Origin: Solirubrobacterales bacterium
Lineage (GTDB): Bacteria; Actinomycetota; Thermoleophilia; Solirubrobacterales; Solirubrobacteraceae
NCBI GenBank assembly: GCA_003138355.1
Contig: PLFX01000016.1
Span: 123,251-187,250, forward strand
Length of the DNA: 64,000 bases
Direction of reading: 5' to 3'
Below are positions 1-64,000 of the stretch, piece after piece. A program made the position numbers and the translations under genes. The first letter of the stretch is position 1, and each line of letters opens with the position of its first letter. The notes beneath the pieces are model-generated. The model did not search any database. It had not been told where the DNA came from and worked only from the letters and a program-made list of their open reading frames with translations.

Positions 1-2277
1 ATGGGACCCATTCCGCTGCGTGTTCTGGCTGCCGTCAGGCGATTGCGCGGGTCGCTGCCGCACACGCCGCGGCGCGCGTGGCTCGCGGCGGCGGTGCTGC
101 TCGCCGCGGTCGGGACGAGCGTGTCGGTTCTCGTCGCCGAGTCGGACGCCCATCACGCCGCCGACAACTCGCGCGACGTGCTCCATTCCGGCGCCGAGGC
201 CGCCGGCGCCCAGCTTCAGCTCGCGATCCTGCACGACCGCGATCTCGATTATGCACTCGGCGCGTTCGTGGCCCAGAACCCGAACACGACCGAGGCCCGA
301 TTCCTCGCCTGGGAGCGCGCGATGCAGGTGCGCGGGCGCTACCCCGAGCTCATCGGCCTCAGCCTCGAGGTGCAGGTCCCAGCCGGCGACCTCGTCCAGT
401 TCGAGCGGCAGTTCATCGAGAAGCTGCCGCTCGCGCACGCCATCAAGCCTGGTCCGAGCTCGGTCATCCCTGCGGGACCGCGCCCCTACTACTGCCTGAC
501 GAAGTTCGCCATCGGCGCGCCGAACATCAATCTCCCGGCGACGGTCGATGCCTGCGAGTTCGAGCGTGATCTCGCCGCGACGCGAGACAGCGGCGCCTCG
601 GCCACAGGGACAATCACGTTCATCCCGGGCGACGCGATCTTCGCTCTCGGGAACCCGGTGTATGCGGGCGGCACCGTCCCGTCGACCGCGGCAGCAAGGC
701 ACAGGGCCTTTATCGGCTGGAGCGCAATAGCGATCCTCCCCGACGTCCTGCTGGCGAGGGCGCAGAAGGGACATCCCGGCTTGACGCTCACGCTCCAGCG
801 CGGCACGGGAGCCGCGGCCGTGCGCTTCGCGCTCAGGACACCGCCGGCCACCGCGAGCACGTTCGAGGTGAAGATGACGGACGGCTGGACGCTCTACGTC
901 GCCGGCCGCTTGATGAGTGGCAACGTGCTCGGTAACGGCGGCGCCTTGCGCGTTCTCGTCGTGGGCACGGTGCTCAGCCTGCTCCTTGCGACGGTCTTCC
1001 TCCTGCTCGGCACCGCACGCCAGCGGGCGCTTCGCCTCGTTGCGGAAAAGACGCGCGAGCTCGCCCACGAGGTCGAGCTGACGGCGGCCGCACGCGATAC
1101 GGCGGTTGAGGCATCGACCGCGAAGTCCGCGTTCGTCGCCACCGTCAGCCACGAGATCCGTACACCGCTCGCCGGCGTGATCGGCACGGCAGACCTGCTT
1201 CTCGATACCGAGCTCGACGGCGATCAGCATGAGCTCGCCGAGACGCTGCGATCCTCGGGCGAGGCGCTCCTGCTCGTGATCAACGACATCCTCGACTACT
1301 CGAAGATGGAGGCGGGCAAGCTCGAGCTGTACACGACCGATTTCTCGCTGCGCGAGCTCATCGCCGAATGCTCTGCCCGCGTGATCCCGAACGCGAAGCA
1401 GAAGGCCATCGCGCTGACCAATGACACGCGCCCGAGCGTGCCGCCATGGCTGCACGGCGACAGTGGCCGGATCAGCCAGGTGCTGACGAACCTACTGTCA
1501 AATGCGATCAAGTTCACCGCGCACGGCGGCGTCACGGTGACCGCGACCGCGCGTGTGGCCGAAGGCCAAGCCGACCTGCGCGTCGAGGTGGCGGATACGG
1601 GGATCGGGATAGAGTCGGCAACGGTCGAAAGGCTGTTCACGCCGTTCACTCAGGCCGACGCGTCCACGGCACGCCGCTACGGCGGCACCGGTCTCGGCCT
1701 GACGATCTCCGCCGAGCTGATCGGGCTCATGGGCGGTCGCATCGGCACCGAGAGCGAGCCGGGTCGCGGGAGCACGTTCTGGTTCGAGCTCACGCTGCCG
1801 GTCGCCGACGGCGCGCAGCTTGCGATCAGGACGCCGGAGCATTTCGCGGCCCTTGGCGAGCGCGACGAGAATGGCAACCTGACCGATGACGCGCCGATCG
1901 TCCTCGTCGCCGAGGACAACGCCGTCAACCAGATGCTGGCCGCCCGGATGCTCGACAAGTGCGGCTACCGCTCCGAGGTCGTAGCGGGCGGCAATGAGGC
2001 GCTCGCGGCGCTCGCCGAGCGCGAGTTCGCAGCGATCCTGATGGATTGCCAGATGCCGGGCATCGACGGCTATGAGACGACGCGCGAGATTCGCCGCCGC
2101 GAGAACGGCGGCGCCCACATGCCGATCGTCGCCGTCACCGCCCACTCGCTCGCCGGCGACCGCGAGAAGTGCATCGCGGCCGGCATGGACGACTACGTCA
2201 GCAAGCCGCTTCGCGCGGGCGAGCTACGCCTGGCGCTCGAACGCTCGATCGCCGCTTCGCGCGCATCTGTCCGCTGA
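1..2277 (+). CDS. Membrane hybrid histidine kinase with CHASE-like sensor and receiver domain
   Basis: This is a 758-residue sensor kinase that should autophosphorylate on a histidine and pass the phosphate to its own receiver. Visible parts in order: a membrane segment near residues 27-47, an extracytoplasmic region of about 250 residues resembling a CHASE sensor, a second membrane segment near 316-337, a short coiled coil, HisKA with SHEIRTP (His384), HATPase with N box LSNAIKFT, DTGIGI and GGTGLGL, and a C-terminal receiver with Asp682 in LMDCQMPG. The ATG sits exactly on the window edge, so the true start could lie upstream. The kinase core resembles the two TPR-hybrid kinases at 44.6-49.2 kb. 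No dedicated response regulator is adjacent. The ligand is unknown. Confidence 0.9.
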   Translation: MGPIPLRVLAAVRRLRGSLPHTPRRAWLAAAVLLAAVGTSVSVLVAESDAHHAADNSRDVLHSGAEAAGAQLQLAILHDRDLDYALGAFVAQNPNTTEARFLAWERAMQVRGRYPELIGLSLEVQVPAGDLVQFERQFIEKLPLAHAIKPGPSSVIPAGPRPYYCLTKFAIGAPNINLPATVDACEFERDLAATRDSGASATGTITFIPGDAIFALGNPVYAGGTVPSTAAARHRAFIGWSAIAILPDVLLARAQKGHPGLTLTLQRGTGAAAVRFALRTPPATASTFEVKMTDGWTLYVAGRLMSGNVLGNGGALRVLVVGTVLSLLLATVFLLLGTARQRALRLVAEKTRELAHEVELTAAARDTAVEASTAKSAFVATVSHEIRTPLAGVIGTADLLLDTELDGDQHELAETLRSSGEALLLVINDILDYSKMEAGKLELYTTDFSLRELIAECSARVIPNAKQKAIALTNDTRPSVPPWLHGDSGRISQVLTNLLSNAIKFTAHGGVTVTATARVAEGQADLRVEVADTGIGIESATVERLFTPFTQADASTARRYGGTGLGLTISAELIGLMGGRIGTESEPGRGSTFWFELTLPVADGAQLAIRTPEHFAALGERDENGNLTDDAPIVLVAEDNAVNQMLAARMLDKCGYRSEVVAGGNEALAALAEREFAAILMDCQMPGIDGYETTREIRRRENGGAHMPIVAVTAHSLAGDREKCIAAGMDDYVSKPLRAGELRLALERSIAASRASVR

Positions 2278-2298
2278 GCGCGGCCCGCCCTGCCGCGG

Positions 2299-2715
2299 CT
2301 ACTTGACCGGGGTTACGGCCCAGTCCAGGTCGACGGTGTGCCCGCCGGCGCTCACTGCCACGCGTAGTGTGAGCGTCTGTCCGAGCGAGTCGGGCGGCCA
2401 GGTGAACGTGTCGTTGTAGTGGCCCGTGAACCGGTAGGGGTTCTTGCCATAGGGATGCTGCGTGCTCACGACCATCGGCCCGAGCATGAAGAGATAGAGC
2501 GAGGTGGCATGGGCCGGCTTAGCCGCGAGTGTCGCGGTCACGCTGAGCGGCCACTTCGCGTTGATCTTCGGGTGATGCGTGCTGGGCACGATCGTCGCCG
2601 TGAGCGGCCCCGAGCTCTTCTTGACCGTTGTCGCCTGCCCCGCCACAGCACGGCCACCAGCCACCAACACACAACAAGCCACCAACGCCACCACAGCGCG
2701 TCTCATCACGACCAA
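2299..2715 (-). CDS. Small secreted protein of unknown function
   Basis: This 138-residue protein begins with a basic n-region and a hydrophobic stretch (VVALVACCVLVAG) typical of a Sec signal peptide. The remaining ~110 residues are rich in Thr, Val and Pro, with alternating hydrophobic residues that suggest a single all-beta, Ig-like extracellular domain. It has no cysteines after the signal region and no catalytic motif that I recognise. It converges on the upstream hybrid kinase gene with only about 20 bases between the stops. Its function is not recognisable from sequence. Confidence 0.6.
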   Translation of the reverse strand: MVVMRRAVVALVACCVLVAGGRAVAGQATTVKKSSGPLTATIVPSTHHPKINAKWPLSVTATLAAKPAHATSLYLFMLGPMVVSTQHPYGKNPYRFTGHYNDTFTWPPDSLGQTLTLRVAVSAGGHTVDLDWAVTPVK

Positions 2716-2862
2716 AGCTAGCGCAGCAGCGTCACCAACCCTGACGTCGCACCAGCATTAGCTCCGGTCGCCGGTACCGGCCCGCTGGTTAGACCAGCAT
2801 GAGCCACACCACGCGCGCGATAAGCCGCGGCGAGGATGCCGGCCCCAAGCGCAGCGGCCGTA

Positions 2863-4755
2863 TCAACCAGCCGGAGGGGCCGGCACCGCAGCCGGCATCG
2901 CAGCAGCCACCTTGAACCGCCGCACCATCTTGTTGAGCTCGTCGGCAGTGTTCGAGAGGTTGTGTGCGCGCGCGGCGATCGCCTGCGCGGACGCGTAGGT
3001 CTGCTGGGTCGCCGCCGACACCTGCTCGGTGGCGGCGGAGGACTGCTCGGCCACGGAAGCGACCTCGGTGACGCTGTCGTGCATCGCGCTCGCGCTGTGC
3101 GCTATCTGCTCGGAGCTCGCCGCGATCGCTTCGATCCGCGCAGTCATGTCCTCGATCGACCCGCCGATTCTGGTGAACGCCTCGCGCGTCTGCTCGACAA
3201 CCGTGGTGCCCTCGACGGTCCGCCGTGCACCTTCCTCGACGACGCTCACGGCGGCAGCAGTCTCCTTCTGGATCGCGCCGATCAGCTGCGCGATCTCGCG
3301 CGCCGCGAGTTGTGACTCCTCGGCGAGCGCGCGTACCTGATCGGCGACGACGGCAAAGCTCCGCCCCTGATCCCCCGCGCGCGCCGCCTCGATCGCGGCG
3401 TTGAGTGCGAGCAGGTTCGTTTGCTTGGCGATGCGAGTGATCGTCTCGACGATCTTGCCGATCTGGTCGGACTTGGATGCAAGCTCGCCGATCGTCGCGT
3501 TCACCTCGAGCGCGGAGTCGCGCACGGCCGACATCACCTGACTTGCCTCCTCAGCCGCGCCAACACCTGAGCGGGCCACGTCGCGCGTCTCGGCCGCAGC
3601 GGCGGCCGTCATGCGCGCCTCCCCGGCCGCGGATACGGCCGCTGTTACCACGTCCTCGACGGCAGTCTTTGCCTGCTCGATCATCTGCGCTTGGCGCTCG
3701 GCGCCCTGGGCGATCTCGTCAACCGCGCGCGCGATCTCACCATTCGCCCGGCCGCCTTCCTCCGATGTGTTTGCCATCTGCTCGGACGAGCTGCCGACGG
3801 TCACCGCGGTCTCGGCGACGCTTCCGATCATCCCCTGAAGTGACTCGCGGCCAGCGTTGTAGGCGTGGATCGAGGCAACCATCCGCTCGCGGATGCCGTT
3901 GACCGCGTTGGCGATCTCGCCCAGCTCGTCGCGGCCGAAGCGCTCGATCGGCTGCGTGACAGGCGCCAGCTCGTACGTCAGGTCGCCACGGGCTATCCGT
4001 TCGAGCCCCTCGCGCAGGTCGGCAGCGCAGTGGTCGTTGAGGCTCTTGAGCCGCTCGAGCACTGGCTGCACGCCGCGCTTGATCCCGCGCGTGATCAAGA
4101 ACCCGATCAGGATCGCTGCGAGCAGCGCTGCACCGGCGAGCACGAGCTCGATCGTCTCCCCAGCGTTCCGTGTCGATTGGAAGCTGGCGATGTAGCTGGC
4201 CCGCTGGCGCTCCGTGTAGGCGATGTACTGCTGGGCTGCCTGCTCGAGCTGCCCGAGCAGCGTCACCGTCTCCGGCTGAGCCTCGGCCTGGAGCGCCGAC
4301 TGTTGCTTGCCGCCCTGGACCAGAAGCATGATGTTGTTGTTGTTGACATCGAGCGCGTTGTAGGCCGTTTGCAAGTTCACGACGAGCTTCTCCGCGCGGG
4401 GATCGGCCCCGGCGTAGGCGCTGAGCCGGTTGAGCACAGCGCCGAGGGCAACATCCGCGTTCGCGTAGGCCGAGAGCGTCCGCCCGTGGTCGAGCACGTA
4501 GCGCGCCTGTTCGTTGCCGAGTTGCGCCGCATCCTGCCCAACGGCGTAGGCGGCGATGAGCTCTGGCTCGGCCTTGGCGGTGATGTTGTGCGTCGAGTTC
4601 GCGAGCCGGTTGGACACGTACGAGGAAACGCCGACGACGACGAGCAGAACCGCGCCGATCACGGCGAATCCGAGGGAGAGCTTCTTGCTCAGCGTGACCC
4701 TCATGAGCCGCATGCGCAGGGGCCGCAGCTTCGATGTGAGTGGATGGGAGGGCAT
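2863..4755 (-). CDS. Methyl-accepting chemotaxis protein
   Basis: This 630-residue transmembrane receptor should signal to CheA/CheW. A short basic N-terminus precedes a membrane segment ([21 protein letters not shown]). An extracytoplasmic helical bundle of about 150 residues, a second membrane segment ([18 protein letters not shown]), a HAMP-like region and a long MCP signalling coiled coil follow. The conserved hairpin tip is clear ([17 protein letters not shown], then [15 protein letters not shown]). I chose the ATG at 4755 (MPSHPLTSK) because the longer ORF runs into the cupredoxin gene. A sigma28-like promoter motif lies just upstream. No che genes are in the window, so its partners must be elsewhere. 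Confidence 0.9.
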
Positions 4756-4771
4756 TGAGCGCGCACTTCCT

Positions 4772-4798
4772 TCATCGGCAATAGCGCCCGCCGCTTGA
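4772..4798 (-). promoter_or_regulatory. Possible sigma28 (FliA-type) promoter of the chemotaxis receptor
   Basis: Read on the minus strand, TCAA, 15 bases and GCCGATGA resemble the sigma28/sigmaD pattern TAAA-N15-GCCGATAA, with two mismatches. A FliA-family sigma gene lies at 11.4 kb and the receptor is a typical sigma28 target. Against it, an AAGGA-like ribosome site lies directly downstream of the -10 element, so a transcript starting at the usual distance would be nearly leaderless. Confidence 0.35.
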
Positions 4799-4804
4799 CT
4801 TGCG

Positions 4805-5254
4805 TCAATGCGCTGCCACGCGCAGGATCGCGTGCATCCCAAGTTTCCAGTGCCCGGGCACCGAGCACCACAGGTGGTAGACGCCGGGTCGCATGTAGAC
4901 CACGGCATCGTGCATCTGGCCGGGGTTCAGCAGCGGTAGCGAGAACACGCGTCCGGAGCTCCCGTCGCGGATCCGCAGGTCATGCGGGTCCATGCCGCCG
5001 TCGATCTGCTGCACGTGCACAGCGCCCGCGCCAACAGCAGCCTCCGAGAGCAGTAGCCGGTACTCGACCTCGGTGACCTGAACGTAGGACCCAGTTCGCG
5101 GCCGCGCGCGGGCGGGTGTGAGCGCGAGCACCCCGTCGATGAGCGCCGCGAGGGCGAGCAGGACCGCGAGCAGCCGGGCCGTTACTTCACCACCGCGACG
5201 CGCTGGTAGGCCGCGGCGCCGGGAATGATCTGGGCCGCGTCCTGTCCGAGCCAC
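4805..5254 (-). CDS. Secreted cupredoxin-like protein
   Basis: A hydrophobic signal/anchor segment ([18 protein letters not shown]) is followed by a single cupredoxin-type beta-barrel. The C-terminus, H-x-x-V...[15 protein letters not shown], gives the expected His, Cys, His and Met copper ligands of a type 1 site. It probably acts outside the membrane in electron transfer or copper handling. The start is uncertain: no ATG, GTG or TTG lies immediately before the signal peptide. I used the nearest in-frame GTG, which overlaps the end of the DUF1501 gene by about 70 bases. It appears to be the last gene of the DUF1800-DUF1501 operon. Confidence 0.7.
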
Positions 5255-6591
5255 TGCTCCAGCACCGAGCAGTAGACGCTGCGGAAGTCCACGGTCTCGG
5301 TGAGGTTGCCGAGCGAGTCGAGCGCTCCCTGGATGCCGGCCCACTCACCGATCATCTTCCCGGCCGCGTTCGTGCCGACGACGAAGCCGCAGCCGGCGGC
5401 GCCGTGGTCGGTACCGCCTGAGGCGTTCTCCTGCGGGCGGCGCCCGAACTCCGACCAGACGAGCGTGAGGACGCGGTCATCGAGCCCGCGAGCCTCGAGG
5501 TCGCGCTGGAAGGCATAGATCGTCTGCATCGCCTCGCCGAAGCCGTCGCTCGAGCCGCTCGCGAACACGCTCGACTGCTGCTCGTGCGTATCGAAGACCG
5601 AGTCGGTGGAAACGGAGACGGCTTTGATCGGAAATCCCGCAGCGAGCATCGCAGCGACCGACGCCATCCGCGCCGGGAAGCTGTCGCTCGCGTTCTGCGG
5701 GTAGTTCGCCGGGAGCGGTGGCGCCTGCTGGTTTCCGGTTGGCTGGTAAGGCAACAGCTGCTTGCGCAGCGTGTTTGACATCACCGCCGCACGCCCCGAA
5801 CCGCCCATCGCGGGATCGTGCGAGTCGATGCCGGCCTGACCGAGCGTGTCGAACGTGCTGTACATGATGTCCTGCGGTGGTCCCCAGACCCCCTGCGCCC
5901 AGAACGAGTAGTCGGAAGGCAGGTCGAGCGTCGCGACCGGCACCTTCGCGGTTGCGAGCGAGGGCTGCAGCGAGTCGTCGAGGCACAGGCCCTGGAGCGG
6001 GTTGTCCTGCGTCCCGACCGCATCCAGGTAGCGTCCAAGCCAGCCGGACAGCAAGTTCGCGTCGAGCGCGCCGACCTCGTAGTAGTGGCGGCTCGTGAAG
6101 TGCGACTGGTTCATCGGATCGGTGTAGCCGATCGTCGGCATCGCACAGACCTTGCCCTCGCCGTGCAGCTGCGCGAGCCCGCTTGCGAGCGGATGCCACA
6201 TGAGCGCCGCATCCTCGGCGAACGTGGGCCCTGATCCCGCAGCGAGACCGAGCGTCTGGCGGTACTGGTGATAGAGCGGATCGGAGACGGGCGCGAGGAC
6301 GGACATCGAGTCGATGCCCCCCTGCAGGTAGATCCCGACGATCACTCGCCCCGCCGGCACGCTGGCGGCCTGCGCGATGCCGGCTTCGAACGCTTCCGGC
6401 GCCAGCAGGCGCCCCGCGCCGTATACCGACAGCAGGACCCCCGCGCTCGAGAGTACGAACTGCCTGCGGCTCAACCCGGTGCCGGCCGGTAGCGGCATGC
6501 CGCGCTCGACGGCGGGAAGTCCGCGGCCGGCCCGTGCCGCGCCCTTGCGCAGCAGAGCGGCGCGGTTGAACTCGTTGCAGGCGCAGCCCAT
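5182..6591 (-). CDS. DUF1501 family protein with Tat signal
   Basis: This 469-residue protein belongs to the DUF1501 family (alkaline-phosphatase-superfamily-like fold, function unknown). It carries a twin-arginine motif (LSRRQFVLSSAG) about 40 residues in, so it is probably exported folded. Conserved stretches include YLQGGIDSMSVLAP and WSEFGRRPQEN. The ATG at 6591 overlaps the stop of the upstream DUF1800 gene as TGATG, indicating translational coupling. The longer ORF frame upstream is a shadow of DUF1800. DUF1800/DUF1501 pairs are a known conserved association. The attached cupredoxin is less standard. Confidence 0.88.
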   Translation of the reverse strand: MGCACNEFNRAALLRKGAARAGRGLPAVERGMPLPAGTGLSRRQFVLSSAGVLLSVYGAGRLLAPEAFEAGIAQAASVPAGRVIVGIYLQGGIDSMSVLAPVSDPLYHQYRQTLGLAAGSGPTFAEDAALMWHPLASGLAQLHGEGKVCAMPTIGYTDPMNQSHFTSRHYYEVGALDANLLSGWLGRYLDAVGTQDNPLQGLCLDDSLQPSLATAKVPVATLDLPSDYSFWAQGVWGPPQDIMYSTFDTLGQAGIDSHDPAMGGSGRAAVMSNTLRKQLLPYQPTGNQQAPPLPANYPQNASDSFPARMASVAAMLAAGFPIKAVSVSTDSVFDTHEQQSSVFASGSSDGFGEAMQTIYAFQRDLEARGLDDRVLTLVWSEFGRRPQENASGGTDHGAAGCGFVVGTNAAGKMIGEWAGIQGALDSLGNLTETVDFRSVYCSVLEQWLGQDAAQIIPGAAAYQRVAVVK

Positions 6592-7934
6592 CAGCAGGTC
6601 TGGTAATCGGGGCTCGCGACGATCAGGGCGCGCAGCGCGTTCTCCGCCAGCGCCGGGTACTGCTGACGCTCCCAGTCCGCGCTCGCGGCACCGATCGCTG
6701 CGGCCTCCGCGTAGCCGTGGAGCGCGCGGAGCGTGGTGGCGCTGATCTGCGGCGCGCCCCAAAAGGCGAGCGCGCGCCGGGTCATCGCCTTCGGTTCTGC
6801 CTTGACCTTGTCCTTTGCGGGATCGAGCGCGCGCTTCTCGCCGATCATGTCGGCCGTCAGATTGAAGCGCGCCTGCCAGGTTCCCGTGTTGAGCCAGCGC
6901 GTCGCATCCCAGCCGGCTACGTTGGGCGGGTAGAAGGGCGTCTGGCCGATCTGGCTCGACTGCCAGACCCAGTCGTCAGTGTCGATGTAGCGGCCCATGC
7001 CGCGCAGCATCCCGACGAGCTGAACGACCGGCGGCTTGACCATCCGCTCACCGGCGACGAACGCCGGGTGCATGAGCATCGCCTCGACGAGCGGGCGGAT
7101 CTGCTGGCGTGAGGACATGTAGATCCGCTCGGCCGCGCGCAAGTCCGCACGCGAGAGGGGCTCGGATGAGAAGTAGGACCAGAGCTTGGTGACGAAAAAG
7201 CGCGGATGGTCGGGGTGGGCGAGCACGAGCCGCAAGCTGTCCCGCCAACCGAAGTTGCCGCGCTTGCCGTAGATCACCTTGACGCCGTCGTCGTGCAGCT
7301 TCGGGTCGAAGTGGAAGTCGACGGGCTGGCCGGTCGAGGGGTCCCAGGTGTTCGTGAAGCCGGTCAGCGCCCGCGCGTGCTCGCGGACGTCGCTCTCGGT
7401 GTAGCCGTTGTCGACCCCGAGCGTGAAGAGCTCCTGCAGCTCACGCGCATAGTTTTCGTTCGGATCCTGCTTGGTCGAGCCGACCAGCGAGAGGTACGTC
7501 TGCATCGCCGGATCGAGCGTGATCGCGTTCAGCAGCCGCGGGAAGCTCGTCAGACAGCGGCGCCGCAGTGTCCAGTTCTGGGCGATCATCAACCGCTGCG
7601 AGTCGACCATCTCGTTGCTCGTCGCAAACCAGTCGTGCCAGCTCAGCGTCATCCGCTCGACGAGCTGAGCGCGGCCGCGGACCATGCGGTCTAGCCACCA
7701 GAGCACGTCGTTGCCCCAGACGTCGAACGGCTGCAATGCCGCCCCGCTCTGGACGTGCGGGGGCGGCCCGACGAGCGCCTGCGAGCGCGGCCGCGTGACC
7801 GAGTGAACGGCGCCCCGCAGCCCCATGCGCGCTAGCTCCCGCGCCTCGCCCGGCCGCGGCCCGAAGCCGGCACGCCAGAGCAGCCGCTCCGCCTGTGCGA
7901 CGCCGAATCGCCCGCTGTAGACCGGCAAGCTCAC
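6591..7934 (-). CDS. DUF1800 family protein
   Basis: This 447-residue protein matches DUF1800, a widespread family of unknown biochemical role usually encoded beside DUF1501. Recognisable family blocks include ERMTLSWHDWFATSNE, NENYARELQELFTLGVDNGYTE and PPNVAGWD. No signal peptide is obvious at the N-terminus. It is the first gene of a three-gene unit running into DUF1501 and the cupredoxin. Export might depend on the partner carrying the Tat signal; that is inference. Confidence 0.88.
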   Translation of the reverse strand: MSLPVYSGRFGVAQAERLLWRAGFGPRPGEARELARMGLRGAVHSVTRPRSQALVGPPPHVQSGAALQPFDVWGNDVLWWLDRMVRGRAQLVERMTLSWHDWFATSNEMVDSQRLMIAQNWTLRRRCLTSFPRLLNAITLDPAMQTYLSLVGSTKQDPNENYARELQELFTLGVDNGYTESDVREHARALTGFTNTWDPSTGQPVDFHFDPKLHDDGVKVIYGKRGNFGWRDSLRLVLAHPDHPRFFVTKLWSYFSSEPLSRADLRAAERIYMSSRQQIRPLVEAMLMHPAFVAGERMVKPPVVQLVGMLRGMGRYIDTDDWVWQSSQIGQTPFYPPNVAGWDATRWLNTGTWQARFNLTADMIGEKRALDPAKDKVKAEPKAMTRRALAFWGAPQISATTLRALHGYAEAAAIGAASADWERQQYPALAENALRALIVASPDYQTC

Positions 7935-8033
7935 GCCCTACCCGCCATCGCAGTTGCTTTCGGCTCCAATCAGGCCCGCCTTCAGCGATCTACAACAAAG
8001 GTCCTCACCGCGTGCGAGGTCAGCCTGGGCGCG

Positions 8034-8051
8034 CTCCCGGACGCCCGGGAG
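8034..8051 (-). terminator. Possible hairpin terminator after the small membrane protein genes
   Basis: A 7-bp inverted repeat (CTCCCGG, 4-base loop, CCGGGAG) lies in the 172-bp gap between the 8107 gene stop and the DUF1800 start. It has no U-tract, so it is weak evidence for termination. Nothing else is recognisable in this gap. Confidence 0.3.
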
Positions 8052-8106
8052 GCGCGTTGGGCGCCACTATCGCGCGGCGCCCGGAACCGCGCCCGGCGCA
8101 GGCGGC

Positions 8107-8529
8107 CTACGGCTCCTGGAAGCGCGCGACGCTGAAGCCCAGCAGCAGCGGGATGTTCGCGGCGAAAACGAGCAGCATGCCGGTGAGGATCAGGAGCTGG
8201 CTGCCGCGCGTGTGGTCATAGACGAAGACGTACTCGAGCATGCCGGCGATGACGACGTAACCGAGCGCGGCCCAGCCGGCGACCTGGCGAAAGACGCGCC
8301 AGTTGAACGGCTCGACCCGCGCGAGCAGGCCCGCGTTGAGCACGAGGACGGCAGCCGCCGCGGCCAGCAGCGCGATTACCGGTCCCAGCGGTGCGTGACG
8401 CGGTAGGTGCCCGGCGATGTCGATGCCGCCGATGATGATCAGCACGAGGCTGGCGATTGCGAGCTGCTGAACCGGTGGCAGCCGAACGTCGTGGGCGCCC
8501 ATGCTCGATTCTCCGGCAGCCTCGATCAC
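8107..8529 (-). CDS. Small four-helix membrane protein, unknown function
   Basis: This 140-residue protein has four hydrophobic segments (around LAIASLVLIIIGGIDIAG, VIALLAAAAAVLVLNAGLL, WAALGYVVIAGMLEYVFV and LLILTGMLLVFAANIPLLLGF) and no recognisable catalytic motif. The GTG start at 8529 overlaps the stop of the preceding membrane gene as GTGA; an internal ATG nine residues later (MGAHDVRL) is an alternative. Coupling to the upstream gene suggests the two products form a complex. I do not recognise the family. Confidence 0.6.
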   Translation of the reverse strand: MIEAAGESSMGAHDVRLPPVQQLAIASLVLIIIGGIDIAGHLPRHAPLGPVIALLAAAAAVLVLNAGLLARVEPFNWRVFRQVAGWAALGYVVIAGMLEYVFVYDHTRGSQLLILTGMLLVFAANIPLLLGFSVARFQEP

Positions 8530-9140
8530 AGCGAGGCGATCTTGGTCATGATCACGAGCGTCGCGATCTGCATCAGGCCGGTGAGGCCGGCGGTGTAGAT
8601 GAAGACCTTCATCAGCCGCTCGATGCGCGCCGGGTTCGGCTTCGGCTTGCGCAGCTCGAAGAGGACGGCGATGTTGGCCGGTTCGAGCAGGCCGAGTGCG
8701 ATCGTCGCCATCACGCCGACGACGATCATCGACGCAACAACCCAGCCATGCTGGGGCGCGCTCGCGCTCAGGTTGCCGAGCTTGCGCGCGAGCTGGAAGC
8801 CCGCGCCGAGCGTGAGAATGACGAGCGTCGGCATCAGCAGGACCATCTTCGGCATCAGCCGCGTCGTGAACTCAACGCGCGCCGGGACCGGCATCGACCC
8901 GATGATCGGGCCCAGCAGCAGGCCGAGGAAGAGGTCGATCGCCGTCCACGCCGCCCCACCGGAGACGTGGAAGAACTCGAGCGCCCACAGGCTGTTGGTC
9001 GCGATCGCGGCGATCAGGCCGCCGACCGCCACCGCCACGATCGGAACCCCGGCGCGCGGGACGATCTGAAACTGCCGCGGGGCCGGCACCGCGTGCGCGG
9101 CCGGCGCCTGCGTCTCCAGTGGCTCAGCTACTGCGGCCAT
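8526..9140 (-). CDS. Five-helix membrane protein, unknown function
   Basis: This 204-residue protein has a Pro/Ala-rich cytosolic N-terminus and about five hydrophobic segments, including GVPIVAVAVGGLIAAIAT, MVLLMPTLVILTLGAGFQLA and WVVASMIVVGVMATIALGLL. A basic loop (ELRKPKPNPARIERLMKV) precedes the last helix. It is the first gene of a two-gene unit with the downstream four-helix protein. The architecture recalls small integral membrane subunits of redox enzymes, but I see no heme or metal ligands and make no functional claim. Confidence 0.6.
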   Translation of the reverse strand: MAAVAEPLETQAPAAHAVPAPRQFQIVPRAGVPIVAVAVGGLIAAIATNSLWALEFFHVSGGAAWTAIDLFLGLLLGPIIGSMPVPARVEFTTRLMPKMVLLMPTLVILTLGAGFQLARKLGNLSASAPQHGWVVASMIVVGVMATIALGLLEPANIAVLFELRKPKPNPARIERLMKVFIYTAGLTGLMQIATLVIMTKIASL

Positions 9141-9209
9141 TCACCCTCCCCGTCCGCCCTCCGCAAACGCGCAGAGCATACCCTCAGCGGCGGGCGTTTG
9201 CCACGCTGC

Positions 9210-9965
9210 TCAGACGCTCTGGGTGGGGCGCACCATCATCTCGTTGACCGCCACATCGCGCTCGCGCGTGACGATGAAGGTGATCGCCTGGGCGATGTCC
9301 TCGGCGGTCAGCTGCTTGATGCCCTTGAAGCGGGCCTGCGAGCGCTCGCGGACATCCGGGCGCATGTGGCTCGCGAGCTCGGTCTGCGTGACCCCAGGCT
9401 CGATCAGCGACGCGCGGACGTAGCGCGTCGCGAGCTCCTGGCGCAGCGACTCGGTGAATGCGCCGACACCCCACTTCGTGAGGTTGTAGACGCCGCTTCC
9501 CTCACGCGCGATGCGCCCGGCGACGGAGCTCACGTTGACGATGTCGGCAACCCGGCGCCGGCTCGTCTCGACGGCGCCGAGGAGGTGCGGGATCGCGGCG
9601 TGGGTGACCTCGAGCAGGCCCGCAACGTTGACTTCGAGCATCCGCCGCCACTCCTCGAGCGGGGCGTCTTCGATCGGCCCGAGCAGCATCACCCCGGCGT
9701 TGTTGACGACGATGTCGAGGCGGCCGAGCTCGGCGACCGCGCGCGCGACGATCTCGGCACCGGCACCCGGTGCGGCGACATCGGCGTCGATCGCGGCCGC
9801 GCGCGTTTCGCCGAGCTCGCGGGCGAGCGCAGTCAGGCGGTCCTTGCGGCGCGCCACCGCGGCGATGCTTGCGCCCTCCGCGGCCAGGGCCAGCGCTGTG
9901 GCCCAACCGATCCCGCTGCTCGCGCCGGTGATCAGCGCGACGGTGCCGTCGAGGCTACGAGCCAT
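9210..9965 (-). CDS. Short-chain dehydrogenase/reductase
   Basis: This is a classical SDR of 251 residues, an NAD(P)-dependent oxidoreductase. It shows the cofactor motif TGASSGIG near residue 15, VNNAGV near 90, a catalytic Ser in NVSSVAGR, and YNLTK providing the Tyr-x-x-x-Lys pair. The Arg-Arg-Lys (ARRKD) after the second beta strand favours NADP over NAD. The substrate cannot be inferred. It stands alone between the membrane protein pair and the PilZ gene. Confidence 0.88.
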   Translation of the reverse strand: MARSLDGTVALITGASSGIGWATALALAAEGASIAAVARRKDRLTALARELGETRAAAIDADVAAPGAGAEIVARAVAELGRLDIVVNNAGVMLLGPIEDAPLEEWRRMLEVNVAGLLEVTHAAIPHLLGAVETSRRRVADIVNVSSVAGRIAREGSGVYNLTKWGVGAFTESLRQELATRYVRASLIEPGVTQTELASHMRPDVRERSQARFKGIKQLTAEDIAQAITFIVTRERDVAVNEMMVRPTQSV

Positions 9966-10040
9966 CTCGGCGCGAGGATACCTGGCCGCGGTGGCCGGCG
10001 ATCCGAGCGCGCGCCTAAGCCTTGGTGGACTCGCCGTCGC

Positions 10041-10715
10041 TCACTCGCCGCCTCCGGGCTCGTGGGCGTCGTCGGTCTCGCTCGCTGGAGCGGTGCGCAG
10101 CAGTGCCCTTGCGCGCCGCTCGCAGTCGAAGATGAAATGGATCAGCCGTTCGCGATCCGCCGGCTTGATCGAGTCGAAGGTCAGTGCGGGGTTCCCGCTG
10201 CCGGCGACGCGCACGACGCGGGCGTACCCCTCGATCGGCTCCGTTCCGGCCTCGAGACGCAGGTTGAAGCTGACATGCTCGCCCGCCTTCAGCCTGTCGG
10301 GTCCGGCAAGTAGCAGTCCGCCGCCACTGAGATCAAGCGCAAAGGTGTGGCTGACGGCGCCGTCGACGGCTCGCGACACGCGCACCGGCCTTGAGACGCG
10401 CACACGTACGAAGCGTCGCCGCTGCTCGACTTCGATGACGTCGTGCACGGCAAACTCGAGTCGCCCCTCCCCTTCCGGGGTTGCCTGGCCGGCGAGGCGT
10501 GTCATACCGCGGCTCGAGCTGCACTCGAGCACGAGCTCCTCCACCGCCGGGAAGCTGAATTGAACGCCCCTCGCCAGCACCGACAGCGTGAGCTTGGTAC
10601 CCGCTTGCCAGATCACTTCGACCGCGATGTCCTGGCCCGGACCGCGCAGCAGGCGGCCGAATGCGCCGGCAAGCGGCGGCAGGGCCACGCCGTCATTGGC
10701 GGCTCGGCGAGTCAC
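10041..10715 (-). CDS. PilZ domain protein (YcgR-like, c-di-GMP effector)
   Basis: This 224-residue protein has an N-terminal beta-rich domain resembling the YcgR N-terminal domain, followed by a PilZ domain. The c-di-GMP binding signature is present: RRRFVRVR (the RxxxR switch) and DLSGGGLLLAG (the D/NxSxxG motif). Such proteins link c-di-GMP levels to flagellar motor or envelope behaviour. The neighbours, a FlaG-like small protein and a divergent FliA-family sigma factor, support a motility role. The start is a GTG at 10715, about 30 bases after the previous gene. Confidence 0.85.
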   Translation of the reverse strand: MTRRAANDGVALPPLAGAFGRLLRGPGQDIAVEVIWQAGTKLTLSVLARGVQFSFPAVEELVLECSSSRGMTRLAGQATPEGEGRLEFAVHDVIEVEQRRRFVRVRVSRPVRVSRAVDGAVSHTFALDLSGGGLLLAGPDRLKAGEHVSFNLRLEAGTEPIEGYARVVRVAGSGNPALTFDSIKPADRERLIHFIFDCERRARALLRTAPASETDDAHEPGGGE

Positions 10716-10746
10716 ATGCTGCCGATCGTCGGGTTCTTGGTGGCCA

Positions 10747-11052
10747 TTACTTCGCGCCCTCCTGCTCGATCAGGTCGAACAGAGCCGAGGGGCTCAAGGG
10801 TGTCACGACGCCGTCCTCCGCGGTCAGTTCGACGCCGATTCGCCCACCGGTTTGGGTGAACGAGAGGTGCCGGTGGCTCGCCGCGAGCACTTCCCACGCG
10901 CGGGCGGCCGTGGCGATTCGCTCCGTCAGCTCCTCGGGCGGGCTGGGCAGGATCTCGCCGGCAGCTCCATTACGCTGCGCCTCCTGGAGGCCCGACGCAA
11001 ACGCTCGCGGCGGCGGGCTGGCTGGATTGAGCGGGTCGATGTTGGCGGTCAA
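10747..11052 (-). CDS. Small FlaG-like protein (tentative)
   Basis: This is a protein of about 101 residues if started at the TTG at 11052, the only sensible in-frame start. Its C-terminal half (HLSFTQTGGRIGVELTAEDG, then SPSALFDLIEQ) loosely resembles FlaG, where a beta hairpin precedes a short helix ending near the C-terminus. The call rests on that resemblance plus position between PilZ and FliA genes. If correct it would influence filament length or flagellin export. The start lacks a strong Shine-Dalgarno. An uncharacterised protein is the alternative. Confidence 0.45.
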   Translation of the reverse strand: MTANIDPLNPASPPPRAFASGLQEAQRNGAAGEILPSPPEELTERIATAARAWEVLAASHRHLSFTQTGGRIGVELTAEDGVVTPLSPSALFDLIEQEGAK

Positions 11053-11372
11053 GGAATCTTTTCGTCGTGCGTTGGCGCACTCCAACCGCCGACGCAGGGA
11101 GCGTCGCGGCCGGAGCCGATGTACCGGCCGGCCGCACGCCGGGTCCTGCTCGCATAATCGAACGCCACCCGCGACAACTTGAGGGGAACTGGGCAAGCGA
11201 TCTAGGCGTCCGAAACGGGCGATTCGAACTCGCCCGGCTCCAGCTCGATCGACCTGCGCAGCCTGAGCGCGGTTTGCAACGGAAAGTTCACGCTTTAGCT
11301 CCCTGGACAAAACGCCGATACGCGCTCGGAGCGGCACGGACCGCACATCAGGTCCCCAGAGAGGAGTCGGTA
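11053..11372. other. Divergent intergenic region between FlaG-like gene and fliA
   Basis: This 320-bp gap separates divergent genes and should hold both promoters. It contains a GCCGATAC sigma28-like -10 element 52 bases before the sigma gene start. It also contains a perfect tRNA T-arm-like hairpin (GGCGA, TTCGAAC loop, TCGCC) at 11218-11234, followed by CGGCTCC, whose complement GGAGCCG occurs at 11112-11118. I could not fold a complete tRNA or tmRNA from it. No convincing ORF is present. Confidence 0.5.
11294..11321 (+). promoter_or_regulatory. Possible sigma28-like promoter of the sigma factor gene
   Basis: GCCGATAC at 11314-11321 matches the FliA/sigmaD -10 consensus GCCGATAA at seven of eight positions. 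The -35 is poor (TTTA or TTAG depending on 16- or 15-base spacing). A start near 11328 would give a 45-base leader with GAGGAG six bases before the GTG. It would imply autoregulation. Confidence 0.35.
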
Positions 11373-12182
11373 GTGAACACACAGGAGAAGCAGCGCATCA
11401 CGGCCGAGGAGGTGCTGGTCCTGTGGACCGACTACCGCGAGAGTGGGGACCGCAGGCTGCGCGATCGCCTCGTTCTCACCTTCGCGCCGATGGTCAAGTA
11501 CATCGTCTACAAGAAGATTCGCGAGATCCCCGCTCGCTGCGACGTTGAGGACTTCATCTCGTGCGGTCTCGAGGCGCTGATCCGCTCGATCGACCGTTAC
11601 GACCCGGCGAAGGGCGCGACGCTCGAGCAGTTCGCGTGGACGCGGATCCACGGGGCCGTCCTCGACGAGCTGCGCCGTCACGACTGGGCGCCGCGCTCGC
11701 TGCGCCGCTGGGAGCGCGACATCAAGCAGGCGAGGGAGCGCTTCATGACATTGCACGGTCGTCGGCCAACGCGCGAGGAGCTCGCGGAGATGGTGGGTCT
11801 GACGACCGAGAAGCTCCACAGCAAGCTCGACGACATCGCTGTCTGCGATGTCGGCTCCCTGAACGCGCTCGTCTCCGGCGCCGGCGAAGAAGGGTCGCTC
11901 GAGCGGATCGACCTCGTGACGAGTAACGACCGCGACGCCGACCCCGAAGACGCGAGCGCCCTCTCCGAGGCCAAGGAACGCTTCCGCGCCGCTTTCCGGC
12001 GCCTGCCCGAGCGCGAGCGCCACGTGGCGATCCTGCTCTACGTCCAGAACATGACGCTGCGCGAGATCGGCGGCGTGCTCGGCGTGTCCGAGAGCCGCGT
12101 CTGCCAGATCCACACCCAGCTGCGCCGCACGCTGCGAACGCTGCTCGAGGACGACGCGGCGCTCTTCTCCGAAGTCGCCTAG
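11373..12182 (+). CDS. fliA: FliA/WhiG-family RNA polymerase sigma factor
   Basis: This 269-residue sigma70-family factor has region 2 (FAPMVKYIVYKK, DVEDFISCGLEALIRSIDRYDP, FAWTRIHGAVLDELR), region 3 (REELAEMVGLTTEKLHSKL) and region 4 (RLPERERHVAILLYVQNMTLREIGGVLGVSESRVCQIHTQL). The I-x-G-A-x-x-D-E-L-R block is characteristic of the FliA/SigD/WhiG flagellar or sporulation group. The start is the GTG at 11373, preceded by GAGGAG at a 6-base spacing; the longer track ORF is unsupported upstream. Its neighbours (PilZ, FlaG-like) favour a flagellar role over a WhiG-type role. It converges with the ParB-fold gene one base away. Confidence 0.88.
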   Translation: MNTQEKQRITAEEVLVLWTDYRESGDRRLRDRLVLTFAPMVKYIVYKKIREIPARCDVEDFISCGLEALIRSIDRYDPAKGATLEQFAWTRIHGAVLDELRRHDWAPRSLRRWERDIKQARERFMTLHGRRPTREELAEMVGLTTEKLHSKLDDIAVCDVGSLNALVSGAGEEGSLERIDLVTSNDRDADPEDASALSEAKERFRAAFRRLPERERHVAILLYVQNMTLREIGGVLGVSESRVCQIHTQLRRTLRTLLEDDAALFSEVA

Positions 12183-12183
12183 A

Positions 12184-12594
12184 TCACCCTGGCGGGCTGA
12201 GCGGGCCCGTTCCGCCTGGCCCCAGCATCAGTAGCCGGCCGGGGACGAGCGAGTCCTCATCGGTCAGGAATGCCGCGCAGGTGCGGTGGTAGCCGTCTGC
12301 GATCTGCACGACGACCTCCCGACGCACGCAGACCAGCAGGATCGGCGAGAGCGCGATCACGCCTCTGATGTGGCCCAGCTTCTCCGCGACCTCGGTGCTC
12401 TCGGTCTTCGTCAGCAGTGGCAGGTGCGCGGCGCGCAGGATGTCCTTCGCCCGCCATGAGCCGACCGGTGCCTGCGTGAGCCCTTCGATGAGCTCGTCGA
12501 GCTCGGCCTCCGGCACGAACAGCGACAGGTAGCTGCGCGCGGCGGCGTAATCCTTCGCCTCCGGCTCCTCCAGCCACCTAATCTTCTTGGCCAC
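12184..12594 (-). CDS. ParB/sulfiredoxin-fold-like small protein
   Basis: This protein of about 136 residues starts at the GTG at 12594 (VAKKIRWLEEPE), just after the MoaD-like stop. The C-terminal part reads GVIALSPILLVCV followed by QIADGYHRTCAA. This resembles the ParB/sulfiredoxin fold, in which a conserved G-x-HR motif sits in a nucleotide or phosphate pocket. No helix-turn-helix follows, so plasmid partition is unlikely. As the third gene of the SAM-riboswitch operon it may work in the same sulfur/amino-acid pathway. Its function is not established. Confidence 0.6.
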   Translation of the reverse strand: MAKKIRWLEEPEAKDYAAARSYLSLFVPEAELDELIEGLTQAPVGSWRAKDILRAAHLPLLTKTESTEVAEKLGHIRGVIALSPILLVCVRREVVVQIADGYHRTCAAFLTDEDSLVPGRLLMLGPGGTGPLSPPG

Positions 12595-12604
12595 CGCGGG
12601 TAGC

Positions 12605-12880
12605 CTAACCGCCCGCGACGGCAGGCAGGATCGTGACCTCGCTGCCGTCGGGCACGGGCGTGGCAAGTCCGCTCAGGAAGCGGATGTCCTCGCCGGCGAC
12701 GTAGATGTTCACGAAGCGTCGCAGCGCACCGCGCTCGTCGGCGATCCGCTCGCGCAGCTCGCTGAAGCGACCGAAGAGCGCCTCGAGAACCTCAGCCACC
12801 GTCTCGCCTTCCACATCGACGGCGCTCTCCCCGCCGGTTGCAGGGCGCAGGGCGAGCGGGATTTTCACCGCGACCGCCAT
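12605..12880 (-). CDS. MoaD/ThiS-family sulfur carrier protein
   Basis: This 91-residue beta-grasp protein ends in the di-glycine tail AVAGG. After adenylation and thiocarboxylation that tail would carry sulfide, as in MoaD, ThiS and CysO. The sequence shows VAEVLEALFGRFSELRERI, NIYVAGEDIRFLSGLATPV and SEVTILPAVAGG. The ATG at 12880 overlaps the threonine-synthase stop as TGATG, so the two are translationally coupled. That points to delivery of sulfur to the neighbouring PLP enzyme rather than to molybdopterin or thiamine. No E1-like activating enzyme is in the window. Confidence 0.85.
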   Translation of the reverse strand: MAVAVKIPLALRPATGGESAVDVEGETVAEVLEALFGRFSELRERIADERGALRRFVNIYVAGEDIRFLSGLATPVPDGSEVTILPAVAGG

Positions 12881-14142
12881 CACGCCACCGCCCCAAACGC
12901 GAAGCTCGCTTCGAACGCGTCGACGGTCGGCTCGATCGCGCGCCGAGCGATGCTCTCGCGCACGGCATCGAGCGTCTTCAAGCCGTCGCCGGTGATCACG
13001 AGCACGACGCGCTCATCCGGATCGATCTCACCGCTTCGCGCCAGCTTGGCAAGCACCGCGGTGCTCACTCCGCCGGCTGTCTCGGTGAAGATCCCTGTCG
13101 TCTGCGCGAGCAGGACGATCCCCTCACGGATCTCGTCGTCGCTGACCGCCTCGACCGAGCCGCCGCTGCGGCGCGCAAGGTCGAGCACGTACGGTCCGTC
13201 GGCGGGATTGCCGATCGCCAGCGACTTCGCGATCGTGTCCGGCTTCACCGGCTGGCAGAAGTCGAGCCCGGCGGCGTAAGCGTTAGCGACCGGCGCACAG
13301 CCGCTCGCCTGCGCGCCGTTGAGCACGGGCGGCGCGCCTTCGACGAGGCCGAGCTCGCGCCACTCCTCGAAGCCCCGCGCGATCTTCGTGAACAGCGAGC
13401 CGGAGGCGATCGGAATGATCAGCCGGTCGGGCAGCGTCCAGTCGAGCTGCTCGGCGATCTCGAAGGCGACCGTCTTCGAGCCCTCCGCGTAGTACGGCCG
13501 CATGTTGATGTTCACGAACGCCCAGTCGTCGTGCTCGGCGGAAACCTCGGTGCACAGCCGGTTCACGTCGTCGTAGGTCCCGCGCACCTCGACGAGGTTA
13601 GTGCCGTAGATGCCGGTCGCGATGACCTTCTGCTCCTCGAGATCAGCCGGGATGAAAACGTAGGAGGGCAGTCCGATCGCCGCCGCCTGCGCGGCAACCG
13701 CGTTGCCGAGGTTGCCGGTCGAGGCGCACGCGAGCGCCTTGAAGCCGAGCTCACGCGCGCGCGCCGAGGCGATCGCGACGACGCGATCCTTGAACGAGTG
13801 CGTCGGGTTCGCCGTGTCGTTCTTGACGTAGACGTTGCGCAATCCGAGCTGCTCGCCGAGGCGCTCCGCGCGCACGAGGGGCGTGTAGCCGACCGGCAGC
13901 CCGGCGAGCGGGAACGTGCGGTTGCCAGGGCCCGGCGGCGGGCCCTCGAGCGGCAGGAAGTCGGCGTAGCGCCAGAGATCGGCCCGCCCCGCCTGGATCC
14001 GCCGGCGCAGCTCCTCTGGGTCGCCGTGTCCCGAGTGGTCGTACACCGCCTCGAGCGGCCCGAAGCAGCGCTCGCACACATACAGCGCTTCCAGCGGGTA
14101 CTCGGTCCCGCACTCCTTACATCTGAGCTTCTCTACCGCCAT
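12880..14142 (-). CDS. Threonine synthase family PLP enzyme under SAM riboswitch control
   Basis: This 420-residue fold-type II PLP enzyme begins with a zinc-ribbon (CKECGTEYPL...CERC). The PLP lysine lies in NPTHSFKDR, with the phosphate-binding ASTGNLGNAVAAQAA downstream and ITGDGLK near the end. By homology it would convert O-phosphohomoserine to threonine. However, it follows a SAM-I riboswitch, a device normally guarding methionine or cysteine genes, and is fused translationally to a sulfur carrier. A beta/gamma-replacement reaction using carrier thiocarboxylate to make homocysteine is therefore plausible. That is inference; plain threonine synthase remains the default. Confidence 0.85.
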   Translation of the reverse strand: MAVEKLRCKECGTEYPLEALYVCERCFGPLEAVYDHSGHGDPEELRRRIQAGRADLWRYADFLPLEGPPPGPGNRTFPLAGLPVGYTPLVRAERLGEQLGLRNVYVKNDTANPTHSFKDRVVAIASARARELGFKALACASTGNLGNAVAAQAAAIGLPSYVFIPADLEEQKVIATGIYGTNLVEVRGTYDDVNRLCTEVSAEHDDWAFVNINMRPYYAEGSKTVAFEIAEQLDWTLPDRLIIPIASGSLFTKIARGFEEWRELGLVEGAPPVLNGAQASGCAPVANAYAAGLDFCQPVKPDTIAKSLAIGNPADGPYVLDLARRSGGSVEAVSDDEIREGIVLLAQTTGIFTETAGGVSTAVLAKLARSGEIDPDERVVLVITGDGLKTLDAVRESIARRAIEPTVDAFEASFAFGAVA

Positions 14143-14143
14143 G

Positions 14144-14175
14144 AAAAAGAACCTCCGCCGGTCTTGTGGCGAAGG
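14144..14175 (-). terminator. Riboswitch expression platform: attenuator hairpin covering the ribosome site
   Basis: On the minus strand an 8-bp stem (CCTTCGCC, 8-base loop, GGCGGAGG, one G-U pair) runs directly into TTCTTTTT and then the ATG at 14142. It has the form of an intrinsic terminator. Its 3' arm also contains the GGAGG Shine-Dalgarno nine bases from the start codon. Folding could therefore stop transcription and hide the ribosome site together. Confidence 0.7.
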
Positions 14176-14192
14176 CTCTCGGTAACCCCCTC

Positions 14193-14302
14193 CACATCTC
14201 CCAGGCTTTCATTGGAGCCTGATGGAATTGGCACCGTTTACCGCTTGCGCGGCATGGTTGCCGGGGTTTCATAGGGCCAGTCCCTCCACCCCTCTGGATG
14301 CG
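14193..14302 (-). ncRNA. SAM-I (S-box) riboswitch
   Basis: The minus strand carries the S-box core: GGTGGAGGGACTGGCCCTAT, then GAAACCCCGGCAACC, then the P4 segment GGTGCCAATTCC, then GGGAGATGTG. P1 is closed by CGCATC at the 5' end and GATGTG at the 3' end (one G-U pair). These are the conserved elements of the SAM-binding aptamer. It lies 50 bases upstream of the threonine-synthase-like gene and should switch off the three-gene operon when S-adenosylmethionine is abundant. Confidence 0.93.
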
Positions 14303-14391
14303 TCCAGCTATGTACCAGCCAGTATAGGCACAGCCGGCGGCGCAATCAATCGAGTAGCCCCCCCTACCGGGATAGGCCCTACGCTCTCCGC

Positions 14392-15342
14392 GTGGCGCAA
14401 GCCGCCGACCCGCTCGACCCACCCCCGCGCCGGCGCGCGCTCGTGATCGTCAACCCGTACGCGAGCGCCGTCTCCGACCGGCTGCGTACCGTCGTGCTCT
14501 CCGCCCTCGCTTCGCGATTCGAGCTCGAGGTGATCACCACACGCGCCCAAGGGCACGCGACCGAGCTGGGATTTATGGCCGCCTCCGGCGGCTACGGGCT
14601 GGTCGTGGCACTCGGTGGCGATGGGACGGTCAACGAGGTCGTGCAGGGGCTCGCCGGCTCGGCAGTCCCGCTGACACCGCTCCCGGGCGGCTCGGCCAAC
14701 GTCCTCTGCAAGCTGCTTGGGATCCCCGGCGAGATCGTCGACGCGACCGAGTACCTCCTCGGGCTCGCCGATAAGTGGCGCGTGCGCACGATCGACCTCG
14801 CGCGCGTCAACGGCCGCTATTACACGTTCAGCGCCGGAGTCGGCATCGACGCCAGCGTCGTGAAGGTGGTCGACGCGCGCTCAGCGCTGAAGGCACGGCT
14901 CGGCGCGAGTTTCTTCGCTGCTTGTGCGCTCTACGTGGTCGCGCGCCACTACCTCGTTCGCCCGCCGCAGTTGCGCGTCAGCGTCGATGCCAACGAGTTC
15001 AGCGGCATCACGGCGGTCGTCCAGAACGGCCATCACTACACCTACTTCAACGACCATCCGATCGACCTCGCGGCCGGCGCCACACTGGACGGCGGCCGTC
15101 TCGCCGGCGTCGTACTGCGACGCGGGTCGCCGGTGGACCTACCGACGCTGCTCTGGCGCGGGCTCAGCAGCCGTCGCGACATAGGCGCGCACCGCCAGGT
15201 CGACGCGTTCACAACCTCGACCGGCGTGACGGTCGAGGCGGTCGATCGGCCGCTACCGCTCCAGCTCGACGGCGACTACGTCGGCGATGTCGAGCGGGCG
15301 CACTTCGAGCTCGTGCCCCAGGCACTGCGCGTCGCCTGCTGA
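14392..15342 (+). CDS. Diacylglycerol/sphingosine kinase family lipid kinase
   Basis: This 316-residue DagK/YegS-type lipid kinase shows ALVIVNPYAS near the N-terminus and the ATP-binding LGGDGTVNEV followed by PLPGGSANVLCKLLGIP. The C-terminal half is the beta-sandwich catalytic domain ending QLDGDYVGDVERAHFELVP. It would phosphorylate a lipid such as diacylglycerol at the membrane. The GTG at 14392 is the start. It is divergent from the riboswitch operon, sharing a short upstream region. The exact lipid is unknown. Confidence 0.85.
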   Translation: MAQAADPLDPPPRRRALVIVNPYASAVSDRLRTVVLSALASRFELEVITTRAQGHATELGFMAASGGYGLVVALGGDGTVNEVVQGLAGSAVPLTPLPGGSANVLCKLLGIPGEIVDATEYLLGLADKWRVRTIDLARVNGRYYTFSAGVGIDASVVKVVDARSALKARLGASFFAACALYVVARHYLVRPPQLRVSVDANEFSGITAVVQNGHHYTYFNDHPIDLAAGATLDGGRLAGVVLRRGSPVDLPTLLWRGLSSRRDIGAHRQVDAFTTSTGVTVEAVDRPLPLQLDGDYVGDVERAHFELVPQALRVAC

Positions 15343-15521
15343 GTGCGTAGAAACCCCGCTCCGCTGCGGGTAACCCGCTGCGGAATCCTTACGGACGGGC
15401 GCGGATGGCGCTATGTCCGGCGCGCGCGAGAGTACGCCCAGTTCAACAACTCGAACGGGCGGCGGCGAGAACGCCTGGCGCGGCGTCCGAGTGATCGCGC
15501 CAAAGCGAAAGGAGCGTCTTC

Positions 15522-16136
15522 ATGCGCCGGAAGGTATTCGATCTTATTGCGAGCAGCGCCGGGCTGGTGATCGTGGTGGTGTTGCTCGTTGCGGGCGGGC
15601 TGCTGGCCTGGGGCGAGAGCTTCACGAGCTCGAGCGTGCACAACCAGCTCGCCTACCAGCAGATCTACTTCCCGACCAAGGCCCAGATTCTCACAAAGGG
15701 CTCTGAGAACTACCCGGAGCGCTCGTTCCTGCTCCCGTACGCTGGCCAGGAGGTTCTCGACGGGGCGCAGGCTAACGCCTACGCGCTCAAGATTCGCGAA
15801 GACATCGCCGGCATGCCCTATCACGGGGTCTACTCCAAGTTGAGCGCCGCGGCGATGGCCGCCAAGCCCGGTAGCGCTCAAGCCACCACCCTCGAGGCGG
15901 ACGTGGCGACCGCGTTCAAGGGCGTGACGCTGCAAGGGCTGCTGCTCGAGGCGTACGCGTTCTCGGTGATCGGGATCGTCATGTTCTGGGCCATGATCGC
16001 CTCGTTCTGCCTGGCGTTCATCATGGCCTTGCTGGTCGTGCTAGGCCTACGGCACGCGCGACTGACAACGCCCGAGGAAGAGCTCCTCGCGTCGCGCAGG
16101 CTTGAAGCCCGAGTGGGCTCCACGCCCACCCCGTAA
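15522..16136 (+). CDS. Two-helix membrane protein, unknown function
   Basis: This 204-residue protein has an N-terminal membrane segment (LVIVVVLLVAGGLLAW), an external domain of about 110 residues containing LTKGSENYPERSFLLPYAGQ, and a C-terminal membrane segment (IVMFWAMIASFCLAFIMALLV). A short cytosolic tail follows. AAAGGAGC provides a good ribosome site six bases before the ATG. It belongs to a type seen as hypothetical proteins in actinobacteria. I can assign no function. Confidence 0.65.
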   Translation: MRRKVFDLIASSAGLVIVVVLLVAGGLLAWGESFTSSSVHNQLAYQQIYFPTKAQILTKGSENYPERSFLLPYAGQEVLDGAQANAYALKIREDIAGMPYHGVYSKLSAAAMAAKPGSAQATTLEADVATAFKGVTLQGLLLEAYAFSVIGIVMFWAMIASFCLAFIMALLVVLGLRHARLTTPEEELLASRRLEARVGSTPTP

Positions 16137-16158
16137 CAAGCGCTTCACGGCGCTCCAA

Positions 16159-16188
16159 CCGAGCGCCCGGCTCCGGCCGGGCGCTCGG
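16159..16188. terminator. Strong hairpin between convergent genes
   Basis: A 13-bp perfect inverted repeat (CCGAGCGCCCGGC, 4-base loop, complement) lies between the converging membrane-protein gene and rel. No U-tract follows on either strand, but its stability suggests a bidirectional terminator. A second weaker hairpin (GCTCGGCC, TTT, GGCCGGGC) lies at 16212-16230. I see nothing else in this gap. Confidence 0.5.
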
Positions 16189-16383
16189 CGTTCCCCCACG
16201 AAAACGATTTTGCTCGGCCTTTGGCCGGGCAATCATTCGTCGCGGGTCCGCTGCCCATGGCGCGCAAGCAGCGAGAAGGGCTTCGTGAGGCCCGGCTCCC
16301 GACCGAGAGCTGAATCCCAGCGCGCAGACCCGGCCGGCACGGGTACCGCTCATCGCCCTAAGGGCGAGGAGCGGTCCCGCAGC

Positions 16384-18654
16384 CTATGACCCGGGGGTGA
16401 CCCGGAACGCGTCGAACACCGAGTCGATGTTGCGCAGCCGCGCGATGCAGGTCTTGAGGCTCTGCGTGTCGGCACATTCGACGACGAAGCGGTTGCGGAT
16501 CATCGGCGGGTTGGCGGTGCACTGGGCTTCGACGATGTTCATGCCGGCTTCCGAGAAGGTGCGTGAGAGGTCCTCGAGCAGGCGGTGGCGGTCCCAGCCG
16601 TCGATCTGGATCTCGACTTTGAACCCGGTCGTCTGCTCGCCCTCCCAGGCGACGGGCGTGAAGCGTTCCGGGCTGCGCTTGAGCGCGCGTGCGTTGGGGC
16701 AGTCATCGCGGTGGATCGTGATCCCGCGACCGAGCGAGATGTAGCCGACGATCTCATCGCCGGGTACCGGGCGGCAGCACTTCGCGAGGCGCACCATCAC
16801 GTCGCTGACGCCCTCGACGCGGATCCCGAACTCGCTCGAGGAGTTGGTCGGCCGGCGGCGCTCGCGACGCGTCGCGATGACCTGGCTCACGCTCGGGGCG
16901 TCCTCGGCCGCCTCGCCGTGCTTGAGCCGCGTCATGATCTTCGCGACGACGGTCTTGGGCGCGATCTTGGCCGCGCCGAGCGCGATGTAGAAGTCCTCCG
17001 CCTTGCGGAAGCCCATCTCGCGGATCACGTCGGCGAGCAGTGCCGAGCCGGCGACGCGCTGTGCCGGCAGGCCCTGCTTGCGTAGCGCGTCCTGGAGCGC
17101 CTCGCGACCGGTGTGCTCGGTGTCCTCGCGCGTCTCCGCCTTGAGCCACGCCTTGATCTTGTTGCGCGCGCGTGTCGTCTTGACGACGGCCAGCCAGTCG
17201 CGCGAGGGGCCGCGCTCGCGCTTTGAGGTGAGGATCTCGACGATGTCACCGGAGCGCAGCTCGTAGTGCAGCGGCACGATCTTGCCGTTGACTTTCGCCC
17301 CGACGCAGCGGTGGCCGACGTCGGTGTGGACCTCGTAGGCGAAGTCGAGCGGCGTCGCACCGGCGGCTAGCGACTTGACCTCGCCCTTGGGCGTGAACAC
17401 GTAGACCTCGTCCTCGAAGAGATCGACGCGCAGCGTCTCCATGAACTCCTTGGGGTCCGATGTCTCGCGCTGCCAGTCGACCATCGAGCGCAGCCACTTG
17501 AGCTTCTCGCCGTCCTGCGACCAGGCGTTCTTGCCGCCCTTGGCGTCCGCCGAGCGCTTGTACATCCAGTGCGCCGCGACGCCGTACTCGGCCATGTTGT
17601 GCATCTCGAGCGTGCGGATCTGGATCTCGAGCGGCCGTCCCTCGGGCCCGATCACGGTCGTGTGCAACGACTGGTACATGTTGAACTTCGGCATCGCGAT
17701 GAAGTCCTTGAAGCGCCCCGGCAGCGGCTTCCACAGCGAATGGATGACGCCGACGGCGCCGTAGCAGTCCTTCACGCTGTCGACGACGACACGCATCGCC
17801 GTGAGGTCGTAGATCTCGTTGAACTCGCGGCCCTTGCGGGTCATCTTGGTGTAGATCGAGAAGAAGTGCTTGGCGCGACCAGAGATCAGTGCGCCGATCC
17901 CGAGCGCCTCGAGCTCGCCCTGGAGGTAGGAGCCGGCGGCGGTGACGTAGCGCTCGCGCTCCTCGCGCTGCTGCGCGACGAGGCCCTTGATCTCCGCGTA
18001 TTTGCGCGGGTGGAGCGTCGCGAACGACAGGTCCTCGAGCTCCCACTTGATCGCGTGGATGCCGAGACGATGGGCGATCGGAGCGTAGATCTCGAGCGTC
18101 TCGCGCGCCTTCTCGAGCTGCTTCTGCTTGGGCAGCGCCTTGAGCGTGCGCATGTTGTGCAGGCGATCGGCGAGCTTGATCAGCACGACGCGCACGTCGC
18201 TCGCCATCGCGACGATCATCTTGCGGTAGTTCTCCGCCTGCGCCTCATCGCGCGAGGAGAACGTGATCCCGGTCAGCTTGGTGACGCCGTCGACGAGGCT
18301 CGCGATCTCCTCGCCGAAGCGCTCGTCGACCTCCGCGAGCGACGCGGTCGTGTCCTCGACGGTGTCGTGCAGGAGCGCGGCGCAGAGCGTCTCGGTGTCG
18401 AGGAGCATGCCGGCGCAGATCAGCGCCACGCCCACGGGGTGGGTGATGAACTCTTCGCCGGAGCGCCGTCGCTGGTCGGCGTGGTGCTCGCAAGCGAACA
18501 GGAACGCCTCCTCGACGCGCCCGCGGTCGATCTCGACGAGCGCCTCCTCAGCGTGCTCTTCGATGATCGCGAAGAGGTCCGAGAGCAGGCCGCGCTCGGG
18601 CTCGGTGAGCTCGGCCGCGCGCAGCGATGGAGCGTCAGCGACGACAGGCTCGAT
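16384..18654 (-). CDS. rel: Bifunctional (p)ppGpp synthetase/hydrolase
   Basis: The alarmone enzyme of the stringent response. It has an HD hydrolase domain (FACEHHADQRRRSGEEFITHP, LLHDTVEDT), a synthetase domain (RFKDFIAMPKFNMYQSLHT, EIQIRTLEMHNMAEYGVAAHW), a TGS domain (VFTPKGEVKSLAAG) and a C-terminal ACT domain. The track starts it at a GTG inside the HD domain (18435), which would delete conserved residues. The coding frame continues upstream for 73 codons with no ATG, GTG or TTG before a stop. An ATC at 18654, eight bases after a perfect AGGAGG, is the best start and gives 756 residues, a normal length. It follows recJ by 23 bases. Confidence 0.85.
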   Translation of the reverse strand: MEPVVADAPSLRAAELTEPERGLLSDLFAIIEEHAEEALVEIDRGRVEEAFLFACEHHADQRRRSGEEFITHPVGVALICAGMLLDTETLCAALLHDTVEDTTASLAEVDERFGEEIASLVDGVTKLTGITFSSRDEAQAENYRKMIVAMASDVRVVLIKLADRLHNMRTLKALPKQKQLEKARETLEIYAPIAHRLGIHAIKWELEDLSFATLHPRKYAEIKGLVAQQREERERYVTAAGSYLQGELEALGIGALISGRAKHFFSIYTKMTRKGREFNEIYDLTAMRVVVDSVKDCYGAVGVIHSLWKPLPGRFKDFIAMPKFNMYQSLHTTVIGPEGRPLEIQIRTLEMHNMAEYGVAAHWMYKRSADAKGGKNAWSQDGEKLKWLRSMVDWQRETSDPKEFMETLRVDLFEDEVYVFTPKGEVKSLAAGATPLDFAYEVHTDVGHRCVGAKVNGKIVPLHYELRSGDIVEILTSKRERGPSRDWLAVVKTTRARNKIKAWLKAETREDTEHTGREALQDALRKQGLPAQRVAGSALLADVIREMGFRKAEDFYIALGAAKIAPKTVVAKIMTRLKHGEAAEDAPSVSQVIATRRERRRPTNSSSEFGIRVEGVSDVMVRLAKCCRPVPGDEIVGYISLGRGITIHRDDCPNARALKRSPERFTPVAWEGEQTTGFKVEIQIDGWDRHRLLEDLSRTFSEAGMNIVEAQCTANPPMIRNRFVVECADTQSLKTCIARLRNIDSVFDAFRVTPGS

Positions 18655-18677
18655 CCTCGCCGCCTCCTGGGTGGGCT

Positions 18678-21122
18678 CTACGCTGCCTGCTCCTTGCTTG
18701 GTTCTAGGTATCTGAGGCCGTCCTCTAGTCGCTCACAGTATGCGCGGTAGGCGGGCGAGTGCTCGAGGCTCGTGCTCGCTGTGCTGATCACTCGCACCAG
18801 CCGCGAATCGCGCTCGATCGCGATGAGCTCGAGCTCTGAGAGGACCCGCAGCACGCGCCCTGCGAGCCCGACCGACCATGGCTCGCGCGCGTCTCCGCTG
18901 AGCACCTCCGCGAGCTTCCCGCCGCTGACGCTGCCGCCGAGATGAAGGGCTCGGTAGCAGGCCGCGAGCGGGCCTCTCAGCTGGTACTCCCGCACGTGTA
19001 TGTGTGCTGCAAAGCGTAGCTCAGCCTCTCCCCACGCCAGGTGGGTCACGCCGGTCCCGGCCTGCGCGAGCGCGAGCTGCGCCGCGCACGACGGCGGGTC
19101 GAGCAGCACAACGTGCGCGTAGGGGTCCGTCAGCGCCGGCTCGCGCTCGAGCGCCGCGTAGTCGCAGAGGTCAAAGCCGCCGAGGCGCCCGTCGAGGTGG
19201 CGCCGGCGCTCCGGTGCGGAGGCGCACAGCACGAGGACGCGCTCAGCGCTCGCGACGAGCTCGCCGAGTGTCGCCCCGATGCCGCGCCCTCGCCGATCGT
19301 TGAGCTCGCGCATCTCGCCACCGCGCAGCGGAAGCGCGGCCAGGTCACGGTCGAGTTCCGCGAGCGCGCACGCGAGCCGGTCCTGCGGCTCGCCGACGAG
19401 CCGCAGCGGCTCGGGGGCGCAGGGCGCCGCTGTGCGCAGCACGAGCCGCGGCTCGACGACCCCCTGCCATTCGTGGCGCTCGAGGGCGAACGCCGCATCG
19501 ACCGCCTGGCCGGGCTCGAACCCGAGCCGCGTGCCCGACCCGAACGCGACCGCGCGGGCTCGCGCGCGGCCGGAGCGCAGCGTGAAGCGCGCGTGCTCGC
19601 CGCGACCCTCGCCGCCGAAGCCGCTCACGCCGTCGATCGTGGCGGCGCGGAACAGCAGCGAGACCGGCGGGTTCGCGCAGCCGAACGGACCAAGCCCGGC
19701 GAGCTCCTCCGCGAGCTCGAGGCCGATGTCCTGCGCATCGACGACGGCGTCGGCGCGCTCGCGGCGCGCGAGCTGCTCGGGTCCGAGGACGCGCTCCGCA
19801 TGGGCGACGAACGCTCCGCGGAACGCGTCGATGCGCTCGCGCTCGACCTGCAGGCCGGCCGCGGCGCGGTGGCCGCCGTAGGCGATCAGCTCGCCGCTCG
19901 CGGCCCCGAGGCCGGCGAGCAGGTCGAAGGCTGGAATCGAGCGCGCCGAGCCGACGGCGGGCGCCCCATCTTCGGCGAGCGCGAGGAGCACGGCGGGGCG
20001 GTGGTGGCGCTCGGCGATCCGCGCCGCGACGATCCCGACGACGCCGGGGTGCCAGCCTTCACCCGCGAGGACATAGGCCGCGGCTGGGCCGGTGGCGGCG
20101 ACCTGGGCTTCGGCTTCGAAGCGGATCCGCGTTTCGGTGTTGCGCCGCTCGCCGTTGAGCCGGTCGAGCTCCGCCGCGAGCTGCGCGGCGCGCTGCGGAT
20201 CGTCGGTCAGCAGTAGCTCGAGCGCCACGTCGGCGCGGGCGATCCGCCCGGCGGCGTTGATCCGCGGCGCGAGCGCAAACGCGAGCTGGCGCTCGCCGAT
20301 CCGCAGCGGATCGACCTGCGCGACCGCCATCAGCGAGCGCAACCCGATGCGCCCGGTGCGCGAGAGTGCGCGCAGGCCGTCGCGCACGAGCCGGCGGTTC
20401 TCGCCGAGCAGCGGGACGACGTCGGCGACCGTGGCGAGCGCCACGAGCTCGAGCTCGTCGGGCCGCTCGCCCTCGTCGAGGCCCGCCCCACCCCGCAGCG
20501 CCTGCGCGAGCTTCATTGCTACCGCGGTGGCGCAGAGGTGCTCGCACGGGTAGGCGCAGAGCGCCGGGTGCACGATCGGCGCGTCGGGGAGCGAGCCGTC
20601 GGCGCGCGGCGCGTGGTGGTCGGTGACGAGGACGTCGAGCCCTGCACTGCGCGCGGCCGCGACGGCGTCGATCGCCGTGATCGCGCAGTCGGCCGTGATC
20701 AGCAGGCGCGTGCCGCGCGAGGCGAGCCGCTCGACGGTCGCCGGCGAGAGCCCGTAGCCATCGCCGAGCCGGTCGGGCAGATACCAATCGACGTCGGCGC
20801 CGAGCTCGCGCAACGCGCTGACGAGGATCGCCGTCGAGCAGACGCCGTCGCAGTCGTAGTCGCCGTGGACGGTGATCACCGAGCCGCGGCGCAGGTGCGA
20901 GAGGACGAGCTCGACCGCGGCGCCGATCCCGCGCAGCGCCCGCGGCGAATGCGCCTCCTCGGCGCTCAGGAATGCGCGCGCGGCGGCGGGGTCCGCGAGC
21001 CCGCGGCGCGCGAGGACCTGAGCGAGCACGTGACTGACGCCGAGCTCGCGCTCGAGCCGCGCGAGCTGCGCGAACGGCACCGGCGCGAGCTCGAAGGCGA
21101 CCGTGTCCCCTTGAGCGCTCAT
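18678..21122 (-). CDS. recJ: Single-stranded-DNA-specific 5'-3' exonuclease RecJ
   Basis: An 814-residue DHH-family nuclease acting in recombination and repair. Motifs include VHGDYDCDGVCSTA, LVTDHHAPRADG and LATVADVVPLLG in the DHH domain, then DHHA1 with SARSIPAFDLLAGLG and AYGGHRAAAG, then an OB-like domain. It is longer than E. coli RecJ by some 230 residues, with a C-terminal extension of unknown role, as also occurs in some Gram-positive RecJ proteins. In the third motif the usual DCG reads DCA (TADCAITAID). It sits directly upstream of rel on the same strand. Confidence 0.88.
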   Translation of the reverse strand: MSAQGDTVAFELAPVPFAQLARLERELGVSHVLAQVLARRGLADPAAARAFLSAEEAHSPRALRGIGAAVELVLSHLRRGSVITVHGDYDCDGVCSTAILVSALRELGADVDWYLPDRLGDGYGLSPATVERLASRGTRLLITADCAITAIDAVAAARSAGLDVLVTDHHAPRADGSLPDAPIVHPALCAYPCEHLCATAVAMKLAQALRGGAGLDEGERPDELELVALATVADVVPLLGENRRLVRDGLRALSRTGRIGLRSLMAVAQVDPLRIGERQLAFALAPRINAAGRIARADVALELLLTDDPQRAAQLAAELDRLNGERRNTETRIRFEAEAQVAATGPAAAYVLAGEGWHPGVVGIVAARIAERHHRPAVLLALAEDGAPAVGSARSIPAFDLLAGLGAASGELIAYGGHRAAAGLQVERERIDAFRGAFVAHAERVLGPEQLARRERADAVVDAQDIGLELAEELAGLGPFGCANPPVSLLFRAATIDGVSGFGGEGRGEHARFTLRSGRARARAVAFGSGTRLGFEPGQAVDAAFALERHEWQGVVEPRLVLRTAAPCAPEPLRLVGEPQDRLACALAELDRDLAALPLRGGEMRELNDRRGRGIGATLGELVASAERVLVLCASAPERRRHLDGRLGGFDLCDYAALEREPALTDPYAHVVLLDPPSCAAQLALAQAGTGVTHLAWGEAELRFAAHIHVREYQLRGPLAACYRALHLGGSVSGGKLAEVLSGDAREPWSVGLAGRVLRVLSELELIAIERDSRLVRVISTASTSLEHSPAYRAYCERLEDGLRYLEPSKEQAA

Positions 21123-21171
21123 CGCGGACGAGCCTACGCGCGCGGTGCGACGGAACGCCGGGTGCGGCGGA

Positions 21172-21459
21172 TTACGCGCGTCGCGTGCCGCGCTCGCGCG
21201 ACGCGCCGATCATGTAGCCAGCGAGCATCCCGAGGATCGATCCGGGGATCGCGTAGAGCACCGTCGAGACGTGCGTGTCGTGGCGCCCGGGAATGGCGAG
21301 GCCGTGGTGGGCCACGGCGAAGATCACGATCCCGGCGATAACCGAGCCGACGATCGAGAACAGGAGCGCGCCGACGATGCCGCCCCAGAAGCGGTCGGGC
21401 AGCCAGATCGTGTAATGCCAGAGAGCGAGGCCGAGCATGACCCAAGCCAAAAGACCCAT
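21172..21459 (-). CDS. Small membrane protein, GlsB/YeaQ-like
   Basis: A 95-residue protein with three hydrophobic segments (LLAWVMLGLALWHYTI, GIVGALLFSIVGSVIAGIVIF, VLYAIPGSILGMLAGYMIG) and repeated small-residue Gly motifs. It resembles the YeaQ/GlsB/transglycosylase-associated family of tiny membrane proteins, whose role is poorly defined. The ATG overlaps the secDF stop as TAATG. That position at the end of the secDF unit is translational coupling rather than proof of shared function. The match is modest. Confidence 0.55.
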   Translation of the reverse strand: MGLLAWVMLGLALWHYTIWLPDRFWGGIVGALLFSIVGSVIAGIVIFAVAHHGLAIPGRHDTHVSTVLYAIPGSILGMLAGYMIGASRERGTRRA

Positions 21460-24400
21460 TACCTGTTCCTTCCGTGGCGGCGGCCGCGCCCGCGCGACTT
21501 CGACGCTCCGCGCGGTCTGACGGATCGGTCGTCCCTCGGCATCACGACGTCCTCGGGGCGCGCGTCGGCGGTCGGGTCGATCTCGGGCTCCGGTTCGGGC
21601 AGCAGCGACCGCGCCGGGCGGTCCGCGTGGAGGTCGCGCACGAGCTGGCCCCATTCGGAGCCCGAGACAGCGGCTCCGGGAAGCGCCGGCTGAGTGATAC
21701 GGCCGCTGCTTCGCGGACGCCGCGGCTCAACCGTCGTCTCGCGCGCCTCCTCACCTGTGGTCGCATACGCGGGTACGACCCCGCCGTGCGCGGCCGCGAT
21801 GCGCGCGCGCCGGCGACGGTAGACGAGCTCGCGCTCCTTCCAGTGCGTGAGGACCGGCGAGGCGATGAAGATCGAGGAGTAGGCGCCCGAGGCGACGCCG
21901 ACGAGTAGCGCGAAGGCGAAGTCCTTGAGCGTGGTGCCGCCGAACAGCAGCAGCGCGACCACGGGCAGCAGCGTGCAGAAGCTCGTCGCGAGCGACCGCG
22001 TCAAGACCTCGGACATGGAGCGGTTGACGACCTGCGAGAAGGCGGCGTTCTGCATTCGCGCGACGTTCTCGCGCACCCTGTCGAAGACGATGATCGTGTC
22101 GTAGATCGAGTAGCCGAGGATCGTGAGCAGCGCCGCGACCGTGTCGGCCGTCACCTGCCTCCCGGTCAACGCGTAGACGCCCGCCGTGATCAGCAGGTCG
22201 TGGGCGAGGGCGATCAGCACCGGGACCGCGTACTTCCACTCGAAGCGCAGCGCGATGTACGCGGAGATCGCGAGCAGCGAGGCGATGATCGCGATCAGCG
22301 CCGAGTTCTCGACCGTCTTGCCGAAGCTCGGGCCGACCGAGCTCGAGCTGAAGTTGTGGTCCCCGAACGCGTGGGCCAGTGCGCCTTCGACCGTGCCCGG
22401 CAAGAACGCGCTCCCGAGCTGTTGCGGCGAGAGCGTCTTGACCGAGATCTGGAAGCTGTTCGCGACCTTCACGCCGTTGGAGGCGCCACCGAGCGACTTC
22501 GCGCTGATCTGCTGCACGACCGGGTGCGCGAGCGCCTTCGCGAGGCCGTGCCCGCTCAGCGACGCGAGCACCTTGTCCACGTTCGCGATCGAAGCGCGCT
22601 TGACGAATGTCGTCTGGATCTGCGTGCCGCCGACGAAGTCGATGCCAAAGTTGATGCCGTTCGCGCCGATCGCGATCGCGCCGACCGCGAGGATCGTCCC
22701 CGACAGCGTGAAGAACCAGCGCGAGCGGCCCATGAAGTCGAAGCGCCAGGCCGTGAAGTGCTCGCGCACGCCGAGCAAGGAGGGGCGGCGGACGAAGCGC
22801 GTCGTGCCGGCCGATGTGAGGATCGCGCGCGTCGCCGCGACCGCCGTGAACAGCGAGACGATCGTGCCGATGCCGAGCGTGAAGGCGAAGCCCTTCACGT
22901 CCTGCTCGGAGAGCATGAAGAGGATGAACGCCGTCATGAACGTCACCGCGTTCGCGTCGACGATCGAGCTGAAGCCGCGCTTGTAGCCGGCGGCGATCGC
23001 GTTCGCCGGCGAGCGACCGGCGCGCGACTCCTCCTTGACGCGTTCGAAGATCACGACGTTCGCGTCCGCGGCGACGCCGATCGTGAGGATCAGGCCGGCG
23101 ATTCCCGGCAGCGTCAGCGTGATCGGGATCAGCTTGATCAGCGCGAAGAAGTAGATCGCGTAGATCGCGAGGGCGGCGACCGCGATCAGGCCGAGCACGC
23201 GGTAGAAGACGACCAGGAACAGTGCGACGATCAGGAGCCCTGCCGCGCCCGCGAGCAGACCCGCGTTGAGCGCCTGGTGGCCGAGCGTAGCCGAGACCTG
23301 CTGGCTCGAGATGACGACGAGGTTGATCGGCAGCGCGCCACTCGAGATCAGGTTCGCGAGCTGGGTGGCGGTCGCGACCGTGAAGCTGCCCTGGATCTGG
23401 CTGCCACTCGACGCGTCGATCCCGCTCGGGTTCTGCGTGAAGTCGATGTAGGGGACCGTGACGAGCCGTGTGTCGAGCACGATCGCGAAGTGCTGGAAGT
23501 TGTCGTTGCCGCCGACCGTGTTCTGCGAGCCGCGCTGCGCGATCCTCGCGGTCACGTTCAGGAACGTGTTGACGGCGCCGCCGCGGAAGCCGAACGCGAC
23601 GACCTCCTGGCCGCTCTGCGTGTCCGTTTGGGCGCTCGGGTTCGTGACGTCCTTACCGCTGATCGCGGGGTCGTCCTTGAGGACGTAGTAGAAGTTGTAG
23701 GAGGGGTCGCTGCCGTCGTTGGGCGTCAGCGCCTGGCGCACGACCGTGCCGGGCTTGACGTAGACGAGCTTGGCACCGGCGGGCAACTTCTTGCCCGACT
23801 GCGAGACGTCGAGGTCCAGGTACCCGACCGCCTGGTCGAAGGCGGCCTTGTTACCGGGTGCGGGAACGATCTGGCCGGCGGGCGTCAGAACCGTCTTCGT
23901 CTTTGGATTGACGTAGTAGACCGTCCCGTACTCCGCCGACATGAGCGCCTTGTAATGGTGCTCGGGACAGCCGGCGGCGCGCTGGATGGCGGCGTATTCG
24001 GTGAGCGCGTTTGCCGACGTTCCGGGGCTGCCGCCCCCCTGTGCGGGGTTGTCCCCCGTCACCGAGTCGTTGTTCGGTCCGCCCGGCTGGCAGCGCGGCC
24101 CGAGCACGCTCGCCTCCCAGTCGTAGAAGTAGAGCTGCCCGGTCGAGCCGACCGCCGCCTCGGCCTGCGCGACGTTCTTCGCGCCCGCGAGGCTCACGTC
24201 GACCTCGTTGCGCCCGGCGCTAGTGACCGAGGTGTTGGCGAGGCCGAGCGAGTTGACGCGGGACTGGATGATGTTGATCGCCTGGCTGATCGTGCTCGGA
24301 TCGACCTTGGCGCCGCTCGTCGCGCGGCCCTGGAAGATCAGCTCGACGCCGCCCTTGAGGTCGAGGCCGAGCTGCGTCTTCTTCGGCTTGACGACCCCCG

Positions 24401-24485
24401 GGATCCCGGCCGTGACGAGCAGCGAGAGGATGACGATCCCGGCGACCAGCGCCAGCACGAAGGCGTTGCGGCGGCGGTCACTCAT
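21459..24485 (-). CDS. secDF: SecD-SecF fusion, protein translocase accessory subunit
   Basis: One 1008-residue chain carries both SecD and SecF, which use the proton gradient to pull exported proteins through SecYEG. The SecD half starts with a membrane segment and LGLDLKGGVELIFQG, has a large extracytoplasmic region, then six-helix motifs (LTIGVAADANVVIFERVKEE). The SecF half begins near residue 580 with INFGIDFVGGTQIQTTF and TILGYSIYDTIIVFDRVREN. The C-terminus is a long cytosolic tail ending in a basic Arg/Gly-rich patch. Fused SecDF is known in several phyla. It is upstream of ruvB on the same strand, as in many genomes. Confidence 0.95.
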   Translation of the reverse strand: MSDRRRNAFVLALVAGIVILSLLVTAGIPGVVKPKKTQLGLDLKGGVELIFQGRATSGAKVDPSTISQAINIIQSRVNSLGLANTSVTSAGRNEVDVSLAGAKNVAQAEAAVGSTGQLYFYDWEASVLGPRCQPGGPNNDSVTGDNPAQGGGSPGTSANALTEYAAIQRAAGCPEHHYKALMSAEYGTVYYVNPKTKTVLTPAGQIVPAPGNKAAFDQAVGYLDLDVSQSGKKLPAGAKLVYVKPGTVVRQALTPNDGSDPSYNFYYVLKDDPAISGKDVTNPSAQTDTQSGQEVVAFGFRGGAVNTFLNVTARIAQRGSQNTVGGNDNFQHFAIVLDTRLVTVPYIDFTQNPSGIDASSGSQIQGSFTVATATQLANLISSGALPINLVVISSQQVSATLGHQALNAGLLAGAAGLLIVALFLVVFYRVLGLIAVAALAIYAIYFFALIKLIPITLTLPGIAGLILTIGVAADANVVIFERVKEESRAGRSPANAIAAGYKRGFSSIVDANAVTFMTAFILFMLSEQDVKGFAFTLGIGTIVSLFTAVAATRAILTSAGTTRFVRRPSLLGVREHFTAWRFDFMGRSRWFFTLSGTILAVGAIAIGANGINFGIDFVGGTQIQTTFVKRASIANVDKVLASLSGHGLAKALAHPVVQQISAKSLGGASNGVKVANSFQISVKTLSPQQLGSAFLPGTVEGALAHAFGDHNFSSSSVGPSFGKTVENSALIAIIASLLAISAYIALRFEWKYAVPVLIALAHDLLITAGVYALTGRQVTADTVAALLTILGYSIYDTIIVFDRVRENVARMQNAAFSQVVNRSMSEVLTRSLATSFCTLLPVVALLLFGGTTLKDFAFALLVGVASGAYSSIFIASPVLTHWKERELVYRRRRARIAAAHGGVVPAYATTGEEARETTVEPRRPRSSGRITQPALPGAAVSGSEWGQLVRDLHADRPARSLLPEPEPEIDPTADARPEDVVMPRDDRSVRPRGASKSRGRGRRHGRNR

Positions 24486-24542
24486 CGCGTTGCGGGCAGT
24501 GTCATCGGCAAAAGGTCGGTGGCGAAGCGGTGCTCGGCCGCC

Positions 24543-24992
24543 TCAGCGCGCCGGCGTCAGGACCAGCAGCAGGCCACCGTCGTCATCGTAGGCGGGGAAG
24601 AGGTCGGCTGTCGCGGTGGCTGAGCGGTCGCTCTCGGTTCGTACGGTCGCGGGCTTGCCGAGCGCGCGCACGCCCCACTCGAGCACGGTCGCGACGTGGT
24701 CCTCCCCGTTCTCAAAGCTCAGACCGAGCGCCTGCGCGATCGGCTGACCGACGACCTCCTCCTCCTCGTAGCCGGTCAGCTCGAACGATCCGCGCCCGCA
24801 ACCGATCACGCGTCCTTCGCGATCGGCGACGAAGAACGCCGCGTCCGGTGCCGGGTAGTAGTCGTCGAGCAACTCGAAGAGGAACGAGAAGCCGCAGTGC
24901 GAGCAGCCGCGCTCATCGCGGCGGAACGCCTCATAGCGATCCGAGGCGCTCGAGCGCTCGCCGCAGTTGGGGCAGATGAAAGGGTGAGGCAT
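24543..24992 (-). CDS. Zinc-ribbon plus PAS-domain small protein
   Basis: A 149-residue protein with an N-terminal zinc ribbon (CPNCGE... CSHCGF) followed by a PAS-like fold: AAFFVADREGRVIGCGRGSF, ELTGYEEEEVVGQPI and a final beta strand LLLVLTPAR. No output domain is attached, so it may act as a sensor or adapter through protein contacts. It sits between secDF and ruvB in the same direction. I do not know a characterised homologue; the domain reading is from motif recognition. Confidence 0.65.
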   Translation of the reverse strand: MPHPFICPNCGERSSASDRYEAFRRDERGCSHCGFSFLFELLDDYYPAPDAAFFVADREGRVIGCGRGSFELTGYEEEEVVGQPIAQALGLSFENGEDHVATVLEWGVRALGKPATVRTESDRSATATADLFPAYDDDGGLLLVLTPAR

Positions 24993-25030
24993 CGCCGCTG
25001 ACAGCCTACCGACGCATCCTCAAGCGAAGG

Positions 25031-26050
25031 TCAGAACAACGACGCGCTGGCGGGCGGCGCGGCGAGCCCGAGGTGCGCGAAGGCGTGCGTCGTCGCCGCG
25101 CGTCCACGCGGCGTCCGCTTGATCATCCCGAGCTGGAGCAGGTAGGGCTCGTACACGTCCTCGATCGTGTCGCGCTCCTCGCCGACGGCGACCGACAGCG
25201 TGCTGAGGCCGACCGGACCGCCGCCGAAGCGCTCGCAGATGGCGCGCAGGATCTCGCGGTCGAGCCGGTCCAGGCCGAGCTCGTCGACCTCGAGCAGCGC
25301 GAGCGCCGCCTCGGCCGCGGCCGCGCTCACGGTCCCGTCGCCGCGAACCTCGGCGAAGTCGCGCGCCCGGCGCAAGAGTCGGTTGGCGACGCGCGGAGTG
25401 CCGCGGCTGCGGCGCGCGATCGCGAGCGCACCGCCCGCCTCAAGCTCCACCTCGAGGATCCGCGCGGCACGCGTAACGATCGCCGCAAGCTCCTCGTGGG
25501 AGTAGGAGTCGAGGCGCGCCTGGATGCCGAAGCGGTCGCGCAGCGGCGTCGTCAGAAGGCCCGAGCGCGTCGTCGCGCCGATCAGCGTGAACGGCGGCAG
25601 CGGGAGCGTGACGACCTTCGCCCCCGCGCCCTGCCCGACCGTGATCGGCAGGCGATGGTCTTCCATCGCCGGATAGAAGGTCTCCTCCAGCGCGCGCGGC
25701 AGGCGGTGGATCTCATCGACGAAGAACACGCTGCGCGGCTCGAGCGAGCTGAGGAACGCGGCGATGTCGCCCTTGCGCTCGAGTGCGGGGCCCGCGGTCG
25801 CGACGAAGGCGACGCCGAGCTCGGCGGCAACGATCTGCGCGAGCGAGGTCTTGCCGAGGCCGGGCGGTCCGGCGAGGAGCACGTGGTCGAGCGCCTCGCC
25901 GCGTGCGCTCGCCGCCTCGATCGCGACTGCGAGCTGCTCCTTGAGCTGGCTCTGGCCGACGAACTCCTCGAGCCGGCGCGGGCGCAGCGTGATGTCGAGC
26001 TCGTCCTCGGGCGAGAGGTAGGGCGTCTGGATGCGCTCACGCGTGCTCAC
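25031..26050 (-). CDS. ruvB: Holliday junction branch migration ATPase RuvB
   Basis: A 339-residue AAA+ motor that drives branch migration with RuvA. Visible motifs: Walker [14 protein letters not shown], Walker B FVDEIHRL, sensor [10 protein letters not shown], arginine finger region PLRDRFG, and a C-terminal winged helix ([16 protein letters not shown]) used for DNA binding. It starts at the GTG at 26050, overlapping the ruvA stop as GTGA. The order ruvC-ruvA-ruvB is conserved. Confidence 0.96.
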
Positions 26051-26640
26051 GCGCTGGCCGCCTGACGGTTGGCGCGAAGCGCCGCCGCGAGGATCTCCTC
26101 GGCGCTCTCGCCCTCGGCCGCGGCAAGCAGAGACTCGACTTCAAACGGCGCAAACCCGAGCTCGAGCAGGCCCTCGCGGGCGACCTGTCGTGGCGCGGGC
26201 TCGCCGGTGCGCCGCGCGACGATCGCCTCTCCCACGCTCTCGCCGACCTTCTCACGCAGCTCGACGATGATCCGCTCCGCGGTGCGCTTGCCGATCCCCG
26301 GCACTGTCTGGAAGCGCGCGACATCCCCCGCCGCAATCGCCGCGTAGAGCTCACTCGTGCTACCGCCGCCGAGCACCGCGATCGCGACCTTCGGTCCGAC
26401 CGACTGCACGCCGAGCAAGAGCAGGAAGAGCTCGCGCTCCTCCTCGCTCGCGAACCCGTAGAGCGCGAGCGCGTCGTCGCGCACCACGAGGTGCGTGTGC
26501 AGCGTCACCTCGCTGCCGACCGGCGGCACCGTCGCCAGCGTCGGTGCGGAGACCGCGAGCTTGTAGCCGACGCCGCCGCACAGCACCACGACGCAGTCGG
26601 CGCGGCGTGACGCCACCTCGCCGCGCAGCAGCGCGATCAT
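26047..26640 (-). CDS. ruvA: Holliday junction DNA-binding protein RuvA
   Basis: A 197-residue protein with an N-terminal OB domain ([29 protein letters not shown]), helix-hairpin-helix motifs ([15 protein letters not shown] and [20 protein letters not shown]) and a C-terminal three-helix domain ([17 protein letters not shown]) that contacts RuvB. It starts at the ATG at 26640, overlapping the ruvC stop by four bases. The 375-residue track ORF extends it through an unrelated upstream frame and should be ignored there. Confidence 0.95.
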
Positions 26641-27128
26641 CGCGCGAGCGCCGCCGCCACCGGCGCGTGGTTGACGTGGCAGATCGCGACCGCCAGGGCG
26701 TCCGCTGCATGGTCGGTCGCGGGCAGCGCTGCCAGCGAGAGCAGGCTCTTCACCATCCAGCCGACCTGCTCCTTGCCGGCGCGCCCGCTGCCGCAGACGG
26801 CGGCTTTTATCTGCTGCGGCGTGTAGCTGTAGCAGTCGAGCCCGCGCTCCCCGGCGGCGAGCATCGCGACCCCGCGCGCCTGCCCCACGGCAAACGCGGT
26901 GCGGACATTCGCGCCGAAATAGAGGTCCTCGAGCGCGACTGCCTCCGGCGCGTGCTCCTCGACGAGCGCCGCGAGCTCGGCGTGCAGCTGCGCGAGGCGC
27001 TGCTCGGTGGCAACGCCCGCAGCGGTCTCGATCACACCGCCGTCGAGCGCGACGAGCCGCCCGCCACGGCGCGCGACGACGCCATAGCCGGTGTTTGCGA
27101 GGCCCGGATCGATTCCCAGCACGATCAT
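26637..27128 (-). CDS. ruvC: Crossover junction endonuclease RuvC
   Basis: A 163-residue RNase H-fold resolvase that cleaves Holliday junctions. The first catalytic Asp is in VLGIDPGLANTGYG, the Glu in ALEDLYFG, and the C-terminal acidic residues in TDHAADALAVAICH. It starts at the ATG at 27128. In many genomes yebC lies immediately upstream. Here an oppositely oriented HTH/nucleotidyltransferase pair separates them. Confidence 0.95.
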   Translation of the reverse strand: MIVLGIDPGLANTGYGVVARRGGRLVALDGGVIETAAGVATEQRLAQLHAELAALVEEHAPEAVALEDLYFGANVRTAFAVGQARGVAMLAAGERGLDCYSYTPQQIKAAVCGSGRAGKEQVGWMVKSLLSLAALPATDHAADALAVAICHVNHAPVAAALAR

Positions 27129-27224
27129 CTGTTCGATCCGTGATTCTGCGCGGCGGCCCGGACGCCTGCGCCACGGCGGTCTCGGCCAGCCATACCAGCG
27201 CGAGCAGCTGATATACTTTTCTGT

Positions 27225-27560
27225 ATCGGCTCTGGCGATCTCATTCGCGATAAGCGCCTCGGTCTTGGCCTGAGCCAGCGATCGCTGGCTCGTCGCGCCG
27301 GGACCACGCAGGCTGCCGTCAGCAGGATCGAGCGCGGCCTCACGTCCCCGACGTGGGAGACGATCTGCGCTTTGATGCTCGCCATGGGCTTCGAGCCCGA
27401 CCTCCAGGCAGTCCGCCTGACTGGCCGCTTCGATCCCCTCCATCTCGCCAGCCTGCGTGCCAGGCCCGCGGCCGAGCGACTGGCCCTCGCGCTGTCGGCC
27501 GACCGGCTCGCGGTGCGACTACGCGACCAGGCCCGCGTGGCGAATGGCGCAACCGGCTGA
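27225..27560 (+). CDS. XRE-type helix-turn-helix protein with no standard start codon
   Basis: The reading frame encodes a clear N-terminal XRE domain (GDLIRDKRLGLGLSQRSLAR, TTQAAVSRIERGLTSPTWE) followed by a helical tail including ARPAAERLALALS. The track starts it at TTG/ATG 27372, after the HTH. No ATG, GTG or TTG occurs in frame between the upstream stop at 27141 and that point. The best-placed codon is ATC at 27225, giving 111 residues. TATACT at 27212-27217 resembles a -10 element that would place the transcript start almost at this codon. It overlaps the nucleotidyltransferase gene by 17 bases. Such HTH/nucleotidyltransferase pairs resemble toxin-antitoxin modules. It could instead be a start-less pseudogene. 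Confidence 0.6.
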   Translation: MGSGDLIRDKRLGLGLSQRSLARRAGTTQAAVSRIERGLTSPTWETICALMLAMGFEPDLQAVRLTGRFDPLHLASLRARPAAERLALALSADRLAVRLRDQARVANGATG

Positions 27561-28029
27561 ATCCTTTGACGCACAGCGCATCCTCGGGGCGCTGGCGCGT
27601 CACGGCGTCGACTACGTCCTGATCGGTGGCCTCGCGGTCCAGACGCACGGGCACATGCGCACGACCGCCGACATCGACATCATGCCGGCACCTGCGCGCG
27701 CCAACCTGACGCTGCTGGCGGCGGCTTTGAGCGCTCTCGGAGCGCGCGTTCTCAACCCGGGTGCCGAGGATCCGGAGATCGATGTCACAACGCTCCCGCG
27801 GGCGGCGCGTTGGCAGTTCGCGACCCGCCATGGCGCGCTCGACGTGGTGCTCGAGGCCCCTGGCGCGCCGCCATACAGCGAGCTCCGCGGGCGCGCGCTC
27901 GAGGTCGAGCTCGACGAGCTCAGGATCCCGGTCGTCGGCCTCGACGACCTCATCGCGATGAAGCGCGCAAGCGGTCGCCCGGTCGACCTCGACGACCTCG
28001 CAGCGCTGACCGAGCCTCCCCCGCCCTAG
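27544..28029 (+). CDS. Nucleotidyltransferase-fold protein (possible toxin-antitoxin partner)
   Basis: A 161-residue protein with a minimal nucleotidyltransferase signature: YVLIGGLAVQTHG followed by TTADIDIM, giving the GG and D-x-D metal-binding motif. The C-terminal part (VVGLDDLIAMKRASGRPVDL DDL) matches the common tail of stand-alone AbiEii/MNT-like proteins. It likely adds nucleotides to a target protein or RNA, as in MNT/HEPN or AbiE modules. It overlaps the upstream HTH gene and converges on yebC five bases away. Confidence 0.75.
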   Translation: MAQPAESFDAQRILGALARHGVDYVLIGGLAVQTHGHMRTTADIDIMPAPARANLTLLAAALSALGARVLNPGAEDPEIDVTTLPRAARWQFATRHGALDVVLEAPGAPPYSELRGRALEVELDELRIPVVGLDDLIAMKRASGRPVDLDDLAALTEPPPP

Positions 28030-28034
28030 GGGTC

Positions 28035-28784
28035 CTACCCCGCGACGCGCTCCAGGACCTCGTCCGAGACGTCGAAGTTCGAGTGCACGGCGCCGACGTC
28101 GTCGTTGTCCTCGAGCGACTCGATCAGCCGGAACAGGCGCTTGGCGTCCTCCTCGCCGATTTCGATGCGCACGGTCGGGCGCTGCTCGAGCTCGGCGCGC
28201 TCGATCTCGATCCCCGCTTCCTCGAGTGCCGCGCGCACGGCGCCCAGGTCGCCCGGCTCGGCGATCACCTCGAGCAGCTCCTCGTCAGCCTCGATGTCGA
28301 GCGCGCCCGCCTCCACCGCCGGCAGCAGATCCTCCTCGCCATAGCGCGCACCATCGACGACGACGACGCCCCGCTTCTCGAACAGGTAGCCGACGCTCCC
28401 GGGCTCGCCGAGGCTCGCGCCGGCTCGCGAGAGCAGGTGGCGCACATCGGCGCCCGTTCGGTTGCGGTTGTCGGTGTAGGCCTCGATCAGCAGCGCGACG
28501 CCCCCCGGCCCGTAGGCCTCGTAGAGCACCGTCTCGATCGCCTCTGCGTCGGCGCCCGCGCCCGCGCCCTTCGCGATCGCGCGCTCGATGTTGTCCTTGG
28601 GCATCGACGCGTCCTTCGCCTTCTGGACGGCGTTCGCCAGCGCCGCGTTCGCGTCGACGTCGCCGCCGCCCTCGCGCGCCGCGACCGTGATCGCCCGCGC
28701 GAGCTTCGTGAACTGCTGTCCGCGCCGCGCGTCGACGATCGCCTTCTTGTGCTTGATGCCAGCCCATTTGCTGTGTCCCGACAT
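28035..28784 (-). CDS. YebC/PmpR family protein
   Basis: A 249-residue protein with the family's invariant N-terminus (MSGHSKWAGIKHKKAIVDARRG), IARAITVAAREGG-like second block and LYEAYGPGGVALLIEAYTDN. Members have been described as transcription regulators and more recently as ribosome-associated factors easing stalls at difficult motifs. The ATG at 28784 is chosen because it begins the conserved block; the longer track ORF is spurious upstream. It would normally head the ruvCAB block. Confidence 0.93.
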   Translation of the reverse strand: MSGHSKWAGIKHKKAIVDARRGQQFTKLARAITVAAREGGGDVDANAALANAVQKAKDASMPKDNIERAIAKGAGAGADAEAIETVLYEAYGPGGVALLIEAYTDNRNRTGADVRHLLSRAGASLGEPGSVGYLFEKRGVVVVDGARYGEEDLLPAVEAGALDIEADEELLEVIAEPGDLGAVRAALEEAGIEIERAELEQRPTVRIEIGEEDAKRLFRLIESLEDNDDVGAVHSNFDVSDEVLERVAG

Positions 28785-28947
28785 GCGTCCGATTCTAGGG
28801 ATCAGGGGTTGGGGTGGCGCGATGCGGCGCGACCGACGCTCTTCCGGCAGCAGCCGAGGTCGGCGCGTGGAGGCTCGGCGCGTGATCGAGGTGCGCTCAC
28901 GGGGTAGACGCCGCCCGATGGTGCCACCCCATACGATCCCGACGGGC

Positions 28948-30315
28948 ATGTATCTCGACCGCTCGATCTTCAAGGCCTACGACATCCGCGGGATCTATGG
29001 CGAGCAGATCGATGGCGATCTCGCCGAGGAGATCGCGCGCGCTTTCGCGCGCGTGCTCGCCGAGCAGGCGGGGAAGCAGCCTCGCGACCTCGGCATAGCG
29101 CTCGCCCACGACATGCGCCTGAGCTCACCCGAGCTGACCGAGCGCTACAAGACCGGTCTGATGGCCGAAGGCGTGCACGTGATGGACGCGGGCGAGGCCG
29201 CGACCGAGGTCCTCTACTGGCTTGTCGGAGCGCGCGGCCTGGACGGCGGGCTTGTCTGCACCGCTTCGCACAACCCGGCGAAGTACACGGGCGCGAAGCT
29301 CGTCGGTCGCGGTGCGCTGCCGCTGTCGGGCGATGCGGGCATCGACGACGTGCGTCGCAAGGTCGAGGCGGGCCTCGGGCGGGCGCCGGGCGGCGGTAGC
29401 CAGGAGCGGGCCGAGTGGCGCCGCGGCTTCGATGAGGCGGTCATCCGCTTCGTCGACCCGGACGCGATCAAGGGCCTGCGCGTCGTCCTCGACGGCGGCA
29501 ACGGGATGGCCGGCCCGATGGTCGGCCCGATCCTCGAACGACTGGGCCTCGATCTGGTCGAGACCTATTGGAAGCCCGACGGGAAATTCCCCGACCACGA
29601 GCCGAATCCGCTGCTCGAGGAGAACCGCGCCTTCATCATCGACAAGGTCAAGGCGGAGGGCGCGGACATCGGCATCGCCTTCGACGGGGACGCCGATCGC
29701 TGCTTCTTCATCGACGAGCAGGGCGAGTTCATCGACGGTGACTTCATGACCGCGCTGCTCGCGCGCACCCTGCTGCGCTCGAGCCCAGGCGCGACGATCC
29801 TCTACGACGTGCGCGCCTCGCGGGCGGTCGCCGACACCGTTGCCGCCGAAGGCGGCACCTCCTATCCGAACCGCGTCGGCCACGCGTTCTTCAAGCGCCG
29901 GATGCGCGAGGAGGGCTCGCTGTTCGGCGGCGAGGTCTCCGGGCACTACTACTTCCGTGACTTCTACTGCGCCGACTCGGGCACGATCCCCGCGCTGTTG
30001 ATGCTCGAGATTGCCGCGCGCGCGGGCCGTCCGGTCTCAGAGCTGGTCCGCGCGTTCCGCGACAAGTACTTCATCTCGGGCGAGATCAACAGCGAAGTCA
30101 ACGATGCGCCGGCGAAGATCAGCGAGATCGCCCGGCGCTATTCGGATGCCGAGCAATCGACGCTCGACGGCATCTCGATCGACTATCCCGACTGGCACTT
30201 CAACGTGCGCTCCTCGAACACCGAGCCGCTGCTGCGACTGTGCCTCGAGTCGCTCGTCTCGCGCGAAGACATGGAGCTCCGTCGCGACGAAGTGCTGTCG
30301 CTGATCCGCGCCTGA
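28948..30315 (+). CDS. Phosphomannomutase/phosphoglucomutase
   Basis: A 455-residue alpha-D-phosphohexomutase that interconverts mannose- or glucose-6-phosphate and the 1-phosphate for sugar-nucleotide synthesis. The phosphoserine loop is TASHNPAKYTG, the metal loop is FDGDADRC, the sugar-binding loop is GEVSGHYYF and the phosphate-binding loop is RSSNTEPLLRL. GEVSGH is typical of the PMM/PGM branch. I chose the ATG at 28948 (MYLDRSIFKAYDIRG); an ATG 30 bases upstream is an alternative. It is divergent from yebC. Confidence 0.92.
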   Translation: MYLDRSIFKAYDIRGIYGEQIDGDLAEEIARAFARVLAEQAGKQPRDLGIALAHDMRLSSPELTERYKTGLMAEGVHVMDAGEAATEVLYWLVGARGLDGGLVCTASHNPAKYTGAKLVGRGALPLSGDAGIDDVRRKVEAGLGRAPGGGSQERAEWRRGFDEAVIRFVDPDAIKGLRVVLDGGNGMAGPMVGPILERLGLDLVETYWKPDGKFPDHEPNPLLEENRAFIIDKVKAEGADIGIAFDGDADRCFFIDEQGEFIDGDFMTALLARTLLRSSPGATILYDVRASRAVADTVAAEGGTSYPNRVGHAFFKRRMREEGSLFGGEVSGHYYFRDFYCADSGTIPALLMLEIAARAGRPVSELVRAFRDKYFISGEINSEVNDAPAKISEIARRYSDAEQSTLDGISIDYPDWHFNVRSSNTEPLLRLCLESLVSREDMELRRDEVLSLIRA

Positions 30316-30340
30316 CTCGGTTCTCAGTCGTACGGCCGCT

Positions 30341-31399
30341 CTACGGCTCGTGCGGGCGCAGCATGAACGTTGCGAGCAGCTTGCGATCGGGAAGCAGCCC
30401 GAGCAGGTGCTCGTTCCCGCGGGCGGCACAGCTGTCGAGCCAGGCGGCGTCCGTGTCGGCGTCGAAATGCTCCATCGCGGCGAGGAAGATCTGAACGCCG
30501 GGGCCAAACCGCGCCCACGCCTCGTCGTAGGCCGTACGGTAGGCGAACGTCCCCGTGCCACAACGTACGCAGCACAGCATCGCGATCGTTTGGCCGTCGC
30601 CCTCCAGGGAGCTGAACCACATGCGGCCCTCGTCGAGGTAGTGGGCGCACACGGCCGCGAAGAAGCTCGCCCCCGCCTCGCTGCGCTGGAAGGCAAGGCC
30701 ACCTGGCTCGTTGCCTTTCCAGCCGGAAGCCTCGAGCGCCAGGAAGTCGGCAACGGCGTCCCGATCGGTCCTCACGCGCACGCTGGAACGCCCGCCGGCA
30801 GCCAGCTCGAGATGGTTGCGGTGCTGGCGAATCGTGCGGCGCCGGTGCTTCCCGATATTCGCGAGCCAGTAGGCCTCCTCGCCCACACGCCGGCGCAGAA
30901 AGGCTCGCTCCCAGCTATCGAACGCGACCAGCCGCACACCCTGCTCCGCTGCCGCTTCGTGCAGCAGGCGGCTGACCGGGCCGGCACAGCCCACCCACTC
31001 CATATCGACGAGCTCCGAACCGCGTCGGAGCGCTTCACGCACGAGCTCACCGACGGCGCACGCAATGGCCTCGCCGCCGCCTTGCTCGGTGACGAGCGGG
31101 GTCCCTAGAGCGAGCGCGTCAGGCGCGATCATCGTCGTCAGCGATGAGCGCCTCGCGCCCTCAGCAGAAGCTTCCTCGTCGATCCCAACCGTCCCGAGCG
31201 GAAGGCAGCACTCGACTGTTCCGTTGCGTTCGACGAGGACGAGCACCGGCGCGTCTGCCTCCCCGAGGTATTCGACCGCGGGCAGCAGCCACGCCGGCTC
31301 GAAGAACGGGTTTGGCTCAAGCGATCGCGCGGCGCACTCGGACCATGCAGCGATGTCGCTGCTCGTCAGCTTGTCGAACGCCACAGTTCGCGATCGCAC
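30341..31399 (-). CDS. GNAT-fold acyltransferase, CelD/BcsL-like
   Basis: A 352-residue protein of the GNAT type often called CelD/BcsL, linked to exopolysaccharide or peptidoglycan modification. The N-terminal half has WLLPAVEYLGEADAPVLVLV. The C-terminal GNAT half shows RRRTIRQHRNHLE-type basic helix, ALEASGWKGNE and FAYRTAYDEAWARFGPGVQIF. It probably transfers an acyl group to a cell-surface polymer precursor. GTG is the start. It has no clear partner besides the phosphomannomutase it converges on. Confidence 0.75.
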   Translation of the reverse strand: MRSRTVAFDKLTSSDIAAWSECAARSLEPNPFFEPAWLLPAVEYLGEADAPVLVLVERNGTVECCLPLGTVGIDEEASAEGARRSSLTTMIAPDALALGTPLVTEQGGGEAIACAVGELVREALRRGSELVDMEWVGCAGPVSRLLHEAAAEQGVRLVAFDSWERAFLRRRVGEEAYWLANIGKHRRRTIRQHRNHLELAAGGRSSVRVRTDRDAVADFLALEASGWKGNEPGGLAFQRSEAGASFFAAVCAHYLDEGRMWFSSLEGDGQTIAMLCCVRCGTGTFAYRTAYDEAWARFGPGVQIFLAAMEHFDADTDAAWLDSCAARGNEHLLGLLPDRKLLATFMLRPHEP

Positions 31400-31468
31400 C
31401 AGCGAGCCAGCATATGGTCCGCGATCGCAAGGCGAGTCCTCATCGCAGCTCGGCCGCGCCCGTCGGCG

Positions 31469-32899
31469 TCACCGTGAGGATCGGCTTCCCGCGGGCGCCA
31501 TCGCGCTCCGGTGCGCGCGCGTGTCCGGCGTGAGCTCCGCGGGGCGCAGCAGCACCCATACGTGACCCCCACCCCCCGCGCGGTTGCCGGCGCCGGCGCT
31601 ACCGCCGTGCGCCTCGGCGATGGCCCGCACGATCGAGAGGCCGAGGCCGGTCGCCTCGCCGGTGCGCGAGGCCTCGGCGCGCGTGAAGGGCTCGAAAGCA
31701 TGCGGGAGGAACTCCTCTGGGAAGCCCGGCCCTTCGTCGAACACATGGAGCTCAACCGCGCCGTCGCGCTCGCGTAGCTCGAGCTCGATCGTGCCGGAGC
31801 CGTGGCGCAGAGCGTTCGTGAGCAGATTGTCGAGCGCCTGCTCGAGGCGGTCAGGGTCGAGCGCCACGACAAGCGAATCGGTCATGTCGGTGCGGATCGT
31901 GCGCCCTTCGGTTCGCGCGATCCGGTCGAAGCGCTCCGCGCTCGCGCGCAGCATCACCGCGACGTCGACCACCTGCGGACGGACCGGCAGCTGGCCCTCG
32001 CCGGCCCGCGCGATGACGAGCAGGTCGGAGGCGAGGCGGGTCATCCGGTCGACCTCCTCGACGGCTGAGCGCAGCGCGTCGGCCATCTCCTCGCGGCTGC
32101 GCTCGGGGTCGAGCGCGAGCTCGAGCTCGAGCTTGAGGACCGTGAGCGGCGTGCGCAGCTCGTGGCTCGCGTGCGAGACGAGCGCGCGCTCGCGCGAGAC
32201 CGCGTCGCTGACGCGCCCGAGCATCGCGTTCAGCGTCTCTCCGAGGCGAGTCAGGACATCGCTCGACGCCGGCACCGGCAGGCGGGCGTCGCGCTCCCCG
32301 CCCGAGATCTCGGCGGCGCGCCGGCGCATGCGCTCGACCGGAGCGAGCGCGTTGGCGGCGACCAGGTAGGCGGCGCCCGAGCTCAACAGCAGCATCAGTG
32401 GGCCGCCGAAGAAGAGCAGGTCCCCGAGCACGTTGAGCGCGTGGTCGCGCTGCGCGAGCGAAACGCCGACGACGAGGACCTCGCCGCGGGCGTCGCGAAG
32501 CGGCCTCGCCAACAATCGCGAGTTGCCGCGGTCGCTGATCAGCGTCGAGCCGTGCAGCGCCGTGATCGCGCGCGCGTCCAGCAGCGGCGTGTGGCGCAGG
32601 CCGGCGGTCGCGTCGAGCACCTTGCCGTGCAGGCTCAGGATCTCCGCGAACGCGCCTGAGCTTTCCGCGAGCGGCGGTCGCGCCGCGAGCGTCGGCTTCG
32701 CGGGGCGCTCGAGCGCCCCGAGCTCGGCCGCGCGGGCGTCGAGCGAGCGATTGATCCCGTCATCGAGGCCGACCTCGAACGAGAAGTAGAGCGCGAGCGC
32801 GAGCCCGCCGAGCAGCACAGCCGAGACGCCCGCGAAGGCGAGCGTCAGCTTGAGGCGGATCGATCGGCGCGCGAACCAGGCTTCGAAGCGCGCGATCAC
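31469..32899 (-). CDS. Membrane sensor histidine kinase
   Basis: A 476-residue two-component kinase with two membrane segments (LTLAFAGVSAVLLGGLALALY near 20 and LLFFGGPLMLLLSSGAAYLVA near 160), an extracytoplasmic sensor between them, HAMP, HisKA with SHASHELRTPLTVLK, HATPase with NLLTNALRHG, DEGPGFP and GLGLSIVRAIAEAHGG. It is translationally coupled (GTGA overlap) to the OmpR-type regulator upstream and should phosphorylate it. The signal is not deducible. Confidence 0.93.
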   Translation of the reverse strand: MIARFEAWFARRSIRLKLTLAFAGVSAVLLGGLALALYFSFEVGLDDGINRSLDARAAELGALERPAKPTLAARPPLAESSGAFAEILSLHGKVLDATAGLRHTPLLDARAITALHGSTLISDRGNSRLLARPLRDARGEVLVVGVSLAQRDHALNVLGDLLFFGGPLMLLLSSGAAYLVAANALAPVERMRRRAAEISGGERDARLPVPASSDVLTRLGETLNAMLGRVSDAVSRERALVSHASHELRTPLTVLKLELELALDPERSREEMADALRSAVEEVDRMTRLASDLLVIARAGEGQLPVRPQVVDVAVMLRASAERFDRIARTEGRTIRTDMTDSLVVALDPDRLEQALDNLLTNALRHGSGTIELELRERDGAVELHVFDEGPGFPEEFLPHAFEPFTRAEASRTGEATGLGLSIVRAIAEAHGGSAGAGNRAGGGGHVWVLLRPAELTPDTRAHRSAMAPAGSRSSR

Positions 32900-33582
32900 G
32901 CGATCACCTGCTCCTCCTGGCGCAGCCGGTAGCCCGCACCGCGCACGGTCTCGAGCGAGTTGCGCCCGAACGGCCGGTCGACCTTGTCGCGCAGGTAACC
33001 GACGTAGACCTCGATCACATTCGAGCGGTTCTCATAGCTTTCGTCCCAGGCGTGCTCGAGCAGGTCGAAGCGACTCAAGACCTCCCCCGGGCGGCGCATG
33101 AATGCCTCGAACAGCGCGAACTCGCGCGCGGTCAGCGCGAGCTCCACCTCGCCGCGCCACGCTCGCCGCGCGGCGGGATCGAGGCGCAGGTCGTCGACGC
33201 TCAGGATAGCCGAGCGCGGCCCGACCGGACGCCGCGTTAGGGCGCGGATCCGCGCGAGCAGCTCCTCGAAGCTGAACGGCTTCGTCAGGTAGTCGTCGGC
33301 GCCCGCGTCGAGCCCGCGCACGCGGTCGTCGACCTCGCCGAGCGCGGTCAGCATCAGCGTCGGCGACCACACGTCGCGCTCGCGCAGCATCCGGCACAGC
33401 TCGATCCCATCGCGGCCGGGGAGCATCACGTCGAGCAGGATCACGTCGTAGTCGGTGCTCGTCGCGCGGGTCAGCGCACCATCGCCATCGCGCGCCACGT
33501 CGACGGCCATCCCGGCGCGGCGAAGCCCGCGGCGCAGCAGGCTCGCAAGCTTCTCCTCATCCTCGACGACAAGCACCCGCAT
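32896..33582 (-). CDS. OmpR/PhoB-family response regulator
   Basis: A 228-residue regulator with a receiver domain (VEDEEKLASLLRRGL, phosphoacceptor Asp in DVILLDVMLPGRDG, TKPFSFEELLAR) and a C-terminal winged helix (LTAREFALFEAFMRRPGEVL, RSNVIEVYVGYLRDKVDRPF). It works with the coupled histidine kinase downstream. The ATG at 33582 is clear. Target genes are unknown; autoregulation is common in the family. Confidence 0.95.
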   Translation of the reverse strand: MRVLVVEDEEKLASLLRRGLRRAGMAVDVARDGDGALTRATSTDYDVILLDVMLPGRDGIELCRMLRERDVWSPTLMLTALGEVDDRVRGLDAGADDYLTKPFSFEELLARIRALTRRPVGPRSAILSVDDLRLDPAARRAWRGEVELALTAREFALFEAFMRRPGEVLSRFDLLEHAWDESYENRSNVIEVYVGYLRDKVDRPFGRNSLETVRGAGYRLRQEEQVIA

Positions 33583-33681
33583 GTTGGGATTGTCGCGGCT
33601 CGCCTGCCGCGACGACGGCTCCCCTACGGAGAGGACCAGCTGAACTGGTTGCTCCAGGGAATCTGGTCGTTAGTAACTGGG

Positions 33682-34020
33682 CTACGGCAGGGTCTCGATC
33701 ATCCGCAGGAGCTCCTCCCGCCGGTAACCGTGCCGGCGCGCGACGTCGATCAACTCGCGCGCCGCGGTCAGTACGGCCGTCCGCTCGGGTGTACCGGCCA
33801 CGCTCACGCCGCGCCCACGGCGGAACTCGAGCAAACCCTCGTCGCGCAACAACCGCAGCGCGCGCAAGACGGTGTTCGCGTTGACGCCGAGCTCGGCGGC
33901 GAGATCCTTCGCCGGCGGCAGCCGCTCGCCCGGGCGCGCCTCGCCGTCGAGGATTGCCCGGCGTATCTCCGCCGCCACCTGCTCGAACACAGCCGTCGAT
34001 TCGGAACGATCAACCCGCAT
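33682..34020 (-). CDS. GntR-family (YtrA-type) transcription repressor
   Basis: A 112-residue short GntR regulator: winged HTH (VFEQVAAEIRRAILDGEARP, GERLPPAKDLAAELGVNANTVLRALR, LLEFRRGRGVSV) with only a short two-helix tail, as in the YtrA subfamily. YtrA regulators usually control adjacent ABC transporters, but none is adjacent here. A near-perfect 23-bp palindrome 24 bases upstream of the ATG is a likely autoregulatory operator. Confidence 0.9.
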   Translation of the reverse strand: MRVDRSESTAVFEQVAAEIRRAILDGEARPGERLPPAKDLAAELGVNANTVLRALRLLRDEGLLEFRRGRGVSVAGTPERTAVLTAARELIDVARRHGYRREELLRMIETLP

Positions 34021-34043
34021 GCGCCACCATCCGACCGGCAGAA

Positions 34044-34066
34044 TAGCGCTAGGTAATCTAGCACTA
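34044..34066. promoter_or_regulatory. Palindromic operator upstream of the GntR gene
   Basis: TAGCGCTAG, five central bases and CTAGCACTA form a 23-bp inverted repeat with 19 symmetric positions. It lies between the GntR start (34020) and the upstream receiver gene end. It is the only AT-richer, symmetric stretch in this 71-bp gap and is a natural GntR dimer site. Confidence 0.65.
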
Positions 34067-34091
34067 TCCTCGCCGCCGCAGGCGCGGCCCG

Positions 34092-34472
34092 CTACAGGTT
34101 GTAGCGCGTGTCCTTGTGCGCGACGATCGCCCGGTTGAGCGTCTCACGCGGGTCAGTGCCCTTGCGGACGTAGGCGATCGCGCCGCCGATCATCAGCTCG
34201 CGCACGATCGAGTCCTCGTCATCGCTCGAGATCACAACGATCGCTGTTTTCGGCGAGGCGGCGAGGATGCCCGGGACGGCGACGCGGCCACCGCCCTCCG
34301 GCATGTTCAGGTCGACGAGCGCCGCATCGGGACGATGCTTGCGGGCGAGTGCGATCGCTTCGACGGCATCGGTGGCCTCGGCGACGATCTCGAACTCCCG
34401 CCCGAGCGTCGCCGCCAGCACCGCCCGAACCGCTTGATCATCGTCAGCGATCAGAACTCGCGGCCTCCCCAT
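34092..34472 (-). CDS. Stand-alone receiver-domain response regulator
   Basis: A 126-residue single-domain receiver. Acidic pocket DDDQ, phosphoacceptor Asp in ALVDLNMPEGGG, Ser in VVISSDDE, and Lys in YVRKGTDP. No DNA-binding domain follows, so it must act by protein contact or as a phosphorelay step. It could serve one of the hybrid kinases in this window, but no adjacency proves that. I chose ATG 34472 (MGRPRVLIADDD). Confidence 0.82.
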   Translation of the reverse strand: MGRPRVLIADDDQAVRAVLAATLGREFEIVAEATDAVEAIALARKHRPDAALVDLNMPEGGGRVAVPGILAASPKTAIVVISSDDEDSIVRELMIGGAIAYVRKGTDPRETLNRAIVAHKDTRYNL

Positions 34473-34528
34473 GCTCACTAACGATAGCCCTGGCCGCGGG
34501 TTCGGACGGATCCGGCCTCGTGCTGGCA

Positions 34529-35728
34529 TTACGACGTCAGGCTAGCGTCACGCTCGAAGCGCGCGCGGCAGCCCTCGCAGCAGAAGTAGTAGCTCCGTCC
34601 ACCGACGGTTGCGCGCAGCGCCCGGCGACGATCCACCTGCATCCCGCAGACGGGGTCCGTCGCGCCGCGGCGCACGGTCAGGCCGAACAGGACCAGGAAT
34701 GCCACGCTGGCGATGAGGTTGAGCACGAGCTTGTAGTCGGCGCGCACCGCACCGAACACATGCCCATGCGAGGGTCGCCCGGCCGGAATCAATCCGAGAC
34801 CGCTGAACGCGAGGTCGACGACGATCGCGGCGGCGATCATCGTCACCCCCATCAGCGCCGTGATCGCGAGCGCGTAGCGCCAGCCGTAGTACTTGCGGTA
34901 GATCACGATGATCGGCGCAATCACGAGGTCGGCAAAGAGGAAGGCGACGACGCCGGCGAAGCTGATCCCGCCGCTCCACAGGACGGCCGCGAGCGGCACG
35001 TTGCCGACCGAGCAGACGAAGCTGGCGACCGCGATCAACGGGCCGATCAGCGCGCCCCACAGCACCTGCACGGCGTGTGGCGAGCTCGTCAGGAAGGCGT
35101 CGCGCAACGTGGCGCGCGGGATCTGAGCGGCGAAGCCCGCGAGCAGGAAGCCGACGGCGATCTCCTTGTAGAGCATCTGCCAGTCGCCGCGGAAGTTGTG
35201 CGCGACGTCGGACCACGAGTCGATGCTCCGCAGGCGCATCCGCCCACCAACGCTGTGGTGCTCGTGTCCGGCGGTGGCTCCCCGCGCGTGCTCGCGCGCG
35301 GCGGCCTCGAGCCGCGGTGTGACGAACGCGCGCAGAAAGAGCGCCATCAAGGCGATCATCACGAGGCCGCCGACGTACTCGGCAAGCGCGAACTGCCAGC
35401 CGATCAGCGTCCAGAGCACGAGCCCCAGCTCCCAAACGAGGTTCGTCGACGCGAATTGGAAGGCGAGGGCGCTCGCCGCCGAAGCTCCTTTCTGGAAGAG
35501 GCTCTTGGCGATCGCGACCGCCGCATAGGAACACGACGATGAGGCGGCGCCGAGCCCGGTGGCGCGCAGGACCGCCGCCGGCCCGCTGCCGCCGAGCGAA
35601 GCCTCGATCCGCTCGCGCGGCACCCACGCCTGCACCGCTGCCGAGATCGCGAAACCGAAGACGAGCGCCCACCACACCTCCCACGCCATCAGCAGCGTGT
35701 CGCGCAGTCCGTGCCAGACGACGTCCAC
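34529..35728 (-). CDS. DUF318/ArsP-like permease with C-terminal YHS metal-binding domain
   Basis: A 399-residue permease with about eight to ten membrane segments in two halves; the family hallmark SSSCSYAAVAIAKSLFQKGAS is in the first half and SVGNVPLAAVLWSGG in the second. A YHS domain is fused at the C-terminus (DPVCGMQVDR, YYFCCEGCRARF), a small Cys-rich fold often found with copper transport. The track begins at a TTG; I prefer GTG 35728 because the TTG start would place the shared CsoR palindrome inside the gene. Divergence from a CsoR-type regulator supports a role in metal export, probably copper. Confidence 0.8.
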   Translation of the reverse strand: MDVVWHGLRDTLLMAWEVWWALVFGFAISAAVQAWVPRERIEASLGGSGPAAVLRATGLGAASSSCSYAAVAIAKSLFQKGASAASALAFQFASTNLVWELGLVLWTLIGWQFALAEYVGGLVMIALMALFLRAFVTPRLEAAAREHARGATAGHEHHSVGGRMRLRSIDSWSDVAHNFRGDWQMLYKEIAVGFLLAGFAAQIPRATLRDAFLTSSPHAVQVLWGALIGPLIAVASFVCSVGNVPLAAVLWSGGISFAGVVAFLFADLVIAPIIVIYRKYYGWRYALAITALMGVTMIAAAIVVDLAFSGLGLIPAGRPSHGHVFGAVRADYKLVLNLIASVAFLVLFGLTVRRGATDPVCGMQVDRRRALRATVGGRSYYFCCEGCRARFERDASLTS

Positions 35729-35737
35729 AGTCGGTAC

Positions 35738-35756
35738 GATACCCCCATGGGGTATC
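35738..35756. promoter_or_regulatory. CsoR-type operator palindrome
   Basis: GATACCCC, CAT, GGGGTATC is a perfect 19-bp palindrome matching the CsoR box pattern (TAnACCCC-n3-GGGGTAnA type). It lies between the divergent permease and csoR starts and includes the ATG of csoR. It should allow copper-controlled repression of both genes. Confidence 0.8.
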
Positions 35757-36040
35757 CCCAACCGCTGCGCGGCTACTCCGCGACCAAGGACCAGCTGATC
35801 GCGCGCCTACACCGCATCGCCGGCCAGATCGGAGGGATCGAGCGAATGGTCGACGAGGAGCGCTACTGCATCGACGTCCTGACGCAGATCCACGCGGTCC
35901 AGGCCGCGCTCGACAAGGTCGCGCTCGGCCTGCTCGACGATCACGCACACCACTGCGTGCTCGGCGCCGACCCCGCCGAGCGCGATGCGAAGACCGATGA
36001 GCTGATGGCCGCGGTTGGCCGCCTGATGCACCGGGGCTGA
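35747..36040 (+). CDS. csoR: CsoR-family copper-sensing repressor
   Basis: A 97-residue all-helical repressor with RLHRIAGQIGGIERMVDEERYCIDVLTQI and LLDDHAHHCVLG. The Cys, then His four residues before a second Cys (HAHHC), gives the C-H-C copper(I) ligand set of CsoR rather than the RcnR nickel or FrmR sets. Copper binding should release it from the overlapping palindrome. The ATG is inside the operator. The divergent permease and downstream methyltransferase are likely targets. Confidence 0.88.
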   Translation: MGYPQPLRGYSATKDQLIARLHRIAGQIGGIERMVDEERYCIDVLTQIHAVQAALDKVALGLLDDHAHHCVLGADPAERDAKTDELMAAVGRLMHRG

Positions 36041-36043
36041 AAC

Positions 36044-36589
36044 ATGACCACCCTCCACACGGTCATCTACGTCACCTGGGCCGTCTTCTGGGTCTCCTGG
36101 GTGATCGCGGCCGTGAGCGCCAAGCCGGGATCGCGTCGTGACCTGCGCGGACGCGGGTCGACGTTTGCGATCCTGGCGATCACGTTCATCGTCGTGCGCG
36201 CCGTGCACCCCGGCGCCGGCTCCTTGACAAACGTTCCCGTTGCCGTGCTCGGGACCGCGCTCTTCCTCGGCGGACTCGCCCTGGCAGTCTGGGCGCGCGT
36301 TCACCTCGGGCGCAACTGGGGCATGCCGATGACGACGAAGGACGAGCCCGAGCTCGTCACATCGGGTCCCTACAGCCGCATTCGCCATCCGGTCTACTCG
36401 GGCATCCTCCTTGCGGTGCTCGGCACCGCGCTTGCCGCAAGCTTGTACGCGCTGATCCCGTTCGGCGCGCTCACGGTGAGGTTCGTGTACTCAGCACGCG
36501 TCGAGGAGCAAACGATGCAGCGCGAGTTTCCCGACGCCTATGCGAGCTACCGCGCGCGCACGAAGATGCTCATCCCGTTCCTCGTCTAG
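36044..36589 (+). CDS. ICMT-like integral membrane methyltransferase family protein
   Basis: A 181-residue protein with about four membrane segments and the isoprenylcysteine carboxyl methyltransferase / phospholipid methyltransferase C-terminal signature (LVTSGPYSRIRHPVYSGIL, and EEQTMQREFPDAYASYRART). It probably uses SAM to methylate a lipid-like substrate at the membrane. It lies three bases after csoR, so it is probably cotranscribed with it. The link to copper is contextual only. Confidence 0.85.
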   Translation: MTTLHTVIYVTWAVFWVSWVIAAVSAKPGSRRDLRGRGSTFAILAITFIVVRAVHPGAGSLTNVPVAVLGTALFLGGLALAVWARVHLGRNWGMPMTTKDEPELVTSGPYSRIRHPVYSGILLAVLGTALAASLYALIPFGALTVRFVYSARVEEQTMQREFPDAYASYRARTKMLIPFLV

Positions 36590-36692
36590 CGCGCCGACCG
36601 CGAGTTGTGAACAGCTTGATCAAGGGTTTGCCTCGCTAGGCACCACGGGCAACCGCCGCAGGGGGTGCATTGCAAAGCGCTATGCTCATCGC

Positions 36693-36944
36693 ATGGCGGA
36701 ACAGTTCGTCGTGCGTGTCCCACCGGAGCTGGCTGCGTCGGTAGACGGCCTTGTGAGCGGCGGCAGCTTCACCTCGCGCTCGGATGCGGTCCGGGCCGGC
36801 CTCGAGCTGGTGGTCGAGCGCGAGCGGCGCGCCGCCATCGGGCGTGCGATCGTCGCCGGCTACGAGCGCGTGCCGCAAGCGGGGGACGATGTCGCGTGGG
36901 CCGAAGCGCTCGGCTCGGCGATGGTCGCCGAGGAGCCGTGGTGA
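36693..36944 (+). CDS. Ribbon-helix-helix antitoxin (MazE/CopG-like)
   Basis: An 83-residue protein with an RHH N-terminus (FVVRVPPELAASVDGLV, FTSRSDAVRAGLELVVERER) and a C-terminal acidic tail (EALGSAMVAEEPW) suited to wrapping a toxin. Its GTGA overlap with the downstream MazF gene makes it the cognate antitoxin and probable autorepressor. The ATG at 36693 is chosen; the longer frame runs into the previous gene. Confidence 0.85.
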   Translation: MAEQFVVRVPPELAASVDGLVSGGSFTSRSDAVRAGLELVVERERRAAIGRAIVAGYERVPQAGDDVAWAEALGSAMVAEEPW

Positions 36945-37255
36945 GCGCGCCTCGCCAGGGCGAGATCTGGTGGGCGGAGGCAGAGGACAAGCGCCGCCCG
37001 GTGCTCGTCGTCACGCGCAGCGACGCGATCGGCGTTCTGGCGCGCGTCGTAGTGGCGCCGATCACGCGAACTGTGCGCGGGATTCCGACGGAGGTCGCGC
37101 TTGGTCCGGACGAGGGCTTGCGGGCGCCGTGCGTGGCCTCGTTTGACAACCTTCTGCCGCTGAACCGTAGCCTGCTGACCGCTCGCGTCGGGCGTCTTGC
37201 GCCGGTGCGCCGCGCCGAGCTGTGCCGGGCGCTGGACGCCCTCGGCGACTGCTGA
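36941..37255 (+). CDS. MazF-type endoribonuclease toxin
   Basis: A 104-residue PemK/MazF toxin: GEIWWAEAEDKRRPVLVVTR, VVVAPITRTVRGIPTEV and LLPLNRSLLTARVGRL. MazF proteins cut mRNA at short motifs. It starts at GTG 36941 overlapping the antitoxin stop. It ends one base before the convergent hpnH gene. Confidence 0.9.
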   Translation: MSAPRQGEIWWAEAEDKRRPVLVVTRSDAIGVLARVVVAPITRTVRGIPTEVALGPDEGLRAPCVASFDNLLPLNRSLLTARVGRLAPVRRAELCRALDALGDC

Positions 37256-38350
37256 TCAGGCCATCGGGAGCTCGACGAGCTCCCGCGGCGGCGGTCCGTC
37301 GTGCGGCGGCTGGGGCGGCTTCGAGCGCCGGCTCGGGAGCCACTGGCGCGAGCTGACGAGCGCGCGGATCGATTGGCGCGCGGAGGATGCCGTCGCGAGC
37401 GCGGCGGTCGGCTCGTAGCCGCAGTGAGCCATGCAGTTCGCGCAGCGCGGGTCGCGACCGCGGCCGTACTTGTCCCAGTCGGTCGTCTCGACGAGCTCCT
37501 TGTAGGTCTCGACGTACCCGTCACTCATCAGGTAGCACGGGCGCTGCCAGCCGAAGATCGAGTAGGACGGGATGCCCCACGCGGTGCAGGAGTAGTCGAC
37601 CTTGCCCTCGAGGAAGTCGAGGAAGAGCGGCGAGTGGTTCAGGCGCCAGCGCTTGCGGGCGCCGTTCGCGAAGGCGGCGCGGAAGAGCTCGTGGGTCTGC
37701 TTCACACCGAGGAAGTGCTCCTGATCCGGCGCCTTCTCGTAGGCATACGCGGGCGAGATCATCATCGCGTCGACCTCGAGCTCGTCGTTGAGGAAGTCGA
37801 GCACCTGGCGCACGGTGTCCGGTGAATCGTGTGTGAAGAAGGTCGTGTTAGTTGTCACGCGGAAGCCGCGTTCCTTCGCCGCCTTGATCGCGGCAACTGC
37901 CTTGTCGAAGACGCCGTCGCGGCAGACTGACTCGTCGTGGCGTTCACGCAGCCCATCCATGTGCACCGCCCAGGCGAAGTAGCGACTCGGCTCGAAGAGG
38001 TCGAGCTTGCGCTCCATCAGGATCGCGTTGGTGCAGAGATAGATGTAGCGCTTGCGCTTGATCAGCTCGCGCGCGAGCTCGTCGATCTCGGGGTGAATCA
38101 GCGGTTCGCCGCCGGCGATCGAAACCATCGGCGCGCCCGACTCTTCGATCGCCGCGATCGCTCGGTCGACCGGCATGCGCTGGCGCAGGATGTGGTCGGG
38201 GTGCTGGATCTTGCCGCAGCCCGCGCACTCGAGGTTGCATTGGTAGAGCGGCTCGAGCTCGACGATCAGCGGGAAGCGTTCGCGCTTGGCAAGTTTCTGG
38301 CGGGCGATGTAGCCGCCGACCGCCATGCTCTGGCGTAGCGGGACGGTCAT
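37256..38350 (-). CDS. hpnH: Hopanoid biosynthesis radical SAM protein HpnH
   Basis: A 364-residue radical SAM enzyme that joins the adenosyl group of SAM to diploptene, giving adenosylhopane, the first step to extended hopanoids. The [4Fe-4S] motif is CNLECAGC (CxxxCxxC), followed by MVSIAGGEPLIHPEI and a C-terminal SPASM-like Cys cluster (DPRCANCMAHCGYEP). The ATG at 38350 overlaps the upstream ispH stop (ATGA). It is the last gene of the hopanoid operon. Confidence 0.93.
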   Translation of the reverse strand: MTVPLRQSMAVGGYIARQKLAKRERFPLIVELEPLYQCNLECAGCGKIQHPDHILRQRMPVDRAIAAIEESGAPMVSIAGGEPLIHPEIDELARELIKRKRYIYLCTNAILMERKLDLFEPSRYFAWAVHMDGLRERHDESVCRDGVFDKAVAAIKAAKERGFRVTTNTTFFTHDSPDTVRQVLDFLNDELEVDAMMISPAYAYEKAPDQEHFLGVKQTHELFRAAFANGARKRWRLNHSPLFLDFLEGKVDYSCTAWGIPSYSIFGWQRPCYLMSDGYVETYKELVETTDWDKYGRGRDPRCANCMAHCGYEPTAALATASSARQSIRALVSSRQWLPSRRSKPPQPPHDGPPPRELVELPMA

Positions 38351-39879
38351 CCGTTCCTCGCGACGTTCGGCGGGAGCTTGAAACGAATCGTCTCCGTCGC
38401 GACGGTGCGCTGCGCGCACGTGACGGGTCCGAGCCCGGCGAGCGCGCCGACGACGCCCTCGACGAGCTCCTCGGGCGCGGAGGCACCCGCGGTCAGGCCA
38501 ATCCGGCGCGTGCCGGCGAGCAGCGCCGGACGGATGTCCTCCGCGTGCTCGACGAGCGCGGCCGGACAACCAGCGCGCTCGGCGACCTCGACGAGGCGCT
38601 GCGAGTTAGAGGAGTTCTGCGAGCCCACGACGAGAACGATGTCACACTCGCCCGCCAGGGCTCGGACGGCGTCCTGGCGGTTCTGTGTCGCATAGCAGAT
38701 GTCGTCGGATGCGGGGCCTGCCAGCAGCGGAAAGCGCTCGCGCAGGCGTTCGACGACGCGGTTGGTCTCATCCACGGCCAGCGTCGTCTGCGTGAGGTAG
38801 GCAACGCGCGTTGGGTCGTCGACCTCGACGTTGACGACCTCCTCCGCCGACGCGATCACCTGGACGCGCTCGGGTGCCTCGCCGAGAGTCCCATCGACCT
38901 CCTCGTGGCCCTCGTGCCCGATCAGGACGATGTCGAAGCCCTCGCGGGCAAAGCGCCGCGTCTCCGCATGGACCTTTGCCACGAGCGGACAGGTCGCGTC
39001 GATCACGTCCAGTCCGCGCTCGCCGGCCTCAGCGCGGACAGCCGGTGAGACGCCGTGGGCGGAGAAGATCACGGTCGCGCCGTGCGGAACCTCGTCGAGC
39101 TCCTCGACGAACACCGCGCCGAGCGCCTCGAGCTCGCGCACGACGTGCACGTTGTGCACGATCTGCTTTCGCACATAGATCGGAGCGCCACGCTCTGCGA
39201 GCGCGCCGCGGACGATGTCGACGGCGCGCACGACGCCCGCGCAGGATGCGCGCGGCGCGCCGAGGACCACGTCGCGCTCGCCGAGCAGCTCGGCCCACTC
39301 CTCGAGCAGGCCGGCGGCGCGGCGCAGCGAGCGGTAGGCGGCGAGCGCTCCCGAGGCCGCGCGGATCGGGCGGTACAACTCGTGGCTCGTGCTGTCGGAC
39401 ACGACGCGCAGGGTCACGAGCGGGCACGCCGTGGCCCGGCCCGCGATCCACGAGGACTCCATGTCGACCGCGATCGCGCCGCGTTGCGCGAGCTCGCGCC
39501 GCGCCGCGCCGTGAACGATCCGCGGCGAGCAGTGAATCGGACCGGTATGAACGCGCAGGCCACCGCGGCGCAGGATGCCGGCAAGGATCGCCGGATTGGC
39601 GCACTCGACCGTGTCGTCCGCGCTGCGCAGCTCGCTCGCGAGCACCACGTCGCCCGGCTCGAGCGAGTCGTCCAGCGCGCCCGCAAAGCCCGCGATCACG
39701 ACCGCGCTGGCGGAGTCCTGGGCGAGCCACGCGGAGCGCTCGGCGTTGCGCGGTCCGACGCCGAACTGCTCGACGCGCGCCCATGGCGCGCCGGAGCGCA
39801 CTGCGCGCGCTTCGACCCCCATCGGCGTCAGCACAACGAGGCTGCGTGTGCGCGGGGCGGTCTCGAGCAATGCGCTCAT
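38347..39879 (-). CDS. HpnG-IspH fusion: hopanoid nucleosidase joined to HMBPP reductase
   Basis: One 510-residue chain has two parts. Residues 1 to about 200 form an MTA/SAH-nucleosidase-like domain (FGVGPRNAERSA, GFAGALDDSLEPGDVVLAS, VDMESSWIAGRA) matching HpnG, which removes adenine from adenosylhopane. Residues about 203 to 505 form a full IspH (4-hydroxy-3-methylbut-2-enyl diphosphate reductase, the last step of the MEP pathway): Cys in APRASCAGVVRA, DATCPLVAKVH and DDICYATQNRQ, with SQNSSNSQRL near the end. All three iron-sulfur Cys are present, so both halves look functional. It is coupled to shc upstream and hpnH downstream. Confidence 0.88.
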   Translation of the reverse strand: MSALLETAPRTRSLVVLTPMGVEARAVRSGAPWARVEQFGVGPRNAERSAWLAQDSASAVVIAGFAGALDDSLEPGDVVLASELRSADDTVECANPAILAGILRRGGLRVHTGPIHCSPRIVHGAARRELAQRGAIAVDMESSWIAGRATACPLVTLRVVSDSTSHELYRPIRAASGALAAYRSLRRAAGLLEEWAELLGERDVVLGAPRASCAGVVRAVDIVRGALAERGAPIYVRKQIVHNVHVVRELEALGAVFVEELDEVPHGATVIFSAHGVSPAVRAEAGERGLDVIDATCPLVAKVHAETRRFAREGFDIVLIGHEGHEEVDGTLGEAPERVQVIASAEEVVNVEVDDPTRVAYLTQTTLAVDETNRVVERLRERFPLLAGPASDDICYATQNRQDAVRALAGECDIVLVVGSQNSSNSQRLVEVAERAGCPAALVEHAEDIRPALLAGTRRIGLTAGASAPEELVEGVVGALAGLGPVTCAQRTVATETIRFKLPPNVARNG

Positions 39880-41795
39880 CGCGTGTAGCGCCCCAGCGCC
39901 ATGATCGGAAACACGAGCCTGTAGAGGTGGTAGTTGATGTAGAAGTCAGACGGGAAGCCGGTGCCTGTGAAGTAGGGCTCATCCCAGGTCCCGTCGGGCC
40001 GTTGCGTGTCGGCGAGATAGAGCAGCCCGCGGCGAACCGCGTCGGAGTGCTCGCCCGCTGCGTGCAGGGCGATCAGCGCCCAGGCGGTCTGCGAAGCGGT
40101 GCTCGCGCCGCGACCCGCCCATTCGTGGTCGAAGTAGGAGCGGATGTCCTCACCCCAGCCGCCGTCGGCGTTCTGGTGCTCCTCGAGCCAGCGAACGGCG
40201 CGGCGGATGCGCAGATCGCGCGGCGAGACGCCGGCCGCGACCAGCGCCGGGACGACGGCCCCGGTCCCGTAGACGTAGTTGACGCCCCAGCGCCCGAACC
40301 AGGACCCGTCCGGTTCCTGGTTGTCGCTCAGCCAGCCGAGCGCGCTCTGCGCATATTCGCTGTCGGTCTCGCCGTAGGCCGCCAACATCTCGAGCACGTG
40401 TGCGGTTACATCGGCGCTCGGCGGGTCGATGACTTCGCCGAAGTCGCAGAACGGGAGCTCCCGGATCACGGGCCTCGTGTTGTCGGCGTCGAACGCACCC
40501 CAGCCGCCGTCGCTCGAGCGCATCCCCTTCGTCCAGCGGACTCCGAGCTCGATCGCGCGGTCGAGCCGCGCGCGATCGGGATGGTCGGCGCGTAGCAGCG
40601 CGAGCACTACCTCCGCCGTGTCGTCGATATCCGGATAGTTGTCGTTGGCGAACTCGAAGGCCCAGCCGCCGGGGGCAAGCCCCGGGCGCCGCACCGACCA
40701 GTCGCCTTTGACCAGAACCTGCTCGTCAAGTAGCCACTCGGTGGCCTCGACGATCGCCGGGTCATCAAGCGGGGCGCCGGCGTCAGCGAGCGCAATCAGC
40801 GCGAGCGCCGTATCCCAGACGGGCGACTGGCAGGCCTCCAAGCGTCGCCCATCGCGGTCGCGGATCGTGAAACGCTCGAGCCCTGCGAGACCGGCGTGTA
40901 TCACCGGGTGCTCGAGCGGGTAGCCGCGCAGGTGCAGCGCGATCAGCGAATAGACCCACGGCGGCTGGATTCCCCCCCACGATCCGTCGGCTTCCTGGCG
41001 CGAGACGATGAACCGCTCCGCGCGGCGCGCGGCGTACTCGCGCAGCACCCGCACGGGACGGCGCTCGTAGACGTGCAGCAGGCGGTCTGTCCAGAGGAGC
41101 AAGCGCGCGCGCCAGGTCGTCGCGTGTGGCGGCTGCCACGGCTGGGGCCCGTGCAGCTCCGGGGTCGCGAAGCCAAGCGACCGGACGGGGCGCTGCGCCG
41201 AGACGAGCGTCAAGGCGACGACCGTCTGGCGCGCCCAGCAGGCGAAGTCGTAGATGTTCAGCGGAATCCACGGCGGCAGCAGCATCAGCTCGGGCGGCAC
41301 CACCGGGATCTGCTCCCATGACCAGAGCCCGAAGAGCGCGAGCCAGACGTGGGTGAAGACGCGCGCACGCTCGAGCCCGCCCGCAGCGCGGATCCGCTCG
41401 GCGGCCGCGCGCATGTGGTCGGCGCCGGGTGGGTCGCCGCCGAGGCGCAGCGCGAGATAGGCCTCGATCGTCGTCGAGAGATCGCCGGGGCCGCCGTAGA
41501 ACTTCGCCCACTGCCCGTCCGCCAGCTGCTGGCTACGGATCCATTCGCACGCCTCGCGCGTGACCGCGTCGGTGCGGATGCCGAGGAACTCGCGCAGCAG
41601 CAGGTCCTCGGCGTCCATCGTCACGTTCGTCTGGAGCTCGCCCTTCCACCAGCCATCGGCGTGCTGTAGCCCGCGCAGCTGCTCGACGGCACGACGGAGC
41701 GCCCGGGCGGGCGTCCCGACCGGGACCGCGGGCGCATCGCGAAGGACCGTTACCGAGTCGGCGGGCGCCTCGCCGACCTGCACTGCAGCGCACAT
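39876..41795 (-). CDS. shc: Squalene-hopene cyclase
   Basis: A 639-residue cyclase that converts squalene to hopene/diplopterol at the membrane. The catalytic acid motif DIDD is in NYPDIDDTAEVVLALL, and several QW repeats are visible (GWWKGELQTN, GSWGGIQPPWVYS, GSWFGRWGVNYVYGTG, TWDEPYFTGTGFPSDFYINYH). The start is ATG 41795 (MCAAVQVGEAP); the longer frame runs through the RpiB gene. The stop overlaps the HpnG-IspH start as ATGA. Genes for squalene synthesis (hpnCDE) are not in the window. Confidence 0.94.
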   Translation of the reverse strand: MCAAVQVGEAPADSVTVLRDAPAVPVGTPARALRRAVEQLRGLQHADGWWKGELQTNVTMDAEDLLLREFLGIRTDAVTREACEWIRSQQLADGQWAKFYGGPGDLSTTIEAYLALRLGGDPPGADHMRAAAERIRAAGGLERARVFTHVWLALFGLWSWEQIPVVPPELMLLPPWIPLNIYDFACWARQTVVALTLVSAQRPVRSLGFATPELHGPQPWQPPHATTWRARLLLWTDRLLHVYERRPVRVLREYAARRAERFIVSRQEADGSWGGIQPPWVYSLIALHLRGYPLEHPVIHAGLAGLERFTIRDRDGRRLEACQSPVWDTALALIALADAGAPLDDPAIVEATEWLLDEQVLVKGDWSVRRPGLAPGGWAFEFANDNYPDIDDTAEVVLALLRADHPDRARLDRAIELGVRWTKGMRSSDGGWGAFDADNTRPVIRELPFCDFGEVIDPPSADVTAHVLEMLAAYGETDSEYAQSALGWLSDNQEPDGSWFGRWGVNYVYGTGAVVPALVAAGVSPRDLRIRRAVRWLEEHQNADGGWGEDIRSYFDHEWAGRGASTASQTAWALIALHAAGEHSDAVRRGLLYLADTQRPDGTWDEPYFTGTGFPSDFYINYHLYRLVFPIMALGRYTR

Positions 41796-41832
41796 GCCCC
41801 ACCCGTATATCCGATCGAAGATGAGAGGAGCC

Positions 41833-42285
41833 TTAGAGCCCCTCGCGCGCCTCGAGCGTGCCGAGGTGGGCGATGCTCTCGAGGTCGGCCTGCTTGTCGC
41901 TTGGCGGCGTGGAGAACCAGGCGTCGAGGATCTCCGCAAGTTCTGCGTCGGCGGTCGAGCGCAGGCTGAGCGCAAGAACGTTTGCGTCGTTCCAGCGGCG
42001 CGCTCCGGCCGCGGCGACGGCGTCATGACAAAGCGCCGCGCGGACGCCGGGAATCTTGTTCGCCGCGATCGCGGCGCCGGTGCCGGTCCAGCAGCAGACG
42101 ATCGCCTGATCGGCTGCACCACCGACGACCTCACGAGCGGCGGCGGCAGAGCTCAGCGCCCAGTCGGGCTGCTCGCCGTCGGTGAGCGCGCCGTGAAGCA
42201 ACAGTTCGTGGCCCCGCTCCCCCAGTTCCACCGGGAGGATCACGGCAATCCCGGTCAGCTCATCCGCGGCCACGGCAATCCGCAC
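41833..42285 (-). CDS. Divergent RpiB/LacB-family sugar-phosphate isomerase
   Basis: A 150-residue RpiB-type protein. The conserved second half is present (GTGAAIAANKIPGVRAALCHDA, RRWNDANVLALSLR) and the catalytic Cys is kept in VCCWTGTG, but the Gly after it is Trp and the N-terminal DHAG phosphate-binding motif reads DELTG. It may therefore act on something other than ribose-5-phosphate. It lies 37 bases upstream of shc on the same strand. HpnG liberates a ribosyl hopane, so a sugar isomerase here may be more than chance; that is inference. The GTG start (42285) gives the standard RpiB N-terminus. Confidence 0.72.
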   Translation of the reverse strand: MRIAVAADELTGIAVILPVELGERGHELLLHGALTDGEQPDWALSSAAAAREVVGGAADQAIVCCWTGTGAAIAANKIPGVRAALCHDAVAAAGARRWNDANVLALSLRSTADAELAEILDAWFSTPPSDKQADLESIAHLGTLEAREGL

Positions 42286-42365
42286 CCGTCGAGTATGGCG
42301 CATCGCGCATTTGGCCCTGGCGCGTTTCGCCGCGAGTGACCCGAAGCTCAAGGGCTCATGATAAT

Positions 42366-42393
42366 CTTCATGCGCATGAGGCAGCGCATGAAG
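42366..42393. promoter_or_regulatory. Inverted-repeat operator at the VapB start
   Basis: CTTCATGCGC and GCGCATGAAG form a perfect 10-bp inverted repeat separated by 8 bases, with an inner palindrome TCATGCGCATGA. The right arm contains the chosen ATG. This is a typical site for an AbrB-type antitoxin to repress its own operon. Confidence 0.65.
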
Positions 42394-42627
42394 ATCTCGA
42401 AGGGCGGCCAAATCTCGATCCCTGCCCCGATCCGCCACCGCTGGGGCACCTCGACGCTGATGCTCGAAGACCGCGGCGACAGCCTCGTGCTCAAGCCTGC
42501 GCCCGACGATCCGATCGCCGCCGCGGCGGGCGCGCTCGCCGAGTACGGCCCGATCGACATCGCCGAGCTTCGCGCGCAGGCGCGCGAGGACGAGCGGATC
42601 GCGGAGCAGCGCCGCTTCAGCTCGTGA
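42388..42627 (+). CDS. SpoVT/AbrB-type antitoxin (VapB)
   Basis: A 79-residue swapped-hairpin AbrB protein (MKISKGGQISIPAPIRHRWG, LEDRGDSLVLKPAPDDP) with an acidic/basic helical tail for toxin neutralisation. I chose the ATG at 42388, which follows GAGG by six bases, over three ATGs upstream that lie in the operator. Its stop overlaps the VapC GTG. Confidence 0.82.
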   Translation: MKISKGGQISIPAPIRHRWGTSTLMLEDRGDSLVLKPAPDDPIAAAAGALAEYGPIDIAELRAQAREDERIAEQRRFSS

Positions 42628-43040
42628 CCCTGCTGGACGCTTACGCGCTCATCGCGTTCCTGACCGGCGGACCAGCGCTCGAGACCGTCGAGAGGCTTCT
42701 GCGCGAAGGTGGGGCTGCGCTCAGCGCCGTCAACCTCGTCGAGACCTGCGATGTCGCGGCGCGCCGCCACGGGATTCCCACGCAACGCGTGCTCGAGATG
42801 CTCGAGCCGCTCCTCGGCGGCGTCCTGCAGGTGATCCCGCTCGAGCTCCACACAGCGGAGCGTGCCGGCGCGCTGCGGGCGCGTCACTACGACCGTATGA
42901 CTTGCGCGATCTCCCTCGCCGACGCCGTCCTGCTTGCGAGCGCGCGCGACGCCGACAGGATCGCTACCTCCGACCCGGCCGTCTTGAGCGTCGCGGCGAC
43001 GCTCGGAATCGCGAGCTTGGCCCTCCCGCCGACGCGGTAG
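42624..43040 (+). CDS. PIN-domain ribonuclease toxin (VapC)
   Basis: A 138-residue PIN protein with the acidic catalytic set: Asp in LLDAYALIAFL, Glu in VNLVETCDVA, Asp in ISLADAVLLA and Asp in IATSDPAVL. VapC toxins cut specific RNAs such as tRNA or rRNA loops. GTG start, GTGA overlap with VapB. It converges on pdxT. Confidence 0.9.
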   Translation: MTLLDAYALIAFLTGGPALETVERLLREGGAALSAVNLVETCDVAARRHGIPTQRVLEMLEPLLGGVLQVIPLELHTAERAGALRARHYDRMTCAISLADAVLLASARDADRIATSDPAVLSVAATLGIASLALPPTR

Positions 43041-43043
43041 CCC

Positions 43044-43589
43044 TCAGAACGCCGCCGCCGCATCCACCAGCCAGCGGTGCAGGCGCGTCTCCCCCGTGAG
43101 CTCCGGGTGGAACGCGACCGCAACGATCCGGCCCGAGCGGACAGCGATGACGTGCCCGTCGAGCTCGCCGAGCGACTCGACCGTGGGTCCGTGGTCCGCG
43201 ACCCAGGGGGCGCGGATGAAGACCGCGTGCATTGGCTCGCCGAAGCCCTCGAGGGTCACGTCAGACTCGAAGCTGCGGATCTGGCGGCCGAAGGCGTTGC
43301 GCTGCGTGCGGATATCGAGCACGCCGAGGTGGTCGCGGTCGAGCAGGATCATGCCGGCACAGGTCGCGAGCATCGGCAGCCCATCTGCGGCCGCCGCGGG
43401 AAGCGCTCGGTCGAGCCCCTCCCGAGCCGCCCCCAAGGCCATCGTCGTGGACTCTCCGCCCGGGAGCACCAATCCGCTGAGGCCCGCGAGGTCGGCCGGG
43501 GTGCGAACCTCGCGCGAGTCTGCGCCGAGACCGTCAAGCAGCCGGCGGTGCGCTTCGAAGTCGCCCTGGAGGGCGAGTACCCCTACCAA
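43044..43589 (-). CDS. pdxT: Pyridoxal 5'-phosphate synthase glutaminase subunit PdxT
   Basis: A 181-residue class I glutaminase supplying ammonia to Pdx[11 protein letters not shown], the oxyanion loop [10 protein letters not shown], catalytic Cys in [10 protein letters not shown] and the His-Glu pair in AFHPELTGE are all present. The start appears to be TTG 43589 ([10 protein letters not shown]), overlapping the pdxS stop by seven bases, so translation is probably coupled. The track ORF begins in an unrelated upstream frame. Confidence 0.92.
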
Positions 43590-44467
43590 CCGCGCGGCGC
43601 GAGCAGCTGCTCTTCGGGGAGCTTGCGCGACTCGAGACTCGCCATCGCACCGCCAAGGCCCTCGGATGCAGACGCAACGCGCTCGGGGTCGGCAAAGTGG
43701 GTCGTCGCCTCGACGATCGCGCGCGCGCGGCGCGCTGGATCCTCTGACTTGAAGATCCCGGAGCCGACGAAGACGCCCTCGGCGCCAAGCTGCATTACGA
43801 GCGAGGCGTCGGCTGGCGTGGCGATGCCGCCCGCGCAGAACATCACAACCGGTAGGCGCCCGGCGCGAGCAGTCTCCTGGACGAGATCGAGCGGCGCCTG
43901 CAGCCTTTTCGCAGCCGCTGGGAGCTCCGTCGGATCGAGCGTCGCGAGGCGGCGGATCTCGCCGGTGATCTCGCGCAGATGGCGAACCGCCTCGACGATG
44001 TCGCCGGTTCCCGCCTCGCCCTTCGAGCGGATCATCGCGGCGCCCTCGCCGATCCGCCGGAGCGCCTCGCCGAGGTTCGTCGCGCCACACACGAACGGGA
44101 CCTTGAACGCCCACTTGTCGATGTGGTTCGCCTCGTCAGCGGGTGTCAGCACCTCGGACTCGTCGATGTAGTCGACCTCGAGCGCCTCGAGCACTTGGGC
44201 CTCGGCGAAGTGCCCGATCCTCGCCTTCGCCATGACCGGGATCGTGACCGCCTCCTGGATGCCCCGGATCATCGTCGGGTCGGACATGCGCGCGACGCCA
44301 CCGTCGCGGCGGATGTCCGCCGGCACGCGCTCGAGCGCCATCACCGCGCAGGCGCCGGCATCCTCGGCGACCTTCGCCTGCTCGGGCGTGACGACATCCA
44401 TGATCACGCCGCCCTTGAGCATCTCGGCGAGCCCGGCTTTGACACGGAATGTCGCTTCATCGTGCAT
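43583..44467 (-). CDS. pdxS: Pyridoxal 5'-phosphate synthase subunit PdxS
   Basis: A 294-residue TIM-barrel that makes PLP from ribose 5-phosphate, glyceraldehyde 3-phosphate and ammonia. Catalytic Lys residues lie in [14 protein letters not shown]-adjacent [13 protein letters not shown] and [34 protein letters not shown] is the family signature. ATG 44467 gives [16 protein letters not shown]. The pdxS-pdxT pair is the deoxyxylulose-independent PLP route. Confidence 0.96.
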
Positions 44468-44603
44468 GCAGAGAGATTCTAGGGGCTCGAGGGTCCGAGC
44501 CCGCGCGGCGGCCTGAGCCGCTGGACGGGCCCGACACCCGCTCATTGCCCGCGCAAGGTGTGCAGCTACGGCGCGCCGCGGCCGATACACGATCAGGGGC
44601 AAG

Positions 44604-46838
44604 ATGACATTCGACTTCGACGCTCTCTACGACCGTGCCACCCGCGCGGCGACGCCAGCGGAACGTGACGCCTGTCAGGATGAGATCGACCGGGCGCTTG
44701 CGGGCACTGCGGATGCTGCCGACCGTGGGCGGCTCCTCATGTGCCGGGCGCGCCTGCGCTCGAACCAGTGGCGCACGACGGACGTCGTTGCCGACGCCCA
44801 GAGTGCGTTCAAGCTCTTCGAGCGGGCCGGCGAGGAGGAGCTCGCCGTCGAGGCGGCGAGCCTCGCGTCGGCGCACGCGTCCCGCCTGGGCGAGCTGTCG
44901 CTCGCCTCGGAGCTCGCGACGAAGTGCATTCTCGCGCTCGACTGGCTGCCCATGGGCAGGCCGCGGCTCGAGATCACCAACCGGCTTGGGATCTACTGCT
45001 ACTCGTGCCTCGACTACGAGCGCGCCGGGGAGCTGTACACAGCCGCGCTCGCGATGGCCGAGGAGCTTGGCGATACCGAGCGGACCTGGCGCCAGCTGTT
45101 CAACGTCGCCGACGCGCTCCTGCTCGCTGCGCGCCACCGCCGTCGTCTCGGGCTCGATGGCGAGATGGCGCTGCTCGACCGCGCGGAGGCGTTGGTACGC
45201 CGGCTTCTCGCGGAGGCGCCGCTCGAGGTGCACCGGCGCTTTGCCACCCACCGTGTGCTGGCCGAGGTGCTTTGCGAGCTCGGCCGCGTCGACGAGGCGC
45301 TCAGCGCACTCGACGCTTCGCGCGGTCCGCTCGAGGATGTCGCACAGACGGCCCAGCGCGCGGCGCTCGGGTGGGTCACGGCGCGGTGCCTGCGCGCCTC
45401 CGGGCGGGCCACCGAGGCAATCGAAGCCGCGGCGACCGCGGTCGCGATCGCCGAACAGAGCGACGACGATCACGAGCTGATGCTTGCGCTTGAGGAGCTC
45501 GCCGCAAGCCAGGAGGCGGCCGGCGACGCATCTGGGGCGCTCGCGACCGCGCGCGAGGTGAACTCGCGAATGTGGGCGATCCATCAGCGCCAGACGACCC
45601 AGCTCGTCGAGGAGGCGTTCGCTCGCGCCGACCTGGAGCGCGAGCGCCGCGCGCTCGAATCCGAGGCGGCTGACGCGCACCGGGCGACCAGCGAGAAGTC
45701 CGCATTCCTCGCCAACATGAGCCACGAGATTCGCACGCCGATGAACGGCGTCCTCGGCATCGCCGAGATCCTGCTCGATACAGAGCTCAACGACGGCCAG
45801 CAAGAGCTCGTCCGCCAGCTCAGCGGCTCCGGTGAGCACCTCATGAGCGTCATCAACGACATCCTCGACCTCTCGAAGATCGAGGCCGGGCGGATGGAGC
45901 TCGACTTCACCGACTTCGACCTGCGCGACAACATCGAGCAGACCTGCGCCGCTGCGCGCGTCCAGGCCGAAGCGAAGGGCCTCGCGCTCGACGTGCACTT
46001 CGGCGAGCTGGTGCCGCGGCGGGTCTCCGGAGACGATCGCCGCATGCGCCAGGTCCTGACGAACCTCCTGGGCAACGCGATCAAGTTCACCGCTAAGGGA
46101 GCTGTCGGCGTCGAGGTCACCGTCGAGCTGCTCGAACTGCGGCGGGCACACGTCACGATCGCGGTCGCGGATACCGGGATCGGTATCGAGCCGCCGGCAC
46201 TCGAGCGCATGTTCGAGCCGTTCACCCAGGCGGGCGCCTCGACCGCTCGCAACTACGGCGGCACCGGCCTCGGCCTGACCATCGCGCGTCAACTGGCAGA
46301 GCTGATGGGTGGCACGATCCGCGCAACCAGCGATCCGGGCCACGGGAGCACCTTCGTCTTCGAGCTCGAGCTCGCGGTCGCGCGCGACTCGGGGCTTACT
46401 GCGGTGCGCAGCGAACCCGCGGAGACTGCGCACCCGCACTGGTCGCGGCCACCGCTCGTGCTTGTAGCCGAGGACAATCCGGTGAACCAGCTCGTCGTTT
46501 CTCGCGCGCTCGAGCGCGCGGGCTGCCAGGCCGAGATCGTCGGCGACGGCGAGCAGGCGCTCCAGGCGCTCGCGGAGCGCCGCTATGACGCAGTCCTGAT
46601 GGACTGCCAGATGCCGGTGCTTGACGGCTATGAGGCTACGCGCGAGCTACGCCGCCGCGAGAACAGCTCTGAGCACACGCCGGTGATCGCGATGACCGCG
46701 CACGCGATGAAGGGCGCGATCGATGATTGCCTGGAGGCCGGAATGGACGACTACCTGTCCAAGCCGCTGCGACGCGAACAGCTCAACCAGGCGCTCGCGC
46801 GCTGGATCCCCTCACAGACTGGCAGCGCAGCAGCGTGA
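44604..46838 (+). CDS. Cytosolic TPR-hybrid histidine kinase A
   Basis: A 744-residue kinase with no membrane segment. Residues 1 to about 320 are helical repeats of the TPR type ([59 protein letters not shown]). Then a short coiled coil, HisKA with [15 protein letters not shown] (His374), HATPase with [16 protein letters not shown] and [10 protein letters not shown], and a receiver with Asp667 ([11 protein letters not shown]) and KPL. It likely senses a cytosolic protein or state through the TPR array. It is followed 77 bases later by a close paralogue with an identical layout. Confidence 0.9.
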
Positions 46839-46915
46839 TTATCGGCGAGCGTGGCGAGCGCTCGCATAGGTGAAGCCAGCGCGAATCGCTGTCGATATTC
46901 CCAAGAGACTCCCGG

Positions 46916-49153
46916 ATGGCGATCGATCTAGACACGCTCTACGAGCGCGCGAGCCGCGCCGCGACGCCCGGCGAGCGCGAAGCCTGCGATCGCGAGATCG
47001 ATGACGCGCTCGCGGCGAGCGCCGATCCGGTCGAGCAGGGGCGGCTGCTGATGTGCCGGGCCCGCTTGCGCTCGAACCAGTGGCGCACGGCGGAGGTCGT
47101 GGCAGCAGCGGAGAGCGCGATCGTGCTGTTCGAGAGCTGCGGCGAGGACGAGCTGGCGGTTGATGCGGCGAGCTTTGCGATGGCGCACGCCTCGCGACTC
47201 GGGGAGCTCTCGCTCGCCTCAACTCTCGCAACGAGATGCATCCTCGCACTGGACTCCCTGCCGGTCGGAGGGCTGCGAGTCGAGATCCTCAACCGGCTCG
47301 GTATCTACTGTTACTCCTGCCTCGATTATGGCCGCGCGGTCGATCTGTACGAGGCCGGTCTGGCGGTCTCCGAGGAGCTCGGCGACGACGACCGCACCTG
47401 GCGCCAGCTGTTCAACATCGCCGACTCACTCCTGCTCGCAACGCATCGGCGCCGGTGGGTGGGCCTTGACCCTGACCGGGCGGTGCTCGAACGCGCCGAG
47501 ACGGCCGCGCGACGGTTGATTGCGAACGCACCGCCGGAGGTCCACCGCCTGTTCGGCAGTCATCGTCTGCTCGCAGAAGTGCTGTGCGAGCTCGGAGACC
47601 CAGCGCAGGCGCTCGCTGTGCTCGACGACTCTCGAGATCAGTTCGAGACGGCGAACCTCGGAGTCGAGCGCGCGGCACGCGCCTATGTGCAGGCGCGCTG
47701 CTTGCGGGCTCTCGGGCGCCCGCAGGAGGCGGTCGACGCAGCGCGGCTCGCCGTGCAGATCGACGAGCACAGCGGCGACGATCACGAGCTGATGCTCGCG
47801 CTCGAGGAGCTCGGTGCGAGCGAGGAGGCCGCCGCGGACACCGCCGCAGCGCTCACGACATCGCGCCACGTGAACGCGCGAATGTGGACGATCCACCAGC
47901 GCCAGACGATGCAGCTCGTCGAGGAGGCTTTCGCCCGCGCCGACCTCGAACGCGGCCGCCGTGCGCTCGAATCGGAGGCGGCGGCCGCGCAGCGCGCGAC
48001 AAGCGAGAAGTCGGCATTCCTGGCGAACATGAGCCACGAGATCCGCACGCCGATGAACGGCGTGCTCGGCATCACCGAGATCCTGCTCGAGACGGACCTC
48101 GACGAAAAGCAGCGCGAGCTCGTCCACCAGCTCGCCGGCTCCGGCGAGCACCTGATGGGCGTCATCAACGACATCCTCGACCTCTCGAAGATCGAGGCCG
48201 GCCGGATGGAGCTCGCTGTGGGGGAGTTCGACCTGCGCGACACAATCGAGCAATCGTGTGCGGCCGCCCGTGTCGAGGCCGATGCGAAGGGGGTGGCGTT
48301 CGAGCTGTCCTTCGCCGAGTACGTTCCGCAGTGGGTCGCGGGCGACGATCGGCGCGTGCGCCAGGTCCTCCTGAATCTCGTCACGAACGCGATCAAGTTC
48401 ACGGCCGCCGGATTTGTCGCGGTCGACGTCTCAGCCGAGTTGCTGCCAAGCCGCCGGGCTCGCGTAACGATTGCGGTCAGTGACAGCGGGATCGGGATCG
48501 AAGCGCCGGCGCTCGAGCGCATGTTCGAGCCGTTCACCCAGGCGGACGCCTCGACGACCCGCAACTACGGCGGCACGGGGCTTGGCCTGACGATCGCACG
48601 ACAGCTCGCGGCGCTGATGAACGGCTCGATCCGCGCCACGAGCGGGCCGGCGCGTGGCAGCACCTTCTTCTTCGAGCTCGAGCTGGCAGTGCTCCGCGCC
48701 AGCCGCCGCCAGACCATCGATGCCTCGAGCCGGGAGAGCGCGCTGCCGAGCTGGCGCGAGGCCCCGCGCGTGCTCGTGGCCGAGGACAACCCCGTCAACC
48801 AGATCGTGATCGTGCGCGCCCTGGAGCGAGCCGGCTGCATTGCCACGGTCGTCAACGACGGCGAGCAGGCGCTCGAAGCGCTCGCGAAGGAGTGCTACGA
48901 CGTCGTGCTGATGGACTGCCAGATGCCCGGCATGGACGGCTATGAGGCGACCCGCGAGCTACGCCGCCGCGAGGAGCGGGACGGGGCTCACGTGCCCGTC
49001 ATTGCGATGACCGCACACGCGATGGAGGGCGCCGCCGACGAGTGCCGCGCCGCGGGGATGGACGACTACCTGAGCAAGCCGCTGCGGCGCGAGCAGCTGA
49101 ACGACGCGCTGGCGCGCTGGATCCCTGCCGAGAAGCACAGCGCCGCCGCCTGA
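46916..49153 (+). CDS. Cytosolic TPR-hybrid histidine kinase B
   Basis: A 745-residue paralogue of the preceding gene, aligned almost residue for residue: TPR-like region ([40 protein letters not shown]), HisKA His374 in [15 protein letters not shown], HATPase [20 protein letters not shown], receiver Asp667 in [11 protein letters not shown]. Tandem duplication is the simplest origin. The two differ most in the TPR surface and the kinase-receiver linker, which fits two related inputs. Receiver output partners are unknown. Confidence 0.9.
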
Positions 49154-49230
49154 CCCGCTCGCCCCGCGGCTATGCCGAGCAGATCCGCGGTGTATTTTCC
49201 CTTTGGCGGTACCTGAAGGCAGAATCCGGA

Positions 49231-49953
49231 ATGGGAATCACAGGCGGAAGAGACATCGCGCTCGGCTCGGCGGCCCTCGCCCCGCGTCGCTCGGCCTCGG
49301 CGCTCACGCTGGCCGGCACGGTCGCGACGGCGGCCGGCTGCTGGGTCATCTCGATCCACCAGATGAACGGCATGGACATGGGCGTCGCGACGACGCTCGG
49401 CTCGTTCGACTTTTTCATCGCGATCTGGGCCGCGATGATGGCCGCAATGATGCTGCCGGGCACCGTCGCCGTCGTGCTGCGCCGCGCCGATCGGGATGCG
49501 CGAGCAGTGCCGCTCTTTCTCGTGACCTACATCGCCGTGTGGACCGTCGTCGGCGCGCTCGCCTATGCCCTTTACTGGCCGCACGGGACGACCGTCGCCG
49601 GCATCGCCGTGCTCGCCGCCGGCGCTTACGAGCTGACGCCGCTGAAGCGCCGCAGCCGTCGACACTGCCGCGCGAGCCTGCGGTCGGGCTTTCGCTTCGG
49701 CCTTTACTGCGTCGGCTCGAGCATCGGCCTGATGGTGATGCTGCTCGCGCTCGGGCCGATGAGCATCGGTTGGATGGCCGCGATCGCGGCGATCGCGATC
49801 GCCCAGAAGCTCCTCCCGCCGCGTGCCGCGATCGACCTACCGGTCACCGCGGCGATCGTCGCGCTCGGAATCCTGATCCTCGTCCATCCCGCCACCGTGC
49901 CGGGCCTGATGCCCGCGCACAGCGTTGCTATGAGCGCAGGCATGCATGGCTGA
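49231..49953 (+). CDS. DUF2182 multi-pass membrane protein
   Basis: A 240-residue protein with six or seven membrane segments, including the family-typical DFFIAIWAAMMAAMMLPG and FGLYCVGSSIGLMVMLLALGPM. DUF2182 proteins are annotated as predicted metal-binding membrane proteins; several conserved Met (MNGMDMG, AAMMAAMML) and a Cys support metal contact, but the function is unproven. It overlaps the DUF899 gene by eight bases and is probably cotranscribed with it. Confidence 0.82.
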   Translation: MGITGGRDIALGSAALAPRRSASALTLAGTVATAAGCWVISIHQMNGMDMGVATTLGSFDFFIAIWAAMMAAMMLPGTVAVVLRRADRDARAVPLFLVTYIAVWTVVGALAYALYWPHGTTVAGIAVLAAGAYELTPLKRRSRRHCRASLRSGFRFGLYCVGSSIGLMVMLLALGPMSIGWMAAIAAIAIAQKLLPPRAAIDLPVTAAIVALGILILVHPATVPGLMPAHSVAMSAGMHG

Positions 49954-50758
49954 CCACAGGGTTGCTACGCGCGAGGAATGGCTGACCGCACGGCTTGAGC
50001 TCCTCGCCGCCGAGAAGGAGCACACACGTCGTGGCGATGAGCTCGCAAAGCGCCGCCAGGAGCTGCCCTGGGTGCTGGTCGACAAGGACTACCGCTTCAC
50101 GACCGAGGAGGGTGAGGCGACGCTAGCCGACCTCTTTGGCGGACGCTCGCAGCTCCTCGTCTATCACTTCATGTTCGGCGCCGATTACGAGAACGGCTGC
50201 AAGACATGCTCGACGATCGCCGACGGCTTCAACGGCTCGGTCGTTCACCTGCGCCACCACGATGTCGCCTTCTGGGCGATCTCGCGCGCGCCGCTCCCGA
50301 AGATCCAGGCCTATAAGCAGCGCATGCGCTGGAGCTTCCCCTGGGCCTCCTCATACGGGAGCGATTTCAACCTCGATTTCCAAGCCGGGCTGACCGAGGA
50401 GCAGCAGCGCGCCGGCGAGGGCACGTACAACTTCGCGCCGATCGACCTGCGCAAGGAGATCGCCGAGGCGGCTGGCGCCGATTGGCCGAAGGCCTTCCTC
50501 GAAGGCACGGGTACCGATTGGGCCACGTACCGGCGCGAGTCCCCCGGTCTTTCGGCGTTCGTCCGCGACGGCGGAGCCGTCTACCACACCTACTCCGCCT
50601 ACGGGCGCGGAATCGATGCCATCTGGGGCATGTACCAGCTGCTCGACCGCGCGCCGCGCGGACGCAACGAGGACGGCACGGCGTGGTGGCACCGCCGCGA
50701 CGAGTACGAGCCCGCCGAGGCGCCGACCTCGAGCCCTACTTCAGCCGGAAGGCCTTGA
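49946..50758 (+). CDS. DUF899 family thioredoxin-fold-like protein
   Basis: A 270-residue protein of the DUF899 family, predicted to have a thioredoxin/AhpC-like fold. Typical blocks: LPWVLVDKDYRFTTEEGEAT, YHFMFGADYENGCKTCSTIAD (a C-x-x-C pair), LRHHDVAFWAISRAPL and WSFPWASSYGSDFN. DUF2182-DUF899 adjacency is a recurrent pairing in GC-rich bacteria, from memory. Its stop overlaps the convergent RpiR gene by 23 bases. Confidence 0.85.
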   Translation: MADHRVATREEWLTARLELLAAEKEHTRRGDELAKRRQELPWVLVDKDYRFTTEEGEATLADLFGGRSQLLVYHFMFGADYENGCKTCSTIADGFNGSVVHLRHHDVAFWAISRAPLPKIQAYKQRMRWSFPWASSYGSDFNLDFQAGLTEEQQRAGEGTYNFAPIDLRKEIAEAAGADWPKAFLEGTGTDWATYRRESPGLSAFVRDGGAVYHTYSAYGRGIDAIWGMYQLLDRAPRGRNEDGTAWWHRRDEYEPAEAPTSSPTSAGRP

Positions 50759-51614
50759 TCCGATCGACGTAGTGCTGCTCGTCGCGTGAGTAGACGCCGT
50801 ACGCGAGGCCCTGGATCATCGACAGCAGTGCCGTGTGCGAGCGCACGTAAGCCGGGCTGTTCGACGAGTAGTACAGCTTGATCTGGGCGAGCTTCGCGAC
50901 CTCTGACATCGTCGCGTCGGTGATCGCGATCGTCTGCGCTTCGCGATGGCGCGCGAGCTTCATCGCGCGCACGACCAAGGCGTGCGGCCGCCCCGCCGAC
51001 AAGGCGATGACGAGCGTCTCGGAGTCGATCCGCGCGAGCCTCCCGAGCGCCTCCTGCGAGGGGCTCGCGACGAGCTCGGCGCGCAAGTCGAGCAGCATCA
51101 AAAGGTGGCGGAAATATGAGGCAAAGAACGCCATCTGGTCGGTGCCCGCGATGACGATCCGCGTCGCTTGAGAGATCGTGGCGATCGCCTTCTCGATATT
51201 CGCCGGCGTCGCCTTGCGCGCGGTCTCCTCGACGTTTGCGTGGTCCGCGGCGATCGCGGTCTCGAAGTCGCTGCGCTCGACTGAGAAGAGCGGCGACTCA
51301 CCGATCCCCGCATGGTTACGGCGGTACTCCTCGCGCGCGGCGCGTTGGAGCTCGGGGAAGCCTTCAAAGCCGAGCGCCTGCGAGAAGCGCACGACGGTCG
51401 AGCTCGAGGTGTTCGCGCGCCGCGCGAGTTCCTCGGCAGTCTGGAAGGCAGCCTCGTCGAGGTGGTCGATGATGTACTGCGCGACGTCCTTCTGCGAGCG
51501 CGAGCACTCGTCGAAGCGCGACTGGATGTAGCTCGAGAGCGTGTGCGGCCCATCGCCGTTCAGCTCGGGCTCAGCGTTCGCTGCCGCTCGCTTGGTCGTC
51601 ATCGTGGCGTTCAT
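50736..51614 (-). CDS. MurR/RpiR-family transcription regulator
   Basis: A 292-residue regulator: N-terminal HTH (SQKDVAQYIIDHLDEAAFQT, TSSSTVVRFSQALGFEGFPE) and a C-terminal SIS sugar-phosphate-binding domain (RIVIAGTDQMAFFASYFRHL, VIALSAGRPHALVVRAMKLA). RpiR proteins respond to phosphosugars. ATG 51614 chosen; the longer ORF enters the upstream non-coding region. It is divergent from the cyclopropane synthase gene with a 9-bp inverted repeat between them. Confidence 0.9.
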   Translation of the reverse strand: MNATMTTKRAAANAEPELNGDGPHTLSSYIQSRFDECSRSQKDVAQYIIDHLDEAAFQTAEELARRANTSSSTVVRFSQALGFEGFPELQRAAREEYRRNHAGIGESPLFSVERSDFETAIAADHANVEETARKATPANIEKAIATISQATRIVIAGTDQMAFFASYFRHLLMLLDLRAELVASPSQEALGRLARIDSETLVIALSAGRPHALVVRAMKLARHREAQTIAITDATMSEVAKLAQIKLYYSSNSPAYVRSHTALLSMIQGLAYGVYSRDEQHYVDRIKAFRLK

Positions 51615-51717
51615 TTCGACGGTCCGCTCCTGACTTCCTCTAAGGGTGTCTGTCGCGACCAAGGTTCGCCGCACCGGGCCTCGTCCCTTCCCCGGGCTCC
51701 CAACTTCCGTGTGCGCT

Positions 51718-51748
51718 GCGCGAACAAAGGCTACTCGCGTGTTCGCGC
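51718..51748. promoter_or_regulatory. Inverted repeat between RpiR regulator and cyclopropane synthase
   Basis: GCGCGAACA and TGTTCGCGC form a perfect 9-bp inverted repeat with a 13-base spacer in the 197-bp divergent intergenic region. Its position suits an operator for the RpiR regulator controlling itself or the synthase. The rest of the gap shows no recognisable element. Confidence 0.5.
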
Positions 51749-51811
51749 GCTGTGTGGGGATTTTCCCGACGACGTCCGCGCACTTCTGCCCGCCGGCGAT
51801 ACGCTCTCGCC

Positions 51812-53020
51812 GTGCTGTCAAAGGCGCTCGTGCTCACGCTGCTGCGCGTCGTTCGCCGGGGTACTCTCGAGCTTCTCGACGGCCAGCGCACGTACGCCTT
51901 CGGCGACGGCGGCGAGCCTCGCGCGCGTGTAAGCGTGTGCGACCAGCGCTTGTACGGCGCGGTGCTGCGCGGCTCGATCGGCCTGTCGGATGCCTATGCG
52001 AACGGCTGGTTTGAGTGCACCGATCTCGTCGCGCTCGCGCGGCTCGCGGCGATCAACATGCCGCCGATCGATCGTGTGCGCCGCGCCCTGCGACCGCTGA
52101 CCGTGCTACCCCGCACCGTCGGCTCCTGGATCGCACGCAACACGCCGGCTCGCTCGCGCCGGCGGATCGCCGCGCACTACGACCTCGGCAACGATCTCTT
52201 CGGCTTGATGCTCGACGAGACGATGATGTACTCCTGCGCGATCTTCGAGCGGCCCGACGCTTCGCTGCGCGATGCGCAGGTCGCGAAGCTCGACGCGATC
52301 TGTCGCAAGCTGCGCCTGGGACCTGACGACCACGTGCTCGAGATCGGCACCGGCTGGGGCGGCTTCGCGATCCACGCCGCCGCCAACTACGGCTGTCGTG
52401 TGACGACGACGACGATCTCGCAGGCGCAGTTGGAGCTCGCGCGAGAGCGCGTGCGAGCCGCCGGTCTCGAGGATCGCATCACGCTGCTGCACCAGGATTA
52501 CCGTGAGCTGGAGGGGCAGTTCGACAAGCTCGTGTCAATCGAGATGATCGAGGCGGTTGGTTGGCAGTACTTCGACACGTTCTTCCGTCGCTGCGCCGCC
52601 CTGCTCAAGCCGCAGGGCGCGATGCTGCTGCAGGCGATCACGATCGACCCCCGCGCGTTCCATGTCGAGAAGTACCGGCGCAGCTTTGCAAACACGCGGA
52701 TCTTCCCCGGCGGCTGCCTGCCCTCGCTCGAAGTGATCTCGCGCTCGGTCGCGCGCGTAACCGACATGCGCCCGGTTCACCTGGAGGACATCACGACGCA
52801 CTACGTGCGGACGCTGCGCTGCTGGCGCGAGAACTTTCTGACACAGCTCGACCGCGTGCGTCAGCTCGGCTACGACAGCCGTTTCCAGCGGATGTGGGAG
52901 CTCTACCTCGCCTACTGCGAGGGCGGCTTCGACGGCGGACGGATCGGCGACGTCCAACTGCTGCTCGGCAAGCCCGAGTTCCCCGCGGAGCTCGGCGGCA
53001 CGCCGCAGGCAGAGTTCTGA
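51812..53020 (+). CDS. cfa: Cyclopropane-fatty-acyl-phospholipid synthase family methyltransferase
   Basis: A 402-residue SAM-dependent lipid methyltransferase. After an N-terminal region (VCDQRLYGAVLRGSIGLSDA), it shows IAAHYDLGNDLFGLMLDETMMYSCAIF, the SAM motif VLEIGTGWGGFAIHAA and SIEMIEAVGWQYFDTFF, with YRRSFANTRIFPGGCLPS later. It adds methylene or methyl groups to unsaturated acyl chains of membrane phospholipids. GTG 51812 is the start. Family member function (cyclopropane versus methyl-branched product) cannot be read from sequence. Confidence 0.9.
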   Translation: MLSKALVLTLLRVVRRGTLELLDGQRTYAFGDGGEPRARVSVCDQRLYGAVLRGSIGLSDAYANGWFECTDLVALARLAAINMPPIDRVRRALRPLTVLPRTVGSWIARNTPARSRRRIAAHYDLGNDLFGLMLDETMMYSCAIFERPDASLRDAQVAKLDAICRKLRLGPDDHVLEIGTGWGGFAIHAAANYGCRVTTTTISQAQLELARERVRAAGLEDRITLLHQDYRELEGQFDKLVSIEMIEAVGWQYFDTFFRRCAALLKPQGAMLLQAITIDPRAFHVEKYRRSFANTRIFPGGCLPSLEVISRSVARVTDMRPVHLEDITTHYVRTLRCWRENFLTQLDRVRQLGYDSRFQRMWELYLAYCEGGFDGGRIGDVQLLLGKPEFPAELGGTPQAEF

Positions 53021-53043
53021 GCGCCCGCTCGCGGTCCCCGGGA

Positions 53044-53078
53044 CCTCCGCCTAGACTTCCCGTTGCTCTAGGCGGAGG
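53044..53078 (+). promoter_or_regulatory. Hairpin containing the ribosome site of the arylsulfotransferase-like gene
   Basis: CCTCCGCCTAG, 13-base loop, CTAGGCGGAGG is a perfect 11-bp stem. The 3' arm ends in GGAGG, ten bases before the GTG at 53089, so the stem would hide the Shine-Dalgarno. It may also help terminate the upstream cfa transcript, though no U-tract follows. Confidence 0.5.
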
Positions 53079-53088
53079 ATGAGAGCGG

Positions 53089-54879
53089 GTGCGCGCACAG
53101 ATCAGCGTCCAAGCAGCCGCGCTTGGCGCGGCGTTTGCTCTACTCGCGGGCGGTCCCGGCGTGGCTCGGGCTGCCAACCCGCCCTCGCCGCCGTCAGAGG
53201 TGATCTCCCCGCTGCCCGGCACCCCGGACGCGAACCCCGATACTCAGATCAGCTTCCTCGGCGCGCCCGCTTCTCACCTGCGCGACATCTCGGTCGTCGG
53301 GTCGCGGAGCGGGACGCACCGCGGTCGCCTGCGCTTCTATTCGACCCACACCGGCGGCAGCTTCCTCCCCGCGCGCGCGTTCATCGCCGGCGAGACGGTA
53401 ACGGTGAGCGCGCAGGTCGTCGGGTACGGCACGCCGTTGAGGATCGCTACGCGGTTCACCGTTTCGCGGCCGGCAGCGCTCTCCGGTGCAGGGCCGATGC
53501 AGGCGGCCACGCCGAGCTCGCCGGACGTGCAGCACTTCCACTCGCGTCCCGACCTCCAGCCGCCCGCAGTCAGCGTGACGACACCCGCCGCCGACCCGGG
53601 GCTCGGCGACGTGTTCATCACGGCCGACGGCGGTCCCGGCGAGGCCGGCGCGATGATCATCGCCCCGAGCGGACAGCTCGTCTGGTTCCTGCCCACGAAG
53701 GGCACGCTGAAGGCGTTCAACCTCAACGTCCAGTCATACCGCACGCAGCCTGTTCTGACCTGGTGGCAAGGGCAGGTCGTCGCCGGCCACGGCCAGGGCG
53801 TCGATGAGATCTACAGCTCGAACTACGTGCATATCGCCACGGTCCGCGCCGGCAACGGCCTGTTCGCGGACCTCCACGACTTCGTGCTCACGCCCCACGG
53901 CAGCGCCTGGATCACGGCCTACGCACCCGTGCACGCCGATCTCAGGCCGTTCGGCGGCTCGACCGACGGCATCATCGAGGACGGGGTCGTGCAGGAGATC
54001 GACATCAAGACCGGGCTCGTCATGTTCGACTGGCATGCGCTCGGCCACGTGCCGATCAGCGCGTCCTATATGTCCGTTCCGCGCCCCGCGGGCCAATTGT
54101 TCGACTTCTTCCACTTGAACTCGATCGATCCGCTGAGCAATGGGACGGCGCTGATCTCCGCGCGCAACACCTGGGCGACCTACCTGGTCAGCGAGACGAC
54201 GGGCAACGTGCTGTGGCAGCTTGGCGGCAAGCACAGCAGCTTCACGCTTGGCCCGGGCGTCAGCTTCGCCTGGCAGCACGACGCCGAGCTGCTGGCGAAC
54301 GACACGCTGACCTTGTTCGACAACGACGACTCCCCGGCGGAGGCGAGCGAGTCGAGCGCGCTCACGATCGCGCTCGATCCGAGCGCGTCGACCGCGACAC
54401 TCGTAACGCGCCTGACACACCCCGGAACGCCGATCCTCTCCAACAGCCAGGGGGACGTCCAAGAGCTTGCGAACGGCGACACCTTCGTCGGCTGGGGCGA
54501 TGTCGCCGACGCGTCCGAATTCTCGGCGAGCGGCCAGCTCACATTCGACCTGCATCTCCCGACAGCGACGACGAGCTACCGCGCATTCCGCTTCCCGTGG
54601 AGCGCGCAACCGCCGTCGCGCCCGGCGCTCGCCGCGAGCACCAACGGCCAGCAGATGTGGCTTTACGCGAGCTGGAACGGCGCGACCAACGTCGCGAGCT
54701 GGCAGGTGCTCGCGGGCTCCACGTCCGGCTCGCAGGGCGTGGTCGGCACCTATCCGGACACCGGGTTCGAGACGTCGATCGTCGCACCGACGACGGCGCC
54801 CTACGTCAGCGTCCTCGCACTCTCAGCGAGCGGCACGGTCCTCGCGCGCTCACGAACGGTCGCGCTCGCGCACGGCTGA
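53089..54879 (+). CDS. Secreted arylsulfotransferase-fold (ASST-like) beta-propeller protein
   Basis: A 596-residue protein with a signal peptide (AALGAAFALLAGGPGVARA), a short N-terminal beta domain and an ASST-like propeller: APSGQLVWFLPTKGTLKAFN, LTWWQGQVV, DLHDFVLTPHGSAWIT, VQEIDIKTGLVMFDWHALGH, FHLNSIDPLSNGTALISARN and LWQLGGKHSSFTLG. True ASST moves sulfate between phenols. The motif FDWHALGHV and the H-x-N block are present, but many actinobacterial members are uncharacterised, so activity is not assured. GTG start. Confidence 0.82.
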   Translation: MRAQISVQAAALGAAFALLAGGPGVARAANPPSPPSEVISPLPGTPDANPDTQISFLGAPASHLRDISVVGSRSGTHRGRLRFYSTHTGGSFLPARAFIAGETVTVSAQVVGYGTPLRIATRFTVSRPAALSGAGPMQAATPSSPDVQHFHSRPDLQPPAVSVTTPAADPGLGDVFITADGGPGEAGAMIIAPSGQLVWFLPTKGTLKAFNLNVQSYRTQPVLTWWQGQVVAGHGQGVDEIYSSNYVHIATVRAGNGLFADLHDFVLTPHGSAWITAYAPVHADLRPFGGSTDGIIEDGVVQEIDIKTGLVMFDWHALGHVPISASYMSVPRPAGQLFDFFHLNSIDPLSNGTALISARNTWATYLVSETTGNVLWQLGGKHSSFTLGPGVSFAWQHDAELLANDTLTLFDNDDSPAEASESSALTIALDPSASTATLVTRLTHPGTPILSNSQGDVQELANGDTFVGWGDVADASEFSASGQLTFDLHLPTATTSYRAFRFPWSAQPPSRPALAASTNGQQMWLYASWNGATNVASWQVLAGSTSGSQGVVGTYPDTGFETSIVAPTTAPYVSVLALSASGTVLARSRTVALAHG

Positions 54880-54931
54880 CATCCCCTTATGCAGCGTTCA
54901 TACGCGCTCAATAGGCTTTCGCCGCCGCGCC

Positions 54932-55894
54932 ATGCCCGCCGACACGACTGACGCTACCGCCGTCCATCCGATCGTCGCTTCGAAGCTCTCGAAGCGCTAC
55001 CGCGAGGTCCTCGCGGTCGACGGCGTCGACATCGACCTGCCGCGCGGCATCGTCGCCGGCTTCGTCGGCCCGAACGGCGCCGGCAAGACGACGACGATTC
55101 AGCTGCTGCTGGGGCTCGTCCGCCCGACGGCCGGCAAGGCGCGCGTGCTTGGGGAGCCGATCGAGCATCCCGAGCGCTACCTGCATCGCGTTGGCGCGCT
55201 GATCGAGTCGCCGGCCTTCTATCCGGCACTTTCGGGCCAGCGCAATCTCGAGGTTCTCGTACGGCTCGGCCGCCTCGACGCGCGTCGCATACCCGCGGTC
55301 CTCGAGCAGGTCGGCCTCGCCGAGCGCGCCAAGGACCGCGTCAAGACTTACTCGCTCGGCATGAAGCAGCGCCTTGGCGTCGCCGCAGCGCTGCTGCCCG
55401 ACCCCGAGCTCGTGATCCTCGACGAACCGACCAACGGCCTCGACCCAGGCGGGATCCGCGAGATGCGCGAGGTGATGCGCAGCCTCGCCGACCGCGGCAT
55501 CACGGTCCTCGTCTCGAGCCACCTGCTGCGCGAGATCGAGGCGATCTGCGACCACCTGATGATGATCGACCACGGGCGGATCGTCTTCGAGGGTCCAATC
55601 GCGGGGCTGCTCGAAGCCCAGCACAGCGGCATCACTGCGCGGCCCGAGAACGTTCACGATCTGGGCAAGCTCGAGCAGATCGCGCGGGCCGCCGGCAAGC
55701 CCGCGCGCGTCGACGGCGATGCGATCTATGTGACGGCCGACGAGAGCTACGCCGCCGAGCTCAACCGCGAGGCGTTCGCGGCCGGCATCACGCTGCGCGG
55801 CCTCGAGGTCACGCGGGCGTCGCTCGAGGATGCGTTCTTCGCGATCACCGAGTCCGACGACGGCACTGCCGAGGCCGAGGAGGTGCCTGCGTAA
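54932..55894 (+). CDS. ABC transporter ATP-binding protein
   Basis: A 320-residue ATPase of the CcmA/DrrA export type. Walker A GPNGAGKTTTIQ, Q-loop ESPAFYPALSGQ, signature TYSLGMKQRLGVA, Walker B LVILDEPTNGLDPGG and the switch His in SSHLLREI are all present. It carries a C-terminal extension after GRIVFEG. It is followed three bases later by its permease, giving an exporter with one ATPase and one membrane gene. Confidence 0.93.
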   Translation: MPADTTDATAVHPIVASKLSKRYREVLAVDGVDIDLPRGIVAGFVGPNGAGKTTTIQLLLGLVRPTAGKARVLGEPIEHPERYLHRVGALIESPAFYPALSGQRNLEVLVRLGRLDARRIPAVLEQVGLAERAKDRVKTYSLGMKQRLGVAAALLPDPELVILDEPTNGLDPGGIREMREVMRSLADRGITVLVSSHLLREIEAICDHLMMIDHGRIVFEGPIAGLLEAQHSGITARPENVHDLGKLEQIARAAGKPARVDGDAIYVTADESYAAELNREAFAAGITLRGLEVTRASLEDAFFAITESDDGTAEAEEVPA

Positions 55895-55897
55895 ACC

Positions 55898-56689
55898 ATG
55901 TGGGGCTCGTTCACCAGCGAGTTGACCAAGCTCGCACGGCGCAACATCATCCTCTGGGGCTTCGGCGCCGGGATGTTCTTCCCGCTGCTCGCGACGATCT
56001 TCACGATCGAGCACGCGGTGAATGTGCCACGTCCGTTTGTCGGCAATCGCGGCCACGTCCCGTTCTGGATTCTCGAGCAGCCGAACGGCCTCGTTCACGG
56101 CGTGACCGACGTGTCGGTGCTGCTCGGGATCGTCTCACTCGTCATCTTCGCCACCACGTTCTCGCTCGAGTACAGCCAGGGCACGCTGCGTAACCTGCTC
56201 GTGCGCGAGCCGCGCCGCACTCACTTCCTGGCCGGCAAGTTCCTCGCGATCTCCGCCTTCATGCTTGCGGTCGTGATCGTCGCGATCGCGCTTTCGGTCG
56301 CGCTCGCCTTCATCCTCGCCCCCGGCAAGGGCATCAGCACGTCGGCCTGGACGAGCTCGAGCGGCCTCAACGACCTCTTCCAGTCCGTCTGGCACGCCTA
56401 CCTCGCGACGCTCTTCTACGGAGTGTTCGGCGCCGCGTTAGGGATCCTGCTGCGCTCGCCCGCGGCCTCGATCGGCGTCTCGCTCGCCTACTTCATCGCG
56501 ATCGAGGCGATCATCGTCGGCGCGATCTGGTCCGGCGGCAGCAACTGGCTCCCCGACCATCTGCTCAACGCGCTCGTCCACGGCGGCAACGGCGACTCGA
56601 CCTACTACCACGCGCTGCTGATGCTGTCGATCTATTGCCTCGCCATCGCGGCCGCCATCATCACCCTGTTCCGCCGCCGCGACGCCTGA
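55898..56689 (+). CDS. ABC-2 type transporter permease
   Basis: A 263-residue membrane protein with about six helices, including SVLLGIVSLVIFATTFSLEY, LAISAFMLAVVIVAIALSVAL, TLFYGVFGAALGILLRSP and SLAYFIAIEAIIVGAIW. The block FSLEYSQGTLRNLLVREPRR is typical of ABC-2 export permeases. It pairs with the preceding ATPase. The substrate is unknown; the neighbouring genes give no strong clue. Confidence 0.88.
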   Translation: MWGSFTSELTKLARRNIILWGFGAGMFFPLLATIFTIEHAVNVPRPFVGNRGHVPFWILEQPNGLVHGVTDVSVLLGIVSLVIFATTFSLEYSQGTLRNLLVREPRRTHFLAGKFLAISAFMLAVVIVAIALSVALAFILAPGKGISTSAWTSSSGLNDLFQSVWHAYLATLFYGVFGAALGILLRSPAASIGVSLAYFIAIEAIIVGAIWSGGSNWLPDHLLNALVHGGNGDSTYYHALLMLSIYCLAIAAAIITLFRRRDA

Positions 56690-56750
56690 GCGCCGGCGTG
56701 CGCGGCGACTCCGGCGTGTCCGCTCGGCTGGGCATGGGAGACTGTGGACG

Positions 56751-57644
56751 ATGCGGTGGTTGCAGGCGATTTCGTCCCGTCAAACCCTCTTGAGAGCCAA
56801 TCGCCGCAGCCCTCGCGCTCGCCGCTGGGAGCTGAGTGAGGCGGAGCTCGAGCGGATGGCCGCGGCCCGAAGCCGTCCCCTTGATGCGCGCACGGCGCTG
56901 ATGCTGCTTGCGCGATCGCCCCGCCTGGCCACCGATGTCGCGCATGTTCTCGGCGGCGCGCTGCGAAGCGTGATCTTCGACAACAACCCGCTGATATCGA
57001 TCCTCGACGCAGAGCGCGGCCGCTCCGCGGTTCCGGACGCGGCCACGGGCGTGGGATGGTACGACGAGCAGCCGTTCCTGGACGTGCTTGCGCCGCACCT
57101 CCGCAGCGAGCTGATCGCACTCGAGCTCGGCTGCGGCGGCGGGCGGATCTCCCGGCGCGTGGCGCCGATGGTAGGAGAGCTCGTGTGCACCGACGTGCTG
57201 GCGTCGATGGTCGCCGAAGCGTCCGAGAATCTGGCCGCGTATGCCAACGTCACGGTGGCACAGACCGACGGCTTTGCGCTGCACGAGTTCCAGGAACGCA
57301 GCTTCGACCTCGTGTTCGCGCAGGGCGTGTTGGGGTATCTGGATCCCAATCCGCTGCTCGGCATGCTCGATGAGGTGGCGCGCGTGCTGCGCCCGGACGG
57401 AGTGTGCGTGTTCAACTTCTCGACGATCGACCACCCGCAAGACATGCGGTGGCAGCTCGAGACCGTTCGCGAGCAGGCGCGCAGGCGTCGCTTCAGTGGT
57501 GCGACGGACCGCGCCTATACGCGGGCGCAGCTCTCCGCGATGTACGAGGCAGTGGGGTTGCATGTGCTTCCCGCCGCCGAGCTCGCCGTCGCCGGCGCCG
57601 GGCGTGTCGTGATCGCCGGTCGGCGCCCGGCCGGTGGCGCGTAG
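56751..57644 (+). CDS. Class I SAM-dependent methyltransferase
   Basis: A 297-residue protein with a basic helical N-terminus of about 100 residues and a Rossmann methyltransferase domain: ALELGCGGGRISRRVAPM, VCTDVLASMVAEASEN, FDLVFAQGVLGYLDPNP and ARVLRPDGVCVFNFSTIDHP. It is a small-molecule-type methyltransferase with unknown substrate. It precedes the secreted beta-propeller gene by 16 bases, and both may belong with the downstream ComA operon; the 242-bp gap leaves that open. Confidence 0.85.
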   Translation: MRWLQAISSRQTLLRANRRSPRARRWELSEAELERMAAARSRPLDARTALMLLARSPRLATDVAHVLGGALRSVIFDNNPLISILDAERGRSAVPDAATGVGWYDEQPFLDVLAPHLRSELIALELGCGGGRISRRVAPMVGELVCTDVLASMVAEASENLAAYANVTVAQTDGFALHEFQERSFDLVFAQGVLGYLDPNPLLGMLDEVARVLRPDGVCVFNFSTIDHPQDMRWQLETVREQARRRRFSGATDRAYTRAQLSAMYEAVGLHVLPAAELAVAGAGRVVIAGRRPAGGA

Positions 57645-57660
57645 CCTCCGGAGGGTAGTG

Positions 57661-58905
57661 ATGGATCGGCAGCGAGCGCATTCGAAGCGTCGTCTTGCGC
57701 TGGTGGGAGTGCTGGTCGCCTGCTCCGCGTATGGCGCGCAAACCGCCGTGTCAGCGCTGCGGTCAGCTGCAGCGGCATCTCCGCCGCAGCGCGCCGCTGT
57801 TCCGGCCTCCGCGACGACGCACTACGAGTACGTGTTCGTCGACGGCGCAGTGTACGTGTACGACATCGACCACCGGATGGCGTTGGTTCGCCGGCTGCAG
57901 CTGCCGGGAATCACGTCGATCAAGGGGGTCGGCGCCGACCTGAGCAACCACATGCTCTACATCAGCCACGGCGGGGATGGCGGCGGCAACGGCAACGGCT
58001 CCCTGGCCGCGTACGACCTGTTGACGAATCTGATCGTCTGGGACCAGCCGTACAGCCGCGGGATCGACAGCTTCGCAATCAGCCGCGACGGCAGCCGCAT
58101 CTTCATGCCGGACGGCGAGCTGTCGACCGATGGGGTTTGGTCAGTGCTTGATGCGTCGAACGGAAATGTCCTCGGCACGATCACCGCTGGTGGTAGCGGT
58201 TCTCACAACACGATTGTCGGCGCCACGGGACGCGACGTATACCTCGGCCCGCGCAACAGCAACTATCTCATCGTCGCGAGCACCGCGACCGATCAGGTCG
58301 TGCGCCGCGTTGGTCCGCTGTACTCGGGCGTACGGCCGTTTACGATCAATGGTCACGAGACGGTCGCGTACACGACCGCGACCGGCCTCCTCGGGTTCCA
58401 GGTCTCGAGCTTGGTAACCGGGAGGGTGCTGTACACGGTGAATCTCGCCTCCCGCTTCTCGTATCCGGCCGGCTGGCCGCTCACCGCACCGAGCCACGGC
58501 ATTGCGCTCTCGGCAGACGAGCGCCAGCTGTGGGTGATCGACACGCCCAACGCCGACGTGCACGTCTTCGATGTCAGCGGCGTCCCGCGCCGAGCGCCGC
58601 GGCTGATCAAGACGGTTCGTCTTTCGCAGACGTTTGCCGGGCAGCAGGCTGACTGCAGCCTGGACTGTGAGCGCGATGGCTGGCTCCAGACGAGCGTCAG
58701 CGGCTGCTACGTGTTCGTCGGCGACACAGGCGACGTGATCAGCACCGCGAGCATGCGCCGCGTCGCATACCTGCCAGCGCTGCGCAACTCACGCGAGATG
58801 CTCGAGATCGATTGGCGTGGCGGGCGTCCGATCGCGACATCGACGCGGTCTAGCCTGGGGCACTGGACCGGACGCGGGCGCCCGCCGGCGCCCCGTTGCG
58901 CCTGA
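57661..58905 (+). CDS. Secreted YncE-like beta-propeller protein
   Basis: A 414-residue protein with an N-terminal signal segment (LALVGVLVACSAYGAQTAVSA) and repeated beta-propeller blades: YVFVDGAVYVYDIDHR, LYISHGGDGGGNGNGSLAAYD, FAISRDGSRIFMPDGE, IALSADERQLWVIDTPNADV. Two close cysteines (CSLDCERDGW) may form a disulfide. GGAGGG six bases before the ATG is a good ribosome site. Function is unknown; such propellers are often extracellular binding or quinoprotein-like proteins. No PQQ ligands are evident. Confidence 0.75.
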   Translation: MDRQRAHSKRRLALVGVLVACSAYGAQTAVSALRSAAAASPPQRAAVPASATTHYEYVFVDGAVYVYDIDHRMALVRRLQLPGITSIKGVGADLSNHMLYISHGGDGGGNGNGSLAAYDLLTNLIVWDQPYSRGIDSFAISRDGSRIFMPDGELSTDGVWSVLDASNGNVLGTITAGGSGSHNTIVGATGRDVYLGPRNSNYLIVASTATDQVVRRVGPLYSGVRPFTINGHETVAYTTATGLLGFQVSSLVTGRVLYTVNLASRFSYPAGWPLTAPSHGIALSADERQLWVIDTPNADVHVFDVSGVPRRAPRLIKTVRLSQTFAGQQADCSLDCERDGWLQTSVSGCYVFVGDTGDVISTASMRRVAYLPALRNSREMLEIDWRGGRPIATSTRSSLGHWTGRGRPPAPRCA

Positions 58906-58973
58906 TCACACGACCGCGTGGGTGGTGTACGCATGGGGAGCTCATGTCCGCCCGCAGGGCAAGCAGATAACCA

Positions 58974-59032
58974 TTGGCCGGGGGAAACAGTGGCCGTCCC
59001 TGGGCAGAAACCGACGGCCGTTGCCGGGCCAA
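58974..59032 (+). ncRNA. Candidate structured leader upstream of the comA operon
   Basis: Nested helices can form: outer TTGGCC/GGCCAA (58974-58979 with 59027-59032) extended by two G-C pairs past a bulge, and inner GGCCGTC/GACGGCC (58992-58998 with 59013-59019) closing a 14-base loop. The purine-rich internal loop GGGGGAAACAG is unpaired. I recognise no known riboswitch class. It lies 116 bases before comA in the 242-bp gap, which otherwise shows nothing definite. Confidence 0.35.
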
Positions 59033-59147
59033 GGCTTGTGTACCGTGTAGCCTAAGCGCCGCAGCCTGGGCCCGGACGGCTGCGTGAGCGCAGGACTCAA
59101 TCTCTAGTGAGAAACGACCGAATGCGACCACGACGCGTGGCTTCACG

Positions 59148-59966
59148 ATGAGAACGCACGACTTCGATCAATACCTTCGCCAGCTGGGAGTCGCGGAGCT
59201 CTCGCCCGCTAGTTGTCCATTCGATCCTGGAATCGCCCCGACCGTGCTCGAGAGCCATCTTGAGCAGAGCGCTCACCTCATTCTGAGCTTGAAGATCTCG
59301 ATGTCCTGCTGGATCATCGCCAACCCCGAAGCCACACGCCGGAAGGTTGCGGCAGCGAAGGCGGCGGCCGTGGCGACCTCGGCGGGCGGTGGGCCGTACG
59401 AGGTAGCCGTCGCGCAGGGAATGCTTCCCGCCTATCTGGACCTGTGCGCGGACGTTGGTTTCGATGCCATCGAGTGCGGTTCGGGCTTCACCGATGGCGG
59501 CATGCCGCCCGCTGAAGCCGCCGAGCTGATCCGACAGCGGAACCTAATCTTCGACTACGAGTTGGGTGACAAGCACAGCGGCGAATTCGGCAGCGCGCAG
59601 GTCTCCGAGCTGATCGACGAGGGTCACCGCTGGCTGGACGTCGGGGCGCGTCGGCTCGTGATCGAGGCGCGGGAGAGCGCGAGTGATATCGGCCTCTTCG
59701 ATGCCCGTGGCAAGCTCGATACGACCCACGCAGACCGCCTCGTCGATGAGTTCGGCCTGCAGATCCTCGTGTTCGAGGCTCCGACAAAGTCGAGCCAGTT
59801 CGCGCTGATCGAGCACTTCGGACCGAACGTGCGGCTGGGAAACCTCCCGATGAACGAGCTGCTTCGCGTCGAAACCTACCGCCGCGGGCTGCACTCGGAT
59901 GCCTTCGCGAACGCGTCCCTGCGACCGCGGCGCGATGGTGTATCGGCGTTGGAGCAGTCCTCGTGA
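59148..59966 (+). CDS. comA: Phosphosulfolactate synthase (ComA-like)
   Basis: A 272-residue TIM-barrel of the ComA family, which adds sulfite to phosphoenolpyruvate to give (R)-2-phospho-3-sulfolactate, the entry to coenzyme M and sulfolactate. Recognisable blocks: GPYEVAVAQGMLPAYLDLCADVGFDAIECGSGF, LIFDYELGDKHSGEF, RRLVIEARESASDIGLFD and LVFEAPTKSSQFALIEHFGPNVRLGNL. It is somewhat divergent in the first strand compared with archaeal ComA. ATG 59148. It overlaps ComB by four bases, which supports the functional reading strongly. Confidence 0.88.
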   Translation: MRTHDFDQYLRQLGVAELSPASCPFDPGIAPTVLESHLEQSAHLILSLKISMSCWIIANPEATRRKVAAAKAAAVATSAGGGPYEVAVAQGMLPAYLDLCADVGFDAIECGSGFTDGGMPPAEAAELIRQRNLIFDYELGDKHSGEFGSAQVSELIDEGHRWLDVGARRLVIEARESASDIGLFDARGKLDTTHADRLVDEFGLQILVFEAPTKSSQFALIEHFGPNVRLGNLPMNELLRVETYRRGLHSDAFANASLRPRRDGVSALEQSS

Positions 59967-60682
59967 GCGACGCGAGGCCCACAGTGGCCGTCGCCTGCTA
60001 TCCGAGTACGCTGGAACCGACCGCTGGATGGGTCACCGTGGGAATCGACGTCCTCCGGGCGACGACCACGGCCGTGACCGCGGTCGCTGCGGGACACCGC
60101 TGCTTTCCGGTTGGCTCAATCGAGGCGGCGGTACCGCTAGCCGCCCGTCTGCCCGATCCATTGTTAGTGGGAGAGCTCGGCGGCCACATGCCGTACGGCT
60201 TCCATCTGCAGAACAGCCCGGTCGAGATGGAGCGCCGCGCCAATTCCAACCGGCCGGTGATCCTCCTCTCGACCAGCGGCACGCGTCTGCTTAGCGAGGC
60301 CGCGGTTGCGGGGACGACATTCGCGGCGTGTCTACGCAACGCGCGCGCCCAGGCACAGTGGCTGGTCGGGCGTCACGAGCGCGTCCTGCTGCTCGCGGGC
60401 GAGAGCCGCGGCGAGTTTCGTGAGGAGGATCGCCTTTGTTGCGCGCGCATCGCCAAGGCATTGATCGAGTCGGGTTACCGACCGGCCAGCGCGTTCGTGG
60501 AAGAGCTGGTCAAGCACTGGGGTGACGCCCCCGATGACGCGTTTCTAGCTGGGCACAGCGTTCGCTATCTCACGGACACCGGCCAGTACCACGACGTCGA
60601 CTTCACGCTGGCGCACATCGATGACCTCGACTCGGTGTACGAGCTGCGCGACGGCGAGCTTCTCCGGGCAGACGGGGGATGA
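59963..60682 (+). CDS. comB: 2-Phosphosulfolactate phosphatase (ComB-like)
   Basis: A 239-residue member of the ComB family, a magnesium-dependent acid phosphatase releasing sulfolactate from the ComA product. The family marks are GIDVLRATTTAVTAVAAG, LVGELGGHMPYGFHLQNSP, VILLSTSGTRLL and LLAGESRGEFREEDRLCCARI. GTG start in a GTGA overlap with comA, ATGA overlap with the ATP-grasp gene. Together ComA and ComB predict cytosolic (R)-sulfolactate production. Confidence 0.9.
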   Translation: MSDARPTVAVACYPSTLEPTAGWVTVGIDVLRATTTAVTAVAAGHRCFPVGSIEAAVPLAARLPDPLLVGELGGHMPYGFHLQNSPVEMERRANSNRPVILLSTSGTRLLSEAAVAGTTFAACLRNARAQAQWLVGRHERVLLLAGESRGEFREEDRLCCARIAKALIESGYRPASAFVEELVKHWGDAPDDAFLAGHSVRYLTDTGQYHDVDFTLAHIDDLDSVYELRDGELLRADGG

Positions 60683-61983
60683 GCGCGGGCCGCCCCGCAC
60701 CCGAAGCGCACGGCCCGGAGGAACCCGACCCCGACGGCCGTCCTGTGCCGGTGCTCGTGCTGCGGCGGAGCCTGGGCGACCTTCAGCACGGCGTGCTCGC
60801 CGTCGCGCGCACCCTGGGCCGGCTCGGCGTACCTGTGTACGCGACGACTCGGAGCTGGATGGAGCCGGCGACGAAGACGCGCTACATCACGGGAAAGCTC
60901 GATCTGAGCGCCGGCGCGAGCGACGAAGAGTGGATTGACCAGCTGATGGGGCTCGACCCGCAGCTGAGCGGCGGCATCCTGCTCCCGATCGACGACGTCT
61001 CCGCGGTGACCGTCGGAGAACATCAGGAGCTCCTGTCGAGCCGTTTTCGGCTGCCTTTGCAACCGCAAGGTCTCCAGCGACGGCTGGCATCGAAGCACGC
61101 GCTGCTGACGATCTGCCAGGAGCTCGGGGTGCCCAGCCCAGAAACGAAGCTGGTCACCTCGTGCGAGGAGGCGCAGGGTTTTGCGGAGAGGTTCGGTTAT
61201 CCGGTCGTCCTCAAACGAGCTGAGACCTGGGGCGGAGTGATCGATCCGCAAGCGCCGAGTGTGCTCGTCGTCGACGGTCCGTCTGAGCTTCGCCAGGCTT
61301 ATGAGCGCATGCGCGTACAGGCCCCCGAACACGTGCCCAACGTCCTTGCTCAGGAGTACATCCCCGGCGACTCGGAGTCGGTATGGATGTTCAACGGCTA
61401 CTTCGATCGCGAGTCGCGCTGTCTGGCCGCGTTCACAGGACGCAAGCTCAGGCAGTGCGCGAAGGGCACGGGGCAGACGGCACTCGGGGTCTGCGCGGAC
61501 AACCAGACGGTGACCGACCTCGCCGTCCGGTTGATGGAAGGCGTTCACTACCACGGCATCGTCGACATGGGCTTTCGGTTCGACGCCCGCGACGGCCTCT
61601 ACAAGCTGCTTGACGTCAACCCGCGCGTCGGCAGCACGTTCCGGCTGTTTGCGGCTCCGGATGGAGCCGATGTCGTGCGAGCCATGTATCTGGACCTCAC
61701 GGGCCGTCCGGTACCTCCGGCGGCCGCCGTCGCGGGCCGCAGCTGGGTCGATGAGCCGCACGACGTGGCGGCCTCGCTGCGGCTCGTTCGCGCACGCAAG
61801 CTGTCACTCAGAGCGTGGGCTCGCTCACTGAGCGCGGTGAGCGAATCGGCCTGGTGGGCGAAGGATGACCCGGTGCCCTTCTTCGCGATGGCCGCGAGCC
61901 TGCCGCGTCATGGGTTCGCCCACCTCGTGGGCAGCCGACGCGCACGGCCCGCCGAGATGGCCTCCTCCCCGCCCGAGCAGTGA
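60679..61983 (+). CDS. ATP-grasp ligase
   Basis: A 434-residue ATP-grasp protein: N-terminal LVLRRSLGDLQHGVLAVART, ATP-binding lysine in YPVVLKRAETWGGV, LAQEYIPGDSESVWMFNGYFD, and metal-binding MGFRFDARDGLYKLLDVNPRVGS. It resembles carboxylate-amine ligases that join an acid, through an acyl phosphate, to an amine. Sulfolactate made by the two preceding genes has a free carboxylate and is the obvious candidate acid. The amine partner is unknown. Four-base overlaps link it to comB and to the downstream methyltransferase. Confidence 0.85.
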   Translation: MSAGRPAPEAHGPEEPDPDGRPVPVLVLRRSLGDLQHGVLAVARTLGRLGVPVYATTRSWMEPATKTRYITGKLDLSAGASDEEWIDQLMGLDPQLSGGILLPIDDVSAVTVGEHQELLSSRFRLPLQPQGLQRRLASKHALLTICQELGVPSPETKLVTSCEEAQGFAERFGYPVVLKRAETWGGVIDPQAPSVLVVDGPSELRQAYERMRVQAPEHVPNVLAQEYIPGDSESVWMFNGYFDRESRCLAAFTGRKLRQCAKGTGQTALGVCADNQTVTDLAVRLMEGVHYHGIVDMGFRFDARDGLYKLLDVNPRVGSTFRLFAAPDGADVVRAMYLDLTGRPVPPAAAVAGRSWVDEPHDVAASLRLVRARKLSLRAWARSLSAVSESAWWAKDDPVPFFAMAASLPRHGFAHLVGSRRARPAEMASSPPEQ

Positions 61984-62816
61984 CCGAGACGAACCCCCAG
62001 GTCGCAGTCGACGAGCACTTCGATCGGCGCAGCGATTACTGGCGCGACGTCTACGGCGGGGACAGCGCCGAGTCGCTCGCCTACCGCGAGCGCATGGAGA
62101 CGGCGCTGGCGTGGGTGGATCAGCTGAACCTGCCGGCCGGCGCGAGCGCCCTCGATGTCGGCTGCGGGGCCGGGCTGATGACGGTCGAGCTGGCGGCTCG
62201 GGGAATGCGGGTGAGCGCCTGCGACTCGAGTCCGGAGATGGTGAGGCAGGCGCAACAGACAGCCGAGGCCCGCGGCCTGGCGGCCACGGTGCAGTTCGTG
62301 CGCGCTGATGCGGGCGAGCTCCCGTTTCGATCAGCTTCGACCGGTTTGGTCGTCGCGCTCGGCCTCATTCCGTGGCTACCCGAGCCCCAGCGCGCAGTGA
62401 ACGAGATGGCACGGGTGGTCGAACCAGGCGGTTGGCTGATCCTCACCGCCGACAACGCGCTGCGCTTGAATGTTCTAACCGACCCGTCTGAGAACCAACT
62501 CCTCGCACCACTGCGGCCGGTGTACCGCGCGCTCGAGCGCTGGCGCCGGCACGGGGCCCACGCAACCGCGCGCTACTACCGGCATCGACCCTCTCAGGTC
62601 AGGCAGATGCTCCGCGCGGCCGGGTTTCAGCCGAAGCTCGAGGCGACCGTCGGCTTCGGGCCGTTCACGTTCATGGGCCGACACCTGCTGAGCGACAAGC
62701 GCTCGGTCGCGCTGACCCGCCGCCTCGAGGCCTTGGCCGAACGGCATCCCCGGCTGCGCCGCCACGGCTGGCATTTCCTGGTCAGCGCGCAGCGCGTCGG
62801 CGAACGGTCAGGCTGA
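61980..62816 (+). CDS. SAM-dependent methyltransferase of the sulfolactate operon
   Basis: A 278-residue class I methyltransferase: ALDVGCGAGLMTVELAARGM, SACDSSPEMVRQAQQTAE, VVALGLIPWLPEPQRAVNEM and VEPGGWLILTADNALRLN. The C-terminal region is basic (ARYYRHRPSQVRQMLRAAGF). GTG start overlapping the ATP-grasp stop. It would methylate a product or intermediate of the preceding three enzymes. The methyl acceptor (O, N or carboxylate) cannot be inferred. Confidence 0.85.
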   Translation: MTETNPQVAVDEHFDRRSDYWRDVYGGDSAESLAYRERMETALAWVDQLNLPAGASALDVGCGAGLMTVELAARGMRVSACDSSPEMVRQAQQTAEARGLAATVQFVRADAGELPFRSASTGLVVALGLIPWLPEPQRAVNEMARVVEPGGWLILTADNALRLNVLTDPSENQLLAPLRPVYRALERWRRHGAHATARYYRHRPSQVRQMLRAAGFQPKLEATVGFGPFTFMGRHLLSDKRSVALTRRLEALAERHPRLRRHGWHFLVSAQRVGERSG

Positions 62817-62864
62817 GCGCTCGGCGCCACGACGCGCGCGGGCCGCTCGCGCGCTCGACAGCCC

Positions 62865-64000
62865 TTACGCGGCCGATGCGTGCAGGCGTTGAGAGCGCCA
62901 CCACGCAAACTGCCGCGCGCCATGATGCTCCCGCTCGCGCTTGTGGGGCGAGCTTGCGCTGGTCGCCGCGGCCCGTACGGTCGCGGTCAAGCGGGAGGTA
63001 ACCGAGCTCGATCCGGCCGCGTTTGACGCGGTCACCGTCACCTCGAGCTCCTTGCCCAGATCCGCGCCGACAACGGTGTACGACCTGGAGGTCGCGCCTG
63101 CAATCGCCCTGCACCTGAGCCCGTGCCCGTTGCAGCGCCGCCACTGGTATCTGAAGCGAGTCGGTGATCCCGTCCACGACCCCTTGGCGGCGGTCAGTCT
63201 CTGGTGCACGCGAATCCTGCCCAAAATCCCCGGTCGGCCGGTGATGCGTGGAGTGGTCGGCTCCGTCGACGAGGGAGCTCCCGGTGGCCCGGTGGCGTCC
63301 GAGGATAGGGGCACGGTCGCCGTTGCAGCCGACGTGGCCGAGCGCGATCCGCCGCCGTTCGACGCGGTCACGGTCACCGCGAGCGTGTGGCCGACGTCGA
63401 CGCTGGCCACGCTGTAGGTCTGGCCAGTTTGGCCTGTGATCGCGCTGCAGTTGGCCCCGCTCGCGTCGCAGCGCTGCCACGCGTAGCCGTAGCTGATCGA
63501 CGCTCCGCTCCAGGTTCCGTTGCTCGCCGTTAGCGTCTGGCCTACCCGCGCGCTGCCCGAGATCACCGGCGGCGCCGTGTTGGCGGGGGGAGTCGGGGGC
63601 ACAAGCACCGTCGCAGCCGACGAGGCGGACGCTGATCCGTCGCTGTTCGACGCGGTCACCGTCACCGCGAGCGTGTCGCCGACGTCGGCGTCGGCCACGC
63701 CGTAGCTCTGGCCGGTTTGACCGGTGATCGAGCTGCAGTTGGCGCCACTCGCGTCGCAGCGCTGCCACTGGTAGCTGTAGGTCGTGTAGGCCAACGGTCC
63801 GGTCCAGGTCCCGTTGCTCGCCGTGAGCGTCTGGCCCACCTGCGCGCTGCCCGAGATCACCGGCGCCGCCGTCTTGGCGGGCGGCGCCGTAGCGCAGCTA
63901 GGGATGGCTTTGCAGACGTCGAGGATGCCGCCGGTGCGTACGAGGCCGTTGAGAGCTGGGATCGGGTTGACGTTGTTCAGGATGTCGGCTTTCAGCTGGG
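62865..64000 (-). CDS. C-terminal part of a secreted subtilisin-like protein with Ig-like repeats (5' end outside window)
   Basis: The frame is open to the window edge. The first visible residues (DILNNVNPIPALNGLVRTGG, then LDVCKAIPSC) match the end of an S8 subtilase catalytic domain. Three Ig-like repeats of about 90 residues follow, each with GQTLTASNGTW, YxWQRCDASGANC and VTASN blocks, then a basic tail. The track starts the ORF at an internal GTG (63860), which is only valine in the first repeat. It is probably a cell-surface or secreted protease. No sorting signal is visible at the C-terminus. Confidence 0.75.
   Translation of the reverse strand, partial: QLKADILNNVNPIPALNGLVRTGGILDVCKAIPSCATAPPAKTAAPVISGSAQVGQTLTASNGTWTGPLAYTTYSYQWQRCDASGANCSSITGQTGQSYGVADADVGDTLAVTVTASNSDGSASASSAATVLVPPTPPANTAPPVISGSARVGQTLTASNGTWSGASISYGYAWQRCDASGANCSAITGQTGQTYSVASVDVGHTLAVTVTASNGGGSRSATSAATATVPLSSDATGPPGAPSSTEPTTPRITGRPGILGRIRVHQRLTAAKGSWTGSPTRFRYQWRRCNGHGLRCRAIAGATSRSYTVVGADLGKELEVTVTASNAAGSSSVTSRLTATVRAAATSASSPHKREREHHGARQFAWWRSQRLHASAA
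62970..63863 (-). repeat. Three tandem Ig-like repeats
   Basis: Repeat 1 (about 63597-63863) and repeat 2 (63309-63566) are closely similar in protein and DNA; repeat 3 (62970-63251) is diverged. Each keeps a two-Cys loop (RCDASGANC or RCNGHGLRC) and a VTVTASN strand. They are separated by Pro/Thr/Ser-rich linkers. Confidence 0.8.

Follow-up and report, generated by a model that had tools for sequence, protein, structure and literature searches.

In Wolinella succinogenes, the HcyS route makes homocysteine from a thiocarboxylated carrier, and the reaction depends on a MetY-type enzyme acting on O-acylated homoserine. In the MetM/MetO system described in 2024, MetO is likewise said to be thiocarboxylated and to donate the sulfur. 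As cited in PMC12172450, MetM of Streptomyces is a novel homocysteine synthase that converts O-phosphohomoserine (Hasebe et al. 2024, Appl Environ Microbiol 90:e01247-24). The same source cites metO as the putative sulfur-carrier gene found with metM and describes metM of S. albulus as being preceded by a SAM riboswitch. A cyanobacterial relative that is 51.6% identical to S. albulus MetM also lies beside a metO-like gene; in vitro it is chiefly a threonine synthase/deaminase, and its homocysteine activity is unproven (PMC12172450).

Here, we discuss a locus with the same arrangement in a window of 64,000 nucleotides (the window being the whole stretch of DNA that was analysed; Table 1). We put the probability that this locus is a MetM/MetO homocysteine-synthesis operon under SAM control at roughly 0.85. 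The preliminary description had read it as a SAM-I riboswitch ahead of a threonine synthase relative coupled to a di-glycine sulfur carrier, and the profile searches bear out these elements: the aptamer scores above the RF00162 gathering score of 44.4 bits, the enzyme matches PF00291 and exceeds the cut-off of TIGR00260, and the carrier belongs to PF02597, ends in Gly-Gly, and overlaps the metM stop. The chemistry proposed there, with O-phosphohomoserine and a carrier, is already published as MetM/MetO in 2024. The locus is a clear example of the published pathway in another actinobacterial lineage, not a new kind of system.

Table 1. Features of the locus (coordinates are window positions).
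Feature	Coordinates	Strand	Details
Sigma-70-like promoter, TTGATT-17 nt-TATACT	14321-14349	minus	9/12 consensus positions; ends 16 nt upstream of the aptamer
SAM-I (S-box) riboswitch aptamer, RF00162	14191-14304	minus	86.2 bits, E 5.1e-19, full-length model
Expression platform	14142-14190	minus	Hairpin GAGAGCCUUCGCC/GGCGGAGGUUCUU sequestering Shine-Dalgarno GGAGG
metM-like gene, 420 aa	12880-14142	minus	N-terminal Cys4 zinc-ribbon-like segment and PLP fold-type II domain
metO-like sulfur carrier gene, 91-92 aa	12605-12883	minus	ThiS/MoaD/CysO-like; overlaps the metM stop
Third gene, 136 aa	12184-12594	minus	GTG at 12594, stop to 12184; starts 10 nt past the carrier stop

The match of the enzyme to PF00291 has an E value of 2.5e-72. 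Its best NCBIfam model is threonine synthase (TIGR00260; 270.6 bits, cut-off 167.1), while the CysM model reaches 42.7 bits. However, the ThrC-type active-site motifs are absent. The window enzyme instead carries SFKDRVV, STGNL, RPYYAEGSKT, ETAGG, and GLKT, which are common to the MetM clade, i.e., the window enzyme and 41 relatives (the likeness to S. albulus MetM is drawn from its published description). In 42 of 42 clade members, compared with three canonical ThrC proteins (that of the same genome, L002, plus L070 and L071), SFKDRVV stands for SFKDRGM, STGNL for STGNT, EGSK(T/S) for (E/Q/D)GQ(K/R)T, ETA(G/A)G for EPAS, and G(L/Y/F)KT for GLKD. We offer these substitutions as putative clade markers. 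Moreover, a tree of 49 proteins separates the window enzyme and the 41 relatives with 100/100 support, and the canonical ThrC of the same genome and other ThrC-like proteins fall outside this 42-member clade. Within it, the window enzyme is 55-57% identical to the proteins of a large-genome actinobacterial family (f25). It is not a member of the CysK/CysM branch, and the CysM-like gene of the genome sits elsewhere. A mis-called CysM-CysO pair was rejected because the CysM-CysO cluster is located on a different contig.

The TIGR00260 score, together with the threonine synthase and deaminase activity of the cyanobacterial relative (PMC12172450), would fit an additional threonine synthase, or an enzyme with both threonine synthase and deaminase activity, beside which the carrier and the riboswitch are incidental. 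This reading is very improbable and was rejected on the motifs, the tree, and synteny. The genome already has a canonical ThrC in its hom-thrC-thrB operon, SAM control would be odd for a threonine gene, and no other homocysteine synthase was found in the genome. In addition, the active-site motifs differ from those of ThrC throughout the clade, and the linkage to the carrier and to the riboswitch is conserved, as discussed below.

The carrier has two candidate start codons, GTG at 12883 and ATG at 12880, both of which overlap the stop of the upstream metM. Its C terminus, ILPAVAGG, ends exactly at 12605. The match to PF02597 (ThiS family) has an E value of 7.6e-14, and the nearest solved relative is M. 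tuberculosis CysO (3dwg). Among the relatives, which are 41 MetM-clade loci from other genomes of the phylum, a metO-like gene lies within ~1.5 kb downstream of metM in 38, and a SAM-I riboswitch lies upstream of metM in 33 (19/20, 4/9, and 10/12 in the three batches). The order riboswitch-metM-metO in Nonomuraea gerenzanensis is identical to that of the window. Neither a carrier nor a riboswitch was found at the six loci examined that encode more distant ThrC or ThrC-like proteins (L066-L071). The MetM/MetO pairs of family f17 showed no Rfam riboswitch in any of the five members examined (L036, L038, L041, L042, and L044). At L055, L061, L062, and L065, the MetO-like carriers extend past the Gly-Gly and would need trimming before thiocarboxylation, for example by a Mec-type protease.

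The exceptions to the carrier linkage (L020, L057, and L060) have a SAM riboswitch and metM, and no adjacent metO was detected; in these genomes, the carrier gene may lie at another site, or the enzyme may do without a carrier. These three loci would be consistent with an enzyme that converts O-phosphohomoserine to homocysteine with free sulfide as the main donor, the carrier serving another enzyme. We regard this as unlikely: the metM and metO genes overlap here and are adjacent in 38 of the 41 relatives, and MetO reportedly acts as the carrier in the 2024 MetM work.

With respect to the leader, the promoter is the only sigma-70-like one in 12100-14500, where shuffled sequences predict 0.1, and the aptamer is the only RF00162 match in the whole genome. 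In computed folds, the hairpin downstream of the aptamer comprises 13 pairs and covers the Shine-Dalgarno sequence, for which the unpaired probability is ~0. The folds also reveal a competing pairing between GUGG in the P1 3′ strand and CCAC in the hairpin. The Shine-Dalgarno hairpin is present both in the free leader fold (-79.6 kcal/mol) and in the fold with P1 enforced (-79.5 kcal/mol). The GUGG-CCAC pairing costs 5.9 kcal/mol in stability in the full leader; it belongs to the best fold of a fragment beginning at the aptamer 3′ end. Several relatives have comparable hairpins close to the start codon that differ in sequence, and their P1-strand partners are complementary with other letters. 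Compared with shuffles, the pairing between the P1 3′ strand and the hairpin reached p < 0.05 individually in 5 of 14 sequences (L019, L023, L024, L028, and L029), and for the leader of the window itself it was not significant (58/300). A scan of the leader for an intrinsic terminator found none by its rule, and translational control by sequestration of the Shine-Dalgarno sequence is therefore the favoured model. Yet a U-rich tract lies past the hairpin, and transcription termination may be an alternative mechanism.

The pathway content of the genome also supports the operon reading. The preliminary description had called for a search for a second thrC and for metY/metZ; the former was found, in the hom-thrC-thrB operon, and no standard homocysteine pathway was detected in the genome, which is 93.7% complete. 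No enzyme of the Cys_Met_Meta_PP family (PF01053), which covers MetB, MetC, MetY, and MetZ, exceeds the cut-off in the genome, and all 14 control genomes have one. The searches of the genome for MetA and HcyBio found none, and that for MetX gave weak, short matches only. Homocysteine must therefore have another source, for which MetM/MetO is the sole candidate found in the genome. Downstream of this step, an open frame of 1206 aa has a homocysteine S-methyltransferase domain and matches MetH in size, which identifies it as the putative MetH of the genome. The completeness of 93.7% counts against our reading in that a MetX or MetY could therefore have been missed.

The genome also encodes the machinery expected for a carrier-dependent cysteine pathway. 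On another contig, outside the window (C35, L006:450-3241), MoeZ-like, CysO-like, CysM-like, and JAMM-protease-like (Mec) genes follow in a row, which is the mycobacterial cysteine-synthesis arrangement; the names MoeZ (rhodanese and ThiF parts) and JAMM were assigned by reading the translations. The mycobacterial MoeZR works in both molybdenum-cofactor and cysteine synthesis (PMC3227635). By analogy, the MoeZ-type enzyme of this cluster could also charge MetO. With such a cluster in the same genome, phospho-substrates and carriers thus appear to be the basis for the synthesis of both sulfur amino acids.

Of 297 genomes sampled in the phylum, 22 have both MetM and MetX, 86 have MetM only, and 81 have MetX only. 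The two tend to exclude each other (Fisher p 8e-5, a value that ignores the relatedness of the genomes). The 22 genomes with both argue against our reading, as does the cyanobacterial relative, which is mainly a threonine synthase/deaminase in vitro (PMC12172450). In total, a MetM-grade match is present in 108 of the 297 genomes sampled, suggesting the breadth of the MetM/MetO route within the phylum. In a further 108 genomes, MetM-grade and MetX-grade matches are both absent.

On the basis of these data, the operon would operate as follows. When SAM is low, the riboswitch would leave the ribosome-binding site open, so that MetM and MetO could be produced. With SAM bound, the hairpin that holds the ribosome-binding site, followed by the U-rich tract, would turn expression off. 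MetO would be charged by adenylation and thiocarboxylation of its C-terminal Gly-Gly, the MoeZ-type enzyme of the CysO-CysM-Mec cluster being the most likely activator. ThrB would supply O-phosphohomoserine as the substrate of MetM, the hom-thrC-thrB operon being the proposed source of both O-phosphohomoserine and threonine. On its PLP, MetM would eliminate the phosphate and take up sulfur, either from thiocarboxylated MetO or from sulfide, so that homocysteine is formed; MetH would then methylate the homocysteine to methionine. The suggestion in the preliminary description that O-phosphohomoserine and the carrier thiocarboxylate yield homocysteine is very probably right in view of the second ThrC and the lack of a standard pathway, the activity of the enzyme being what we infer.

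The third gene stands apart from this scheme. It is a real gene by sequence criteria because its homologues are conserved, and its product has a conserved IADGYHR motif; searches of Pfam, NCBIfam, and PDB sequences gave no match. For the predicted structure, which is of low confidence (pLDDT 64.7), the top fold match is sulfiredoxin (E 0.53, non-significant), and SbnI appears lower among the best matches, all with E values of at least 0.5 and likewise non-significant. The ParB fold named in the preliminary description is therefore a candidate only; a ParB/sulfiredoxin-type fold is plausible, as the motif and the predicted secondary structure fit it. SerK and SbnI are serine kinases of the ParB fold (PMC12704722). 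The preliminary description had suggested that this gene may be an unrecognised pathway component. It could, for example, be a SerK/SbnI-like ParB-fold small-molecule kinase making the phosphorylated substrate; these fold matches, the motif, and the location of the gene, which follows metO in the same orientation after 10 nt, would favour such a role. However, the gene is found at none of the 41 relative metM loci, and ThrB is already encoded in the genome. It is present in five of the 297 sampled genomes, own included. In two of them (G056, C246/C75; G190, C81/C73), it lies on a contig separate from metM, and in two others (G038 and G097), it is present without a MetM-grade match. The homologues elsewhere are 42-49% identical, and none is near metM; they occur in Mycobacterium genomes and on plasmids of, among others, Rhodococcus, Xanthomonas, and Pseudomonas. 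In three different genomes or plasmids (L013, L016/L064, and L074), they adjoin an antiporter gene, annotated as a cation:proton antiporter in L074 and read from the translation in the other two, and a functional link of the family to such antiporters is possible. A role in the pathway was consequently rejected on synteny and is highly doubtful; the same low likelihood applies to a ParB-fold kinase or regulatory accessory recruited in this lineage only, which would supply or regulate O-phosphohomoserine. The third gene is probably a co-transcribed passenger.

Elsewhere in the window, reading by eye points to a hopanoid-looking cluster on the minus strand (37256-42134). It includes open frames that look like a squalene-hopene cyclase (39876-42134) and a radical-SAM HpnH-like protein (37256-38569), and another (38347-39879) in which a nucleosidase seems to be joined to an IspH-like domain. 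On the plus strand (44604-49153), two adjoining hybrid histidine kinase/response-regulator genes, of 744 and 745 aa, resemble each other very closely and apparently represent a tandem duplication.

These findings extend the methionine route described in 2024 to another actinobacterial lineage. Current models name the MetM-clade enzymes threonine synthase, so methionine auxotrophy may be wrongly predicted, and the clade motif set could help annotators to separate MetM from ThrC. Relative to known systems, the locus most resembles that of S. albulus: in both, a threonine-synthase-like PLP enzyme is followed by a carrier gene, a SAM riboswitch lies upstream, the organism is without the usual homocysteine enzymes, and O-phosphohomoserine is the substrate (presumptively so for the window enzyme). 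The window locus differs in coming from a different actinobacterial lineage and in having an unrelated third gene after metO. With CysM-CysO of M. tuberculosis (together with MoeZ and Mec), it shares the combination of a PLP fold-type II enzyme and a MoaD/ThiS-like carrier; CysM, however, makes cysteine from O-phosphoserine, whereas the window MetM belongs to the threonine-synthase branch and has an N-terminal Cys4 segment and a SAM riboswitch. Canonical ThrC has the same fold and presumably the same substrate, O-phosphohomoserine, but its SFKDRGM, STGNT, GQ(K/R)T, EPAS, and GLKD motifs are replaced in the MetM clade. Finally, the HcyS route of Wolinella succinogenes also obtains homocysteine from a thiocarboxylated carrier; its enzyme, however, is of the MetY type, a family that was not found in the host genome.
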